DNA of 64,000 nucleotides from Lutraria lutraria (lineage: Eukaryota; Mollusca; Bivalvia; Venerida; Mactridae): positions 10,397,093 through 10,461,092 of the forward strand of contig OZ026843.1 of NCBI GenBank assembly GCA_964023205.1. Reading direction: 5' to 3'. Position numbers and translations under genes: made by a program. Of this stretch, positions 1-64,000 are shown piece after piece. How positions within the stretch are numbered: position 1 is the stretch's first letter; every line of letters begins with the position of its first letter. The notes under the pieces were generated by a model. That model had not been told where the DNA came from. It saw only the letters and a list, made by a program, of their open reading frames with translations, and searched no databases.

Positions 1-1039
1 TTGTCATCTTTATGACATCAATTAACATAAATCAACTTTTTCACCTTTTAAATATGCTGTAAGGGTACACTATTACTATTCACCAGGTTTGACAGAGACT
101 TTAGTGTAATCAAATTCAAAACAAAACCTGTCCCTGGATATTTTCAGTAGATTGTTGATTTACTAATAAAACAGGGTTTTCGAGTCTGGAAGAATTGATT
201 GACACTTCCCAATTTTAACTGATTAAAATTTTTTATGCACAAAACTTTTTGTTTGTTTTCATTTTAAATGAGTTGGGTGGTAATCTTGTTTTGTTGTCCA
301 AGAATTGATCTTATTAGATTAACAAATTTGTCTCAGTAGCAATTCATTGACTTTAGTCAACTTGGCAAAACTTCTTGACAGGAATGATAGATATGTATTG
401 TGATTCTTGGTGAAGGTTTCTCCCAGTATTTATTTTTTTATAACATGCACTGACCTGGATCTTACATATGATCTCAATTTAAATTTGTTTCAAATTCAAA
501 ATTTAGAAATGTAATTTTGTGAACTTAAGAACTCTAACAATGGTGAAACATTTTTACTGCATCAGTATTATGTTATACAGATCTTGAAACGTTCATGTAC
601 TGTATTAGTTAATTAAGGAAATTCTAAATATGAGAACTGGTTTGACGCAGATCCCTAAGTTAGAGATTATAAATCATGAGGCTTTGAGATCCAGTCCTAA
701 TCTCTAATTGGCTAATTTTGAGTGCATTCAGTGTCAATCAAGTCATGATATATTAGCCTAAACTGTAGAAAGTAACATAAAATGTTTAATTGTGAGACTT
801 ATGTTGTATTTCTTTTGTTTACATTTTTGACAATTCGTGAAACAAAATTCAATTTAATTGACCTAACCATATTCTTCTCACTGTCATCTTTTGTGTTCCC
901 CACCCACACTTTTAGTTAGTTATCAGACCTACTTCAGTCTAATCAGATGATCAGATTATAGTTAATGGTATTTTTAAAGTCATCTTCATTCTTAAAAAAA
1001 CTCAATTAGGGTTCTTCAGATGTTGATAATCATATCATA
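1..1039. other. AT-rich non-coding, nothing assigned
   Basis: No gene, RNA or repeat family recognised; short AT-rich words only. Confidence 0.6.
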
Positions 1040-1345
1040 GGAGTATATTGATTCACCCGAAAAAAGCGTGGCAGATAAACCAATACTAGCGGGGCTGCTG
1101 AATAAAAGTTCAACAGATGACCCGGGAGTTTTGTTTCCGTCTTTGTGCAAACTGGTTATCTCGAGTTATGATTTTTGTTCAATGATCTGTGATATGTAAT
1201 TTAACTTTATATGGGAGAAGTCATACAATACTTGTAACATCTGCTTACACCGATTGTATGGGTTATCGTTACCACGTAAACCTGCCCAACAGACGCCTTT
1301 CATTATAATACAACTGATGGATTTATATTTCATGTGTTTAGCGCG
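1040..1345. promoter_or_regulatory. CpG-enriched patch
   Basis: Several CpGs (AAAAGCGTGG, CTAGCGGGGC, ACCCGGGAG, TTTCCGTC, CTCGAG, CACCGATTG, TTATCGTTACCACG, TTAGCGCGAAAC) lie within 300 bp of otherwise CpG-poor sequence. No TATA box or clear start site is assigned. Confidence 0.2.
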
Positions 1346-1628
1346 AAACTGTAATAAATTCATACTGCGAATAAAGACTTATAGATTACATGTATGAACA
1401 CTAAATTTAAAATGATGTGACTGTTAAAATCCTTGTTGAACACGAGGTATTAAATTATCCTAGAGGGACTTACAATCTGTACTGTTGGAAGTGTGAGGGA
1501 TATAAGGTACTCACAGGTATTTGATTTGTTGTTGCTTCTTGTTGAGTGATGTACTATACTTCTTGGATTTATATGGAAAATTGGGGAGTTTCTGAGGATT
1601 TTCTCCATATTGATACAAGGTGTTAACT

Positions 1629-1752
1629 TATATGCGGAGAGTATTACAGTACTGTAACTAATATGTGAAGAGTATTACAGTACTGTAACTTATATGTGAA
1701 GAGTATTACAGTACTGTAACTAATATGTGAAGAGTATTAAGTACTGTTACAT
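1629..1752. repeat. 31-bp tandem repeat, 4 copies
   Basis: The unit is ATATGTGAAGAGTATTACAG followed by TACTGTAACTA. The first three units carry the perfect 12-bp palindrome TACAGTACTGTA. The fourth is degraded (ATTAAGTACTGTTAC). Confidence 0.93.
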
Positions 1753-4700
1753 GTTTATTAGAAATCAGCAATTTGGTAACTTATGTATAAAGTTAAATAC
1801 TGTCAATTTAATGAGAATACTGCAATTTGGTGCACTTTTCCTTAAATCAAATGTATCTATATTTTTAAGTTACCGTAAATGACTGTTTTGATTTAATGAC
1901 ATTTTTTCGCCCATTAAAACCTATATCAATTTTGGAATAATTTGATATAATATTATGTTATACATATTACATACAAAAAAATGCTACCGAACCAATAAAA
2001 TGCATTTGTGTTGAAAATTAAATAAAAAAATTTTAGCGTTGGCTCCTTCATACAAATATTTTATAATGTGATTTAGTACTCTCCTATTTTATGTCAGATT
2101 GATTTTAATTTGTCAATAAATTAATGTTATATATAGTACTGAAAATGTACACCAGTTGTATAATCATTTATGACTTCCAGGTTATTGAGATATTTCTGTG
2201 TAATTGAATCTAGCTTAAGAGGAACTGAAAGTTAATTAGATATTTTATTTCAGACTCTAGTTAAATATGAAATATGCGTAAATATGCAGGATTAAAACTT
2301 TGACGTTGAAAGAATATCCATTCATTCTGATGATTATAACCTAAGATGGCATTAAAGACTAATTCTGCTCACCTGAATTATGGGTCATTTACCTTCATTA
2401 TAATTGTTGATCTACACCAACGTGGCTGTATGATGTAATATTATTTTAATTAAATCAATAAACCTTTGATTATAGCAAGATTGTATTCAAATTTCAAAGA
2501 TACAGAAGCTGATAACAACAATTAATAACATCAATTTCTATTTAATACGCTTCATTGACATTTACTACAACATTTAATGTTGGCTGTTTTGTTAAATATT
2601 TGATACATTTTGTATTTATTATTAACTTTATGTGACTGTGACTAACTCAAGATTATATTGTGCTTCATTTCTGGATCTACAACAACAACAACTACAACAA
2701 CAACAACATAATCTATAAAACTCATATTCCGCGCATGATCTCAGCATGCATCTCTGAACTGAATGAATTGTGCCCATATTTTTCTCTGAAATTGGTCAGA
2801 ATTTGCATTTCTTCTTTTGTGACCGAGACAAGTATTATAAATTAGTATGTGTGTTAATGTTAGGAACTGATGGGAATGAATCTCTATGAGAATCTGATAT
2901 TTTCATGACAAGTCTTGTAGAAATAATGTTCCTTATACCTTGTGATGGCCACTCAGTGTTTCTCTGACACGATATTGACATTCTAGTAATGAAATTGGGC
3001 AGAATTGTGAGGGTTTTTTTCACGCTTAGGAATGAGAAATAATATTTATATGAGACAAATAGTGTAATTTACTCCAGCCTCATACTGGACAATACAATTA
3101 CTGTAATTTAATGACAGTATCGCTGAGGTCCTGTTGAATTTACATCTTGTCAGATTAAGACAGGAAAAATTGTCTGTATGACTTGCTTTCTAAAACTACC
3201 GTCATATAACAAATTGTTAGTTTGTAAGTAAAAGACCTCAACAGTCTGTTATTTCTGTTGTTTTTATAGGAACAAGTTGTTACAATTTTTTTCAAATTTT
3301 GAGATTATAAAAAAGCATGAATTTCTCTATACGAATACTTTTACTGCCCAAGAAGGAACAATTTGTACAATCTGTCACCTGGTGACCATACAGTGATTCT
3401 TTTCACCTATTTGCTCTGGTTTAGTGCTTTTAATTAGTTTTTAATTCAAATAAGGGAAGTATAAATTGGACAAGGCTGAAAGGGAGTCAATGTCTGCATG
3501 CTAAAATGCTTTTTTTATAGAGCCTTGAAAGAAATTTAAAAATCGAATGTTTTGACAGCATGTATTAAATCATATTGAATAAAAGATCGGCGAGGTCTTC
3601 CAGCTGTCGATATAACGGTTGAATTCTTAATTAAGGTTTGAATGTCACCACAATGTAGAGGCTGAATCTATAGTTCCTGCTAACACAGTTTATCTTTTGA
3701 ATAGGTAATGAGAACATTTGTACCCCTGTCAATTTTTCTAATAAGCAAATATGAATAATAAATGAGAGAACGATACGGTTGACATTAAGATTATAATGTG
3801 TTTGTATAGGGTCTGTATTATCTCCATCAATACAACAATTACTAGAATTATTAACCTGGGCTTCGAGGTGGTATAAACTTCTGGGAGATTAATATTTATC
3901 CACAGGAAAACAATGAAGTACTTCATAAAATTCATTTAAATCTTGATAATGTCGCTGATTGATCTAGCACAGAGACTTTAAGTGCTTAATAGGTCTAGGT
4001 GTTGAGATTATTATACTTGAGTACATTCTTAACTAATTCATTATTTTGCATACTCTGTGATGATCAGATTTAACTTCACAATCTTATTTACAACTAGTTT
4101 GAGAGCATGATTATTAAACAAAGCTGAGATTTGAACTTTGAGATTGATCTCAAGTAACATGGTGAGAAAAGTTCTATTTTTGTTAATATCAAAGTATAGG
4201 TACTTGTATACCGGTAGGTGCAATTTTTGAGTGCTTCTGTATGATTTTCAACCTGGTGTTCAAATTTTATATTTTTAGATTTTATGCATATCTATATAGC
4301 ACAATAATTCTTTTTTTTTAGAAATTATCAAAACTCATGTCATAAATTATCATATAAATTACATATCTAAAAATTTTGGGACATTTCTTCATGTCTTTAC
4401 AGAGCCTGCACTAGGAAGGTTCTTTAAAGTTCACATGAAAATGGAACCCTAGAAACTCATCAAGTTGACTGTTTAGTTGTTATATCCACTGTTCATGCAG
4501 TTCTTTCTATGGAAGATTGAAAAATTATCAACCATTCAGTTGAAAATGGTTTTAGTTTGTCTGAAACAGTAGCAGGATGGATACCAGTGTGACTGAATGA
4601 AAGTTAGACTGTATTATTACGTTTAATGGAGTTTTAATTGGTAAAATTAGTCTGAATTGGTGTTTATTTATCATTAACTAACTCTATTGTATCTCCTGAT

Positions 4701-7210
4701 ATTCCTCTAGATTTAACTACCAGTACATCTGCTTGTCTGACACCTTATTATAGTGAATCCTTATATAGTAGAACATCAATAAACCTGTCAGTGAGTTAAT
4801 CAGTGTGGTTTACAGGGACGTGTTACACGGGTGTTAGGGTATAATCACACTAGATAAGTACCTTGACCGATCTAAATAATTCAACTGAGTGTCCAGATTC
4901 ATTGACCCATTCATTTTGATCTTTGATCAATCACTTTAACATCGTTCTATTGGGAATGAAATAATTGTAGGTAGTTGTGGCTAATCTACTTTAGGGCCCC
5001 TGTCTAGGGACCTTTAATTGGCTTGGTGGCAACTTGCATGTGTCAAGACTTAATGCACTTAAAGGATTTGGTGTATTTTCTTGGAATAAATATAGAAAAA
5101 TTGGCCCTGCATTAATTAGCCTGTTAATGGTGAAAATGTTAAGTTGATGAAACCAAAACATGCACAATATGCCCCTGTCAAAACCATTGGGGCCAGTGAC
5201 ACAGAGATGTCCCCTAGGCCATTGTCACTTCTCTTGATGATAATCATCTACCATCAGGGGTCGCTATAATCTTTAAATTGTCTTAAATGAAACTATCAGC
5301 TTGAAGTGGAAACTTGATAAGAACCCTGTGTGTGATATTAATCGAAGTTCGTCTGAAGATATTGCTACACACAAGCAAAATGGGATGTCGAAGAATTTTT
5401 CAGTCAGTTCCGTTTCGAGGAGCATGGTGTATTGGGAGAGATTGATCTGCCTTATAAGGTCATGACATGAAATAATTCTCACTGAACCAACATCTAAAGA
5501 TATATACGCAAGCCTTCATTTCTTAACATTGTGTGCATGGTATGTTTTACGCCCAAGAGTCTGCATACATGTTTTATGATTTATCTAACCCTGCTTCAAA
5601 GAACTGAGGTAAATGTGTTCAGTCAGGAGATTATAAAGTATGAGATTGGCTGGAGATAAGCAATATTTTTTCGATTAACTCGTTAAACAACTTATCAATA
5701 ATTTATCACCCAACATTGTTGCTAAAATAACAATGTGCCATTCCTTTCATGGCATAAGTAATTGGTAATCAATATTAAAATGTTTAATTTTCTTCCAAGT
5801 CCCTCGCAGTCTGCTCCATAAATAACAGCGAGACCGTAGCTTTGACACTGTAATGAATTCATTATATCTGGGCACCTAACTGGAAGTAATACGCTTTTAT
5901 AACAGTTTATCCAGTGAAATAAGGCAATGTAATTCAATAAGACTGAATAGCATCATTTGAGGCCATATTTGAAGTTCTAAGAAGGCGCTTGTTTACAATT
6001 GAGTGTGATTGTATTGAAAATAATTGTGGAACGATGTTCTCCTTTCTCTGACACCGAGTCACAAAAATAGATTGTGTCCTGTAAGTTTTGTATTGCTTTT
6101 TGTGAGCAAATATTTGAAACAGAAAGCTTCCTAAGTGGCATGAGTGTGAATGCTTTCATCAGCTCGTTGAAAAAGGAAGTACAACTTAGTAATTAAACAG
6201 TGAAATTAGATCTGTTCTGTTGCAAATTGTGGATTTGATTTGAATTTTCTCCCGATGGTTCTACTTTCTGTATGGCGGTGACTCTTGAACTGTTTGGTTG
6301 GATTACCGATACATTGAGCCTGAATTATTGATTTATTAATTACCTGTGAGCAAATAATGTCTTTTCAAGTTCAGTCATTCGTGTTGAATGATAATTTCTA
6401 CTTTGTTTAATACAGAAATTAAATACTGTTGAACAGTGGAAAGTAAACAAAACATGGTGAGTTTCAATACGAAAATTTGAAACATTATCACTATATTGAC
6501 AAGGCTGCGTCATTGATTTTCTGTGTTCCAAGTTAAATATGAAATTTATACAGCTATTTATTGCTGGAATATTACATTAAGTTATGTTTTCTAATAAAGC
6601 TCCAACAATGTGCTGTTCTTGTCTCAACTGCAATCATTCTCGTGGGATTCTTTTGGAGGCAGTTACGGTTGTTATAATGTTATATCTCCTGTAATAGTTA
6701 TTAGTCCCATCATTGTAATTTTTAAAACTTATATAACAAGTTTTTTTGTTAGCTACCGAATTTGATGTTTTACCATAATGTCTTGTACACTGCTGCATGC
6801 AGTAATTGCATGATTTGTAATGTGTTCACTGTGTGATTGCTGCTACATTGGAGAGGACTAACACTGTACATAGAATTAGAAGACAATGTGTTCATTATTG
6901 ATAATTGCATGGAATGCCTTCTGTTATTCTGTGGTCTTGAGAAATTGTGGATGTATTTTAATTTATTGATTTGAAAGTAATGCATTGTCATTCTATAATA
7001 ATCCAGAGCTATTTGCTCCAATTTGAAAGTCTGCAATTTTATTAGTGACAATGATTCTCTGTTAAATGATTACTATTTAACTGGTCATTTCTTTCTGAAG
7101 GCAGATTTTCTTTTCATCATTATTTTGATGGTATGAAAATTTCGGTATTCAAAGAATTCTATAATTTTTATAAATGGCATTAAATCTTCATTACTTCATG
7201 TTTTATCTCT
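1753..7210. other. AT-rich non-coding, nothing firm
   Basis: Apart from the (CAA)n tract near 2.7 kb, only short frames without domain character. At 4985-5245, GGGGCCAGTGACACAGAG and other GC-richer phrases look like decayed repeat. Confidence 0.55.
2680..2708. repeat. (CAA)n microsatellite
   Basis: ACAACAACAACAACTACAAC continues as CAACAACAACATA; one interruption. Confidence 0.9.
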
Positions 7211-7560
7211 GTGACGGTTGCATTTCTGGAATCTGTTTTGATGTTCATAACTTTGGAATTAGTTTGGTGTTGTATTTTGCCATATTTTGTGTTCATAACT
7301 ACTGCATTTTGGGATATTGGTTTTTATCACTGTTGCATCTTGGGATATTTTTTCTCATCACTGTTGCATTTTGGGATATTTTTTCTCATGACTGTTGCGT
7401 CTTGGGATATTGATTTTTATCACTGTGGCGTCTTGAGATATTTTTTTCATAACTGTTGCATCTTGGGATATTATTTTTCATAACTGTTGCATCTTGGGAT
7501 ATTTTTTTTCATAACTGCATGTTGCATCTTGGGATATTTTGCTATTTTGACAGTTGCTTT
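7211..7560 (+). repeat. ~32-bp tandem repeat, about 10 copies
   Basis: Units resemble TGTTGCATCTTGGGATATTT followed by TTTTCTCATCAC. Copies are diverged at the left and closer at the right. Two overlapping short open frames here (79 and 90 codons) exist only because of the repeat and are not counted as genes. Confidence 0.9.
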
Positions 7561-7825
7561 TTTGGATATTTCAACCTTCAAACCTTTCGTTGCTGTTGAT
7601 ATGACCCACTAGCCTTTTGCTCTTCAGAGATATTGCATGCTCAGGAACAATAAAGTGACCAACCATCATTATAGAGTATTGTTATCAAGAGTGAAAATTA
7701 CTTTCTTCATAAACTTAATTCCTCTACCATCTGTTAACAGGTTTACTGGACGAATTGACCGTTATTGATTTAGACTAGTTATTGATTTAAGACTTAAGCA
7801 CTCTTATCCTTTGCTCTGATTACAG

Positions 7826-8140
7826 GTGTCAGGGAAGAAGAAAGTATTGGAACCAGTCAAGCTCCTGATTTCCTTATAAAGGAAGAGAGAAAAAAACAAA
7901 TTGACCAGTGACGTGGAACACTTGATGTGGTCCGGACTTCAGTAATGTGTCATTATAGATGTAATGAACAACCACGGTGACATTATTGCTGTATAAAACA
8001 TTTAATTTAAGATTATTACTTTGTTGGTCTGATAATTGGAAAATTTTGATTCTGTGAAGTTCATCGAAGTTTTATTCATGAGGATAAAGTGTTTGGTGAT
8101 TGGTCTGAACACGGAAAATATAAATTCTTTTCATGTGAAG
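7826..8140 (+). other. Exon-like segment 1 (non-coding or UTR)
   Basis: Upstream is CCTTTGCTCTGATTACAG, a good 3' splice site; downstream is GTGAAG followed by GTAAGTTG, a near-consensus 5' splice site. The 315 bases between are less AT-rich than their flanks and repeat-free. All three frames are stopped; the longest opening frame runs about 28 codons from the splice site, so either a terminal coding piece followed by 3' UTR or, more simply, an untranslated exon. No domain is recognised. Splice strings occur by chance in AT-rich DNA, so support is moderate to low. Confidence 0.35.
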
Positions 8141-9179
8141 GTAAGTTGATGTCTAATGTATTAATCATTGTTATATTACAGAATGTGATGTAGGTGGTCA
8201 TTAATTATACTTAATGATTTACTCTGAGTTTGGTTATGTCTAGTTCTCTATTTATTACATTGTTTTATATAAAGTGTTTTTTTATCAATTTAACTATAAT
8301 ATTTTATTACGATTTCACTTTTTAATGCTTTAAAAAAAATCTGAAAAGAACAAAGATTATAGCAAATTAAACAAGGGAGGGAATTTTAAATACAGTACGT
8401 TTGTCTTTTATTTCAAATGTTTAAAAGTACAATTATTTGTTATTAACTTAATCATGGCAATATTTATTTAACTACAAAAATAACTGAACAATTAGGACAA
8501 AAACATGGTCTTGGGAATTGCCGTATTTTTATAATTACCAAAAAAAAATCTCCTAATAATTGTCAAGCTTAAACTAATTAATTTTTTTTTTTGCTTTAAA
8601 TTCTGCATTTGAAATTATTTCGCATGTAACTAAAGTTCAAGGTCACTTTTTAGTTAGCGAGCTTGGGAAATAATCTCGAAGCTGTGATCGACAAAACTGT
8701 TTTTAACGTACCGGTAACTAAAGTAAAATGATGGTTCACTCTATTTTATCATGTCATAAAATATATAATACTATAATGTATAATGTTTATGTGTTTTTTA
8801 CATATCTGAACTAAGTATAACAGCTCCTGTTCAATAGTTACGAAAATAAAGTTTAATTATTAATACAGTTTATTTTGTGAAATTGTTCTGGTTAACCAGT
8901 TTTCTTATGATTTATTTACTGTTCTACGTATGATATATCAATAAATATGATCTGTATGTATCCAACCATATTATTACATGGTACATTTTGTATTGTATAT
9001 TGTATGATGTTACTTGTTTAATTGCTAGAATAGAGGGATGTATTTATGGTGCAATTAAAAATATGTAAATATTCTAATGTCAGTCTATTTTATTTAACGA
9101 TATACATTATTAATGTGAACTTTTACTTAAACTTATTGGTTTATGTATGTTGCATGACTGTATTTACAAAGTAGTTCCT
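8141..9179. other. Very AT-rich, nothing assigned
   Basis: If segment 1 is an exon this is the start of its intron. One TACCGGTA palindrome at 8709. Confidence 0.55.
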
Positions 9180-9240
9180 ACTGGTGAGCTCTGACTGTTG
9201 ATATAGGGGTCAGGGGTTTGTGACCTCTGCTAGGTTTGTG
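9180..9240 (+). mobile_element. SINE tail fragment
   Basis: GAGCTCTGACTGTTGATATA then GGGGTCAGGGG matches the tail region of the SINE at 15813-16046; the head is absent. Confidence 0.45.
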
Positions 9241-9412
9241 TTTCCCTTTAAGTTGAATGAAGATATTACTTAGCATCTAATGTCCGTTGTCTCCCCGAAG
9301 TTCTCCTTACGTAGACGGATGATTTTTGCTCATGAGAGGGTAAAGTTCAAACATACCCATAAAGGAGGAGGCTCGGGTGGTCAAATGAAGGCCCTGGGTT
9401 ATTGATCGAACC

Positions 9413-9665
9413 CAGGGCTCGAATATACTTAAAATTTCTACTAACAAAATTTGAAATTGCCTAGCAATTTTTTCACATTTGTTTTTCAGAAATATCCATG
9501 TCATAACAAAATAGGTTGTATTTTATGTACATGTAATTGTATTACATTAAAATAAAGTTATTACGACACAGTTCCACTCGCAAAAAATTGCTAGTGGTCA
9601 TAAAATGAACATAATCTATTTTTCACTTGCATTTGCTAGTTTGCTAGTGTTATTTTCGAGCCCTG
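9413..9665. mobile_element. CAGGG-ended non-autonomous DNA transposon, 253 bp
   Basis: The ends are CAGGGCTCGAA and its exact complement TTCGAGCCCTG (11 bp). Both sides carry the 5-bp direct repeat GAACC (9408-9412 and 9666-9670). There is no coding capacity. The interior holds opposed phrases TTGCCTAGCAATTTTTT and AAAAAATTGCTAGTGG. The CAGGG ends recall the hAT superfamily; 5-bp duplications are unlike the usual 8 bp and suggest a variant lineage. Confidence 0.8.
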
Positions 9666-10154
9666 GAACCATTCATTAGTTGAATTTGGTAACAAGTTTG
9701 ATATTATGTTAAAATTGACGAAACATTGAGATAGTGAAAGCAGCCTCTAAAATAGTTCTACAACTACATGTAGTCATGTACTGGAAAACTTCTTTTTCTT
9801 CATATTTCTTCTTTCCTGCAATTGATGTCTCTCATATGACAAATCATGATATTCTAATTGAAATAAAATTTATTAGGAATGTCTCCATTTTTATGGAAAT
9901 GATTTTTATTCAAAATTTTGTGATAAATAATAAAAAAAATCTATCAAAATGTCCTGGAGTTATTTCTGTTTCTGGAAAGTTTATACTACACTGTCAATGT
10001 ATCATACTTAACGGGTAGAATTTATCAATTTGCATGTAAAATTTAATTATCAGCCTAATTTATGAGAGCAAACTTATTTATTCTGATCTCAGTATTGCAT
10101 GGTGAATATATTCTCGAATATAGACGAGATATTAAGTCGTTTGAATGAACTTGT

Positions 10155-10469
10155 CAGGGAATTTTTGGGGGCGATTTTATAGACGAAATTTGGTCATATT
10201 CCCAATGGAAAATAGTATCTTTTTTTCCAAATTGACAGACAAAAATTCCCAATCCAAAAAAAGAATTTTTTTTTTTTGTTCATTAACATCACTATTGGTA
10301 GTAAATACCTTATTCTGCTACCGTTCTTTGGGAGAATAAGTAGAATAAGTTGAACATTGCAGAAATTGTGGTTATACATTTTTTCCCAATTTTGATTAAT
10401 AAAACACCGCGAAAATTCCCAATCCCAAGGGTATGGGTCATATTCCCAAAATACCGAGAAAAAGCCCTG
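10155..10469. mobile_element. CAGGG-ended element, 315 bp, 5-bp TSD
   Basis: It starts CAGGGAATTTTT and ends GAAAAAGCCCTG, an imperfect inverted terminal repeat. It is flanked exactly by CTTGT (10150-10154 and 10470-10474). The interior repeats ATTCCCAA phrases on both strands. A 94-codon frame on the minus strand is fortuitous. Confidence 0.75.
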
Positions 10470-10480
10470 CTTGTGCATCT

Positions 10481-10615
10481 AAAATCTAACTAGTTTAACA
10501 ATTGCATAATGGAAGTAGAAAAAATACCAGTAGTACTTTGGTACGCATCAAAATTCATGCTCACCTAGCAAGTGTTGGCTATGGAAAGCTGTGCTATTGT
10601 TCAGTTTCCAAAAAT
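10481..10615 (+). mobile_element. Dispersed repeat R1, copy a (5'-truncated)
   Basis: ACTAGTTTAACAATTGCATA through CTATTGTTCAGTTTCC. Five copies of this family are seen, all in the same orientation. This copy lacks the leading ~50 bp and lies directly beside the CAGGG element at 10155-10469. Confidence 0.75.
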
Positions 10616-10810
10616 GACAGATTGACTTAATTTTAGTCTGCAGTATTACTGTTGTTATGACATCTAAACTTTTCTAAAATTATAGTCAAGTACCGTAATG
10701 AGTACCCCTAGTTTGTACCCCAGGGGCTGCATATAAGGGGATGGGCATAGTTGTAATAATGGCCTTATCAAGACTACAGTATTAGAATGTTAAAAGGTTG
10801 ACTATAGATG

Positions 10811-11066
10811 AGGACAGACAGTAAATTAAAGAGCTGGACATGTAATCTGGCGATCCAGGTTCGAATCTCAGTCACAGCACATCATTATACCCTTCTATGA
10901 AAATTACTGGTAAACAAAAATTTTGATTTTCCTCTCTATGTGGAGAAGTTGCCAGAAGTTAATACTGGTTAAAATACAGTCCAGGATACTGGTTAGGTGA
11001 ACTGGCCATTATAGTATATAACTGAAAAATTGTTGAAAAAAAATGCATAAAAAACAAGATAAGCAC
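10811..11066 (+). mobile_element. tRNA-derived SINE
   Basis: A Pol III B-box-like GGTTCGAATCTC lies at about 10859. Downstream are TGTGGAGAAGTTGCCAGAAG, TACTGGTTAAAATACAGTCC and TGGTTAGGTGAACTGGCC, then AACTGAAAAATTGTTGAAAA and an A-rich end. The central phrases recur in the copies at 15.8 and 14.9 kb and the tail recurs at 28.6 kb. The A box is degenerate. Confidence 0.75.
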
Positions 11067-12659
11067 TTTATCACAGTACACCCGTGAGAGGAAGTGAAGC
11101 ATACTGCATCATGGATAAATGGATTATTACAGTGACTCAACCTTTAAAAAAACAAAACAAATTCGCTTAGCTCTGTCGTTCATTATGGCTTTACTGCACA
11201 GTTGATTTAATTTTCCTTTCATTGCCTTAAAGACATGTAAGATTAGATTCTCCAAACATGAAGTCATTAATTCTCTCTTCATTACCTTATACGCTAATAA
11301 TTCCTTATATGGTAAAATCGTTAAGTTTTTCAGCTGATGTTTAAAGGAATACATTCACGGCATGTTCTATCTGGTGCTGTTCTGTACCTTTAGGACGTAC
11401 TCTTGATTAATTTTTATGATGAATGTTTAACAATTTCAATTAAAACTTAGTGGCAAATTGTTGTCAGAATGCCATGATTAAATGATGACAGACACAGTCT
11501 TGGCTGGAATATCTTAAGACAGCTGTGGTGCTGCATCTGTTATTATGTAATAACGAACATCATGTGGTCCCAAACATGAGGATAGCTGGTTCCAAAATTT
11601 ACAAAGAATCTTAGTTTATTGTATCTTACTTTTTGTTTGGAAGTTAATCTGTTAGTGTTTAACCTTGTTATTCATATACATAAAAAAGAGTGAAGTTAAG
11701 TAATCATTTGATTGATATCTTAAACATTTGAGGGAAATCAATCCTAAGCATTTAAGGGAAACCTCAAGCCATTTGAGGGAAATCACTAGCCATTGGGGGA
11801 AATCTCAAGCTACTGAGGGAAATCTCAAATAACCGAGGGAAAATCTAAAACATTTGAGGGACATCTCAAACAGGGAAATCTCAAAGGTTTTTTTGTATAT
11901 ATGTAAATATAACCTTGATCTTTTTTAATATAATTATGAATTAGTAGTTGTTATTAATAGCCAAAATTTGTTATGCAATCTATTTTATAGAAAAAGATAG
12001 TAATGAAAAGTAAGAAAATAAGTCATTTATTAACAATAAGAGCTGCATCAAATGTGTGTATTAATTATAAACTATTATGTTGCTGAGTGGTGATTTGTCT
12101 GTCATATTTTCACTATTTTATTCTGTAATGAAGATGTTACAAGCTCATTTAATAGTAATAGAAGAAGTATTACCATGGTAATGTAATGAACAAGTAATGA
12201 TGACATAATTTCAGCTTTCAGAAATCATTGCAACAATAGTAACTTGGTATGATCATATTATAATTGTCAATTGTGGCAGTTTTCTGCATCGAGGGAAAAA
12301 TGAATTAAGTTCCGATGATCTTGTTACAATTATGCTCCTTCTGATATTGCTGAGTGCTCATTTATGATTACACTTGACAGCTAGCTTCAAACGATGAAGT
12401 ATTAACGCGAGTTTTGTCTCGTTAGCTTGTTGCTCTATTTGACGCTACGTCTCTGGGAACTACATCATGTGTGAGTCTTTGGGATGGAAGAATATTTTCC
12501 CGTATTTTTTTAGGAATTTTGTTATTCAAGAGTCCACAGAGGCAGTCACAGTCCTGGAAAATGTTTAGAAAATATGATTTTTGTGAAAATAGAGAAAGGT
12601 CTTGTTATGCATGTTTGATCACTTAATATTTTGTTGTCATCAGAAGATGTCAAACAGGT
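11067..12659. other. Non-coding apart from the 22-bp array
   Basis: Only the degenerate repeat at 11722-11890 is recognised. Confidence 0.5.
11722..11890. repeat. Degenerate ~22-bp tandem repeat
   Basis: About eight units built around CATTTGAGGGAAATCTCAA, with drift in both length and sequence. Confidence 0.85.
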
Positions 12660-13110
12660 GGTTTCGGTCAATAACTTAACTTGGTATGTATTATCCTTGT
12701 GTGATAATCTAGCCTTGGATTGTATTTCGGGTCAGTCAGATTAAGGTCAAGGTCGCTGTTACTAAAAATAGAAAATCATGACTAAACTGAGTATTTAGCA
12801 TCCTTGCATGAATGCCTAGCTTGGGATTGTATCTGGGGTCAGTTAGGTCAAGGTCACTGTTACTAAAAATAGAAAATCAGTTTCTAGTCAACTTAAGTAA
12901 GGGATGAAATTGTGTGTGTAGATAGCTTACATACAGACCTTGCTTTGAATTGCATCAAGGGACAGTAGGGTCAAGGTCACTGTTACTAATAATATGAAAT
13001 CAGTTTCCGCTCAATAACTTGAGTTTTTGCAATGAAATTTTGTGTATAGGCAACCAAACTTGGGATTGCATTCTGTGCCAATAGGGTAAAGGTCACTAAT
13101 CGTCTAATGA
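12660..13110. repeat. Diverged ~110-bp tandem repeat, 4 units
   Basis: Four units each hold a phrase like TTGGGATTGTATCTGGGTCA followed by AGGTCAAGGTCACTGTTACT and a run such as AAAATAGAAAATCA. The units have diverged, so this is an old duplication. Three of the four retain TCAAGGTC. Confidence 0.85.
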
Positions 13111-14556
13111 AGCCTTAGCGCAGAATTTACTCAAGCCTTGGAAAACCTGGTGTCGAGGCATTGCCACGTTTCTTGTTAACAATACCAATGTCTGTAAAAC
13201 CAAACAAAAAAGTCATGTGACTGGTTGCTATTTCTGTCCGGTGTTTTAATGGCAGTGGGGGGAATTTATTTGATGGTCCTGTTATCTGACTTCTATCTTA
13301 TAGAACTGTGAAACAGACACATAGTAATGTGGTGCTTATCTTTGTCGTTTTTTTATCGCAACTTCAGCTTTTGCTGAATATATTTTATCCTGAATTATTT
13401 ATTTTAATTGCACCCTGATAGTATAGAAGTAGTTTCGAATGTTCACAGTGACAGTTATCTATTTAGTTCTCTGGCATTTTGATGATTTTAATTATAATGA
13501 AAGTACAGCTTGATGTCAGAGAGATACAATTGAGTCAGTGAGGTTACGTGTGTACGTCTGCTCCATTTTATCAACTGCATTGATTGTAAGCACAGTGTGG
13601 TGTACTTTTTTTTCACGCAAATTAAATTGACAGCATTCAACTCGACAATGGTAGCCAGTAACCATTGGTTACCGTAATGTCAATCCAGCTTCTGGTTCTA
13701 CTTTTTTGATCAATTGTGACCCAAGTTTTTTGGTTGAGAGATAGTGGGGGGAAGTGATTGACTTCGTAAGCTATGGTTTATGTATAACTGTTGACATTTC
13801 GATGGCCATGTGTTTCATTGAGCAGACGCACTCACGGTATCTTGTTGTTTTATATGTCCATCTGTCCGTCTGCTTACTTTGATCTGTTCACAAGTAATTT
13901 TCTTTATGACTCAAACTATATGGAGAGATTAACTCTGTTACATAATGTTTATGAATATTTCGTCAACATAGAATTAAAAGCGCCAATCTGCCTCTTTAAT
14001 ACTTGTCAGGCCCTTGTAATTTTAAGGTGACCTTTCGTACATTGTAATAAGTTGATATTGATTCAATGAATTAGTTAATTAGAAGAGGATTTTATCAATG
14101 CATGATTTATGTACTGCACTGCACAGTGAAAGATAGAATTTTTTTTTTTCAGAAATATTTTTGTAACAATGGATGATTGCATTACTTGTGCATCTGATAT
14201 TCAAAATCATGACATTTAATGCTAGATGACACAGCCATGTTCTTATTAATGTATGAACTGAATTATTGCAATGTCTAAGTATGATATATCATAATTATAT
14301 GTCTATACAATCATGTGACATCATGGTCTGAGATTATGGTATGAGATTGAAAAACTGATCAATATACACAACTATTGATATAATTCTCACCTGATACAGT
14401 ATGAAAAATACATACTGGGTAAGTTGAAATTGATTTTTGAGCCCACAGAAAATTCTCAAGGTATATACTTTTGGGTAACCCAATTTATTGTTCCCATCAC
14501 ATGGTTTGTACAGCTATATGACCTCTGGCCAAGGCTTTGATATCATTACCTTAGGC
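13111..14556. other. Non-coding, nothing assigned
   Basis: A 79-codon frame at 13791 has no domain features. Confidence 0.5.
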
Positions 14557-14760
14557 TGAAAATAAAAATAAGTTTGTTTGGAGTGCTCCAACACAGAATT
14601 TTAGCACTTGATAGGTAGGTATTTTTTTATTTCTACAATGTAACAATAAAAATGAAAAAAGAAGCCCCCCCCCAAAAAAAACACACTTTTTTTATGTATT
14701 TACTTGGCTTTTCGTGAGTGGGTAGGTAGGAGCACTCCTAACAAACTTATTTTCATTTTC
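14557..14760. mobile_element. ~204-bp MITE, GGAGTGCTCC ends
   Basis: Left TGAAAATAAAAATAAGTTTG then TTTGGAGTGCTCC is answered on the right by GGAGCACTCCTAACAAACTT then ATTTTCATTTTC (about 33 bp). The loop has a C9/A run and a GTGGGTAGGTAGG phrase just inside the right arm. Confidence 0.82.
14665..14673. repeat. C9 run next to an A-run
   Basis: Nine C followed by A-rich sequence, inside the loop of the inverted-repeat element at 14557-14760. Confidence 0.85.
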
Positions 14761-14874
14761 CGGCTTATACTGTAAGAAATTAAATAAATTGGTCCTAACT
14801 TACAAAAAAAATGTATTTATTTCATCGGATTTATCAGATTTAATGCCATTTTCAACATTATTTCAGTTTTATTG

Positions 14875-15097
14875 TAGCAGACAGTTATCCTAACCAGCTT
14901 CCCTGGACTTAAACCAGTACCAGGTACTTACCAAATTCTATCTGCAAGCTATTTGTAACCAAGCCATTTAACATAGGATGCTTAATTATCTTAAGTCAAA
15001 TTTGTCACAGACAGTGTGAGCCTTGTCCGGGGTTCGTACTCACAACCTCTTGATCAATGCTCTAACCACTGAGCCAACAGGGCAGGCTCTAACTTAT
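14875..15097 (-). mobile_element. tRNA-derived SINE, minus strand
   Basis: On the minus strand the head reads TGTTGGCTCAGTGGTTAGAG (A box) and GTGAGTACGAACCCC (B box). The body GGTACTGGTTTAAGTCCAGG and AAGCTGGTTAGGATAACTGT is the central domain shared with the copies at 10.8 and 15.8 kb. Confidence 0.75.
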
Positions 15098-15812
15098 CAA
15101 AGAAATAAAAAGACATACAATTTACATCATAACTGACGTACCATACTGTTTCTATTACAAAGCTATTAATTCAGAATAATGATTACATTTGTGTAGCCAG
15201 CAGTCCATGTGGGAGAACAGAGGTGATTAGTGGGAGCTATTTATCAGTGTTATTTGTCCTAATAAGGTCAATCCTGTCAGAATGTGACCAAAAAGTCGTT
15301 TGGATCTATTTTTTTCTCGTGTGTTTTTCTCTAGTATGTGCTTGACAATTACACTATCATATAATTTATTATAACATTGTGTTACTGATGTCTGATATAA
15401 TACTGATCTGTCTCTTGTAGAAAGTCTGAAAAATGTTTGTCTATAATGCTCGATTGCACACATATCAGTATATCTAATAGTATATGTCTACTTAAGGTCA
15501 GATTTCTATGTACCCACAAATGTTGAGACACTTGCTTTAAGGGACTCGTTTTAATAATGGTTTATAGCTTTAAACTGGACCTTCTTTAATTTTGTATTAC
15601 TATAGTCTGCAGTCTTTAGAGAGTACAAAGTGCTTAAAACTTTTGGTTAACTGAATCTTAGTCCACTCTTAGAATTTCATGTTTAAGACAAACATGACCT
15701 TCCTGTAAATGTATTACATGTATATGACTGTTGGTTGCTAACAGGACCTTACACTTAATTTAATATAACTTGTGCATGGTCAACTTGACCTTCCTGACTT
15801 ATTATAAAAAGT
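15098..15812. other. Non-coding between two SINEs
   Basis: No feature recognised. Confidence 0.5.
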
Positions 15813-16046
15813 ACCCGACTCTGTGGTCGAGTGGTTAAGGTCGCTACTTCATATCACTGTAATCTCTCACTAAGTTTGAGCCCCGCTACCGACCATGTCT
15901 CTTTATGTGAGAAAGTAGACAGTTGCTTATGGAGGATGGGAGTCTAGTACTGGTTCTTCCCAGGATCAATGATTAGGTGAACTGTCCATCTCATATGACT
16001 CTGACTGTTGATAAGGGGGATAAAACCCGATATAAACAGTCTTTGA
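15813..16046 (+). mobile_element. tRNA-derived SINE
   Basis: The head CTCTGTGGTCGAGTGGTTAA is a convincing A-box region and AGTTTGAGCCCC is B-box-like. The central domain reads GTACTGGTTCTTCCCAGGAT then GATTAGGTGAACTGTCCATC; the tail CTCTGACTGTTGATAAGGGG resembles 9186-9215. The anticodon arm does not give a clean tRNA fold. Confidence 0.78.
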
Positions 16047-16061
16047 ATTAATTTTTTGTGA

Positions 16062-16168
16062 CAGGTTGCTCGACTATATGCTCTATGAAGGAAACTCCTT
16101 AAAACTAGGTTGCCCTCCAAACGACTTAAAGAAGAAAAAGAATCCTTTCGGGCAGGGAGCAACCCACT
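16062..16168. repeat. Inverted repeat AGGTTGCTC...GAGCAACCC
   Basis: AGGTTGCTCGAC at about 16062 and GGGAGCAACCCAC at about 16155 are opposed across ~90 bp, next to the SINE tail. They might be ends of a small element. Confidence 0.4.
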
Positions 16169-16484
16169 AATTTGAAGACTGTATAAACAAACAAATATTA
16201 TAAAAAGTAATATTTTTTCATGACGAAAATAACCTTTCTCCAAATGCAGTAACGGTAGTTCATGAATTAAACATGGCGTTCGATCCTCATATTTAAGTTG
16301 AACTTGTTCATATCTAACTTTACCTTCCTCTTGTAAAAGTAACATTGGTTTATAGACTTCAAGAATGTCCTCTAAGTGCTGTAGAACTTATCCAGTACCT
16401 CAGGTATAATTAAACTGAAATTGCACTGCAGGTATTGGCAACAGTACGACTGGGCTACTGATCTGAGGATTTACAAGTAGCCTG

Positions 16485-16570
16485 GTGGGCTTACGTCAAT
16501 ATTTTTTGGTAGTGCGGCGGAAATTTCTGGTAGTCTGCGGACTCCGGGCATTGGTTTTGTAGGACACTGC
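16485..16570. mobile_element. GC-richer repeat-like fragment
   Basis: GGTAGTGCGGCGGAAATTTC and CTGGTAGTCTGCGGACTCC are related halves in tandem. Composition differs from its flanks and looks like transposon debris. Confidence 0.35.
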
Positions 16571-17254
16571 TTGAATCTTTTTAACAGCATCGTAATGACT
16601 TGTTTTGATCATGTATTCTCTTAATATTGTGTTTTCTCTTCATGTACAGCTGGGATTGTTGAGAATCTTTGCAAAGATTTCATTGTATCTGTTACATGTT
16701 CCATGTTATTCATTAATCATTAAACAAATTCCAACTGTTAAATGCATTTCATTAAAATTCTTGTCTAATATTTTTTTGCCATTTTTGAATTCATATTTTC
16801 ATGATCATTAATGTGTAATAGCTGGCTCTGTGTTTTCTCTCTTTATCTCTCTGGGTAAAATTAGTGAAATAATTTCCATGGTTTTGTAAATACAATACAG
16901 ATGCATGTCTGCTCCAAGACAGAGAGGGAGAGAAATTCTAGCAAAAAAACCTGTTTTCAGTTTTAGATCAAGTCAAATTTAACTTTTATGAATGTTTCAA
17001 CATTAACTTGCTGTTTGATATTCAGGTTTGGTTTTGTTTCTAGATTCAAACAAATACCGGTATTGCTTGACAATAAAAATGCTTTTATTTCCGAGGGACA
17101 AGTTTTCATTGAACTCAACTCCAGTTGAATAACAAAATCATTAATAATTATGAAAATATGTGTTATTATGAGATGAATTTACTTGTAAATTCTTCTCATA
17201 TAGCGATCACACAGACTGAATTTCAACACTGCACTGCTCTGTACAGTAATCTTA

Positions 17255-17600
17255 GGGAGCGCTTCGTACTACATTTTTTCGGTATTTTTCGTTACTCGCT
17301 AATAGAGCGATACTGCACGCAATCCAAACACTCATCCACACACAGTCACCAAGCAAATACCATCGAAGCTGTTACTATATCGATTTTCTATTTTTAGCGT
17401 TTAGGACCCAACTCTCTCGGAAACTTCATATACGCACTCTATAGGACACTTCATTGGTCATTGTTGTTTTACATACTAACTCGCTAACAGAGCGTTAAGT
17501 ACTGCGCAAAGTTAAACACCCTGAGATTTACTTACGGATACATGGTTCCCGGCTTTGTAGTATATGACTGCATCGAGTACTGAAATTACGAGAACCAGCA
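17255..17600. promoter_or_regulatory. CpG-containing island-like stretch
   Basis: CpG dinucleotides recur (GAGCGCTTCG, TTTTTCGTTACTCGCTA, TACTGCACGCAATCC, GCGTTTAGG, ATACGCACTC, CTGCGCAAAG, CATCGAGTAC), with a CCAAT complement in CATTGGTCATTG. Two related phrases, ACTCGCTAATAGAGCG and ACTCGCTAACAGAGCG, lie ~187 bp apart. Could be unmethylated regulatory DNA or transposon debris. Confidence 0.3.
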
Positions 17601-17903
17601 GGCAAAATAACATACTGGTTCTCATGTGTTCAATGCATGGTGCTTTCAAACACTACGAATCCAGTAACCATGTCGAAAGTAAATGTAGCTGATGCAAAAT
17701 ATTGACAATTTTGCTAATTGTTTTGGATAATTTGGTGTTGAGGTTGAAACTTAAACTTGACAATAATCGTGAAGAATAATGTGTACTGCATCGACTGACA
17801 CAAGGATTACCGGTATGTGAAAATGTTGGAAATAAAATACGAGGTGTTTTCGAAGGTACGTGTGAGCTATTTTTCCAACGAACATTTATATCTTGTAGTA
17901 TAT

Positions 17904-18223
17904 ATACATAGTTCCCATAACTACAATATTTACCTCCCTTGTTTTGAATTGGCGGCCATCTTGAAAGTCAAATTTCTTATATGTTTAATAGAAAAAAACA
18001 AAAAAGTGGTTATTAAACAACTCAATTTACAAAATATAACTTCATCATGAAGTTGGAAAAACCATAAGTGTATCAGGTTTAAGAAAAAGTAGTTGTCACA
18101 TATGAAAATTCTATATTTAGAATTAGCAGAACAAAAATATAAATATCCTTTATCAATGCTAGTCAAATGAGACTTTCAAGATGGCCGCCAAGGGAGGTAG
18201 ATGTAGATGTGGGAACTATGTAT
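17904..18223. mobile_element. 320-bp inverted-repeat element
   Basis: The left end ATACATAGTTCCCATAACTA reads outward against right end GATGTGGGAACTATGTAT. Inward, TACCTCCCTT and GGCGGCCATCTTGAAAGTC are answered by GACTTTCAAGATGGCCGCC and AAGGGAGGTA, so the arms match over roughly 60 bp with small gaps. Two short frames here (77 and 78 codons) are by-products. Confidence 0.85.
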
Positions 18224-18871
18224 TGTTGACGTTGAAAAATGTATTTTTTCAAAACAGCTTATTTTAGGTTTTAATGATAGATATGATAAGATTATGTGTT
18301 TGGATTGACAAAAATACAATTATTTTGGTTTTTAAAGCTCCTAACCCCAAGTGTCTGTGATAAAATGGCCAGGTGTCATAGAAAAAAATCAGAAAAGGCA
18401 AAAATAAGCTTACAGATTTTTTGGCAATTTTTGTTCCCCTTTATTTCTTTTAATATTTATCCCACAGTTACAAAAATGTCACCATAAAAAGGTTATTAAA
18501 TTATAAACGACTTTTATATTTACTATAATTTAATGGGATTATTATTTAGTATAATAAACCAGTGATGAAGTAGACATGTGTCAAAACAGTAGCATTTCCC
18601 AATAACCTGTATGAAGACAGCGTACCAAGTTTATCTGATCCACTATCAGTATACAGTATGTATATTGACTAGGGGGCTATGAAGTAAAGGGTTAAACAGG
18701 CAATATGATCCTTGAACTTTGATATTTGATTAAATAAACAGTACTAGGTCCTCGTTTCGGACAGAATTATTGATACAGTTTTAAATCTTGTATCGACTCA
18801 GAGATATCCCTGCATCACAAAATCTTTGATATATGAATGCTGATAAATTTTACAAACTAAATAATATAGTA
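18224..18871. other. AT-rich, nothing assigned
   Basis: No feature recognised. Confidence 0.5.
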
Positions 18872-19047
18872 TAGTGCAACCTCTCCAGAGCGGCCCTCTC
18901 TTGAGCAACAACCTCCCTTCAACAACAGCATGATTTTTTCCCATTACACGATTTAACTATTACTTTAACCTCTATAGCAACAACCTCTCAACAACAACAT
19001 AATTTTGCTACTCCCAAAGAGTGTTGCTTTGGAGTAGTTGTGCCGTA
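18872..19047. mobile_element. MITE 'CAACCTCTCC', second copy
   Basis: It aligns throughout with 53418-53597 (GCAACCTCTCCAGAGCGGCC at the left, GTTGCTTTGGAGTAGTTGTG at the right, AGCATGATTTTTTCCCA inside). Same orientation, more decayed ends. Confidence 0.78.
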
Positions 19048-20228
19048 TGAATGTATTATGCATTGTGGGAAATGAACCTTACATGTTTCTTTCATTCAAA
19101 GATGCATATAATCAAAGGACAAGGTCTCAATATTTTTAACAATAAATAGACCATTAATCTGATTGCTAAAAATATAACAACCTGACAGCAACCTGAGAAG
19201 AATATCGAGATCGTTTCTGTAATTTTTTTATTATATTTGGCTCAAGTTCGTATGAAATTGGTTGTATTCTTGTTGGCAATAAAAATGTTTTATGATCAAG
19301 ATATGATTCCAAATCATTTTGTAAGATTTAATTACGACAATTACATTAGAAAAGATTACCATTGTATGATTAGTTTTTATGCTTTTCAATCGTTCATGTT
19401 ATGGGTGAAAGTTGATTGAAGTTAGTGAAGTATGACCATAGCGGACTCGAGTAATTGATTTTTACTGTTCTGTTTTCATTTTCATTACATCCGTCTGCTT
19501 TCAAAAATTGACTTTAATGATTATTCATTTTTTAACATGCGTGCATGATTGTTAAGTGTGACATGAGAAGCATGAACAAGATATAAAAACTATCAAATAA
19601 ATGACCTGTCTAGTATTTCAGTTGGTGATTGGAATACGATTTGGTGTTAACTTCCAGTCTGCGGAAAATATTGAAAAATAAGTTTCAGTGATTATTATAA
19701 TCGTCTTGATTTCCAATAAAATGAAAGTAGTGATAACACTTAAAATAGATAACATGGATTTTGAGTTTGTAAAAAGGAAATGGTGACATGAATAAAATGA
19801 TTCAGTGATATGGGATAATTAGAGGCTAGTTGCATCATATTACCAGCAGTACATTTATTGATTTTCAGGGTTCTGGATCAGAGATTGTAAAACATGAGCT
19901 GGATCTTATTTAAGGTGAACTTTCTAAATTACAATTTTTTTTATATTACCTGCTTGCTATAGTGATATTACTGACTTCTTAAACTGTATTAGAACATTTT
20001 CTTAAAAGCGGTGTCCCTGACTTTTTAAATCCAAAGTGATGGCGGTCGTATAGGCCATTAAACAACAGATAAATAATAATTAATCATTATCATTATTAAT
20101 CATTCTGTCTGTGTTTGTGCATAATTGATCATTTATCGTCAACAATTCTTTTGAATAAGATTTCCACTGGCATCATTGGGCCAATTTAGATGTAGCCTTT
20201 TTCTTAGTCTTCTTAAATCAAGTTGTCA
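19048..20228. other. AT-rich, one weak exon-like string
   Basis: TTGATTTTCAG at 19858-19868 is followed 46 bases later by AAG GTGAAC, which could bound a micro-exon but is weak. Confidence 0.4.
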
Positions 20229-20405
20229 CTTAGGTCAGCGATATTGGGCCATAATGGCCCTCTTGTTTACCAAAATGTCACTTCATCAGGTCACTTCTTA
20301 AGGTGAGCGATAAAGGGCCACCTGGTCACTTCTAAAGGTGAGCGATATGGGGCCATCAGGTCACTCAGATGAGCGATATTGGGCCGTGATAGCCCTCTTG
20401 TTTTC
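20229..20405. repeat. Dispersed-type repeat with GAGCGATATNGGGCC units
   Basis: Four imperfect units contain a GTCACTT...AGGTGAGCGATA...GGGCC phrase, bounded at both sides by GGCCCTCTTGTTT or AGCCCTCTTGTTT. It looks like a dispersed molluscan repeat whose inner part has been tandemly expanded. Confidence 0.7.
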
Positions 20406-21371
20406 ACAATTTTGAGTGCAGCTTCCTGGCTTTAACTAAAACACTCATACAAACATGTAATAAATTCTAATTCATTACAAATAATTTTTGGTGTAGAGTT
20501 TTCATATCATTCAAATTAGAATTGGTCGATCTTGCATACAAAATGTACAGTATTCGGTTAACATACAAAAATCTTCTTCCTTTTTGTCTTAAGTGTCAAG
20601 TTTGCCAATAATAAATACGCAGTTTGGAGATATCAACCCATAGGGAAATACAGATCAATTCTGAGGACCGATTGCCCATAATCTCACATTTACATGGCTG
20701 GAATTAGATTCCTTTAAATAATGTCATGTTTTCATTTCTCTTATTTTTTTCAATAACGATTATTTGGTGTCAGCGACCAGGGTTAATGATATAGAACCAA
20801 CTTATTGGATTATGACTGTATTTGGAGAATTTAACATCCTGTAAACATTACTAGAAAACTCACTTTCCTGTCAACCTCATTCATAAGTTTCAAAAATATC
20901 TTATATCGTGATAAAGAATTATGTTTTGTTTAGTCAATGATCTGTTATAGTATTAGTTTATTCATGAGACATTAAGATATTAACAGACTCAGCCCTTCAG
21001 CTCAATGACTTCATGTTTGTTTGTTCTATAATTGTCGAAGCATGCTTGCTTATCTATTATGGAAATGAGTTTTGTTTCTTTTTAATTGTATTATTTTACA
21101 TGGAAATGTCATGTCATATCATATTTATGATTAAAACACTTATTGATTGTAATATTCCATGTATGTATGAAATAACTTCATGGAAAGAATTAATCATTCA
21201 TTTGTTTATCATGGATAACATTTATTAGGAAACAGGTAAGCACCTGTCATTAAATGATACTAATTTCTTTGTGTTTTAATTGGTGATTAATTTGTTTTCA
21301 TAGTTTTAAGTCCATTCCAAATCTCACTGATATTTTCGTTAAAGTTAATACATGCAGTTTATACACCAGTT

Positions 21372-21595
21372 TTAGGCCAACCTTAAAAAATGTTTGTTTG
21401 ATGTAACCCTACACATAGAATTTTCAGTGGGTAGGTAGGTAGGAAATTGTTTAAAAAATTTTTTTTTTACATTGAACCTAATATACCTAGCATAATGCTT
21501 TTTATATAATGAAAAATTAAATACCCAAGAGACCAAAAAAAAGTTAGGTAGGACCGTTTTTTTGTGAGTAAGGGTAGCATAACCTCTAAGAATTT
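21372..21595. mobile_element. GTAGG-rich DNA element, related to 14557-14760
   Basis: It shares TTTGTTTG near the left edge, GTGGGTAGGTAGGTAGGAAA and a later GTTAGGTAGGACCG with the element at 14557-14760. A terminal inversion is only partly visible (ATGTAACCCTAC versus AAGGGTAGCATAAC). Boundaries are approximate. Confidence 0.55.
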
Positions 21596-22164
21596 GTCTT
21601 TCTAATCATTTAATCAATTTAACTCGTCAATTTTCCTAGTAAAAAAATTTACATTTATTTTATCATTCTTTTTTATGTTATTGTTCTTCTCCCATGGTAA
21701 CCAGACTAAAGAATTTGTTTTCCTTATCTAACAGTCTATAAATGGATGCAATTTTTCTTTTCATGCAGTCGTCTATGAATTTGTCACTGTCAGACTGCAT
21801 TGTGGAAAATTCTTTTCAGTTCTTTTTCAAGGAATCACCGTTCTTTATGTCATCTGTGTTATAATGATTGTTTGACATGATTCTGTCCATTCTGTTATCA
21901 ATAGTACTGTGTAATGATATACCATCCTAGTTAGGAACTTCAGCAACAAAATATTGTTATAATGAGCAATAAATAGGGAACAATGAATATAATGTTGTAG
22001 TTTAGGTGACATACAAATAAAACCTTATGAATTGTAACAATATGCAATTTTTCATGTTCTCGTAGCCTTATATCACATTCAGTCTTAGGTTTCACTTACT
22101 GTTCACTGTTTGCACTTCCTGCATGTGTGTTCTTTTTTAATGTTTTGAAGTATTTTCATATAAT

Positions 22165-22500
22165 TGTTTCCAGGAGTAGTTTCACTGTTTCCAATTGGTA
22201 AACCATTCACCGCCTAGTGTACAGTCAGGATTCCACTATGTGCAATTAGTAAACAAGGAGGTCTAAGATTGCTCTATAATTACAATGGAACTTGATTTTG
22301 ATAAAGTCAAGTCCCAACCAGTCTTGACTTCACTTGGTGTACCAGAAGGGTTAAACTTTCTCTGAGTTAATACTTGTTGTACCAATGGGTACCAGATGTT
22401 TATTTGTTTCAGGAGCAGTTCCACTGTTTCCGCTTGGTGTACTTTGTCTAAGTCACCATTTGGTGTATTAGATGGGTTAAACTTTCTGTTTGTCTTGTTA
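22165..22500. repeat. Imperfect local duplications
   Basis: A GTTTCAGGAGCAGTTCCACT-like phrase occurs at about 22167 and 22407. TTGGTGTACCAGAAGGGTTA and a close relative occur at about 22334 and 22461, each followed by AACTTTCT. These are old, shuffled tandem duplications. Confidence 0.6.
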
Positions 22501-25500
22501 AATTTTCAAGTTTCTGTTTTTCCAATTCTTATATATTCACAGTTTCATGTTTAATTTCTGCTAATTCAAATTCACTTTCGTCTGTTTAAGCGTATGATCA
22601 GCTTGCTGCTCCATGTTTAAACTGATTGTTCTGCTGTATATTATAGACTTGGTAGTGGTGTGTGCTTGGTTAGGTTGTATACCTATACCTATATATAAAT
22701 ACTGGATTCATTCCTTGTCACATATCTTATTTTAGACTGCCAAAGTAAGTTGCTAAATAATTCAGCAAACTTGACTAAAGACTCAATATTTCACTGTTTC
22801 ATTGGCATGTATAAACAATGTAATGTAATCATGTCATATGGTAAGCTTGGAAAGTATTACTTTATCATTAGTGTCAAGTAATCCATGACTTGTATCATCA
22901 AGCCATCAGTTCTTTCCAAGTATTGATAAAAACATCCTCACCGACTTATTTATGATAGACAATGGGCTCCTGGGAAGAATTAAGAAATTTTTAGCGTATG
23001 GCTATAATATTGTGATCATAGTTACAATAAAGATGCTATCAGAGAGCTTGCTGTGGTAATAGAATGCATGTATATTTAATGATACATATTACAGTCTTTG
23101 AACTTAGAATGATTAAAGATTTTCTTATTGATAAATGGCAAAAATGCTGGTAATCTTATATTAAAATGATTTCATTAGCGTATCTGTCAATCAAATTTTC
23201 CACTATGTGTGGCTCATCTTGAATGATAGAATGGATGTTTGGTTTTCAAATCAAAAATACAATTTACATTTCTTTTTTATGCAAGAGCCTGTAAGCACTT
23301 ATTTTGAAATGTGTTAAAAAATGCATACACGTTTGTTGCTAAAAAGTTCTGAATTGATGAACTTGTACAATTTTACCGAGTTCATTGAATTGATCATCAC
23401 TGTCAGAGACATTGGGACATGCTTTTACAATGGGTACTTGTATATGCTTTCCTCTGATCTTTGAAAGTCATTTGGAACATTTCATTTTGCTAATGTTCCA
23501 AATCATACAGTCCTACTAGTCCTGTTTTGCTGAACAAATTTGACTGTAACCTTTCAGGTGCAATGTCAGAGTTAATCTTTTCTTTTTTTTGCCTACATGT
23601 ATTTATATTCCCAATCTGCATTGACCTTACAAGGCATATTTTTGTCTTTGTTGCTGAATGATTTCCTCTATAAACAGATAAATGAATGAGAGCTGCATTT
23701 ATTGAAAACATTTAAAATCCTGATATTTTCTGCTTAAACTTCATTTTCCCAATATTTCGTTTGAGGAAATTTAACTGTTAAAGTTTAAGGAGTCTGAACT
23801 TTCACTAATTGTCGTTTATGATGCCTGTATAATTAATTAAGAAAAAGGGGATTAAAACCGGATGGAATTTTACAAATACCTTAAATAGGATTAACAGCTA
23901 CTGTTAAAGTATAGGGGTAATTATGTGATGGTGATACAATTTAAATTGCGATAGCTAAAGACTTTTTCTAGATGAATTTTAGTCGTGGGTACAAGTTTAT
24001 TCTAGTTGTTTGTGGGTATATAGTACAGTGTCTATTACTAGTTTGGGTAATCCTGGCCATTTGATTGGCTTATGATGATGACTGAATCTATTAATAGTTG
24101 ATAGGTAAGTAAATCATGCAGGCATTGATCTGTGATGTTGGCCTAGATAAGTTGTTGTTTAACCGCTTTGTGTGATGTATGGACTGATGTCATAAATATA
24201 ATTGTCACACGATTTCTGATTTTATGTTATGTTATGTGTTTTTTTAAAAGACAATGCCTCTGTGACCTTGACCTTTGACTTACTGACCTGATAATGCACA
24301 GGTACTGAAGGGATTGTCATGAGAAACCAACATATGAAGTTTGATGATTGTAGGCAAAAGTGTTTTGATTTTTTTTTAATCAAAATAATAAACTGCAGAA
24401 AAATTAGTGTGTTTGTTTGATCTCCTGATTGTTTTGGCCATAAGCTGAAAGCACAGCCTGATAAAACATACCGTTAACTGCAGATCTATGCAACAGAGCT
24501 TTTTAAAAAATAAGTGTTCTGTTAGGGAGAGCTTTGCCATTATTTGCCACAAAATACAAAGTTAGGAATTAATATTCTGGTGAAATAGTCTGCTGGTGAA
24601 CTTGATGTGCCTCATGAAACAAATTTGCCTGCATAGAATTTTTTTTTTTTTTTTGGTGCAAATCACCTTTATTGAATCAGTATTGGCAGAAGTTCTAATT
24701 GACAATATCAAAATATTGCTTCAAATTTGTCATCATTTCTTAATTCTTTCTGTAGAAAGTTTAGGTTGTTGAAAGATTAGTTTTCTCTGACCAGTTTGAT
24801 TCAAGATGCACATGCAAGATGTCACTAAATCTGTTTAGTTGTTATGTTTAGCCTGAAGTATTGTGTAGAAAAGCAGTGGACCAATATTGTCTCTTTCATT
24901 TGTAATTACTACAATTGCATTAACTTAATTGAAGGTCCCATTATCTATACGATAGTGTTTTTCATCTCTGGGGATTTTTGGTTTGTGTCAATGTAAGTAT
25001 CCTGTCTGATATTGGCCTCTGGTGCGCTGCGGTTTTATGCTTTAAGGTATTGCTGTACTTATTTCAACATCAGGGAGAGATTTCTGAATTTACTATTATG
25101 CCAGCTAGTCAATAAATGTTCTATTAGTTGTATTGTATGTGTGGGTTTTCATGCTCTGCTGTTATTTGAGATCAAAAACTTATTGGAAATAAACTGAAGT
25201 CCAGAACATTGCATGATGTAAGAAAGTTGATTATTGTGCTGTATGTGTTAAGAAGTAAGTATGATCCTTGTGAGAAGGGATTTATATTGGTGTGACAAGT
25301 TGTTTATTCTTGTGTTGATTAATGTCACATTATTAATTGGATATATAGGTTCATAAACATTCACAACACTGCTGACCAAAATCTTGGTGAGAGAAATTTA
25401 TGTTCATTTTTTTTTTCATTTGAAAAAAATGTTCTTTCAAAACACATTTTTATTGAAATAAATTATGTATCACAGTCAAAATTAATTAATTATTTATTGT

Positions 25501-27629
25501 TTAGTTAGAACTGCTATAGAATGTTTAAATGATTAGTAAAAAAACTATTAATGATTATAAGCCATTTAGTGCCATTTTGATTGTCACTATTATCTGCACT
25601 TTTATGATAGACTGTTTGCCATTGTTATATATATTTCCATATCTATGAAAAGATGTAAAAGTTGAATCAAAGCACTGTGGGAAATGTTTGGGAGGCCTTG
25701 TATAGTTGTCTTGTGAGATTTCTGTATAATTAACTACAACATGTACAGTCATTCTTTAAATTAGAATTGAACTTTTTAAACTTTATACTGATGCTGTGTA
25801 GTTTACTGACTCTTGTGTTGTTGTGTTTAGTCTTGTATACAATGTTTGTATGACTTATGAGTTTCCTAATATGTTGAGGTCAATGATCCTCTGATGTTCT
25901 TTGTTAGTCAGTGTTTTATTGTGAGTCTAGCTCATTAAGTCAGTAATTATAATCATGTATTGATGGTGGATAACAAATCTTCTTAGAAATTACAAGGTTA
26001 GATCTGGGAGATGTTTGACTCGGTAAAGTAAATATTCTGGTTACTAAGTGAAAAAACGACAACTTGGCAACCATGTTGCTGTTCCTGCCATGGGCAATTA
26101 TTTACTCTCTGGGTACTTGGAGACAAATTGATTCTGACATCCACAAAGGAACAAGTGTTTGTAAATTGAATGTTTTCAGTGATAAAATAATTATCAGATC
26201 ATACAAGACGCCAGGATGCTTGTCTGCGGCAGGAAGGAATATACAGTGATTGCAAATCTATGTTCTATAAATATCATACAAGACATCTATGTATGGCAAT
26301 AAGTACTTTTAAGACAGCCACAGCCTCATCATGTGAGGAGCTTCAGATTTTGACATAATATGTCCATTTTTGGAAAGTTTTTCCGGAATAGAACATAAAT
26401 AACATATTTATACAGACAGATAGCCAGTCTTTATTTTTTTCTGAAATTCATTTCCATTGCTCTTAGTCTACATGATTATAAAAAAATAAGATCATGCAGT
26501 CTCAAAGCGCAAATTTCATCTTCATTCTGAACTACCACCTTGATGATGTTTGTAGTAATAATGACACATGTATACAGAAAACTCCTTTTTTGATGGCATA
26601 ATCTGATTAGCATTAATATTAGCAAAAAAACACCTCAAAAAATGTTATTTTAGAGATCAGTTTCGATTGTTTTACCCATGAATCCCAACTTATTCTTGTT
26701 TGATGTTCAATAATGAGAATTGTCTTACACATCTATAAAGTTAGGCAAGCAAGTATTTCAATTTTCCTCTAGGATGGAACTATTGGATTTTCCTTCAATA
26801 CTTAAGTTGTAAGTATTCTACAAATGCTACCCTATTGTTATTTATTCAAAGATAATTGGTTGCCTTTCCTGAAAGTACTTGATAGCCATCAATTTCTTAC
26901 GATTCAAGTATCAAGTATATGGTTACTGCTCTTAGCTTAACCCCTTTGCATGGAATTCTTGAAAACATTATTATTTCTTGAACTGTTCATTAAGTTCATG
27001 AAGCATGAATAACCATTTGACTCAGGGGTTATAACTTCATCAGTTATTGACTTCAGATCTTTTTTGTTATGACTTCTTCATGATACATCAATTTCTTTTA
27101 TGTGATCTTCAATAGACTTCTATTCAACTTTTTGTAAACCATTGGATATGCCTTACTGGCTACAATTATGATGTTCTGAAGATTTCAGAGAAAGCCAATG
27201 TGGAAGTTTACATATTTTATTAGTAATGTTTGTCCTGGAGGATAAACCTCAGCTTTTAGATCTAGACATGAACGTTAATTGTGCTTATAATTTTAAATCA
27301 AGTTGTTTAAGTAGGTAGATTGTTTAGATTTCATTCCAGTGTTTTGGTTGAATCACTGGAACCTAACATTGTTATGATCATCAGAAAGTCAAAATGTTCT
27401 ATGAATGTGATGTCATACATAAAATAACAACATTACTTAGTCGTCAACATGATTTAATGGATTTCTGAGAAATGTTGCTCTGTAAGACTTTGGATTGGAT
27501 TCTTTTAGCTTGTATACATTGTATATATACTGTAAAACAAAGAAAAATGTCTTTTTACTGAGACGGTCTCATCAAATTGATTATAAATACAAGTAATGAG
27601 CAAATATAGAAAATCAGTGTAATTATGAT
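22501..27629. other. Long AT-rich stretch, mostly empty
   Basis: Only the TGACCTTTGACC repeat at 24.3 kb is recognised. Short frames have no domain features. Confidence 0.5.
24261..24360 (-). mobile_element. TGACCTTTGACC repeat, copy 1
   Basis: TGACCTTGACCTTTGACTTA then CTGACCTGATAATGCACAGG and CAACATATGAAGTTTGATGA. It aligns along about 95 bp with the complement of 49570-49670. Confidence 0.8.
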
Positions 27630-27800
27630 ATAAAGGTTTTACCATAATTACGTATTTGTGTATATTATAAGATAAAGATTATACATGCATATATGTATTT
27701 ATAACATAATGATATGATATGATAATATAAAGATTTTACCATACACATGTGCATATAACAAAGATTTTACTGGACACATTGGCATGTAATATAAAGAATC
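27630..27800. repeat. Short AT-rich repeat, about 3 copies
   Basis: The phrase ATAAAGATTTTACCATACAC recurs imperfectly about every 30 bp or more, within low-complexity ATATGATATG sequence. Confidence 0.5.
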
Positions 27801-28136
27801 CAGTGAAGACTTAATGTTCTGGAGTTTTAACCCTGAAATTCTTAATTTGCATGAAATAAAATAAAATGAGAGATTTCCCAGTAAATTTAAAGTACTCCTG
27901 ACATAAGCATTGTACAACTTTGACATTTGGAGGAAGTTGTTGACATAGAGTTTTAGTTGATCAACTCATCTACTAAATGTGAAGTGCGTGTTGTAATATC
28001 TCAATAAAGATGGTACTTAATTGAACATATAATTACAGCTCTCTGTTCATCACTTAATCTCTGGAATCTCTAAATTTCCTATGTAATTAGATTAGTCATG
28101 ATTTTAAAGAAACCGTTGTCAAAAATTGACTCAAAT

Positions 28137-28463
28137 GCTTTTAATCATTATAAGTATAAAATGTTCTTTCACTTTTAAATCATTATAAATATTAAATGTT
28201 ATTTCACTCATGAATTGTTATAATTATATCATGTTATTTCAATTTTGAATCATTTTAAGTATAAAATTTTATTTCACTTTTAAATCATTTTAAGTATAAA
28301 ATTTTATTTAACTTTTTGAATCATTATAAGTATAAAATCTTATTTCACTCTTTAAATCATTTTAAGTATACAATTTTATTTCACTTTTTAAATCATTAAA
28401 GATAAATAAAATATTATTTCACTTTTTAATCATTATAAATATAATTTCACATTTAAATCATAA
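28137..28463. repeat. ~37-bp AT-rich tandem repeat, about 9 copies
   Basis: Units resemble TTTAAATCATTATAAGTATA followed by AAATGTTATTTCACTT. Copies carry single-base changes and small length changes. The array abuts a SINE on its right. Confidence 0.92.
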
Positions 28464-28673
28464 CCAAGGTTGTCCAATGGTTGGTCTGCTAGATTTGTAA
28501 TCCAGTGATCTGGGTTAGATCCCCAGTAGCGGTAGGTCATACCTTTCCATAAAAATTTGACAACAACGTTCATTTTCCTCAACATGTGGAGAAGTTGCCG
28601 GTTCCCTAGTGGAATGGTAAGTTTGTTAAGTGATCCAGCTTCCGTATGTAACTGAAAAATTGTTAAAAAACAG
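28462..28673 (+). mobile_element. tRNA-derived SINE
   Basis: AGGTTGTCCAATGGTTGGTC is an A-box region and GGGTTAGATCCCC a B box. It shares CATGTGGAGAAGTTGCCGG and TGTAACTGAAAAATTGTTAA with the copy at 10.8 kb. It sits directly after the 37-bp array. Confidence 0.75.
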
Positions 28674-29137
28674 CCTTATTTTCTTCACTCTTAGCAAGTC
28701 GTGCTTTCTCTTATAGAATCTCGTTTGATTGTGGCATGTGCAATTTATTCTGAATTTCATCATATTTTGTAACAAGCAGATACTATAATTGATGATAATT
28801 AGACTTCCTAACTTCTCACGCCATTGTTTTAATTAATTGTTGTGAAAATGTCAAATAAAAAAGAAAAAATCTGCATATTACGCCGACATGATGAATTTAG
28901 GAGAAGAAACATTCATTGAATTCTAGAAGTGGCTTCTCCAAAAAATTTAAGATGTTAGCAAAAGCTTCAAATTATCCTTCCTTACATGACTTGATGGACC
29001 ACATTATGTCATTCTTGGAATAAACGCATGTTGTGACAGTGATTTGAATCACAATGATGGCAAAGAAAGTAGTCAGTTATTGAGCTCTAATTAGACAAAT
29101 ATGAAGACAATAACAATAACTCACAAGTCATTTTTTA

Positions 29138-29215
29138 AGAGGCTCACAGGGAAGAATGGGCGTGTGCCTTACTGCGTTGCCTCTATAAATAAAGTCTTTA
29201 TTATTATTTTACAAA
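29138..29215 (+). mobile_element. LINE-like 3' end
   Basis: GAGGCTCACAGGGAAGAATG then GGCGTGTGCCTTACTGCGTT, ending CTCTATAAATAAAGTCTTTA and TTATTATTTTA. The AATAAA signal followed by a TTA tract is typical of a truncated non-LTR retrotransposon 3' end. No coding part remains. Confidence 0.55.
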
Positions 29216-29274
29216 CCGTGAGTGAGGGATTCTTTGATTATGGTCTCTTAGAAGTAATCACTAGCTGCTAACTA

Positions 29275-29540
29275 GTTTGATTCTTTCCTGGGAAAACATT
29301 TCACGTGTCAGGTACATCCTTCACGCTAACCCACTAGCCCACAGCCCGGGGCTAGTAAATTTCTATTCAGGCCAGTCAAGTTTCTTGAAATTGAATATTC
29401 AGTCTTGTGGTAAATTGTCTATTATCAATAGACTACATATAGTTTGGGCTATAGCTTTAAAAAGTTTGAACACTGCAGGTAGCTTTCCAGCTTGCATGGA
29501 GGTAGGTGGTTTTACTAAGATGTTAATTAATTAGGGTCGA
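29275..29540. mobile_element. GC-richer repeat-like stretch
   Basis: CACTAGCCCACAGCCCGGGG then CTAGTAAATTTC resembles the CTAGT-containing interior of CAGGG-ended elements. The 85-codon frame starting at 29277 has no recognisable domain. Confidence 0.35.
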
Positions 29541-30019
29541 TCTTCTCCACCATTAAAGCTAGAATAGGTGTCATATGCCCCAGGATGTTGGTGTGACTTT
29601 AAACCCCTGTGAAAACATAATAAAACTAAAATTTATTTTCATAGATAGATGTAAACGGAGGATAAAAGTTGGTTAATACTTAGTTTTAAATTTCTTCTTA
29701 GACACAAACAAAACAAACGCTTAATGTGTCTGTATAGTTATTTAGTATAATCTTATTTCACAGAATGAATCATTCATGTTGTTTCAGATTAGTGTTATTA
29801 CTTACGTTTTATCTATGTTTGGTTTTATTGCAACTAATGGAAGCAAATATGGATAAGCTTATTACAGTATCAGGTATTACTGTGGTTTTATGGTCTCAGA
29901 CTCCTTCGGGGAACATTATGTCGTATAGATAGATGAGTAGTTGTAAAACACTTTAGGAAATTACCAGTGCATCCAAACTTTTAATATTTAATTTGGTGCA
30001 GAAATGTTGTTTTCTAGTC

Positions 30020-30260
30020 TTTAGAAGGATTGAGATTGTAAAAATTGAGATCAGACTCGGCACTCAAATCTCAATTTCATTCGCAAAGTGTTATGGTTGA
30101 CAAGATAGAGCTGATTAATGTTTAAATACATATTCAGGTCAATTATGCTGTCAGATTATTGTAACAATAGCATCATTATAGTCTGATCATGATAAATTTA
30201 AAACAGTGAGATTTGAGCTTGGCCACCATTCTCATGTTTATATAATTTCGCACTCAAGAC
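30020..30260. mobile_element. Relative of the 47.5-kb element, fragment
   Basis: GTTGACAAGATAGAGCTGATT and nearby AAATACATATTCAGGTCAAT match the interior of 47508-48215. ACTCGGCACTCAAATCTCAA and GATTTGAGCTTGGCCACC lie in opposed orientation near the edges. Confidence 0.5.
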
Positions 30261-30989
30261 TTTTAATATCATTGAGTGTATTAAAGAGTTATGCATGCTT
30301 CTCAATATTGTTGTATGAAAAATATAATTATGAAGCTTATTAAAAAAAAATAAGATCATAGATAAAGTGAAATTGTATTGATAATTTAATTACTATCTTC
30401 ATGTATGTGTATTACTTGTTAAACCAATATGATAGCAAATATGCTCTAGTCCTTGAACAGTGAGGCAATTCATTGATAAATTATAAATCATTCTTATTAT
30501 GACATGTTCCAGTACATGTATGATAACATAGACCTTGTCAATCTGTCTAGTTCCATCATATTATAGAGAAATCAGGATATCTTTATATTACATTTTTCAG
30601 CTAAAAACCTTTAGTTGCGCATACTTTCGATAAGCAAACAAGCTGGAAGGTTGCAGGGAATGTGGGTAAAAGATCAATACATTGTAATTAGGTGTAAAAG
30701 TACCGCAAATTATTGACGTTTGGCTCATCACTTAGATTAATTATGTTTGTATTCTTCAAACAATTTGATGGACTCGGATGGACAGATTGTTTGAACAAAC
30801 CTATACATGTAAACAATGTGCTATGATCTATTCCTGCTCGTTTGATGGCTGGAGATATGTCGGAGACTTTCCAAACATTGACAATTGTTGAAATAGATCC
30901 AATAGTGGAAACCTAGGACCAGAAAAACTTGAAATATGTAATGTTTGATTTCAAAGGTCATAATACAGCTACAGTAATATTCTGCTTTT

Positions 30990-31005
30990 GGGGGGGGGGG
31001 GGGGG
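30990..31005. repeat. G16 homopolymer
   Basis: An uninterrupted run of 16 G in AT-rich sequence. It could form a G-quadruplex on this strand. Length is uncertain because homopolymers are error-prone in sequencing. Confidence 0.9.
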
Positions 31006-31318
31006 TATTGGAGACTAATTTATAAGGGTGTTTGACAGATTGTTTGTCATAATAATGTTAATTCCAAATTATCATAATTTCTGTTTACTTTTGTTAAGTA
31101 TGTAAATGTGTAACAAGAATTGAAATATTTCTAAATGTAATATAACAAGGTATCTTATTCTCTAAAATGTGTGTTTTAGCTATTTGGTTGGCTTGAATTT
31201 TAATTTCTTTGTGTTACTGTTAAAGTGCAAATCATCATATAAACTATGTTTTCATATATTTTATTGTGACTGATTAACAATTCTGGTTTTGAATAAGATT
31301 ACACTGCAAGTGTTAATA

Positions 31319-31372
31319 ACAAAGGGAGGTTACTCATCTTGTATTGATTAATAACCAGTTACTTCCCTTTGT
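31319..31372. mobile_element. 54-bp hairpin, AAAGGGAGGTTACT arms
   Basis: ACAAAGGGAGGTTACT and AGTTACTTCCCTTTGT pair at 14 of 16 positions across a 22-bp loop. Similar AAAGGGAGATAACT hairpins are common in mollusc genomes (recollection). Confidence 0.65.
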
Positions 31373-32160
31373 AATATTTTTAAAAATTCTTTCAAACATT
31401 ATGATTCGCCTTGAATTGTCAATTATTTCGTACATTTTTGTGTTTTGAGAGTATATGTAATTGATATGTGCCTTTTTATTCTGACTAATGATAAATTGTA
31501 AAACAAACAATAAATGATTTATATTTTATTGCACATTACATCTGATATTTGTTTATTTAACTTTATTGCAGCAACAACCAAATAATTGATGGCAATTTCT
31601 CTCAAATTAATCCCACTTCTATTTTTGTATGTTATGATTTATGACAATGATAATAATAACGTTACTACAAGCAATGATAAAAGAGATAATTTCAATCTAC
31701 GTACAGAAGTGGTTTAATCAAAGTGGCTCTGATAGGAACATATTCTAGCTTTTTGGACAACCTCATATTTTGTCTGTTCGGACATGTTAGATAGCAGGGC
31801 ATCAGTTGTTGAAGCATATAACAGGATGAACAAAGTATTCCTAATCTGACAGATACCTTTTTATTATCATCATTATATGCACCAACAAATCATAGAAGCA
31901 CACAGTTATTATGACTATGATACCTGTTAAAACAATTTAATCCTATCTACATGGTAAGGCAGTCACTGAGTGGAATAAATCTATCAGTCCCATTTTCTGG
32001 ACTTTGTCTATGATTTCCATGAATCATTGAACTGCTAGAACAGAATATGGACACATCAGATAATGTTTATTAATATCAAACACTGTCAGATACATGTATG
32101 CAGCAGACCTGTTGATCAGATTGAGGGGAAATTCTTCTGCAACAACAACAACACTAAAAT

Positions 32161-32342
32161 CAAAGTACTGAAAGTACTCATGGGAATTGAATTTACATAA
32201 TTATAGACCTGCACTGCAACATGGAAAGTTTAACAACTGCATTGCAGATGTAGAAATACGTAGCACTTTGGTCTGCATCAAAATTCCTGCGTGCTGAGTG
32301 AGTGCCGCCTATGGAAAGCTGGACTATCGTTCAGTTTCCAAC
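32161..32342 (+). mobile_element. Dispersed repeat R1, copy b (full)
   Basis: Starts CAAAGTACTGAAAGTACTCA, then TGGGAATTGAAT; ends CTATCGTTCAGTTTCCAA. The ends are weakly inverted (ATGGAAACTGAAC in copy d against GTTCAGTTTCCAA), so it may be a non-autonomous DNA element. Confidence 0.8.
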
Positions 32343-32706
32343 AAAAAAGTCATGTTGTGCTTTTCATTGTTGCTTGTTTCATGTTATTTAAACCACTCAT
32401 CGTAAAAATAATTTGAATATTAATTGAAGAATTATGCGTTATATACTAATTGAGTTTTAATGCCCGTAATGCAGCATATAAGTTATTGTAGTGTCCAGCC
32501 ATTCAACATTTCTAAACTTAGTGTTGTAACAATGCTTACAGATATAAGAGACTATTTTAACATCCTCTGACATCTTCTACAAAGCTTCTTGTTTGATGCT
32601 CTAAAAAACTTATAAGTTTAAAGAAGAGTTTTGTAATAAAAATGAGGCATAGAGGTAATAAACATCAGACATTGTGTTTAGAAAGCCACTAAATCTATCA
32701 ATTTAT

Positions 32707-32782
32707 CGAGGGTTCAATGCAACAGTGTCGTAACTCATACTGGAATAAGAACATGTTACGACAGTGTTGCGCTGAACCCTCG
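32707..32782. mobile_element. 76-bp hairpin element, second copy
   Basis: Same length and about 66 of 76 positions identical by eye to the element at 61195-61270. Arms CGAGGGTTCAATGCAACAGT and GTGTTGCGCTGAACCCTCG pair nearly throughout. The flanks TTAT and TAAT match at three of four bases, fitting an aged 4-bp duplication. Confidence 0.82.
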
Positions 32783-32883
32783 TAATATACTGCTTTATAT
32801 ACTGATATTATCCTGATCATGATAGACGTGAAAGGAATTTGATTTTATGTCATAGAAATAATTGAACAGCATTTCATTAGATA

Positions 32884-33070
32884 CTGTAAAACCTGTGTCA
32901 GCAGCCATCTCTTAATAAAGGCCTCTCTTTGAATCAAGACCATTCTTTTAAAAACTGTAAATTGATTATTTAGAACAAAATGACCTCCAAATAATGGCCA
33001 ACTGTCAAACTCTAATTACAGGTCACATTATATCTATCCCAGGGGAGGCCTTAATCTACAGGTTTGACTG
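32884..33070. mobile_element. MITE 'CAGTCAAACCTGT', 187 bp
   Basis: Left end CTGTAAAACCTGTGTCAGCA, right end CTACAGGTTTGACTG, TA on both sides. The interior AAATGACCTCCAAATAATGG is shared with the fragment near 55820. Confidence 0.75.
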
Positions 33071-33072
33071 TA

Positions 33073-34070
33073 TTTGAATAATTTAGAATCATCTGAGGTT
33101 CCTGTGTCCAATTGTTTGTCCATCTTTTAACTCCACTAGCTGTGTGCATTGGGTGTATTAATCATACTTTTAAGTTACTCATCTTAATTAAAGTTGGAAA
33201 GGTAAGAAAATGACGATCTAAGTTGATCATGATCAGGAATGAAATGAAATCATAAGATCAGCGGAGTAATGTCCAAGTTTGTTACATGTATGATAAATTG
33301 ACAAATTTGATGAATAAAGTGATAAAAGCTTAGAAAACAGATTTCTCTTTTTTATAAATATGCACATATATACATATTGGTGTCAAGAAAATGTGCGTGT
33401 GTTCCAGTTAAAATAATAAGTAATTCCATTTACTCCTTGAGCACTCTGTATAATGTCGTGCATATGAAATATAGTTTTTTCTCTTATCCTGGCCATGCCG
33501 TGGAACTCTGCCAATTTTAGAAACTAAAAGAAAATAAATATAAAGATTTATAAATCTGTCTTGAAATTGATTTTAAGTTTCAAGTCTAGAAGTTTTCCAA
33601 TTTAAATCCGACAGACACAAAATCCATTAATTCATCGTTTAACAAGATCAGTATATGAATATATTTTCTAAATGTCTGTAACCCTCTTGTAGAATGCACT
33701 CCATTTACTTTGTGTACAGTATCTATTTAAGGTCTTGTAATTGACTGACTGGTCATATCAAGTTTTACCAATTTATAGATTTAAAAACTAAACCATATAA
33801 TTTAATATACTTAATTAAATCCACTGCATAATGTCTATTTCATGAACATGTGATATATTTGATTGACCAATCAAATGCAAGAACAGGTGTTTTCTTACAT
33901 TTTGGGCAAGGCACCTCAGCCTTTACCGTGGGGATGTAATAGCGGGTTGAAGTACGTCTCTTTTGGGTGAAAAAGTCTCGCCTGAAACAAATTTGGGAAT
34001 TAAATTTCAAGCAATAAATTTTTAAAAAAACATATACATTCCACCCTTTATCATAACGTCAAATACTACA
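33073..34070. other. AT-rich, nothing firm
   Basis: A CCAAT box near 33865 is the only notable string. Confidence 0.5.
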
Positions 34071-34078
34071 TGACGTCA
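34071..34078. promoter_or_regulatory. Perfect CRE palindrome TGACGTCA
   Basis: TGACGTCA, the full ATF/CREB-type palindrome, sits in ACATGACGTCACGTCC. A CCAAT box (GACCAATCA) lies ~200 bp upstream. One site in 64 kb could be chance. Confidence 0.3.
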
Positions 34079-34106
34079 CGTCCGTTGTTTATTATTATGT
34101 ATTATT

Positions 34107-34131
34107 CTGATGAAGGCGCAATGCCGTAACG
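34107..34131 (+). ncRNA. Hammerhead-like motif remnant
   Basis: CTGATGA is followed by a small stem GGC-GCAAT-GCC and then GTAAC where a hammerhead ribozyme would have GAAAC. Type I hammerheads with short stems are carried by Penelope-like elements and retrozymes in animals. The A-to-T change in the GAAA core would probably abolish cleavage, and I cannot define stems I and III. Confidence 0.25.
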
Positions 34132-34754
34132 TAAAGAAACATAAAGAAATTTTAACACTTGTTGTTGTCTAAACTGTATTGTATAAGCTATAAATTTGAG
34201 TTTGGGGAAAATTGCATGATTTCAAAGAAATTTACAGAGGGAATTAAGGCACTCTTTACAGGTTACGCAACTATATAATAAAGAAAAGCCCCACAAGAAT
34301 GATTGCAGGTTTCTGATGAATATTGAACAAACAACAATATACTCAGCATGTTGAAACGATTGTTAACTTGTTGTTTATAGATGTACAATGTAGGAATATT
34401 TTGGCATGTTTTTACAGTCAGGTGTTTGGCTAGATATGTCAGTTATCACTTGAACATTTGTTACAAGCCTAACATAGCCCTGGTGTGATGATGTATGCCA
34501 GAACCATGGTACATTCTTGAACATCTGGACTATCTAACTTTTCGAACATTTATTGCATGTCCTTATCCAACTTTATCTACCAGCACTGTTATGTATTATT
34601 TTCTTCGTATTTTTAATGCATTTTATGAAATAAATAGCCAGATGTCATGAGATTAAACGATACCACTGGTTGATTGTTACAATAGAGAAATCAATAACAT
34701 TTTGAAAATGTATAAATAGAAAGAGAAATAAATATATAAACCTCTGTGCTTATA

Positions 34755-35091
34755 TTAAAGGCCCATTAGCTTTTTGTATTTAGTAAAATAGAACAATTGA
34801 TAAAATGATTGTAAAATATAAGAAATATATTCTATTTGCTCTAAAACAATGTTTACATAATGCCTTTTTTAGCCAGATCTCATAAAAGTGTTTTTTCTTA
34901 TTTTTTTGCAATATCATTTAAAAAAATACTCATTATACAGTGCTATATTTCTTTGTGTACTTCATGATCAAAAATGAAAATTTTGGAATGTTTATAATAA
35001 AAGTAAAAGTCAATTTCACTGATAAGACCTCATTCTTGGTAAAATAAGACCTACTTTAATTTTAACATACAAAAAGCTAATGGGGCTTTAA
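34755..35091. mobile_element. TTAA-ended MITE, 337 bp
   Basis: The ends are TTAAAGGCCCATTAGCTTTT and, in complement, TTAAAGCCCCATTAGCTTTT; the 25-bp inversions differ at one base. TATA lies directly outside both ends (34751-34754 and 35092-35095). The target could be TTAA (piggyBac-like) or TA/TATA with TTAA inside the element. No coding capacity. Confidence 0.82.
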
Positions 35092-35328
35092 TATAACTAT
35101 AATGCAACTAAATGTATCAGAATGGTTATGAAATTTTCCAAATAATTGCTGTTAATGTAAATATTTGTATCTAACCATGATATAAAAGAACTTTGAAGAT
35201 ATGATAGATTTATCTCTCCATTGATAGGATTCCAACTCTGGACCGTTTAGATAATATTGGGGGTCTTAAAATAATGATGTCACATGTAAGTCACAATACT
35301 TCAATGTTAATCCTTGTCTTTCTGAATA

Positions 35329-35449
35329 CAGGGGTTGTGATTTTTTCGCTGATCGGCGGATTTCCTCATTTTTGTTCATCTCTGGACCAATTGGTGGTCC
35401 GTAGGTAAATGAAATTGATTTTCCTCTTATCCCACTTATCACACCCCTG
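35329..35449. mobile_element. CAGGGG-ended short element, 121 bp
   Basis: It begins CAGGGGTTGTGA and ends TCACACCCCTG, an imperfect inversion. I see no matching flanking duplication, so the boundaries or the call may be wrong. Two short minus-strand frames here are by-products. Confidence 0.45.
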
Positions 35450-38136
35450 ACTGCATGCACAGTTGTCTGTAAGTTCTCTAATACCCAACAAACTTCCCCT
35501 GAGTGTTCTCTGCCCCAAATGAGTCTGATCTGACTTTGGTATTGAGTCTTTCAAATTTTAACTCTGTTATTCATCTTCAGAGACATATAAATTCATGCTC
35601 TCAATTTTACAAGACTTATATCCTAGTTTTGACAAATAAATTTAGGCGAGTGTTTGACAAATCTGAGTTGATGTGTCTCATTTCTTCCTGTATGTATTAA
35701 AATGATCATTCTTACTCAAAGTTGAAGAAACTTGTCTTGTTGGCTTATATTTGCTTAATGCCGTGGATTTGTGAATTTAGAATTGAACTTGTATTCTGAC
35801 ATAGAATAAGTATTCCATCTTGTGTATACTTTCTGTGCTTTTTCTTTTCTTTGTGGTAGATTGACGTCTTTTTCGTGGCATTTTCTCTTCAAGATATATG
35901 TTCGGTATGTCTGATTGATAAAACATGAGTTTTGTATGAAAATGCTCAGGGTATTCCATCTAGCTCAGAGTTATGAATTAAATATTGATGGTTTTAGTTT
36001 GGCTCCAAAAGTCTTTATGAAAAAAATATAAGACTTTAGTGCTCTATCATATCAGGGTCTAGTATAAGCCCAGAATAAAACCATTAATGTTTGCCCTTAA
36101 AGTGACTAACACGGAAAAAAAGTCCACGACCCAAAACGAATATTTTACATATCTTAGGTCTAGAATGTATTTTTTTTCTCATGATATGCTGTAGACCTAC
36201 GTCTTTCTAAGCACTTAATTATTTCATGGTGTTGATCGAATGATTCTCTACCTACCTTCACATAATAAAAACAAAATATTACCTTGGACCAAAAATGACT
36301 AAAATTGTTATCTTATAACTTATTAATGACAATCTTTAACTGCATTGTATGTGGTCCCCGGCTTCAGATTAAAATCAAGTCCTTTAATTCTGGGAAATGT
36401 TCTTGGTAGCTCCTTCTTCACAATAATGACAACCGTTAATGTATTAATAATAGCTAACCATAGTAACTGTCATGTTTTGACAGATGTTACACTATTTTAC
36501 AATTTCTTGACAACTTCACTGGAGTTAATACCAGGCTATCAACTTTCCCACAGGGGCTAGTGTTTGACTGGTTCCATGTCCCCTAATTAAGTTTTTTTCC
36601 TCCTTCAACAGACCTTGATGTTTTATAGCTAGAAATGAAGCTATGGTGTAAGCCTTTCTTGAATAGATATTTGCCATAAAACACATGAAAAACTTATTTC
36701 TTGCTTATTCTGTTAGATTTCTCTGAGACTTCTCACAGACCCCCTATGTATGTTTCTATTAGTATAAAATGGAATAAAACTGTGTGGTATAAAATATAAT
36801 AGTAATAGAAATAGTGAATGTATAAATTGATAACACCTGCTTTACAAAGTTCCTTGTGGAAGATACAGAAGTTATGAAATTACTCTTTATTTTATTATAC
36901 TTATATAGCAAGTGGCATAATTATGAGTTAATATAATAATGTTTAGTTCATAAACTAGGAGTTTGCTCTTAACTCAAACACAGTGTGTATCATTAGATTT
37001 AAAACAAAAAAAGTGTTTCATTTATTCTGTTCTAACTTAATCTACAATTTATCATCTGTCTTATTCTCTTGCTAATTGTTTCACTCCATTTTTCTGATTT
37101 TCTGCTACCACATGTCACTTGCTCACTTTCTTCCCATGTTGTATTTCCCTGTTATTGGATATCATACTTACCATTGATTACCATGTCCAGGCCTTTGTAT
37201 GCCATTATTAAAGCAGAAATTCAGCTCCAATCCCCTAATGAAAAAGTTGATATTTAATCTACTTTTTCATCCTAAAATTCCTTAGTCAGGTATTTACTTT
37301 TTAATTTACAAAAAATAAAGCCAATAACAACTGCGTATATTGGGTATAGCAAAAAAAAATGTTTTCCTTACTTTCATTTGAATATACATTGTCATACTCT
37401 CCTTAAGATATTAACCATGTCATAATATCCCTAACTATCCACTCAGGTGACCATAAAATGCTGTCCCTTAAATTACTCTCCAGTAATTACCATGACATAC
37501 TTTCACTTAATCACCCTTTCTACTATTGACTCCTCATACTCTCTGAGCTTCTGTGAGGGTACACTCAGCTAATGTGAATATAATGCACATTGTCAGAATA
37601 ATTGAACTTAACTTGTTCAAGCATGCAGAGATATATACATTATTATACAACTATTACAAAAATATCTGTAATATTTTCTTACTGTAGACAACCTGTGACT
37701 ACATACAGGTTAATTAGTTAGTAATTAGGTCTGGTATAGGATATAACATCAGGAAGGTGAGGATTTAGATAATATATCAGGGTCATTATAGTCACCATCA
37801 CACCATTCATTGTTAGGTAACATTGCGTGTACTGTTAGGTAATATTTTATGTAATACTCCTAATTATGCAGCTTTTATAGCTTGGCATTATATTCAGTGT
37901 ACCACTTACAGTGCTTTGATTCCACTTCTGATATTTTCTTACCCTCAGGTTTGGAGAGAGTAACATCATTATTCGTATTGACATTTTGATTTGATTGTTT
38001 CAAATATTACAATGAGAGTTCTACATAATAATCATGTTTCAGTGCAGACATACATGGAACATGCAAAAGTGATCACTAATTATTTATTAATTAGATTAGA
38101 AACTTATTTGGACTTGGAAATGTCAAATGTTATTAA
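35450..38136. other. AT-rich, nothing assigned
   Basis: Several 60-71 codon frames without domain character; no repeat recognised. Confidence 0.5.
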
Positions 38137-38205
38137 AGTACTCTGACATGGAAGCTGAACGTACATAATATTGAATTGCCCTGCAACATGGAACGGGAAC
38201 ATTTG
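38137..38205 (+). mobile_element. Dispersed repeat R1, copy c (left part only)
   Basis: AAGTACTCTGACATGGAAGC through CTGCAACATGGAACGGGAAC matches the left third of copy b. Confidence 0.65.
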
Positions 38206-38717
38206 CAACTTCGAGTATATGTATATTCTGTTCTGACACTTTAAATTATACAAATTACTTTAACCTTGATGAAAAGTGAACTTGTTCTGAAGAATTCCAT
38301 GCACTTTAGATAAATGTATTTTTGATATTATCCAGGTGGTGCTTGCCAGCCTCTGCATGACTGCTTAACTCTCCACAAAACTGCATGCTTTATTCGTGGT
38401 GCATAAATTTCATGTCATGTGATAATACTGTAGTCTTATCAGTGATAATTCTTAAATGATAGAACAGTATGGTAAGAAAATGTGCTCTGAACAACATTTA
38501 CTCATTGTTCTGATACTCCAGTTTGTTACCTGGATTCTGATTGGCTGTCAGACAAAAGTAAACTGAAATTTGATTAGCTACCACACCTGGCTAGTTTTCA
38601 AGAAGCAAATATTTTGGTACTTTGGTATATTCTGCTAGAAAAGTTGCTGAAATGATTTCTATTTACAACTCGACTGTGTTATGTGATTAATTGTGAACAC
38701 ATTTTGTGTTATTTCAG

Positions 38718-38941
38718 ATTCCAAGGAAAAATAATTCATAAAGTGAAGTGTGTTGAAGTGACTTAGAAATCGGAATACAACATTTTGAAACTTGTGATTC
38801 ATCGGACTGATGAACTGAAGAATCTCACGTATTGTTTATATAGTATGCTGTAATAGTTAACACAGACCAGGATAAAAATCTCTTGTATATTATAGAAGTC
38901 TCTAATATCGTTGAGGAGTTATCTCAAATCCTGATATCAAG
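38718..38941 (+). other. Exon-like segment 2 (non-coding or UTR)
   Basis: Preceded by TTTTGTGTTATTTCAG and followed by CAAG then GTAAGATAC. The 224 bases have stops in all frames. It lies 1 kb upstream of the 26-bp minisatellite, which would then be intronic. Confidence 0.35.
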
Positions 38942-39948
38942 GTAAGATACTTGAAAATTTATGCCTCTGTTTGATGCCAAATCAACTTTATGTGGTCTTT
39001 TAATGTACCTAATCCTTCCAGATAGCTTTATTGACTTAGATAATTTTATTACTGTGTTGTTACGATTACAGACCTATAATATACAGTATACAATCCTGTA
39101 CGTACTCAATATCTTCTCATTGAAAAGACAGCTTAACCTTTGAATGTAATCATGAAAATATGGTTGTAGGTGAATTTGATTGAAATGGCATTCTGGGTAG
39201 ATTGCTTTATCCGAAAGTACCATAATAGCATTTTGCCCACTTCCTTATTGTAAATTCTTGACATTTTGCCTCTGTTATTATTAACTGCAGCTATTTTAGA
39301 TGTTTTCATTTGTCCGAAACTCTGACTCACTGCATGAATGTCGAAATTGCTGAGTAAATTATTTCAGCGCACCCTGAAGTCAGAAACATTGACTCAACTT
39401 TACGTGTGGTTTAGTGCATGCTTACAAAGCACATCTTTGGTTTTTGGTTGCATTTCTTACAAAAATATGAACTGCTTGATTACATGCTGTTGTTTTAAAA
39501 TACATTAGTACATACAATGTATAAATGGCTGAACTTATCAGCTCAGTCTGGTAAAAGCAGCTGAAAAATAAGTTAATCTCAGCTTACAGATGTTATAAAC
39601 ATCTTACTTAGTTTAAATGTCTGCACAATTCTGACTTGATTGTTTTCAGTGATGGTATTTCTTTGCCTCAGATGAAACCAGAAATAGTAACGACCCCTTT
39701 TTTTACCAGAAACCCGATTCAGAGCCTGTTGTCCTTTGTTTATAGTAGTAAAGGGCTTAATATTACAATGGTGGTCTAATAATATGTCATCCAGAGTACT
39801 GAATCTATCAATACCTTTATGATAATTCTAATTGTTTGGGTTTAAACAATAGTCTGTTTCTTTTTTTGGCTTCATTCTGAGCTGTATAACAAAACTGATT
39901 CAGATAATTTATAAGTACTATAGAAATAAACCCTTTAGATCAACATAC
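38942..39948. other. Between exon-like segment 2 and the minisatellite
   Basis: No feature recognised; a 60-codon plus frame and a 65-codon minus frame look fortuitous. Confidence 0.5.
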
Positions 39949-40536
39949 CAATCATCTGAGATTACCAAACCTTCCAATCATCGGGGATAACCAAACCTTC
40001 CAATCATCGGGGATAACCAAACCTTCCAATCATCGGGGGTTACTTAACCTTCCAATCATCGGGGGTTACTTAACCTTCCAATCATCGGGGATAACCAAAC
40101 CTTCCAATCATCGGGGATAACCAAACCTTCCAATCATTGGGGATAACCAAACCTTCCAATCATCGAGGGTAACCAAACCTTCCAATCATCTTGGATAACC
40201 AAACCTTCCAATCATTGGGGATAACCAAACCTTCCAATCATCTGAGATTACCAAACCTTCCAATCATTGGGGATAACCAAACCTTCCAATCATCTTGGAT
40301 AACCAAACCTTCCAATCATCGGGGATAACCAAACCTTCCAATCATCTGAGATTACCAAACCTTCCAATCATCGGGGATTACCAAACCTTCCAATCATCGG
40401 GGATAACCAAACCTTCCAATCATCGGGGATAACCAAACCTTCCAATCATCTGAGATTACCAAACCTTCCAATCATTGGGGATAACCAAACCTTCCAATCA
40501 TCTTGGATAACCAAACCTTCCAATCATCGGGGATAA

Positions 40537-41082
40537 CCAAACCTTCCAATCATCTTGGATAACCAAACCTTCCAATCATCTTGGATAACCAAACCTTCCA
40601 ATCATCTGAGATTACCAAACCTTCCAATCATCGGGGGTAACCAAACCTTCCAATCATCTTGGATAACCAAACCTTCCAATCATCTTGGATAACCAAACCT
40701 TCCAATCATCTTGGATAACCAAACCTTCCAATCATTGGGGATAACCAAACCTTCCAATCATCTTGGATAACCAAACCTTCCAATCATCTTGGATAACCAA
40801 ACCTTCCAATCATTGGGGATAACCAAACCTTCCAATCATCGGGGATAACCAAACCTTCCAATCATCTTGGATAACCAAACCTTCCAATCATTGGGGATTA
40901 CCAAACCTTCCAATCATCTTGGATAACCAAACCTTCCAATCATTGGGGATAACCAAACCTTCCAATCATCTTGGATAACCAAACCTTCCAATCATTGGGG
41001 ATAACCAAACCTTCCAATCATTGGGGATAACCAAACCTTCCAATCATTGGGGATAACCAAACCTTCCAATCATTGGGGATAA
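40537..41082. repeat. Higher-order block, copy 1 (21 monomers)
   Basis: With monomers coded by their variable half, the block reads B B D G B B B C B B C A B F B C B C C C C (A = CGGGGATAA, B = CTTGGATAA, C = TTGGGGATAA, D = CTGAGATTA, F = TTGGGGATTA, G = CGGGGGTAA). The next 546 bp repeat the same order. The CTGAG variant at 40605 recurs at 41151, an offset of 546 = 21 x 26. Confidence 0.93.
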
Positions 41083-41628
41083 CCAAACCTTCCAATCATC
41101 TTGGATAACCAAACCTTCCAATCATCTTGGATAACCAAACCTTCCAATCATCTGAGATTACCAAACCTTCCAATCATCGGGGGTAACCAAACCTTCCAAT
41201 CATCTTGGATAACCAAACCTTCCAATCATCTTGGATAACCAAACCTTCCAATCATCTTGGATAACCAAACCTTCCAATCATTGGGGATAACCAAACCTTC
41301 CAATCATCTTGGATAACCAAACCTTCCAATCATCTTGGATAACCAAACCTTCCAATCATTGGGGATAACCAAACCTTCCAATCATCGGGGATAACCAAAC
41401 CTTCCAATCATCTTGGATAACCAAACCTTCCAATCATTGGGGATTACCAAACCTTCCAATCATCTTGGATAACCAAACCTTCCAATCATTGGGGATAACC
41501 AAACCTTCCAATCATCTTGGATAACCAAACCTTCCAATCATTGGGGATAACCAAACCTTCCAATCATTGGGGATAACCAAACCTTCCAATCATTGGGGAT
41601 AACCAAACCTTCCAATCATTGGGGATAA
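41083..41628. repeat. Higher-order block, copy 2 (21 monomers)
   Basis: This is a head-to-tail copy of the preceding 546 bp. By eye I found no base difference, including the rare CGGGGGTAA and TTGGGGATTA monomers. It points to a recent segmental duplication inside the array by unequal exchange or conversion, or to an assembly duplication. Confidence 0.93.
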
Positions 41629-43308
41629 CCAAACCTTCCAATCATCGGGGATAACCAAACCTTCCAATCATCGGGGATAACCAAACCTTTCAATCATCGG
41701 GGATTACCAAACCTTCCAATCATCTTGGATAACCAAACCTTCCAATCATTGGGGATAACCAAACCTTCCAATCATCTTGGATAACCAAACCTTCCAATCA
41801 TCTTGGATAACCAAACCTTCCAATCATCTTGGATAACCAAACCTTCCAATCATCTTGGATAACCAAACCTTCCAATCATCTTGGATAACCAAACCTTCCA
41901 ATCATTGGGGATTACCAAACCTTCCAATCATTGGGGATTACCAAACCTTCCAATCATCGGGGATAACCAAACCTTCCAATCATCTGGGATAACCAAACCT
42001 TCCAATCATCTTGGATAACCAAACCTTCCAATCATCTTGGATAACCAAACCTTCCAATCATCTTGGATAACCAAACCTTCCAATCATTGGGGATAACCAA
42101 ACCTTCCAATCATCGGGGATAACCAAACCTTCCAATCATCGGGGATAACCAAACCTTCCAATCATCTTGGATAACCAAACCTTCCAATCATCTTGGATAA
42201 CCAAACCTTCCAATCATCTTGGATAACCAAACCTTCCAATCATCTTGGATAACCAAACCTTCCAATCATTGGGGATAACCAAACCTTCCAATCATCGGGG
42301 ATAACCAAACCTTCCAATCATCGGGGATAACCAAACCTTCCAATCATCGGGGATAACCAAACCTTCCAATCATCTGGGATAACCAAACCTTCCAATCATC
42401 GGGGATAACCAAACCTTCCAATCATCTTGGATAACCAAACCTTCCAATCATCTTGGATAACCAAACCTTCCAATCATCGGGGATAACCAAACCTTCCAAT
42501 CATCTTGGATAACCAAACCTTCCAATCATCTTGGATAACCAAACCTTCCAATCATTGGGGATAACCAAACCTTCCAATCATCGGGGATAACCAAACCTTC
42601 CAATCATCGGGGATAACCAAACCTTCCAATCATCGGGGATAACCAAACCTTCCAATCATCGGGGATAACCAAACCTTCCAATCATCTTGGATAACCAAAC
42701 CTTCCAATCATCTGGGATAACCAAACCTTCCAATCATCTGGGATAACCAAACCTTCCAATCATCGAGGATAACCAAACCTTCCAATCATCTGGGATAACC
42801 AAACCTTCCAATCATTGGGGATTACCAAACCTTCCAATCATCGAGGATAACCAAACCTTCCAATCATCGGGGATAACCAAACCTTCCAATCATCTTGGAT
42901 AACCAAACCTTCCAATCATCTGGGATAACCAAACCTTCCAATCATTGGGGATAACCAAACCTTCCAATCATCTGGGATAACCAAACCTTCCAATCATTGG
43001 GGATAACCAAACCTTCCAATCATTGGGGATAACCAAACCTTCCAATCATCGAGGATAACCAAACCTTCCAATCATCGGGGATAACCAAACGTTCCAATCA
43101 TCTTGGATAACCAAACCTTCCAATCATCGGGGATAACCAAACCTTCCAATCATTGGGGATTACCAAACCTTCCAATCATCTGAGATTACCAAACCTTCCA
43201 ATCATCGGGGATAACCAAACCTTCCAATCATCTTGGATAACCAAACCTTCCAATCATTGGGGATTACCAAACCTTCCAATCATTGGGGATTACCAAACCT
43301 TCCAATCA

Positions 43309-44138
43309 GATAAATCTTGTATCTGGGGGTGAATATTTTACAAGGTTTTCTGAAGGAAGTTATTGTTTCTTTATTCTGGATATAACACAAACAGGATTAA
43401 CATTAAGAACCATTCCTTAAGATCTCTACTTTCTTTGAGATCTGTATTTACACTTTTACAAAAGCCAAATTATATCGTAAGTCAAAATTCTGAAGAATTA
43501 CGATTTGTCTGAAGTCTCATATGAGATTATTATTTTTGTGTGTTTGTGTAACATGAAACAATAAGAAAAACAGTACATCTTTAATGTATTTAATATATTT
43601 CACTGTTACGTAAAAGCTCTCATTAATGAATACTGTTTTTTCTCATCTGTATAATGTTTTGTTGTAATTAGTTCCTGTAATGCTTGCATCTTGTTTGTTA
43701 GATCATTAAAATGGACCTTTAATGAACGTAAGTCATTCTGGCGCAATAGAATAATGTAATATGGGAGTGTGCATCATATTATACCAGAAGGCGCACAATA
43801 CCAATAAACACAATCAAAATGGTGGTATTATCAGGAGCTGATATCAAATTTGTTTAATGCACTTTTTGTGTTTTCTTTCTTTCATGTGTTATTATTTATC
43901 TTACAGTAGAATAAACAGATAAAAACAGCATAATTATTAAGACTTTCTTTTAGAATTTACGGGTTGTGATTGTAAACTTCTGTTTCATATCTGAGGTGCA
44001 CCGGAAACTTTCTGAAATTCTGTGTTTTTGAAATAATATTATGCGACACAGCTGTTGGTCTTAATTGTAATTTTCTGTTCATGATGAATTATACAGTTTA
44101 AATTCATTATTATAATATCCATGTAGTCTATGTCACTA
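43309..44138. other. Right flank of the minisatellite
   Basis: AT-rich unique-looking sequence; nothing assigned. Confidence 0.5.
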
Positions 44139-44302
44139 GGGTTTTACACTGCACCAACATTTGGTGACTTTTCTGCTTTACTGGTAGTGGATGACGGACC
44201 AGGTGTATCCTGGGTAGATTTACCGCCGACCTTCCGTAAGCTAGCCGGACGACTTCCTCTAACGTGAGATTTGGTACCTGGTGAGATTTGAACTCGTAGA
44301 AT
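44139..44302 (-). mobile_element. SINE-like repeat, minus strand, another family
   Basis: On the minus strand a B-box-like GAGTTCAAATCTCACC is followed by AGGAAGTCGTCCGGCTAGCT, TACGGAAGGTCGGCGGTAAA, then CCCAGGATACACCTGGTCC and GTCACCAAATGTTGGTGCAG. GC content is well above its flanks. The tRNA head is incomplete. Confidence 0.55.
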
Positions 44303-45084
44303 TTGTCGTCTGCTGCGTAAAAATATCTATGTCAAGAATTTTAAAAAATTAGTTAAAACTCTGTAAAACGTGAGAGATAGTGAATAACTATGTTGTAGGA
44401 GCAACTTCATGTTCTATTTTCAACTCTGTGTCGACCATTACATGAATTTATGACCTGCAATTCAAGCATGTTTTAATAATACTAGTTCACTAAATACAAA
44501 TGTAGCTGTAGTAAAAAATATTGTTTTTGAATCAGGCCTGCGACAGATATTTTTGTTGTGGCATATTGAACAATCTTAGTCCTCAATCTTCCTATATTCA
44601 GTATTTTTTCTGTGATGTAAGAGGCAGCTTAGAGATTGAAGCTTACTCATGATCACCAAAAACACGGAAAACTACTTGAGTAAAAAATATGTCTGGGTAC
44701 ATATTACGGTGAACATTATAACTACTCGCTGAAGGCTTACCATATCTGCATGCTACATTAAACGTTAGATTTCCAGTTTTTCTTTGGTGTCGAAATCTGT
44801 AAACTCAATCATCATTGCTAAGTTATGACAGTTTTTTCTCATTATACAATATGACTGATTGTTTCTTAGATTGTAAGGCTGTCTTTACTACATTTTGCAA
44901 TACATGAATTCTAAGTATTGACAATTTGTTACATTTTGTTTCATTGTTTCCCGCTTCATGTCAGATTTACTGACACCATTTCATGGGTGATTAGTTGTTT
45001 TTGTCATGGAAGTTTGTCAGTTATATTCTTTTATTATCATTGTACTATATTGTTGTTGGCACTGGAAAATAAAATCATAATTTA

Positions 45085-45350
45085 ACGTTAAGCAATATTG
45101 GGATCTATATTTAGAAACAAGAATCTGCTTTCATTGAAAGAAAATGAGGTATACTGCTTTGCACATGTCCGTCGGTCCATTCCATGCGCCGTTAACCAAA
45201 GCTTGTCCAACCAATAACTAGAAAACAATATATTAAGCTCTTCAAATTTGGTTGAAAGGTTGTTCATCACATATAGATGACCCCTATTGATTTTGAGGTC
45301 AGTATGTCAAAGGTCAAGGTCATGTGGAGGCATCCGTGTTTCACATGCGC
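45085..45350 (+). mobile_element. TGACCTTTGACC repeat, longer copy
   Basis: Shares GAGGTCAGTATGTCAAAGGT CAAGGTCA with the two copies above, preceded by GCACATGTCCGTCGGTCCAT and TCAAATTTGGTTGAAAGGTT. A 60-codon minus-strand frame here is a by-product. Confidence 0.65.
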
Positions 45351-46230
45351 TTCTTGGTAATATTCTATTACCATCATTACAGATTTTGCTGTCATTGGAT
45401 GTTAAGTAGTCCTTGACTGTACATGTATATCCAATGTTTAGTTGAATCTATTTAAGCTGTAATTAATGATGTGGCCTTGACATAAATTGGATAACAATGT
45501 TGAATAAGCTAGGGTATTAAATTGTGACAATAAATAACAATTACAACTTAAATATCACATGTCATTTATAATGATCTAATTGCTCAAATTATGTCATAAC
45601 ATTTAGGGTGAACAAGTGAACTCACTGTCCATTTGTTACCATAGTAACAGTTGCATAAACTGTCTCTACTAAGTAACAATGGTTATTTCATTAGATTTTT
45701 ATATGGTTTAGATTACTCTCTTTTAGATTGTACAGATATTTGTGCATCTTAAATGTATCAGTTGAAGATTTAATGTATTGAAATCAATGCGATTTTTCGT
45801 CTTGGATCTTTTGTTGGTAAGTAATTCAAAATGGAATCATTTTTTATTTGGATTTGTTTGTAATTTTGACCTGAGATGAATGTAATGTTGAAGCACTAAA
45901 GGACTTGAATGCAGTTCAGTGTGAAATGGTTGGACAGTTCAATGTTGACGCTGTATGCTATGAAAATGAGTGAATTATAAGTACACGCAGCATGTTACTG
46001 TTGTTTTGATTACACTAAACAAAGATGTTTCACATTATATGATTATTTCTATGAAAGAATGTTTCTCTATGTATTTTTTTGCAGAGTGTGTGCTTGTTAG
46101 AAAAGTAATTAACTGAGTAATTAGTAAAATGAATAGTGACATAACGATAATAACAGGCATTATGTCACCTTGTCACAGCGCACTCATCATTTAATTAGAG
46201 AATATAATGTTTTATCAGTAGATAAGCAGA

Positions 46231-46402
46231 ATCAAAGTACTGAAATCACTCATGGAAACTGAACTTACATATACCTGCACATGGAACAGAAACTAGTTTA
46301 ACAATTGCATGGGGGATATTGAAAAAACTAGTACTTTAGTCAGCATCAAAATTTGGTTGTGCGCCAAGTGAGTGACAGCTAAGGAAAAACTGACCAAAAA
46401 AC
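46231..46402 (+). mobile_element. Dispersed repeat R1, copy d
   Basis: ATCAAAGTACTGAAATCACT then CATGGAAACTGAAC; later TAGTACTTTAGTCAGCATCA. Most of the right inverted end is lost (GGAAAAACTGACC). Confidence 0.78.
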
Positions 46403-46553
46403 ATGTCATCAATTAGGTAAGGGAGGTAATTCTCATATGTACAGCTTGAGAGCATACTTACTAACATCAGAAGTAGGACTGTCACTGATATGTACGATGA
46501 GAAGCATCAAAATTTAGAGTTTTATGAAATTACCTGTTTTCGATCCTTATTTG

Positions 46554-46582
46554 ATACAATCAAACCCGTAAATAAAGGCCAA
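46554..46582. mobile_element. MITE 'CAGTCAAACCTGT', single end
   Basis: TACAATCAAACCCGTAAATA followed by AAGGCCAAT resembles the left end of the family; no partner end follows. Confidence 0.4.
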
Positions 46583-47507
46583 TGATGATGAAGGTAATTG
46601 TTTTCTTATTAATCAATGATGTTTGTTTTAAATACACCAATGTTCATTACAGAGAATATTTGATCTATAAGCAATACACACAATATATATAACAACACAT
46701 TTTTCATGTGTTGGTAAATTTAGATAGCCTCATTTTGTTATGGTCTAAAAATGGATAATCTAAAACCTTGCTTTATACAAAGTCAAATTTAGAATTGGAT
46801 AGATTATGTTAAATTCTTTATGAAAGTGATCTCTATTGTAATTTTAAATGTCACACTTAGTTTCTTGTTCTTGTTATTTTACTGAAACTAATAAGACTTG
46901 TGTTTTATCTGTGGATTTTCAAAGCTCTTTGTTTTAATATGTAACATCTTTACACCATTTTATATAATTAATTTTATCATTGTTTTATAACTATGATTAC
47001 ACCTTTAGTTGCTCTGACACGCTGAATCAATTACAGGAAACTACAAGTTTTCAAGGTGAACTGATAGTTAACCGATTAAATCATGATTATATTACCTATT
47101 TTGTCATAAAAGTGCCAAACGAGTGAATTATTGTTATTTTGTTAATCAACGCTATTTAAAAATCACACCGGGCTCAATTTACTAGATATCAATAATTGTT
47201 TTTGTAAGATTCAAAAACTCTATTTGAACCATTGGAACTGTTGATTTGTTAACAGGATAGATGTATAAATATATGTCAGTTACAGTGTATGTCAGTAGGA
47301 ACTTCACATTGTATTCTTACCTCATATTAGCTAGTCGACAACCATATGCTAACTTCACTTTCCAATTTCCGTGCTTGAATTTTGATGCATTTTTCTACAT
47401 CCATTATACAATTGTTAAGCTAGCTCCTGTTCCATGTTGCAGTGCAAGTCCATTTAGTTCCGTTTCCTTGAGTACTTTCAGTACTTTGATTTAAAAAAAA
47501 AATCATT

Positions 47508-48215
47508 CTGGCCCCGAGGTTATAAAACTTGAGAACAGTCTCCGAGCTCAAATATCAAGTCCATTCTATAAGTATTGTGGTTGAAAAGATAAAGCTGATT
47601 CACATGTATAAATAAATAATCAGATAATTTTATGCAATTTGACAAATGTAACAATTAGTGGTGTTCTGTTTAATCATTTATTCAACGAATCATTGAAGAA
47701 TGGTCTTTGACGTGACGATGACGATGCTCCCATTTCGTCAACGGATTGTTGATTTGCGTACATATTTGTTGTTCTTGTTCTTGACTATAGTACTGCAGAC
47801 CTTTCACAGTTCTACTTCAAAGATGATGCTGTTCAAGCTGTATCTATAAATGTATGCAGCATAATTCTGGCCCAGTGTGGTTTGTTTAATAATCAGTATA
47901 TTATGAGGTGATGGTTACTCAAACATCTTAATGATGTTAAATCATTTAATAGTTCAATTCTTATTGATTTTGTACTATTCAATTGGTGTAAGGGATGTTA
48001 AATTCATGCAATACAAACATATTTGATTTTCTTATTTAATCAGTTTTAATTGATTGATCATTGACTTTTGCCTCTGATTAATCAGCTAAATTTTCATGGA
48101 CTGATTGCAATCACTAGTAACAATGATATCAGATTTGTCTGTTCATAAGTAACTTAGAAACATTAAAAGACAAGATATGAGATTTGATCTCAAGTTTTAT
48201 AACCTTGGGTCCTGG
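47508..48215. mobile_element. ~710-bp inverted-repeat element
   Basis: Left CTGGCCCCGAGGTTATAAAA continuing CTTGAGA is answered by TCTCAAGTTTTATAACCTTG continuing GGTCCTGG (about 27 bp). The interior GTTGAAAAGATAAAGCTGATT is also found near 30090, so relatives exist. A CG-containing patch lies at 47705-47755. Confidence 0.7.
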
Positions 48216-48688
48216 TTGATGACAGGTTCAGTATGTTTATGTAATACATAAACATTAGCATACTATGCTAATATTTGGTATGAATACAGCATGCAGTTTC
48301 TTGTAGGAAAAAAATGCATGGACAATGATGGAAATATAATGTCACATACAAACACAGTCCATTGTCTGTGAATACTGTCTGAATATTTTAATGTCTGCTA
48401 GTCCCAAATTCCTGTAGATACTGCATTGTTTTAATGCCACAAACAGTTGCATACTTACAAACCATGACATGTTTGAAGGCTTGAAATGTAAATAAATATG
48501 ACAAGATGGTATGATTAGTGGATAGATAGACAGAGAGAATGATAAGATATCCTGACAAGGCCATGTGTTCATGGTAACTTTATTCTTTCATTGTCCTTAA
48601 TATCTTGTTGTTCAGTTTTTATTGTACTGTAAGCTTAAGTAGTGTTCAGTAAGTGTGAGTTATGAGTATGTATCAATTTTCAGCTATA

Positions 48689-48843
48689 CAGTCAAACCTG
48701 TGAACAAAGGCCACCCTTGGGAAAGACATAATCTGGCTTTCATTGAGGTCATTTCGTTCTAGTCATTGGTGGTTATTGAAAGAATGTCTTTTATTCACAG
48801 GGTGGGCATTATTTGGAAGTGGCTTCTAACACAGGTTTGACTG
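48689..48843. mobile_element. MITE 'CAGTCAAACCTGT', 155 bp
   Basis: A perfect 13-bp terminal inversion, CAGTCAAACCTGT and ACAGGTTTGACTG, with TA on each outer edge. The ends continue into AACAAAGGCC. Tc1/mariner-type MITE; six partial or full relatives occur in this window. Confidence 0.85.
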
Positions 48844-49564
48844 TAAGCTTGATTTTAGGTTACCAGTCAGACGGCGATTCCTTTACCATTAATCCTTACG
48901 TCTCTACTTTTTTAGCATTAATTTGTTCAAAGGCTATGTAATATGAAATGATTGTTGACCTTTAGAATTACAGTCAATTTTGCAGCAAAATTTAGGAAAT
49001 TAAATGAAGCCTTTAATACTCTCCAGTGTTATCAATAAGTGCTTCTGCTCTTGACTGCTGGGACAATGTCTGTGAATAAATCATTTTGTAGATGGTATTA
49101 AAATTTCACGAGCCAAATGCATCTTAGCTAGCAATAAAAGTAAGGAAAATATTTACGTCCATAAATTGCTTTGGCTACTTAAAAAGCAAGCATTTCTCTA
49201 ACCCTGATTGACAGTAAGTCCCATCTTACGAGAACTAAGTTGTTTGAAATCATGAGATGAAGTTTGAAGTGGTATGGATTCAGACTTGGTTTTAATTCGC
49301 TTCTTTGTTAGTGGCAGACCTTTGATCCACTTCAGTCACTAAGATTGTCTCCGAGGATGGTTTTTCTCAGATTGTTGTCTACAAAATGTACCAGATTTTG
49401 ACGCTGTTGTCTGCGTGTGTTGAATTATTCTCCATTCAATAACTGACCTAACTAAAATATGCTGACAAACAATATTGTAGTCTTTATGCTCTCCTATATG
49501 ATTGTATTGATAGATCTGGGGTATATTGTTTTGAGCCTGTTTGTCTGTTTACCTATAAAATCGA

Positions 49565-49672
49565 AATGCTTCCACTCCAATCATCAAACTTCATATGTTG
49601 GTTCCTCATGACAACCTCTACAGGACCTGTGCATTTTAAGGTCAGTAGGTCAAAGGTCAAGGTCATCCAAGG
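49565..49672 (+). mobile_element. TGACCTTTGACC repeat, copy 2 (inverted to copy 1)
   Basis: CCAATCATCAAACTTCATAT then GTTGGTTCCTCATGACAACC, ending AGGTCAGTAGGTCAAAGGTC AAGGTCA. Same repeat as 24261-24360, opposite strand. Confidence 0.8.
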
Positions 49673-50809
49673 GGGGTATTGTGTTTAAAAAAACTCAACT
49701 TGTTTTCATTAATTTTGTTAAATATATGAATCATTTCAGAATACCAAAGTATAAATTAAAATTGATTTTGTTAAACATCCTGCAACCTTGTTTTATTCAT
49801 TGATGATTCAGGTTCACAGAAAAAAAAAGTTTTGGTTAGTGTCTATGCAGCAAAGTGACCTTGACCTTTGTGGGATTACTTTATACTTAAGTCAAATGGT
49901 CAGCACCTTGTGTGAAGCATGCATTAGATTACATACATAAGTTTTTATCATTTTTTAAGAGTGAATAAAAGTATTCAACATTTGTTTATTTTGTTGCTTT
50001 TTGTAACTTTGCTTAACTTATGGTTCTTTTGCTTTCAAGCATGTTGATGTATAATCACATAAACCTTAGCAACAGCAAAGAAACACTGTGTTCCATTTGG
50101 TGTATTATTCAGCTAGCACAGCAAGTTTGACCCTAATTTTCTGTGACCCCTTTTATTTCTGTCTTCAAACAAAACCAGTGTGTGTGCATTAATTGAACTG
50201 AAATGCATTTCTTAGGAAGAAAATGTTTTTTGATATTCAAGTTTATGCAAAAAAAAAAACCAGGTCACTTGTTTTAAGTGGAAATTACCACATGTTAGCA
50301 CTTCTTAATAGTGCTGTAATTATTTCATGACATAAACAACAAGTCTTGCATAATTTCTGCCCATTATAAGGGTGACATAAAACACAAGTAGTGAAAAAGC
50401 TTGACGAAAATCTATGACGATACTTGAAAAACCAGAAATGAATTGTATATGAGTCCCTAGGTGTTTTACTGCCTACTTCTTGAGCACTTAGCCTGGAAAA
50501 ATATGGAGCTTTAAGCAACACCATATTGAATGCTTGTAAAACACACACCATGGTAGTTTCTGAGATGAAAGCCTATGGAATCTTTTAACTTTTTTATCCA
50601 CTTAGTTTGAAGTAAATGTTAACTATCAACGCTAAAATTAAATCTCATGATTTCATATTCTCTAGTGATTTGATTTTGTGAAGTCTTACAAAAAGTTATG
50701 GTTTCAATATGTTGTTGTCTACTATAAAAAGCTAAAACATTATTTATCTTGTACAGGTTAATTTCACATTATTAATCAAAAATGCGTTAGAAATAACTGG
50801 TTATATGTA

Positions 50810-51099
50810 CATTTAAACTTGTGAATGGCAGCCACCTTTGATAGAAAAGAAATATGACCTTTACAATACATAATGTGGTCTATATATAGAGGCAAATTAG
50901 TTTGTTAAGTCTTGAAGTGCCAGCCTAAGTGTTGACATTAGGGCCTTTTACCCAAAAATGGGGTGGGGCTCCTTTAAGCCTTTCATTTAGGGAAATTCTA
51001 GCATGATTTTCGGCCAAATTTGAAGAAGGTTAGGCAACCAAAATAGAACATTGTTCTCAGGTGGTCTTTATTAACTAACAGCCTGTACAGGTATGACTG
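50810..51099. mobile_element. Diverged MITE 'CAGTCAAACCTGT', 290 bp
   Basis: Left end CATTTAAACTTGTGAATGGC, right end GTACAGGTATGACTG, with TA flanks. It is longer than its relatives; a stretch from about 50940 (AGGGCCTTTTACCC) may be a nested insertion. Confidence 0.6.
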
Positions 51100-51429
51100 T
51101 ATTAACCAATTAAACTTTACTAAAGTTTAATGTAGTTTATAGAAAAGTATTTAAATGAAGAACAAAAAGGAATTCTATTAAAGATTCTGTCTCAAATGTA
51201 GCATTAATGGTAATGATAGTTATTAGTAATTCGTACCGGTAACAGTCCAGCATGCTTCAAATTTGGCATTAATGTTTGGACCTGAGGCAATGTGTGCCAA
51301 CGGCGGCAGTACAGTATGGTGGATAAAAAAGATGTAAAAATGACTTATAACATGTTAAGTTTATGTTAATATATTACATGAAACCAGGATGTGACGTTAA
51401 TGGTCTGACAGCGAGCCAAACAACTCGTC

Positions 51430-51516
51430 TATAAAAATTATCGGAGGAGTTTTCAGCAGCCATTTTATGCTGTACGTGCAGAATACACTCATTTTTATGT
51501 TCGTGAATCACGCCAG
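51430..51516 (+). promoter_or_regulatory. Candidate TATA promoter and first exon
   Basis: TATAAAAA at 51430 is followed 20-30 bp downstream by TTTTCAGCAGCC, an initiator-like site. An ATG at 51467 opens 17 codons that run through a 5' splice-like CGCCAG GTAACA at 51516. About nine CpGs lie between 51230 and 51515, many for this window. If spliced to the exon-like segment at 59867 the frame stops within three codons, so a uORF is more likely than a coding start. Unproven. Confidence 0.3.
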
Positions 51517-51519
51517 GTA

Positions 51520-53137
51520 ACACAGTCAGGCTGAAGTACAGGTGTTAGAATACTGCTCAGAGAATTACTGCTTTAACCAAAACCACACACTCACCAGATG
51601 CTGTATATGATGTTTTTTCGCCTTTATCTATGTAATGGAATGACGGAATTGGCCGAAAATGAAGAAAATAAAATCGGATTGAAAATGTGTTATTGTAAGA
51701 TAGACTCCAGAGGAAAGGTATTAAATGTAAACAGACAAGGTCTGCTTCATTATCTCACTGTTTAAGATGTAACAAAGAAGACAATGCGATTGTTTAACTT
51801 GATCTACTGTAAATTAAATGTTCATAGTGTAACAGTGTAATTAAATAGATGAAGATCTTTCATTTGTCCATTTGTCCATTTACTTTGTCTCTCTTCATTC
51901 TGTCTGTCTTCATTTCTTCTTTTATTTAGACTGCCTGGTTATAGGCTATTGTCCACACTCAGGTAATTGTATTTAGGATAAATTGTCCAGTAGTTGTATT
52001 TATCATCTCTAAGGTTAGATGTTCATCATGTATATCCTGATACACCATTGTAGCAACAGTATCATTCATATGAAATAGCTCCTTCTCTGCAATTAGGATG
52101 TAAGTCGGAAGCAATATCAGATATCAGATGATGTCTGACAATGGGGGTAACTGTAGGGGGAGAAAAATACAGCCTCTTTTATTTACCATTAAAGCCAATG
52201 TATTTTTACAGGGGGGATGGCAGGTTCCTACAGCCTGGAGTCTACATATATAAAACAAACTATTTACACAATCATTGTGCCTATCAGTTCTTTTATCATA
52301 TTTACAGTGTTTCAAAGAGTAGTACTTCATAGATTTGGTTATTGTATATCTCAGTAATCTAAATTCATTTCTAAGAGTCTAAGTTGATGATGGTGTTTTG
52401 TATTTATATTAAACTGGCTTTGCAAAGGTCTGAACTCCGACCTTCAATATCAGTAAGAAGTTATGGTTTACAGTCTTTGTTTGCATTCTTAGTGAAAGAT
52501 AGTCAATTCATTTAATGAATTTAATAACTGCTGGTAAAAATTATACCCTAATAAATTCACACACTGTATTCCCTAAAGTATGTTTTTTTCTGAAGTAAGG
52601 GTTGGAGCATTTAATAGGGGAGGGGCATTAATTAGAGTGTGTTGATTTTACCTTATACCAATCTTTATCTTGATAGTTTGTTTGATGGAAAATAAAGTGC
52701 AGTGTGAGTTTATTGTTTACCTGAGCAAGGCTGGTTGTTTACATGTAGTCATATCTTAGCAGCTGAATAAATACCAGAACTTCATCCATTCTGGGTGATG
52801 GAGATTAAATGAAAACAATACATCCCTGTGTTTTAATTGTCAGGTTTAAATGTCCCACCCACCCTGGAACACAAGTCTTAGAATCTTAAGGTCAAAGGTT
52901 AAAAATGTATCTTGGCATCTTGATAAGAATTTTACTAGAAATATTTCAATGTAAGGGGCATAGTTTGCCTTCATCTCTGTTGCAATACTAAACTGAAGAT
53001 GTGCAGTTGCTTGTACAGAAACAGGTTGTTAGAAGTTGGTACCCTAGAAAATAAAGAGTTGGTCCAGTGGTTTATGTACTAAACTAAAATGCTAAACAAA
53101 CTGGTGTTGTATATTTGAAACATAATGAAAACAATTA
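51520..53137. other. Non-coding downstream of the promoter candidate
   Basis: No feature recognised. Overlapping opposed short frames at 52124-52332 are chance. Confidence 0.45.
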
Positions 53138-53320
53138 CATTCAAACCTGTGAACAAAGGCCATCCTTGGGGAAGACCAAATATGGCCTTTATTGACAGTT
53201 GGCCTTTATTCTGAGGTCATTATGTTCTAAACAATCAATCACTGATGGATTTTTACAAAAATGGCCTTTACTCAAAGTGTGGCCTTTATTGGGAAGTGGC
53301 CACTAAATCAGGTTTCACTG
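53138..53320. mobile_element. MITE 'CAGTCAAACCTGT', 183 bp
   Basis: Starts CATTCAAACCTGTGAACAAA and ends AAATCAGGTTTCACTG, with TA outside both ends. The interior holds several GGCCTTTATT phrases in both senses. Confidence 0.8.
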
Positions 53321-53417
53321 TACTTGCTAGTGGTTGCTTTATTTCACTTCTGTTATTGTAATGAGGGTGGACATACTGGAATAAATAGCTTTACTGTTCT
53401 TGCTACTGTTTCAAACA

Positions 53418-53597
53418 TACACTTCAACCTCTCCAGAGCAGCCCTCTCTTGAGCAACAACCTCTCTACAAGAACAGCATGATTTTTTCCCACTGCATTAT
53501 TTAACTATTAAATTAACCTCTCTAGAGCAACAACCTCTCAACTACAACATAAGTTTGCTGCTCTCAAAGGATGTTGCTTTGGAGAGGGTGTACTGTA
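53418..53597. mobile_element. MITE 'CAACCTCTCC', intact copy, 180 bp
   Basis: From TA, the left end CACTTCAACCTCTCCAGAGC and the complement of the right end CAGTACACCCTCTCCAAAGC form imperfect inverted repeats of about 23 bp with TA at both outer edges, as expected of Tc1/mariner-type insertion. The same phrase, CTCTAGAGCAACAACCTCTC, recurs inside. Confidence 0.78.
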
Positions 53598-54626
53598 ATA
53601 CTATATTCTGTAATATGGGGAGGGGAGGGGGAAGAGGTTTTTGTTATTGATGTAATTGAAGTCACGTAATAGTTCTGTTGTAATTACAGGTAAACTGATT
53701 ATATTGATTATTGGTTCAGCTTAAGTCCTTAGTATTATATTGTATGTCATTTGTTACATGCATTTTAGAATTGATTTATATTGTGTTTAACTAAATAATA
53801 GACCACTTAAAAAAATCTTTGGTCATAATTCAGTATGAATGTTTAATGCACTTGATATTTTCGATAACACGTAGGAAGTCCTTATTATAACTGGTTATTG
53901 TAAATCTTTGAATGTTAGAAATCCTTGGTTCTGTCAACGTGTAATTGTTGACATGGCATTGCAGGCAATATTACCTGCCATCCAGTTCCATGCTGTCAGC
54001 TTTCTTCCTTGTTTTTAAGATAGAGTAAATAATATTGTTTTATTGATGATGAAAATTACTATTACATTTTCTTCCTTTGTATTTTTACGAAGAATGTTCA
54101 TGGAATGTTCTCCTTTCTATTAAGTTGTTCTGGCAATAGTGTATGCTTGAGTTCATTGAAAATATTTCATGCTGTTCATTTATTACTAGTTACAATAATT
54201 ATGTTGGTAATGATTTTTCCCTAGTTTCTATTGATTGATAAGGTTACCCTCAGTATGGCTGCTACTTGTATAAAATGTGATATCCTGGGGGTATTACATG
54301 GTTCAATCAAGTTATATCTTTGGTTTATTACAAAACATGCAACAAACATTGTAAGAAGTAATATTGTGCTACAATTATCAGGAACTAGTCTTTGATTTGT
54401 GTATACTGCTTACATCTTAGACATTCTGCAAGTAATGATTATACTTGTAGTATGTTCAATAGAAGTTAGAACTGGCCAATTAAGTTAAGGTTATTTTGCC
54501 AAAGATGTTTTTTTACCAGAACATGGAAGTATTATCATGTTAAGAGTATGAAAAATTGAACATTTACTTGTAACCCTGTTTTTGATTTGCAAAAAAACTT
54601 AATACAGTCATGCTTGATTGAAACTG

Positions 54627-54883
54627 ATTGAAGTAAACCTTACTGCCATTTATGTGTAATTAAAGTAAACCGTGTTGCCATGTATGTGTAATTAAAGTAA
54701 ACTGTGTTGCCATTAATGTGTAATTAAAGTATACCTTGTTGCCATTTATGTGTAATTGAAGTAAACTGTGTTGCCATTTATATGTAATTAAAGTAAACCA
54801 TGTTGCCATTTATGTGTAATTGAATTAAATTGTGTTGCAATTTATGTGTAATTAAAGTAAACTGTGTTGCCATTTATGTGTGT
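54627..54883. repeat. 32-bp tandem repeat, 8 copies
   Basis: The unit is ATTAAAGTAAACTGTGTTGC followed by CATTTATGTGTA. Eight units fill the interval at a constant 32-bp period with only substitutions (for example CATTAATG, AATTTATG). Confidence 0.95.
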
Positions 54884-55814
54884 TCTTGTCGTTACGTCAT
54901 TTTCATCTTATATGATTACAAAGTTTTCCATTTTAATAGATACAAGTCATGCATAATACTACAAATTGACCTAAAATGATCTAGCTTCATGGTATTTATT
55001 TATTTATCCCTAGTTTATCAGCCCATTTGACAAGTATAGCCATTTCAGAGCTGACCCAGATAGATTGGAGATAAGATATAGGAGAACCTGGCTGAGGCAT
55101 CTTTTTGAATAGCTCAGAGCTTCATGATAAGTAAAAGTATACTCAGAAGACTTGTCATCCATGCATACTGGCTTGTGTCTTGTGTCAATTACTCTGGTCA
55201 GATTGGTTGATATTCTTTGATATCTTCACTTATTTCCTGTAATGTTCCTATCAAAAAGTTTCCAGGAAGTAACCTAGGAATGATTCCAGAATGTTTTTTC
55301 TAGAACATTTCACAGGAATTACGTGCACAGTCATTATGTTAGTCCAATTAATTCTCTTCTCTGATTACCTGCAATTTTAGTTCATCCTTGATTAACTTGT
55401 TGTGAGCGACCAAATGCTTTTTAAACAGAAATCAATGAACCTTGCTGTAAAATCATTTTAATGCCAATAATATGTGTATATAGTTGTGTGCTCTTTGATG
55501 TCATCTACATGAATGGTATTAACTCCTAAGCCTCTTATATTGAACCATAATCAAAGACATTGTCATAAGTGTTCTTTATGCCATAAGTTGTTGTACTTTT
55601 AATGTTTAGAAACAAATTATGCATATGATATTAAATTTAATGTCATTGGGCTTTGGCAGTAGTCTATCGAATCCCTCACCAGGGTTAATGTTATTGGAAT
55701 TTTTCTTGGAACTTAATGAAAGCAATGTAGTCTTTAGTAACTAGTATAATATTGTGTCTTGATAGACTCATATACATTGTATTTGTTAATTGTGTGAATC
55801 CATCATTGATTATT

Positions 55815-55911
55815 TAGAACAAAGTGACTTCCAAATAAATACCACCTGTCAATTAAGACCACATTTTGTCTTTCCTTAGAGTGACTTTTGTTCACAGGTT
55901 TGACTTTAGGT
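55815..55911. mobile_element. MITE 'CAGTCAAACCTGT', right-end fragment
   Basis: AACAAAGTGACTTCCAAATA through GTTCACAGGTTTGACTTTA resembles the right half of the element at 32884-33070. No left terminus is visible. Confidence 0.6.
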
Positions 55912-56659
55912 TGTAAGAATAACAATCAATGCTAACTACACTAGACAAGACTAAATAAGATTAATATCTGTGTATTATTTCACAGCTGTTTAGTTCTGAC
56001 TGTAATAGACTGTATCCATGCTCTCTACCTTGCGGTCTAATGTAGAATATTGGTTCTGACATGATGGTACTTGAGTCATTTACTCATTTCTATTGTAGAG
56101 CTTATAGAATTAATTATCCAATCATACCCCATCACGTAGCCCTTATTTCTTCATCAAGTATGAAGTATGCTGGTGGTTTCAACTACACATAAATTCCGAC
56201 ATCATTCACAACATCACTCACAATGTACCATAATTATCCTATAAGTACAATGTAATTATTAATTTGGCTTTGATCTAAATGTAATTATTATTGCACTGTA
56301 CCAAATGCTTGATTGTCATGTCTTCCTTATATACTGTTATCTGGTTAAAGCAGTTATGTTAAGTGGTTTAATTGAGACAGGATTCCTGGCACATCATGTA
56401 ATACTTAAGCATTTTATTTGAGAGACTTTAAATTTCTCCTAAAGCCATCAGGTTGTTCCTTGATTTCTTCAAAATAGTAATGATTGAAATTTAAAGAAAA
56501 ATATACAAAACCATTTGTTAATACTTCAGTAGTTAATTAAACCATTGCCTAGCATTATGCTTGTATTCGGTAAAATTTTCATTTAAAAGCTGTTGTACAA
56601 ATCTACTCTGTTAAAATGTGCTTTATTACAGTTTACGCCAGGACTGGAAACATCCCCTC

Positions 56660-56860
56660 ATGCAGTGTCCATGCAAATGATTTAGGGCCATGATTTCATG
56701 TCCTTCGCCCATGCAATTGATTCGGGGCCATTGCAAATGATTTGGGGCCATGATGCCATTTCCTATGCCCATGCAAATGATTCGGGGCCATGATGTCATG
56801 TCCTGTGCCCATGCAAATGATTTGGGGCTCTGATGTCACGTCCTTGCCCAGCATACACAT
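56660..56860. repeat. 40-bp tandem repeat with octamer motifs
   Basis: The unit is GCCCATGCAAATGATTCGGG followed by GCCATGATGTCATGTCCTGT. Perfect ATGCAAAT lies at 56671, 56771 and 56811. Variants lie at 56711 (ATGCAATT) and 56731 (TTGCAAAT). One half-length unit breaks the phase by 20 bp. Confidence 0.9.
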
Positions 56861-57819
56861 TGTGACGCACCTGTATTAGGACACCTGTCTTTGGCAGTTT
56901 GCTCTTTTGAATGATATGTTAATTTTTCCCCACTATTGACCAGGAATGGTACTCTCTACAAAAAATATCATACCAGCTGTTTGAATTGCCTCCCTTGTAT
57001 GACATCATCTCTATACAGCTGTTATGATGGGACATAACAATAACAACTTACTAGACATTATTCTTTCCAGACCATTTAGAGGAAGTTAGTACAACAAGAA
57101 ATGTTACTTATGGGACCTCTGTATTGTTGTTTTGTGTCTGATAAATGTTGCATTTAACATGAGGACTGCAACTGTTGATTGAATGGTATTTATAGAAATG
57201 TCAAATACTTCTAATAAATTATTTGAAAAGGGTAACACATAAATATTAGCCTGCTAAGTAGAATTATGAAGAACTTGGGGAATATTTATCATCACATTGT
57301 AACCTAATAGGCTTGATTCAGCATGGTGCAATCTGAAACTGCTTATCTGCTATTTGATTGGACAATCAACATTGTGTAACTAACTTATCACATGTTCTTA
57401 TTACCTTATCTGCCATCATGGTGTGAATTTGGACAACACCCCTTTGAGTTTTTCTAGCAGAAGGTGAAAGTGTGGATTTTTTTTGTACATCAATGATTGA
57501 CTGTAATGGAATAGTTCTGGGTTTTTCTTTTGAACATGTTTGTTGGCTAATCTAGGAGGCTTTTAAACAGGTCTGTTTGTGATTTGAGGTAAAGTGTTAT
57601 AATCTAGTATTGAGTATACAGTACTTTGATCTTATTTTGATGAATTTATGCTTGATTGAGTAGACTGGTGTTCATGAATCTGTTCACAATTATATCAGTA
57701 TTAATGTAGCTTAAACAGATTATTTTACACCTGTAGTATTGCTAGTTAAGCTGAATTAGTGATATTGCTACCATTTATGTACTTTTTGTGTTCGTTATTT
57801 TGCAGTTATCAAATCTAAG

Positions 57820-58265
57820 ACTTGATTTTATGTCAGAATACATGAAAAATAATTGCTTTCAATTTGTGTTAGAATTTATTTACTTGTTTATTTCAGAGTT
57901 CCAAACTTTATGTCAGAAATTATGTCTAAATCTATGTCAAATTCCTAAACTAAAGGAATTGGTAACAAGTATGTCAGATTTCTGGAATTATGTCAGATTT
58001 CTAGGGTCATGTCAGATTTTTTGAAGTTAAGTTATGTCAGATTTCTGGAGTTTAGTCAGATTTCTAGAATTATGTCAGATTTCGAATTGTATCAGATTTC
58101 TGGAGTTATGTCAGATTTCTTGAAGTTATGTCAGATTAGAGTTAAGTCAGATTTCTGGAGTTTAGTCAGAATTCTAGAATTATGTTAGATTTCGAATTGT
58201 GTCAGATTTTTAGGGTTATGTCAGATTTCTAGAAGTTATGTCAGATTTCTGGATTTATTTCAGAA
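57820..58265. repeat. Irregular ~16-20 bp repeat, TATGTCAGATTTCT
   Basis: About sixteen occurrences of GTCAGATTTCT or close variants are followed by GGAATTA, AGAATTA, TGAAGTTA or similar, at irregular spacing. The left part is more decayed. A 78-codon frame over this stretch is a by-product of the repeat. Confidence 0.88.
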
Positions 58266-58717
58266 TTAGTTTATATATAAATACTTACTTTGAAGGAAGT
58301 CTGACTCAGATTGTTTGATGAAATGCAGCTGATGAATAAATATTGCTGAAAATCTCTGGGGCAGCAAATTGTATCCCTATCATTTATTTTCATAAATCAA
58401 TTCTCTGTCTGTATATTAGATCATCTCAAATTTGTTTATATTTGTATATATAATGATAAGTCTTCTTCGTGCTGCTTTAACATGTTACTTTATTGTTAGA
58501 ATACTGTAACAGATGAATATTTATTATGATTCATTACAACTTAGGCAGACTCTTAATTTACTTTCTTCAGCCAAAAGTCTACAAAAATCTTTCAATATTT
58601 TGGCATTATAACTAGTTATTTGGCATTATAAAGATTTAGGCCATTTTTATGGAAAGACTGTAGATATTTATCATATCAACTGTTAGTGCAACAAAGATAT
58701 CGGTGAATAATGTTTCT

Positions 58718-59068
58718 CAGGGCCCTCATTTGACATTTTAGTGGGCCGAATTATGGGCCACATTTCCCACCTCAAATAGTATACTTTTTCACCAATTCGG
58801 ATAAAAATTCCCCTCCATAGCAATTTTTCTTTAAAAATTGTATTTACTATTAAGTGGTTGGTATTAATTGAGTTATTAACCTTTGATTAATTGTACATTA
58901 ATGTACATTATAACAAAATACGGCTATTTTAAGCTTTAAATGCTAAGCACATGGTTTTGAAAAAATCCCCTAAAATTCCCTTTTTCCTCAAAATGATGCA
59001 ATATATAGTTCCCCTACCTTAGAGCCCGGGGGCCTTCCCCTAAAGTGCAGCTTATAATAAGGGCCCTG
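58718..59068. mobile_element. CAGGG-ended element, 351 bp, 5-bp TSD
   Basis: It begins CAGGGCCCT and ends AGGGCCCTG, a perfect 9-bp terminal inversion. It is flanked by TTTCT (58713-58717 and 59069-59073). The interior shares AAAATTCCC phrases with the element at 10155-10469, so the two may be distant relatives. Confidence 0.75.
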
Positions 59069-59073
59069 TTTCT

Positions 59074-59866
59074 GTTCATGGCTGACTATGTATTATTTAA
59101 TATACAGAGCAAGATTTACTGCTGTATAGCTGTTATAGAGGAAATAAAGTAAATGTAAGCATTTCCTTTTTACAAAGAGCTATTTAATTATTTTCAATAT
59201 CAACTTTCTGCCTCATTTCTGAAGAGTATTCTTTCTGACAATATCTGCAGCTTTTTTAACTCCAAATGAAGAGCTAATTTTTAAACCCTACTAATGTTTT
59301 CATCCTTATTAATATAGTTTTACTTGTTTTATGGTTGAGAATCAAGGAATACTTAATGAATACACATAAGAGTATCTGGTTACATCACTGATAATTAAAC
59401 ATAACTGGGTTGAGTGTAATCCCTTGGTTTACAGCTCCCTAGGGGCCAGCAACCATAACATTGATCAGGTCTTGGCTATTTAGGGGTTATGTAACTGTTG
59501 CTTTATTATCCCACTTTCCTTTAATTGTTGAGTACTTGGGTTCCATTCCTGGATAAATTGTTATGAAGATAGCTTGAACACTCTTGATATCATACGTATA
59601 TCATGTTTAATGTGGTGTTATTTTTCAAAACAATTGTACATTTGGTCAATGTTATGTCAAGTTATAGATAATAGCTAGATGATGTTGAAAATTAATGGTG
59701 TAAACAGAAGATGAACATTTTGACTGCATCTTTTCATTGTATAACCTGAGGCTTTCTCTTTCAAGAATTTTATTGCGGTATATTTTATTACATCATTATT
59801 TAGAATGATAACATAGAAGAAGAATTTGTTTTCAACCTTTTATGAAAGACATTGTTTTAATTTCAG
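59074..59866. other. AT-rich, nothing assigned
   Basis: Would be intron upstream of exon-like segment 3. Confidence 0.5.
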
Positions 59867-59963
59867 GAAAGAGTAAATCAATGAAGATATGTTTGTGGAC
59901 AATTAATATTGTGTGAAATATAAAGCTGGTTTATGCATTGGGAATATTTCTACAGTTTCACAG
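59867..59963 (+). other. Exon-like segment 3 (non-coding or UTR)
   Basis: Preceded by ATTGTTTTAATTTCAG and followed by TCACAG then GTAACATT. It is 97 bases, the size of a typical internal exon, and stopped in every frame; one ATG opens an 11-codon frame. Confidence 0.33.
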
Positions 59964-61112
59964 GTAACATTTTCTTAGATCTGTCTTAATTCTTATTTAA
60001 AGCAAATATCTTTCATATTCTGGGATGCACTATTTTTGTGAAAACTTGAATAGCTCTGTATTAATACAAAAACTACAGAAAAGAAAACAGCATATATGCC
60101 ATGGTGAAAGTGAATTCTTCAAGACCTGAATAAAAGCACTTAACTTAAATGTGAAAATATAGTATTGCGATTTGTGCTGATTGCCAAACAAGAGGAAAAC
60201 CTCTAGTATCTATCTACATACCTCACTGTGACAATTTATCGTCTGAATTACAATCAATGTTCCAAGCTGGATAAGTATCAATTGAAATTCAATTTCTTTT
60301 TTTTTTCTCACATAAAATCTATTTATTTTAGCTTTTTCAAGGAAAACTATTCTAAAACTGCCCAAAAACAAAAGGAAATTTTAAAATCTATGAAATAATG
60401 GTTCACAGTGTAAGATGTTCTTTAACTGACCAAAATATAACCTTGTTTTGTCTTTTGTTTTCTGGCTTAATAGGGATCCGATTGCCTTATTAGTATGTTG
60501 AAAAATAACTTCTATTTCTTGAAAATGTTGCAAAGTAAACCATTCTCTCTGTATGTGATAAAAGAACAGAATAATAAAGCAGCCATGCTTTATAGACCCC
60601 ATGAGACAATTAATTTCTCTGATTTTTGTCCCCACTCAATTACAAGGACACTCATAAATTACCATGACAATGTATTATAGAAGCTGGTATATATAAGAAG
60701 TCTGTAAGAGAAAAAAGAACAGAATTAATATCATAGGGAAAATCAAGTGTTGTTAATGTGCCATCCTTATGTAATGTGATCATTTGTGACTTCCAGATGA
60801 ATTCTTATCTGTAGGATTTATATTAGTGCCAATCTTCTGTAATACATCAATCAATCAAATAATCATCCAGTCAATAATGTTTTGAATATATCAATTTATT
60901 TAGACATCTTTAGAAATACACATACAAATTTATAAGAGAATGACACAAAAAATTGCATACATAGACATTTGCAATGAGATGATAGTTCCTAGGTTAATAT
61001 AGAACACTGTTACACTTTCAAATGCAATTATTTTCAATATTGGTGCTAAAATGTCTAGCATATGCCATTATAGATGTTTTATTAATCTCCATGCTATGAG
61101 TGGAATATCCAT

Positions 61113-61295
61113 TTGTGCTCAAACCAGTAGTTTTATTGTCATGTTCTCATCTGACACATCTTGTGCTCAAACCAGTAGTTATAATTATTGTCATCGAGGG
61201 TTCAGCGCAACAGTGTTGTAACTCATATTGAAATAAGAACAAGTTACGACAGTGTTGCGCTGGGCCAGCGTCATGTTCTCAACTGAGACATCTTC
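61113..61295. repeat. 48-bp local tandem duplication, one copy interrupted
   Basis: TTGTGCTCAAACCAGTAGTT begins at 61113 and again at 61161. Both copies continue to ATTGTCAT. Copy 1 runs on to GTTCTCATCTGACACATC. Copy 2 is interrupted by the 76-bp hairpin and then continues TCATGTTCTCAACTGAGACA. Confidence 0.85.
61195..61270. mobile_element. 76-bp hairpin element with TCAT duplication
   Basis: The left arm CGAGGGTTCAGCGCAACAGT is answered by right-arm sequence GTTACGACAGTGTTGCGCTG, giving a near-complete stem. TCAT flanks both ends (61191-61194 and 61271-61274). The element splits the second copy of a 48-bp local duplication; the first copy (61113-61160) keeps the unsplit ATTGTCATGTTCTCA, which is the empty site. 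It has no coding capacity. Confidence 0.85.
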
Positions 61296-61510
61296 AGGAG
61301 CAACAATGTGCATGTCATGTTGTTACCAAAGATATTACACCCAAGGTAATTTGTCTTCATGCCTCCGATTTCACTATAATCATGTTTGATTGAATGATTT
61401 TAGTTCCTGTATAATCTTTCAAAACAATTCTGTAGTAATAGTTAACTAAAGAGCTGAGACTTGAAGACTGACTGAGCACCATGTAGATATAAACTGAAAT
61501 ATTGCAAGAA

Positions 61511-61685
61511 ACAAAGTACTGAAAATACCCATGGAAATTGAACTTGTACGGCAACATGGAAGTTAACGATTGCATTCAAAATGTAGAAGAACGTAATATG
61601 TGTACTTTGGTCCGCATTAAAATTCATGCACATGGTGCAATTAACGACTATGGATTAGGTTGAACTATCAGTCAGTTTCAAAAAT
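61511..61685 (+). mobile_element. Dispersed repeat R1, copy e
   Basis: ACAAAGTACTGAAAATACCC then ATGGAAATTGAACTT; ends GAACTATCAGTCAGTTTCA. Full length and diverged. Confidence 0.78.
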
Positions 61686-61689
61686 GTGA

Positions 61690-63151
61690 AGTGGAATCCA
61701 ATTCAAAATACATACACATTGTGTTGATGAGGGAATCTCTTGTGTACAATTCATCCACTTGGGATTAATTATAATTTAGGATTGATCAAGTCCATTCTGA
61801 GAGTATTTAGGAATTTGTCCGTTTTCTTAAAGTCTATGGCTTCCTCAAGTAACTTACTATTTATTAATGAATCTGGTATCAGCGAGTGACAAGCTTGAGT
61901 TCTGCAGGTGACCAGTTGATTGATTGCCTTGTTTTTAATGATCAAACACACATCAGTATAAATTAACAAACCTTGACCATCACTCTGTCAGTACTGTTTA
62001 CCATCTTGATATGGTATTAATTAGAGCAATAAAGCGGCCCTTTATTCTCAGATACATCTTGACCGGCCCTTAATTATGATTAACCCCTAGAGTTTATATG
62101 CACTCGGGAGGCTTGCTCCCTAGTAATAAATGAGTTTTTCATTGTCTAGTATCCAAGCTGTGCATGTTGATAGTATCTTTCTGCTTTCCTTATTTTCATA
62201 AAATATTAATTTTGTGGTGAATGCAGCAAAGAAAACATTTTTGTCCGATTACTCCTTTTGTCTGAATTGAATTTGCTGGTTATTTTAGTTTTAAACTTAA
62301 TATTGTTGAACAAATATCGCATTACTTTGCATATTATTTGCTAAAAAACAAAATTAACTTCAACATTGTGTACAATTAGATTTATATGCATAATTAATTG
62401 CTTCCTGCTTGCAAAATGATGTTTGTTGAATTAGTGGATCAATATGTTTACTTTTTGTGCATTTTATTGAATTTTTAATAATTTTGATAAGTCTGTTGCT
62501 GTGTGATTTATCTAAACTGCTGCTGATTGGAATCTATTCAATCGTTATGGAGTGAGGAAGTGTGGCATTTTCTTCTTATGGATGTGGACAATTTTAAGTA
62601 ACTAACAAGTATGTTCTTTTGCACTTAGTTACCATCTAAATACTATGGTATCATGTGATACAACCTTGATTGTTTTTCCAAAAAATTAATATTTTCATAC
62701 TCGGGTAGGGGTGGTGTGGCGAACTTCTTTCTGTAGTCATTTAGTCGGGAATAATATCTTTACTAACTACTTTCAGTTCTTTGATTAGATTTATTGCCAT
62801 ACAGACTTGATGAATGGTTTTGTAAGTTTTTAGTACTGTACATAACATGTATGTTTGGTGATAAACTGACTGAGTAAATGAGATTTACTGAAATAATGAG
62901 GTCAGCTAATTATGATTGTTTATTAATTACCTAAGCTGCTTAAGTGTTTATCAACAAATCAATAGAGTGTGCTTACATGTGTGGAACCATGCCAGTAATT
63001 GAACGCAAATCACTGGCGACTTACCCTTTCCAAATGAACAGACAGAATAGATATATCTAGCTGTATCAATGAATCACTGGATAGGCTAGAATGTCAGACA
63101 TCTGGCCCCTGTTTCATGAAAGATCTCATTATAAGATTAATCTCTTATTCA
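61690..63151. other. AT-rich, nothing firm
   Basis: A GC-richer patch near 62030-62130 (CGGCCCTTTATT, CGGCCCTTAATT) may be a decayed element. Confidence 0.45.
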
Positions 63152-63366
63152 AATACTGTGGAATCATTAATTTTCGTTGGGTTCAACTTTCGTGGCTTTT
63201 ACTAAAATGGCTATTTCGTTGGGACTTAAATTTGTGGATTTTGATTTTTGAATGGAAATGCCTTATCTCCGCATTTGAATTTGTGGTGATTTGATTTCGT
63301 GGATGAGTCGAGCCACGAAATCCACAAAATTAAATCCTCAACGAAAATTAATGATTCCACAGTATT
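63152..63366. mobile_element. MITE with perfect 28-bp terminal inverted repeats
   Basis: The left end begins AATACTGTGGAATCATTA (63152-63179) and the right end (63339-63366) is its exact complement over 28 bp. Nested shorter inversions such as TTTCGTGG/CCACGAAA lie inside. TCAA occurs at both outer edges, a possible 4-bp duplication. Elements of this appearance are familiar from bivalve sequence (recollection, not a search). Confidence 0.88.
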
Positions 63367-63589
63367 CAACAAACAATTGTTTAAGTGCCGAGCGATATAA
63401 AATAAAGTTTATGATTTGGTTTGTTTTAAATAGTGTTGTTTTATGACACATGCCAACTTATTGATATGTAGTGTGCATTTAATTAAAAGGGTAAGCAACA
63501 AACATAATCCATGTAAAAAGTATATTGATAAGGATGAAGGATAAACAGCATATCACTGGATAAAATTTACTTGTTGTATCGAAGAAGAC

Positions 63590-63790
63590 TGAGTTTAATT
63601 ATAATTATAAGCCATAACTCAAGAAATAATTCAATGATTGGCTTCATATTTTACATCAAGGTGTATAATAATAAGATACAGGTAAAGTTTAATTTCTGTT
63701 AAAATCCCAACAATTTCACAGGAGTTATGGCCCCTTTTTGACTTAGCGCTCAGCGGGGGCATTCGTGTCCTCCAGACACATTTCTAGTTT
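63590..63790. mobile_element. Dispersed repeat ending GGGGGCATTCGTGTCC
   Basis: AAGCCATAACTCAAGAAATA, AATCCCAACAATTTCACAGG, GAGTTATGGCCCCTTTTTGA and CGGGGGCATTCGTGTCCTCC then AGACACATTTCTAG form a series I recognise as a common bivalve dispersed repeat; family name unknown. Confidence 0.55.
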
Positions 63791-64000
63791 TATTTGAGAA
63801 TAGTCTCAAGTATTGGAGACATTTTACTATAATTTAGTGTGGTACCCCAGCTGAAAGGTAAATTCTATGCTAATATGAATTGGATTTTCCAGAGTCTGAT
63901 AAAGCTCACATACTGTTTATAATGGAACAATAAACCATGTACTTCCCACACCAGGTGTGAGTGAATAGTTTAAGTTTATCTTATTGGATAGCAGCGGATT

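What the first reader, a model, noticed from the sequence alone, without database searches (positions are those of the whole stretch)
39949..43308. 129 monomers of 26 bp with no net indel
The first and last variable halves are exactly 128 x 26 bp apart. Noncoding minisatellites usually gather indels, so strict phase suggests recent homogenisation or a phase-dependent constraint. 26 bp is close to 2.5 helical turns, so successive monomers would face opposite sides of the DNA.
Basis: seen in the sequence. Interest (0 to 1): 0.75.

Follow-up and report, generated by a model that had tools for sequence, protein, structure and literature searches.

The report
Young, in-phase 26-bp clam minisatellite
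A clam chromosome carries 129 back-to-back copies of a 26-letter DNA unit, all exactly the same length, which is best explained by recent copying of the units from one another and is an ordinary kind of repeat in a genome that seems rich in them.

Summary
At 39948-43308 there are 129 whole monomers, each exactly 26 bp, plus a 7-bp partial copy, with no indel at all. The COX1 on contig C71 of the same assembly is 97% identical to that of the clam Lutraria. The array is at one place in the 728.5-Mb assembly; its flanks matched only themselves. It records its own homogenisation: monomers 24-44 recur letter for letter as 45-65 (572 bp of exact identity at a lag of 546 bp), and like monomers cluster. 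Only 11 substitution alleles exist, so zero indel alleles is not significant against 16 other arrays of this genome (Fisher P = 0.13); against the three other long arrays alone, all of which have indels, it is borderline (0.07). The helical-face idea finds no support: the other arrays' periods show no preferred helical angle. Long minisatellites are common here (3 of 16 arbitrary 10-kb stretches hold one of about 6 kb or more). Human MSY1 is a published precedent for strict unit length (PMC2599865). Ordinary; low interest.

The parts
39948..43308 (+). minisatellite array, 129 whole monomers of 26 bp plus a 7-bp partial copy
40546..41091 (+). monomers 24-44, first copy of an exact 21-monomer (546-bp) block; exact identity with the sequence 546 bp downstream runs over 40529-41100 (572 bp)
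41092..41637 (+). monomers 45-65, second copy of the 21-monomer block
40026..40077 (+). monomers 4-5, type H, with substitutions at columns 14, 16, 19 and 20 against the second commonest type; adjacent and near the left edge
43302..43308 (+). terminal partial copy CCAATCA, the same 7 bases that open the array at 39948-39954; possible trace of a founding short direct repeat
   Evidence: the reading as an origin is inference

Best explanation
This is a single-locus, noncoding minisatellite of a clam of the genus Lutraria or very near it. A 26-bp stretch flanked by a 7-bp direct repeat was probably duplicated by slippage or misannealing (inferred). The array then grew and was homogenised by exchange between misaligned but in-register copies: unequal sister exchange, or gene conversion by strand invasion and synthesis (mechanism inferred; the products, an exact block duplication and clustered variants, are shown). 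Every such event adds, removes or swaps whole 26-bp units, so phase is kept without a constraint. The array looks young: only 11 substitution alleles are present among 129 monomers, so no indel allele need be expected. Shown: unit length, single locus, exact 21-monomer duplication, clustering, few alleles. Inferred: the molecular route, the age, and the absence of a function.
For: 129 of 129 monomers are 26 bp, in 13 types. Monomers 24-44 equal 45-65, 572 bp of identity at a lag of 546 bp; in 1000 shuffles of monomer order the longest repeated block was 9, in 2 shuffles. Neighbours are alike more often than in shuffled order, also with the second copy of the block left out (0.308 against 0.190, P = 0.0006, 5000 shuffles). 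Types F and G (10 monomers) lie only at positions 79-120 and H only at 4-5, as local amplification would give. All four combinations of letters occur for columns 9/16, 10/16 and 14/16, as conversion within a monomer or repeated mutation would give. Zero indel beside 11 substitution alleles is not significant against 16 other arrays (Fisher P = 0.13). Single locus: 127 of the 128 forward genome matches to the 17-base core (up to one mismatch) lie in the array.
Against: The other three long arrays (206-249 copies, partly cut by the ends of the stretches) all carry indels (19, 48 and 247 events), so this one is the cleanest of four; with those three alone P is 0.07 (Fisher) and 0.03 (binomial chance of no indel). 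Variable columns are not spread at random: the 8 columns with a minor letter seen at least twice lie within 12 of 26 columns (P = 0.005), six of them within 8 (P = 0.002); chosen after seeing the data and treating columns as independent. One assembly only, so the exact 546-bp duplication could in principle be an assembly error. Apart from the 21-monomer block no long block duplication stands out.
Confidence: 0.88

Rival explanations
1. Phase-dependent constraint: a protein or chromatin structure needs the units at 26-bp spacing on alternating faces of the helix, and selection removes monomers of other lengths.
For: All 129 monomers are 26 bp. Columns 17-26 and 1-8 are nearly invariant (1, 2, 2 and 1 departures at columns 1, 19, 20 and 24), the common variants lying in columns 9-16. 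By recall, CCAATCA resembles a CCAAT box.
Against: Zero indels is not significant given 11 substitution alleles. The periods of 16 other arrays show no helical preference. At 26/10.5 turns the angle drifts by about 17 degrees every two monomers (hand computation), so faces alternate only locally. A 26-bp array with a different unit and 13.1 copies (L056) also has no indel.
Confidence: 0.04
2. Hairpin-driven turnover: as proposed for human MSY1, single strands of the unit fold on themselves, and this drives exchange and purges units of other length. This is compatible with homogenisation and would be its motor.
For: Three copies in a row of the commonest type (A, 44 monomers) fold at -7.8 and, on the other strand, -9.1 kcal/mol (z -2.1 and -2.6; 3 and 2 of 200 shuffles as good). 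Types A, C and D (77 of 129) have the strongest threefold-copy folds of the 13 types. Of the six single-step neighbours of type B that occur, three rank 6, 11 and 14 among all 78 by energy. MSY1 never shows units other than 25 bp and is predicted to form a hairpin (PMC2599865).
Against: Single monomers of types A, B and C fold no better than usual for shuffles (z between -1.4 and +1.1, 5 sequences). Type B (27 monomers) hardly folds (-2.1), and energy does not correlate with abundance over the 13 types (Spearman -0.21, P = 0.49). The other three neighbours rank 27, 32 and 58.
Confidence: 0.06
3. Assembly artefact: copy number or the exact 546-bp duplication was created by the assembler.
For: 572 bp of exact identity in tandem is what a mis-joined overlap would also give.
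Against: Without the second copy of the block, 108 in-phase monomers remain, still clustered. The array is 3.4 kb, short against usual long reads; the read type is not known here.
Confidence: 0.05
4. The array is the central repeat of a mobile element, as in the Helentron-type Cg_HINE elements of the oyster.
For: Known from Crassostrea gigas (PMC7492417, abstract).
Against: The left (39400-39960) and right (43296-43900) flanks match only themselves in the genome, while the same kind of search finds 39 other places for a dispersed repeat 0.8 kb away. The unit itself is at one locus.
Confidence: 0.02

Closest known systems
Human Y-chromosomal minisatellite MSY1 (DYF155S1), 25-bp unit, 48-118 units (PMC2599865: abstract, introduction and discussion seen)
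   Same: Unit length, copy number, substitution variants of one unit, and no units of other length.
   Different: MSY1 variants lie in blocks; here they are interspersed, with one exact 21-unit duplication. MSY1 is 75% A+T; this array is about 58% A+T and more GC-rich than its surroundings. MSY1 is Y-linked and haploid; linkage to sex is unknown here. The hairpin predicted for MSY1 is at most weak here.
Other minisatellites of the same genome (L040, L041, L051, L056)
   Same: Short-period arrays, up to hundreds of copies, substitution variants.
   Different: The three long ones carry indels and more substitution alleles (49, 31 and 35 against 11).
Satellite-like arrays in Helentron-type Cg_HINE elements of Crassostrea gigas (PMC7492417, abstract seen)
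   Same: Dispersed tandem arrays of a bivalve.
   Different: No repeated flanks found here.
SSUsat satellite DNA of Spisula subtruncata, Mactridae (PMC5537241, abstract seen)
   Same: Tandem repeat of a clam of the same family (placing Lutraria in Mactridae is recalled).
   Different: SSUsat is at least 1.3% of its genome; this unit is at one locus.

Membership tests
Minisatellite | Head-to-tail array of a unit of 9-100 bp (range as in PMC2599865) | tested here: met
   26 bp, 129 whole copies
Minisatellite | Internal map of variant repeats that differ by substitutions | tested here: met
   13 types, 10 variable columns
Minisatellite | Polymorphism of length and map between individuals | not testable with these tools
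   no reads or second individual held
Satellite DNA | Abundant, at many loci or in very long arrays | tested here: not met
   one locus of 3.4 kb
Helentron/HINE central repeat | Flanks repeated around other arrays in the genome | tested here: not met
   flanks matched only themselves; a dispersed repeat used as positive control had 39 other scored places
Coding repeat | Open reading frame through the array | tested here: not met
   no stop-to-stop frame of 150 aa or more in the window, and none of the 15 of at least 85 aa lies in the array

The most novel reading that the evidence does not exclude
The nearly constant 18-bp part and the strict 26-bp spacing are kept because each unit is a site for a DNA-binding protein, or a single-strand hairpin that couples units in register, so that units of other length are removed by conversion or selection and have not merely failed to arise yet.
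Probability: 0.05. Interest if true: 0.5.

Novelty: new member of a known kind. Interest (0 to 1): 0.15.

Why it matters
As a single finding it matters little: it adds a clean, young-looking minisatellite with a readable variant map to a clam genome that seems rich in long minisatellites. The more useful point is genome-wide: 26,485 of 160,000 sampled bases (16.6%) lie in tandem arrays of period 10-120 bp with at least 4 copies, so this clam could serve for studying how minisatellites grow and are homogenised.

Tried and rejected
Coding array: rejected, no open frame. Known structured RNA or tRNA in the window: none at the tools' thresholds. Dispersed repeat or mobile-element origin: rejected (positive control). 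Helical-face idea: no support. Hairpin idea: weak, for and against as told. Viral collection: 13 records with one exact match each to the 17-base core, none with a second; read as chance. Gene context: the longest open frame (15944-16387, minus strand, 147 aa) gave no match in Pfam, the PDB sequences or the protein collection; since considers only proteins of similar length, an exon of a long protein would be missed. Literature: eight searches; among the titles and abstract starts listed (at most 20 per search) I saw none on this array, and the library is open-access only. The idea that minisatellites start from short direct repeats (Haber and Louis, 1998) is recalled, not seen.

One search was a first, hand-picked set of 10 control arrays; one search replaces it with every TRF array (overlapping rows reduced to one) of period 15-60, at least 4 copies and at least 75% matches in the window and the 16 stretches, 16 controls in all. 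Both are reported. Arrays under the 75% threshold were left out; those I saw (window 11705-11872, L045:7178-7376, L046) have 7-13% indels by TRF. Some control arrays have only 4-9 copies, and consensus units are TRF's, so indel counts depend on alignment scores.

Full report
What is there. Tandem Repeats Finder reports one long array in the window, 39948-43308, period 26, 129.3 copies, 93% matches and 0% indels. Cut in register there are 129 whole monomers of 26 bp, then a 7-bp partial copy. The monomers fall into 13 types; the commonest are seen 44, 27 and 25 times. Ten columns vary. The eight columns where a minor letter occurs at least twice are 9, 10, 11, 12, 14, 16, 19 and 20; columns 1 and 24 vary once; the other 16 are invariant. 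The finding is confirmed, and more strongly than stated: there is no indel, rather than no net indel.

Where it is. The window is part of contig C12 (38.0 Mb) of an assembly of 728,538,669 bases in 71 contigs. The COX1 on contig C71, read with the invertebrate mitochondrial code, is 97% identical over all 447 residues to COX1 of Lutraria; the next four hits are Spisula (86%), Mactra (88%), an unnamed one (84%) and Raeta (82%), by recall all Mactridae where named. So the organism is Lutraria or close to it. No stop-to-stop frame of 150 aa or more lies in the window, and no Rfam family or tRNA was found. The 17-base constant core, with up to one mismatch, has 128 forward and 4 reverse matches in the genome, 127 of them in this array; the control pattern, read backwards, has 1. 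A 301-bp query from the array matched only the array, in 17 pieces. The left flank (39400-39960) and right flank (43296-43900) each matched only themselves. The same kind of search found 39 other places for a dispersed, SINE-like stretch at 44140-44340, so it can find dispersed repeats, although the tool warns that it skips very common words. The array is thus one locus without signs of mobile-element flanks.

How it got that way. Written as a string of monomer types, monomers 24-44 are identical to monomers 45-65. At base level the identity runs over 572 bp (40529-41100) at a lag of 546 bp, that is 21 units. In 1000 shuffles of the monomer order the longest repeated block was 9 monomers, in 2 shuffles. 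This is the mark of a recent in-register duplication of a block. Neighbouring monomers are alike more often than in shuffled order (0.312 against 0.203, P = 0.0008; with the second copy of the block left out 0.308 against 0.190, P = 0.0006; 5000 shuffles each). Rare types are local: F and G (10 monomers) at positions 79-120, H at 4-5. Beyond the 21-monomer block no further long duplication stands out: with it removed the longest repeat is 6 monomers, which 94 of 500 shuffles reach. The array begins and ends with the same seven bases, CCAATCA; as an origin by slippage between two short direct repeats this is inference.

Does the lack of indels need explaining? I took 16 stretches of 10 kb at round coordinates on 16 contigs as controls. 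Three of the 16 hold an array of about 6 kb or more (7,211, 5,985 and 10,000 bp, each cut by an end of its stretch), and 26,485 of 160,000 bases lie in arrays of period 10-120 and at least 4 copies. Sixteen other arrays of the window and the stretches passed fixed thresholds. Five of the 16 have no indel, all with 13.1 copies or fewer, among them a 26-bp array with a different unit (L056). The three with more than 200 copies have 48, 19 and 247 indel events. Counting alleles, not copies, since copies are related by descent: this array has 11 substitution and 0 indel alleles; the controls pooled have 274 and 74. Fisher P = 0.13; the chance of no indel among 11 alleles at the pooled ratio is 0.07. 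With only the three long arrays as controls these are 0.07 and 0.03. So the array is clean, the cleanest of four long ones, but few alleles of any kind exist (11 against 49, 31 and 35), and a young or recently homogenised array needs no further cause. The test treats alleles of different arrays as alike, which is a simplification.

Helical phase. 26 bp is 2.48 turns at 10.5 bp per turn. If opposite faces mattered in this genome at large one might expect other periods near half-integer turns. The 16 other periods (17 to 59 bp) show no preferred angle (Rayleigh R = 0.17, P about 0.6). This does not test a role of this locus alone.

What cuts the other way. The clustering of variable columns (8 columns within 12 of 26, P = 0.005; six within 8 of 26, P = 0.002) is not explained by youth alone unless several changes arose together; it was noticed after the fact and treats columns as independent. 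Three types making up 77 of 129 monomers have the strongest folds of the 13, through pairing of CCAA with TTGG, and three of the six neighbours of type B that occur rank in the best 14 of 78; but abundance does not follow folding energy over the 13 types (Spearman -0.21, P = 0.49), and the second commonest type hardly folds. These are the only hints of constraint that I found.

Compared with what is known. Human MSY1 is close: a 25-bp unit, 48-118 copies, substitution variants, units of other length never observed, and mutation for which its authors propose gene conversion by synthesis-dependent strand annealing between misaligned sister chromatids, with hairpins likely to play a part (PMC2599865; abstract, introduction and discussion seen). 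Strict unit length in a noncoding minisatellite is thus in print. This array resembles MSY1 in that respect; its variants are interspersed, not in blocks, and its polymorphism is untested. Verdict: a genuine, ordinary minisatellite.

Noticed in passing
L040:1-7211, L041:4015-9999, L051:1-10000 (G000 C1, C3, C11): Three of 16 arbitrary 10-kb stretches of this clam genome hold minisatellites of about 6 kb or more (29, 29 and 46 bp; over 200 copies each, cut by the stretch ends); 16.6% of the sampled bases are in arrays of period 10-120 bp. The genome looks rich in minisatellites.
   Followed up: partly
L051:1-10000: 46-bp array with 61% GC, filling the whole stretch, where 14 of the other 15 stretches have 32-36% GC.
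   Followed up: no
L046:2914-9705: A weak 20-bp array recurs eight times at spacings of 948-952 bp, so a tandem repeat of about 950 bp probably fills this part of the stretch.
   Followed up: no
44158-44299: Dispersed repeat, SINE-like by eye (tRNA-like box B, recalled); 39 other scored places at 71-85% identity in the genome, 70 candidates in all.
   Followed up: partly
35269-35550 (minus strand): Frame with a weak DDE_3 (DDE superfamily endonuclease) match, E 0.0036, below Pfam's cut-off; perhaps a transposase relic.
   Followed up: no
15944-16387 (minus strand): Longest open frame of the window (147 aa), exon-like by eye; no match in Pfam, PDB sequences or proteins of similar length.
   Followed up: partly
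1624-1747, 7268-7540, 28138-28444, 54627-54881, 57969-58248: Further short minisatellites in the window with other units of 31, 31, 35, 32 and 19 or 55-59 bp.
   Followed up: partly
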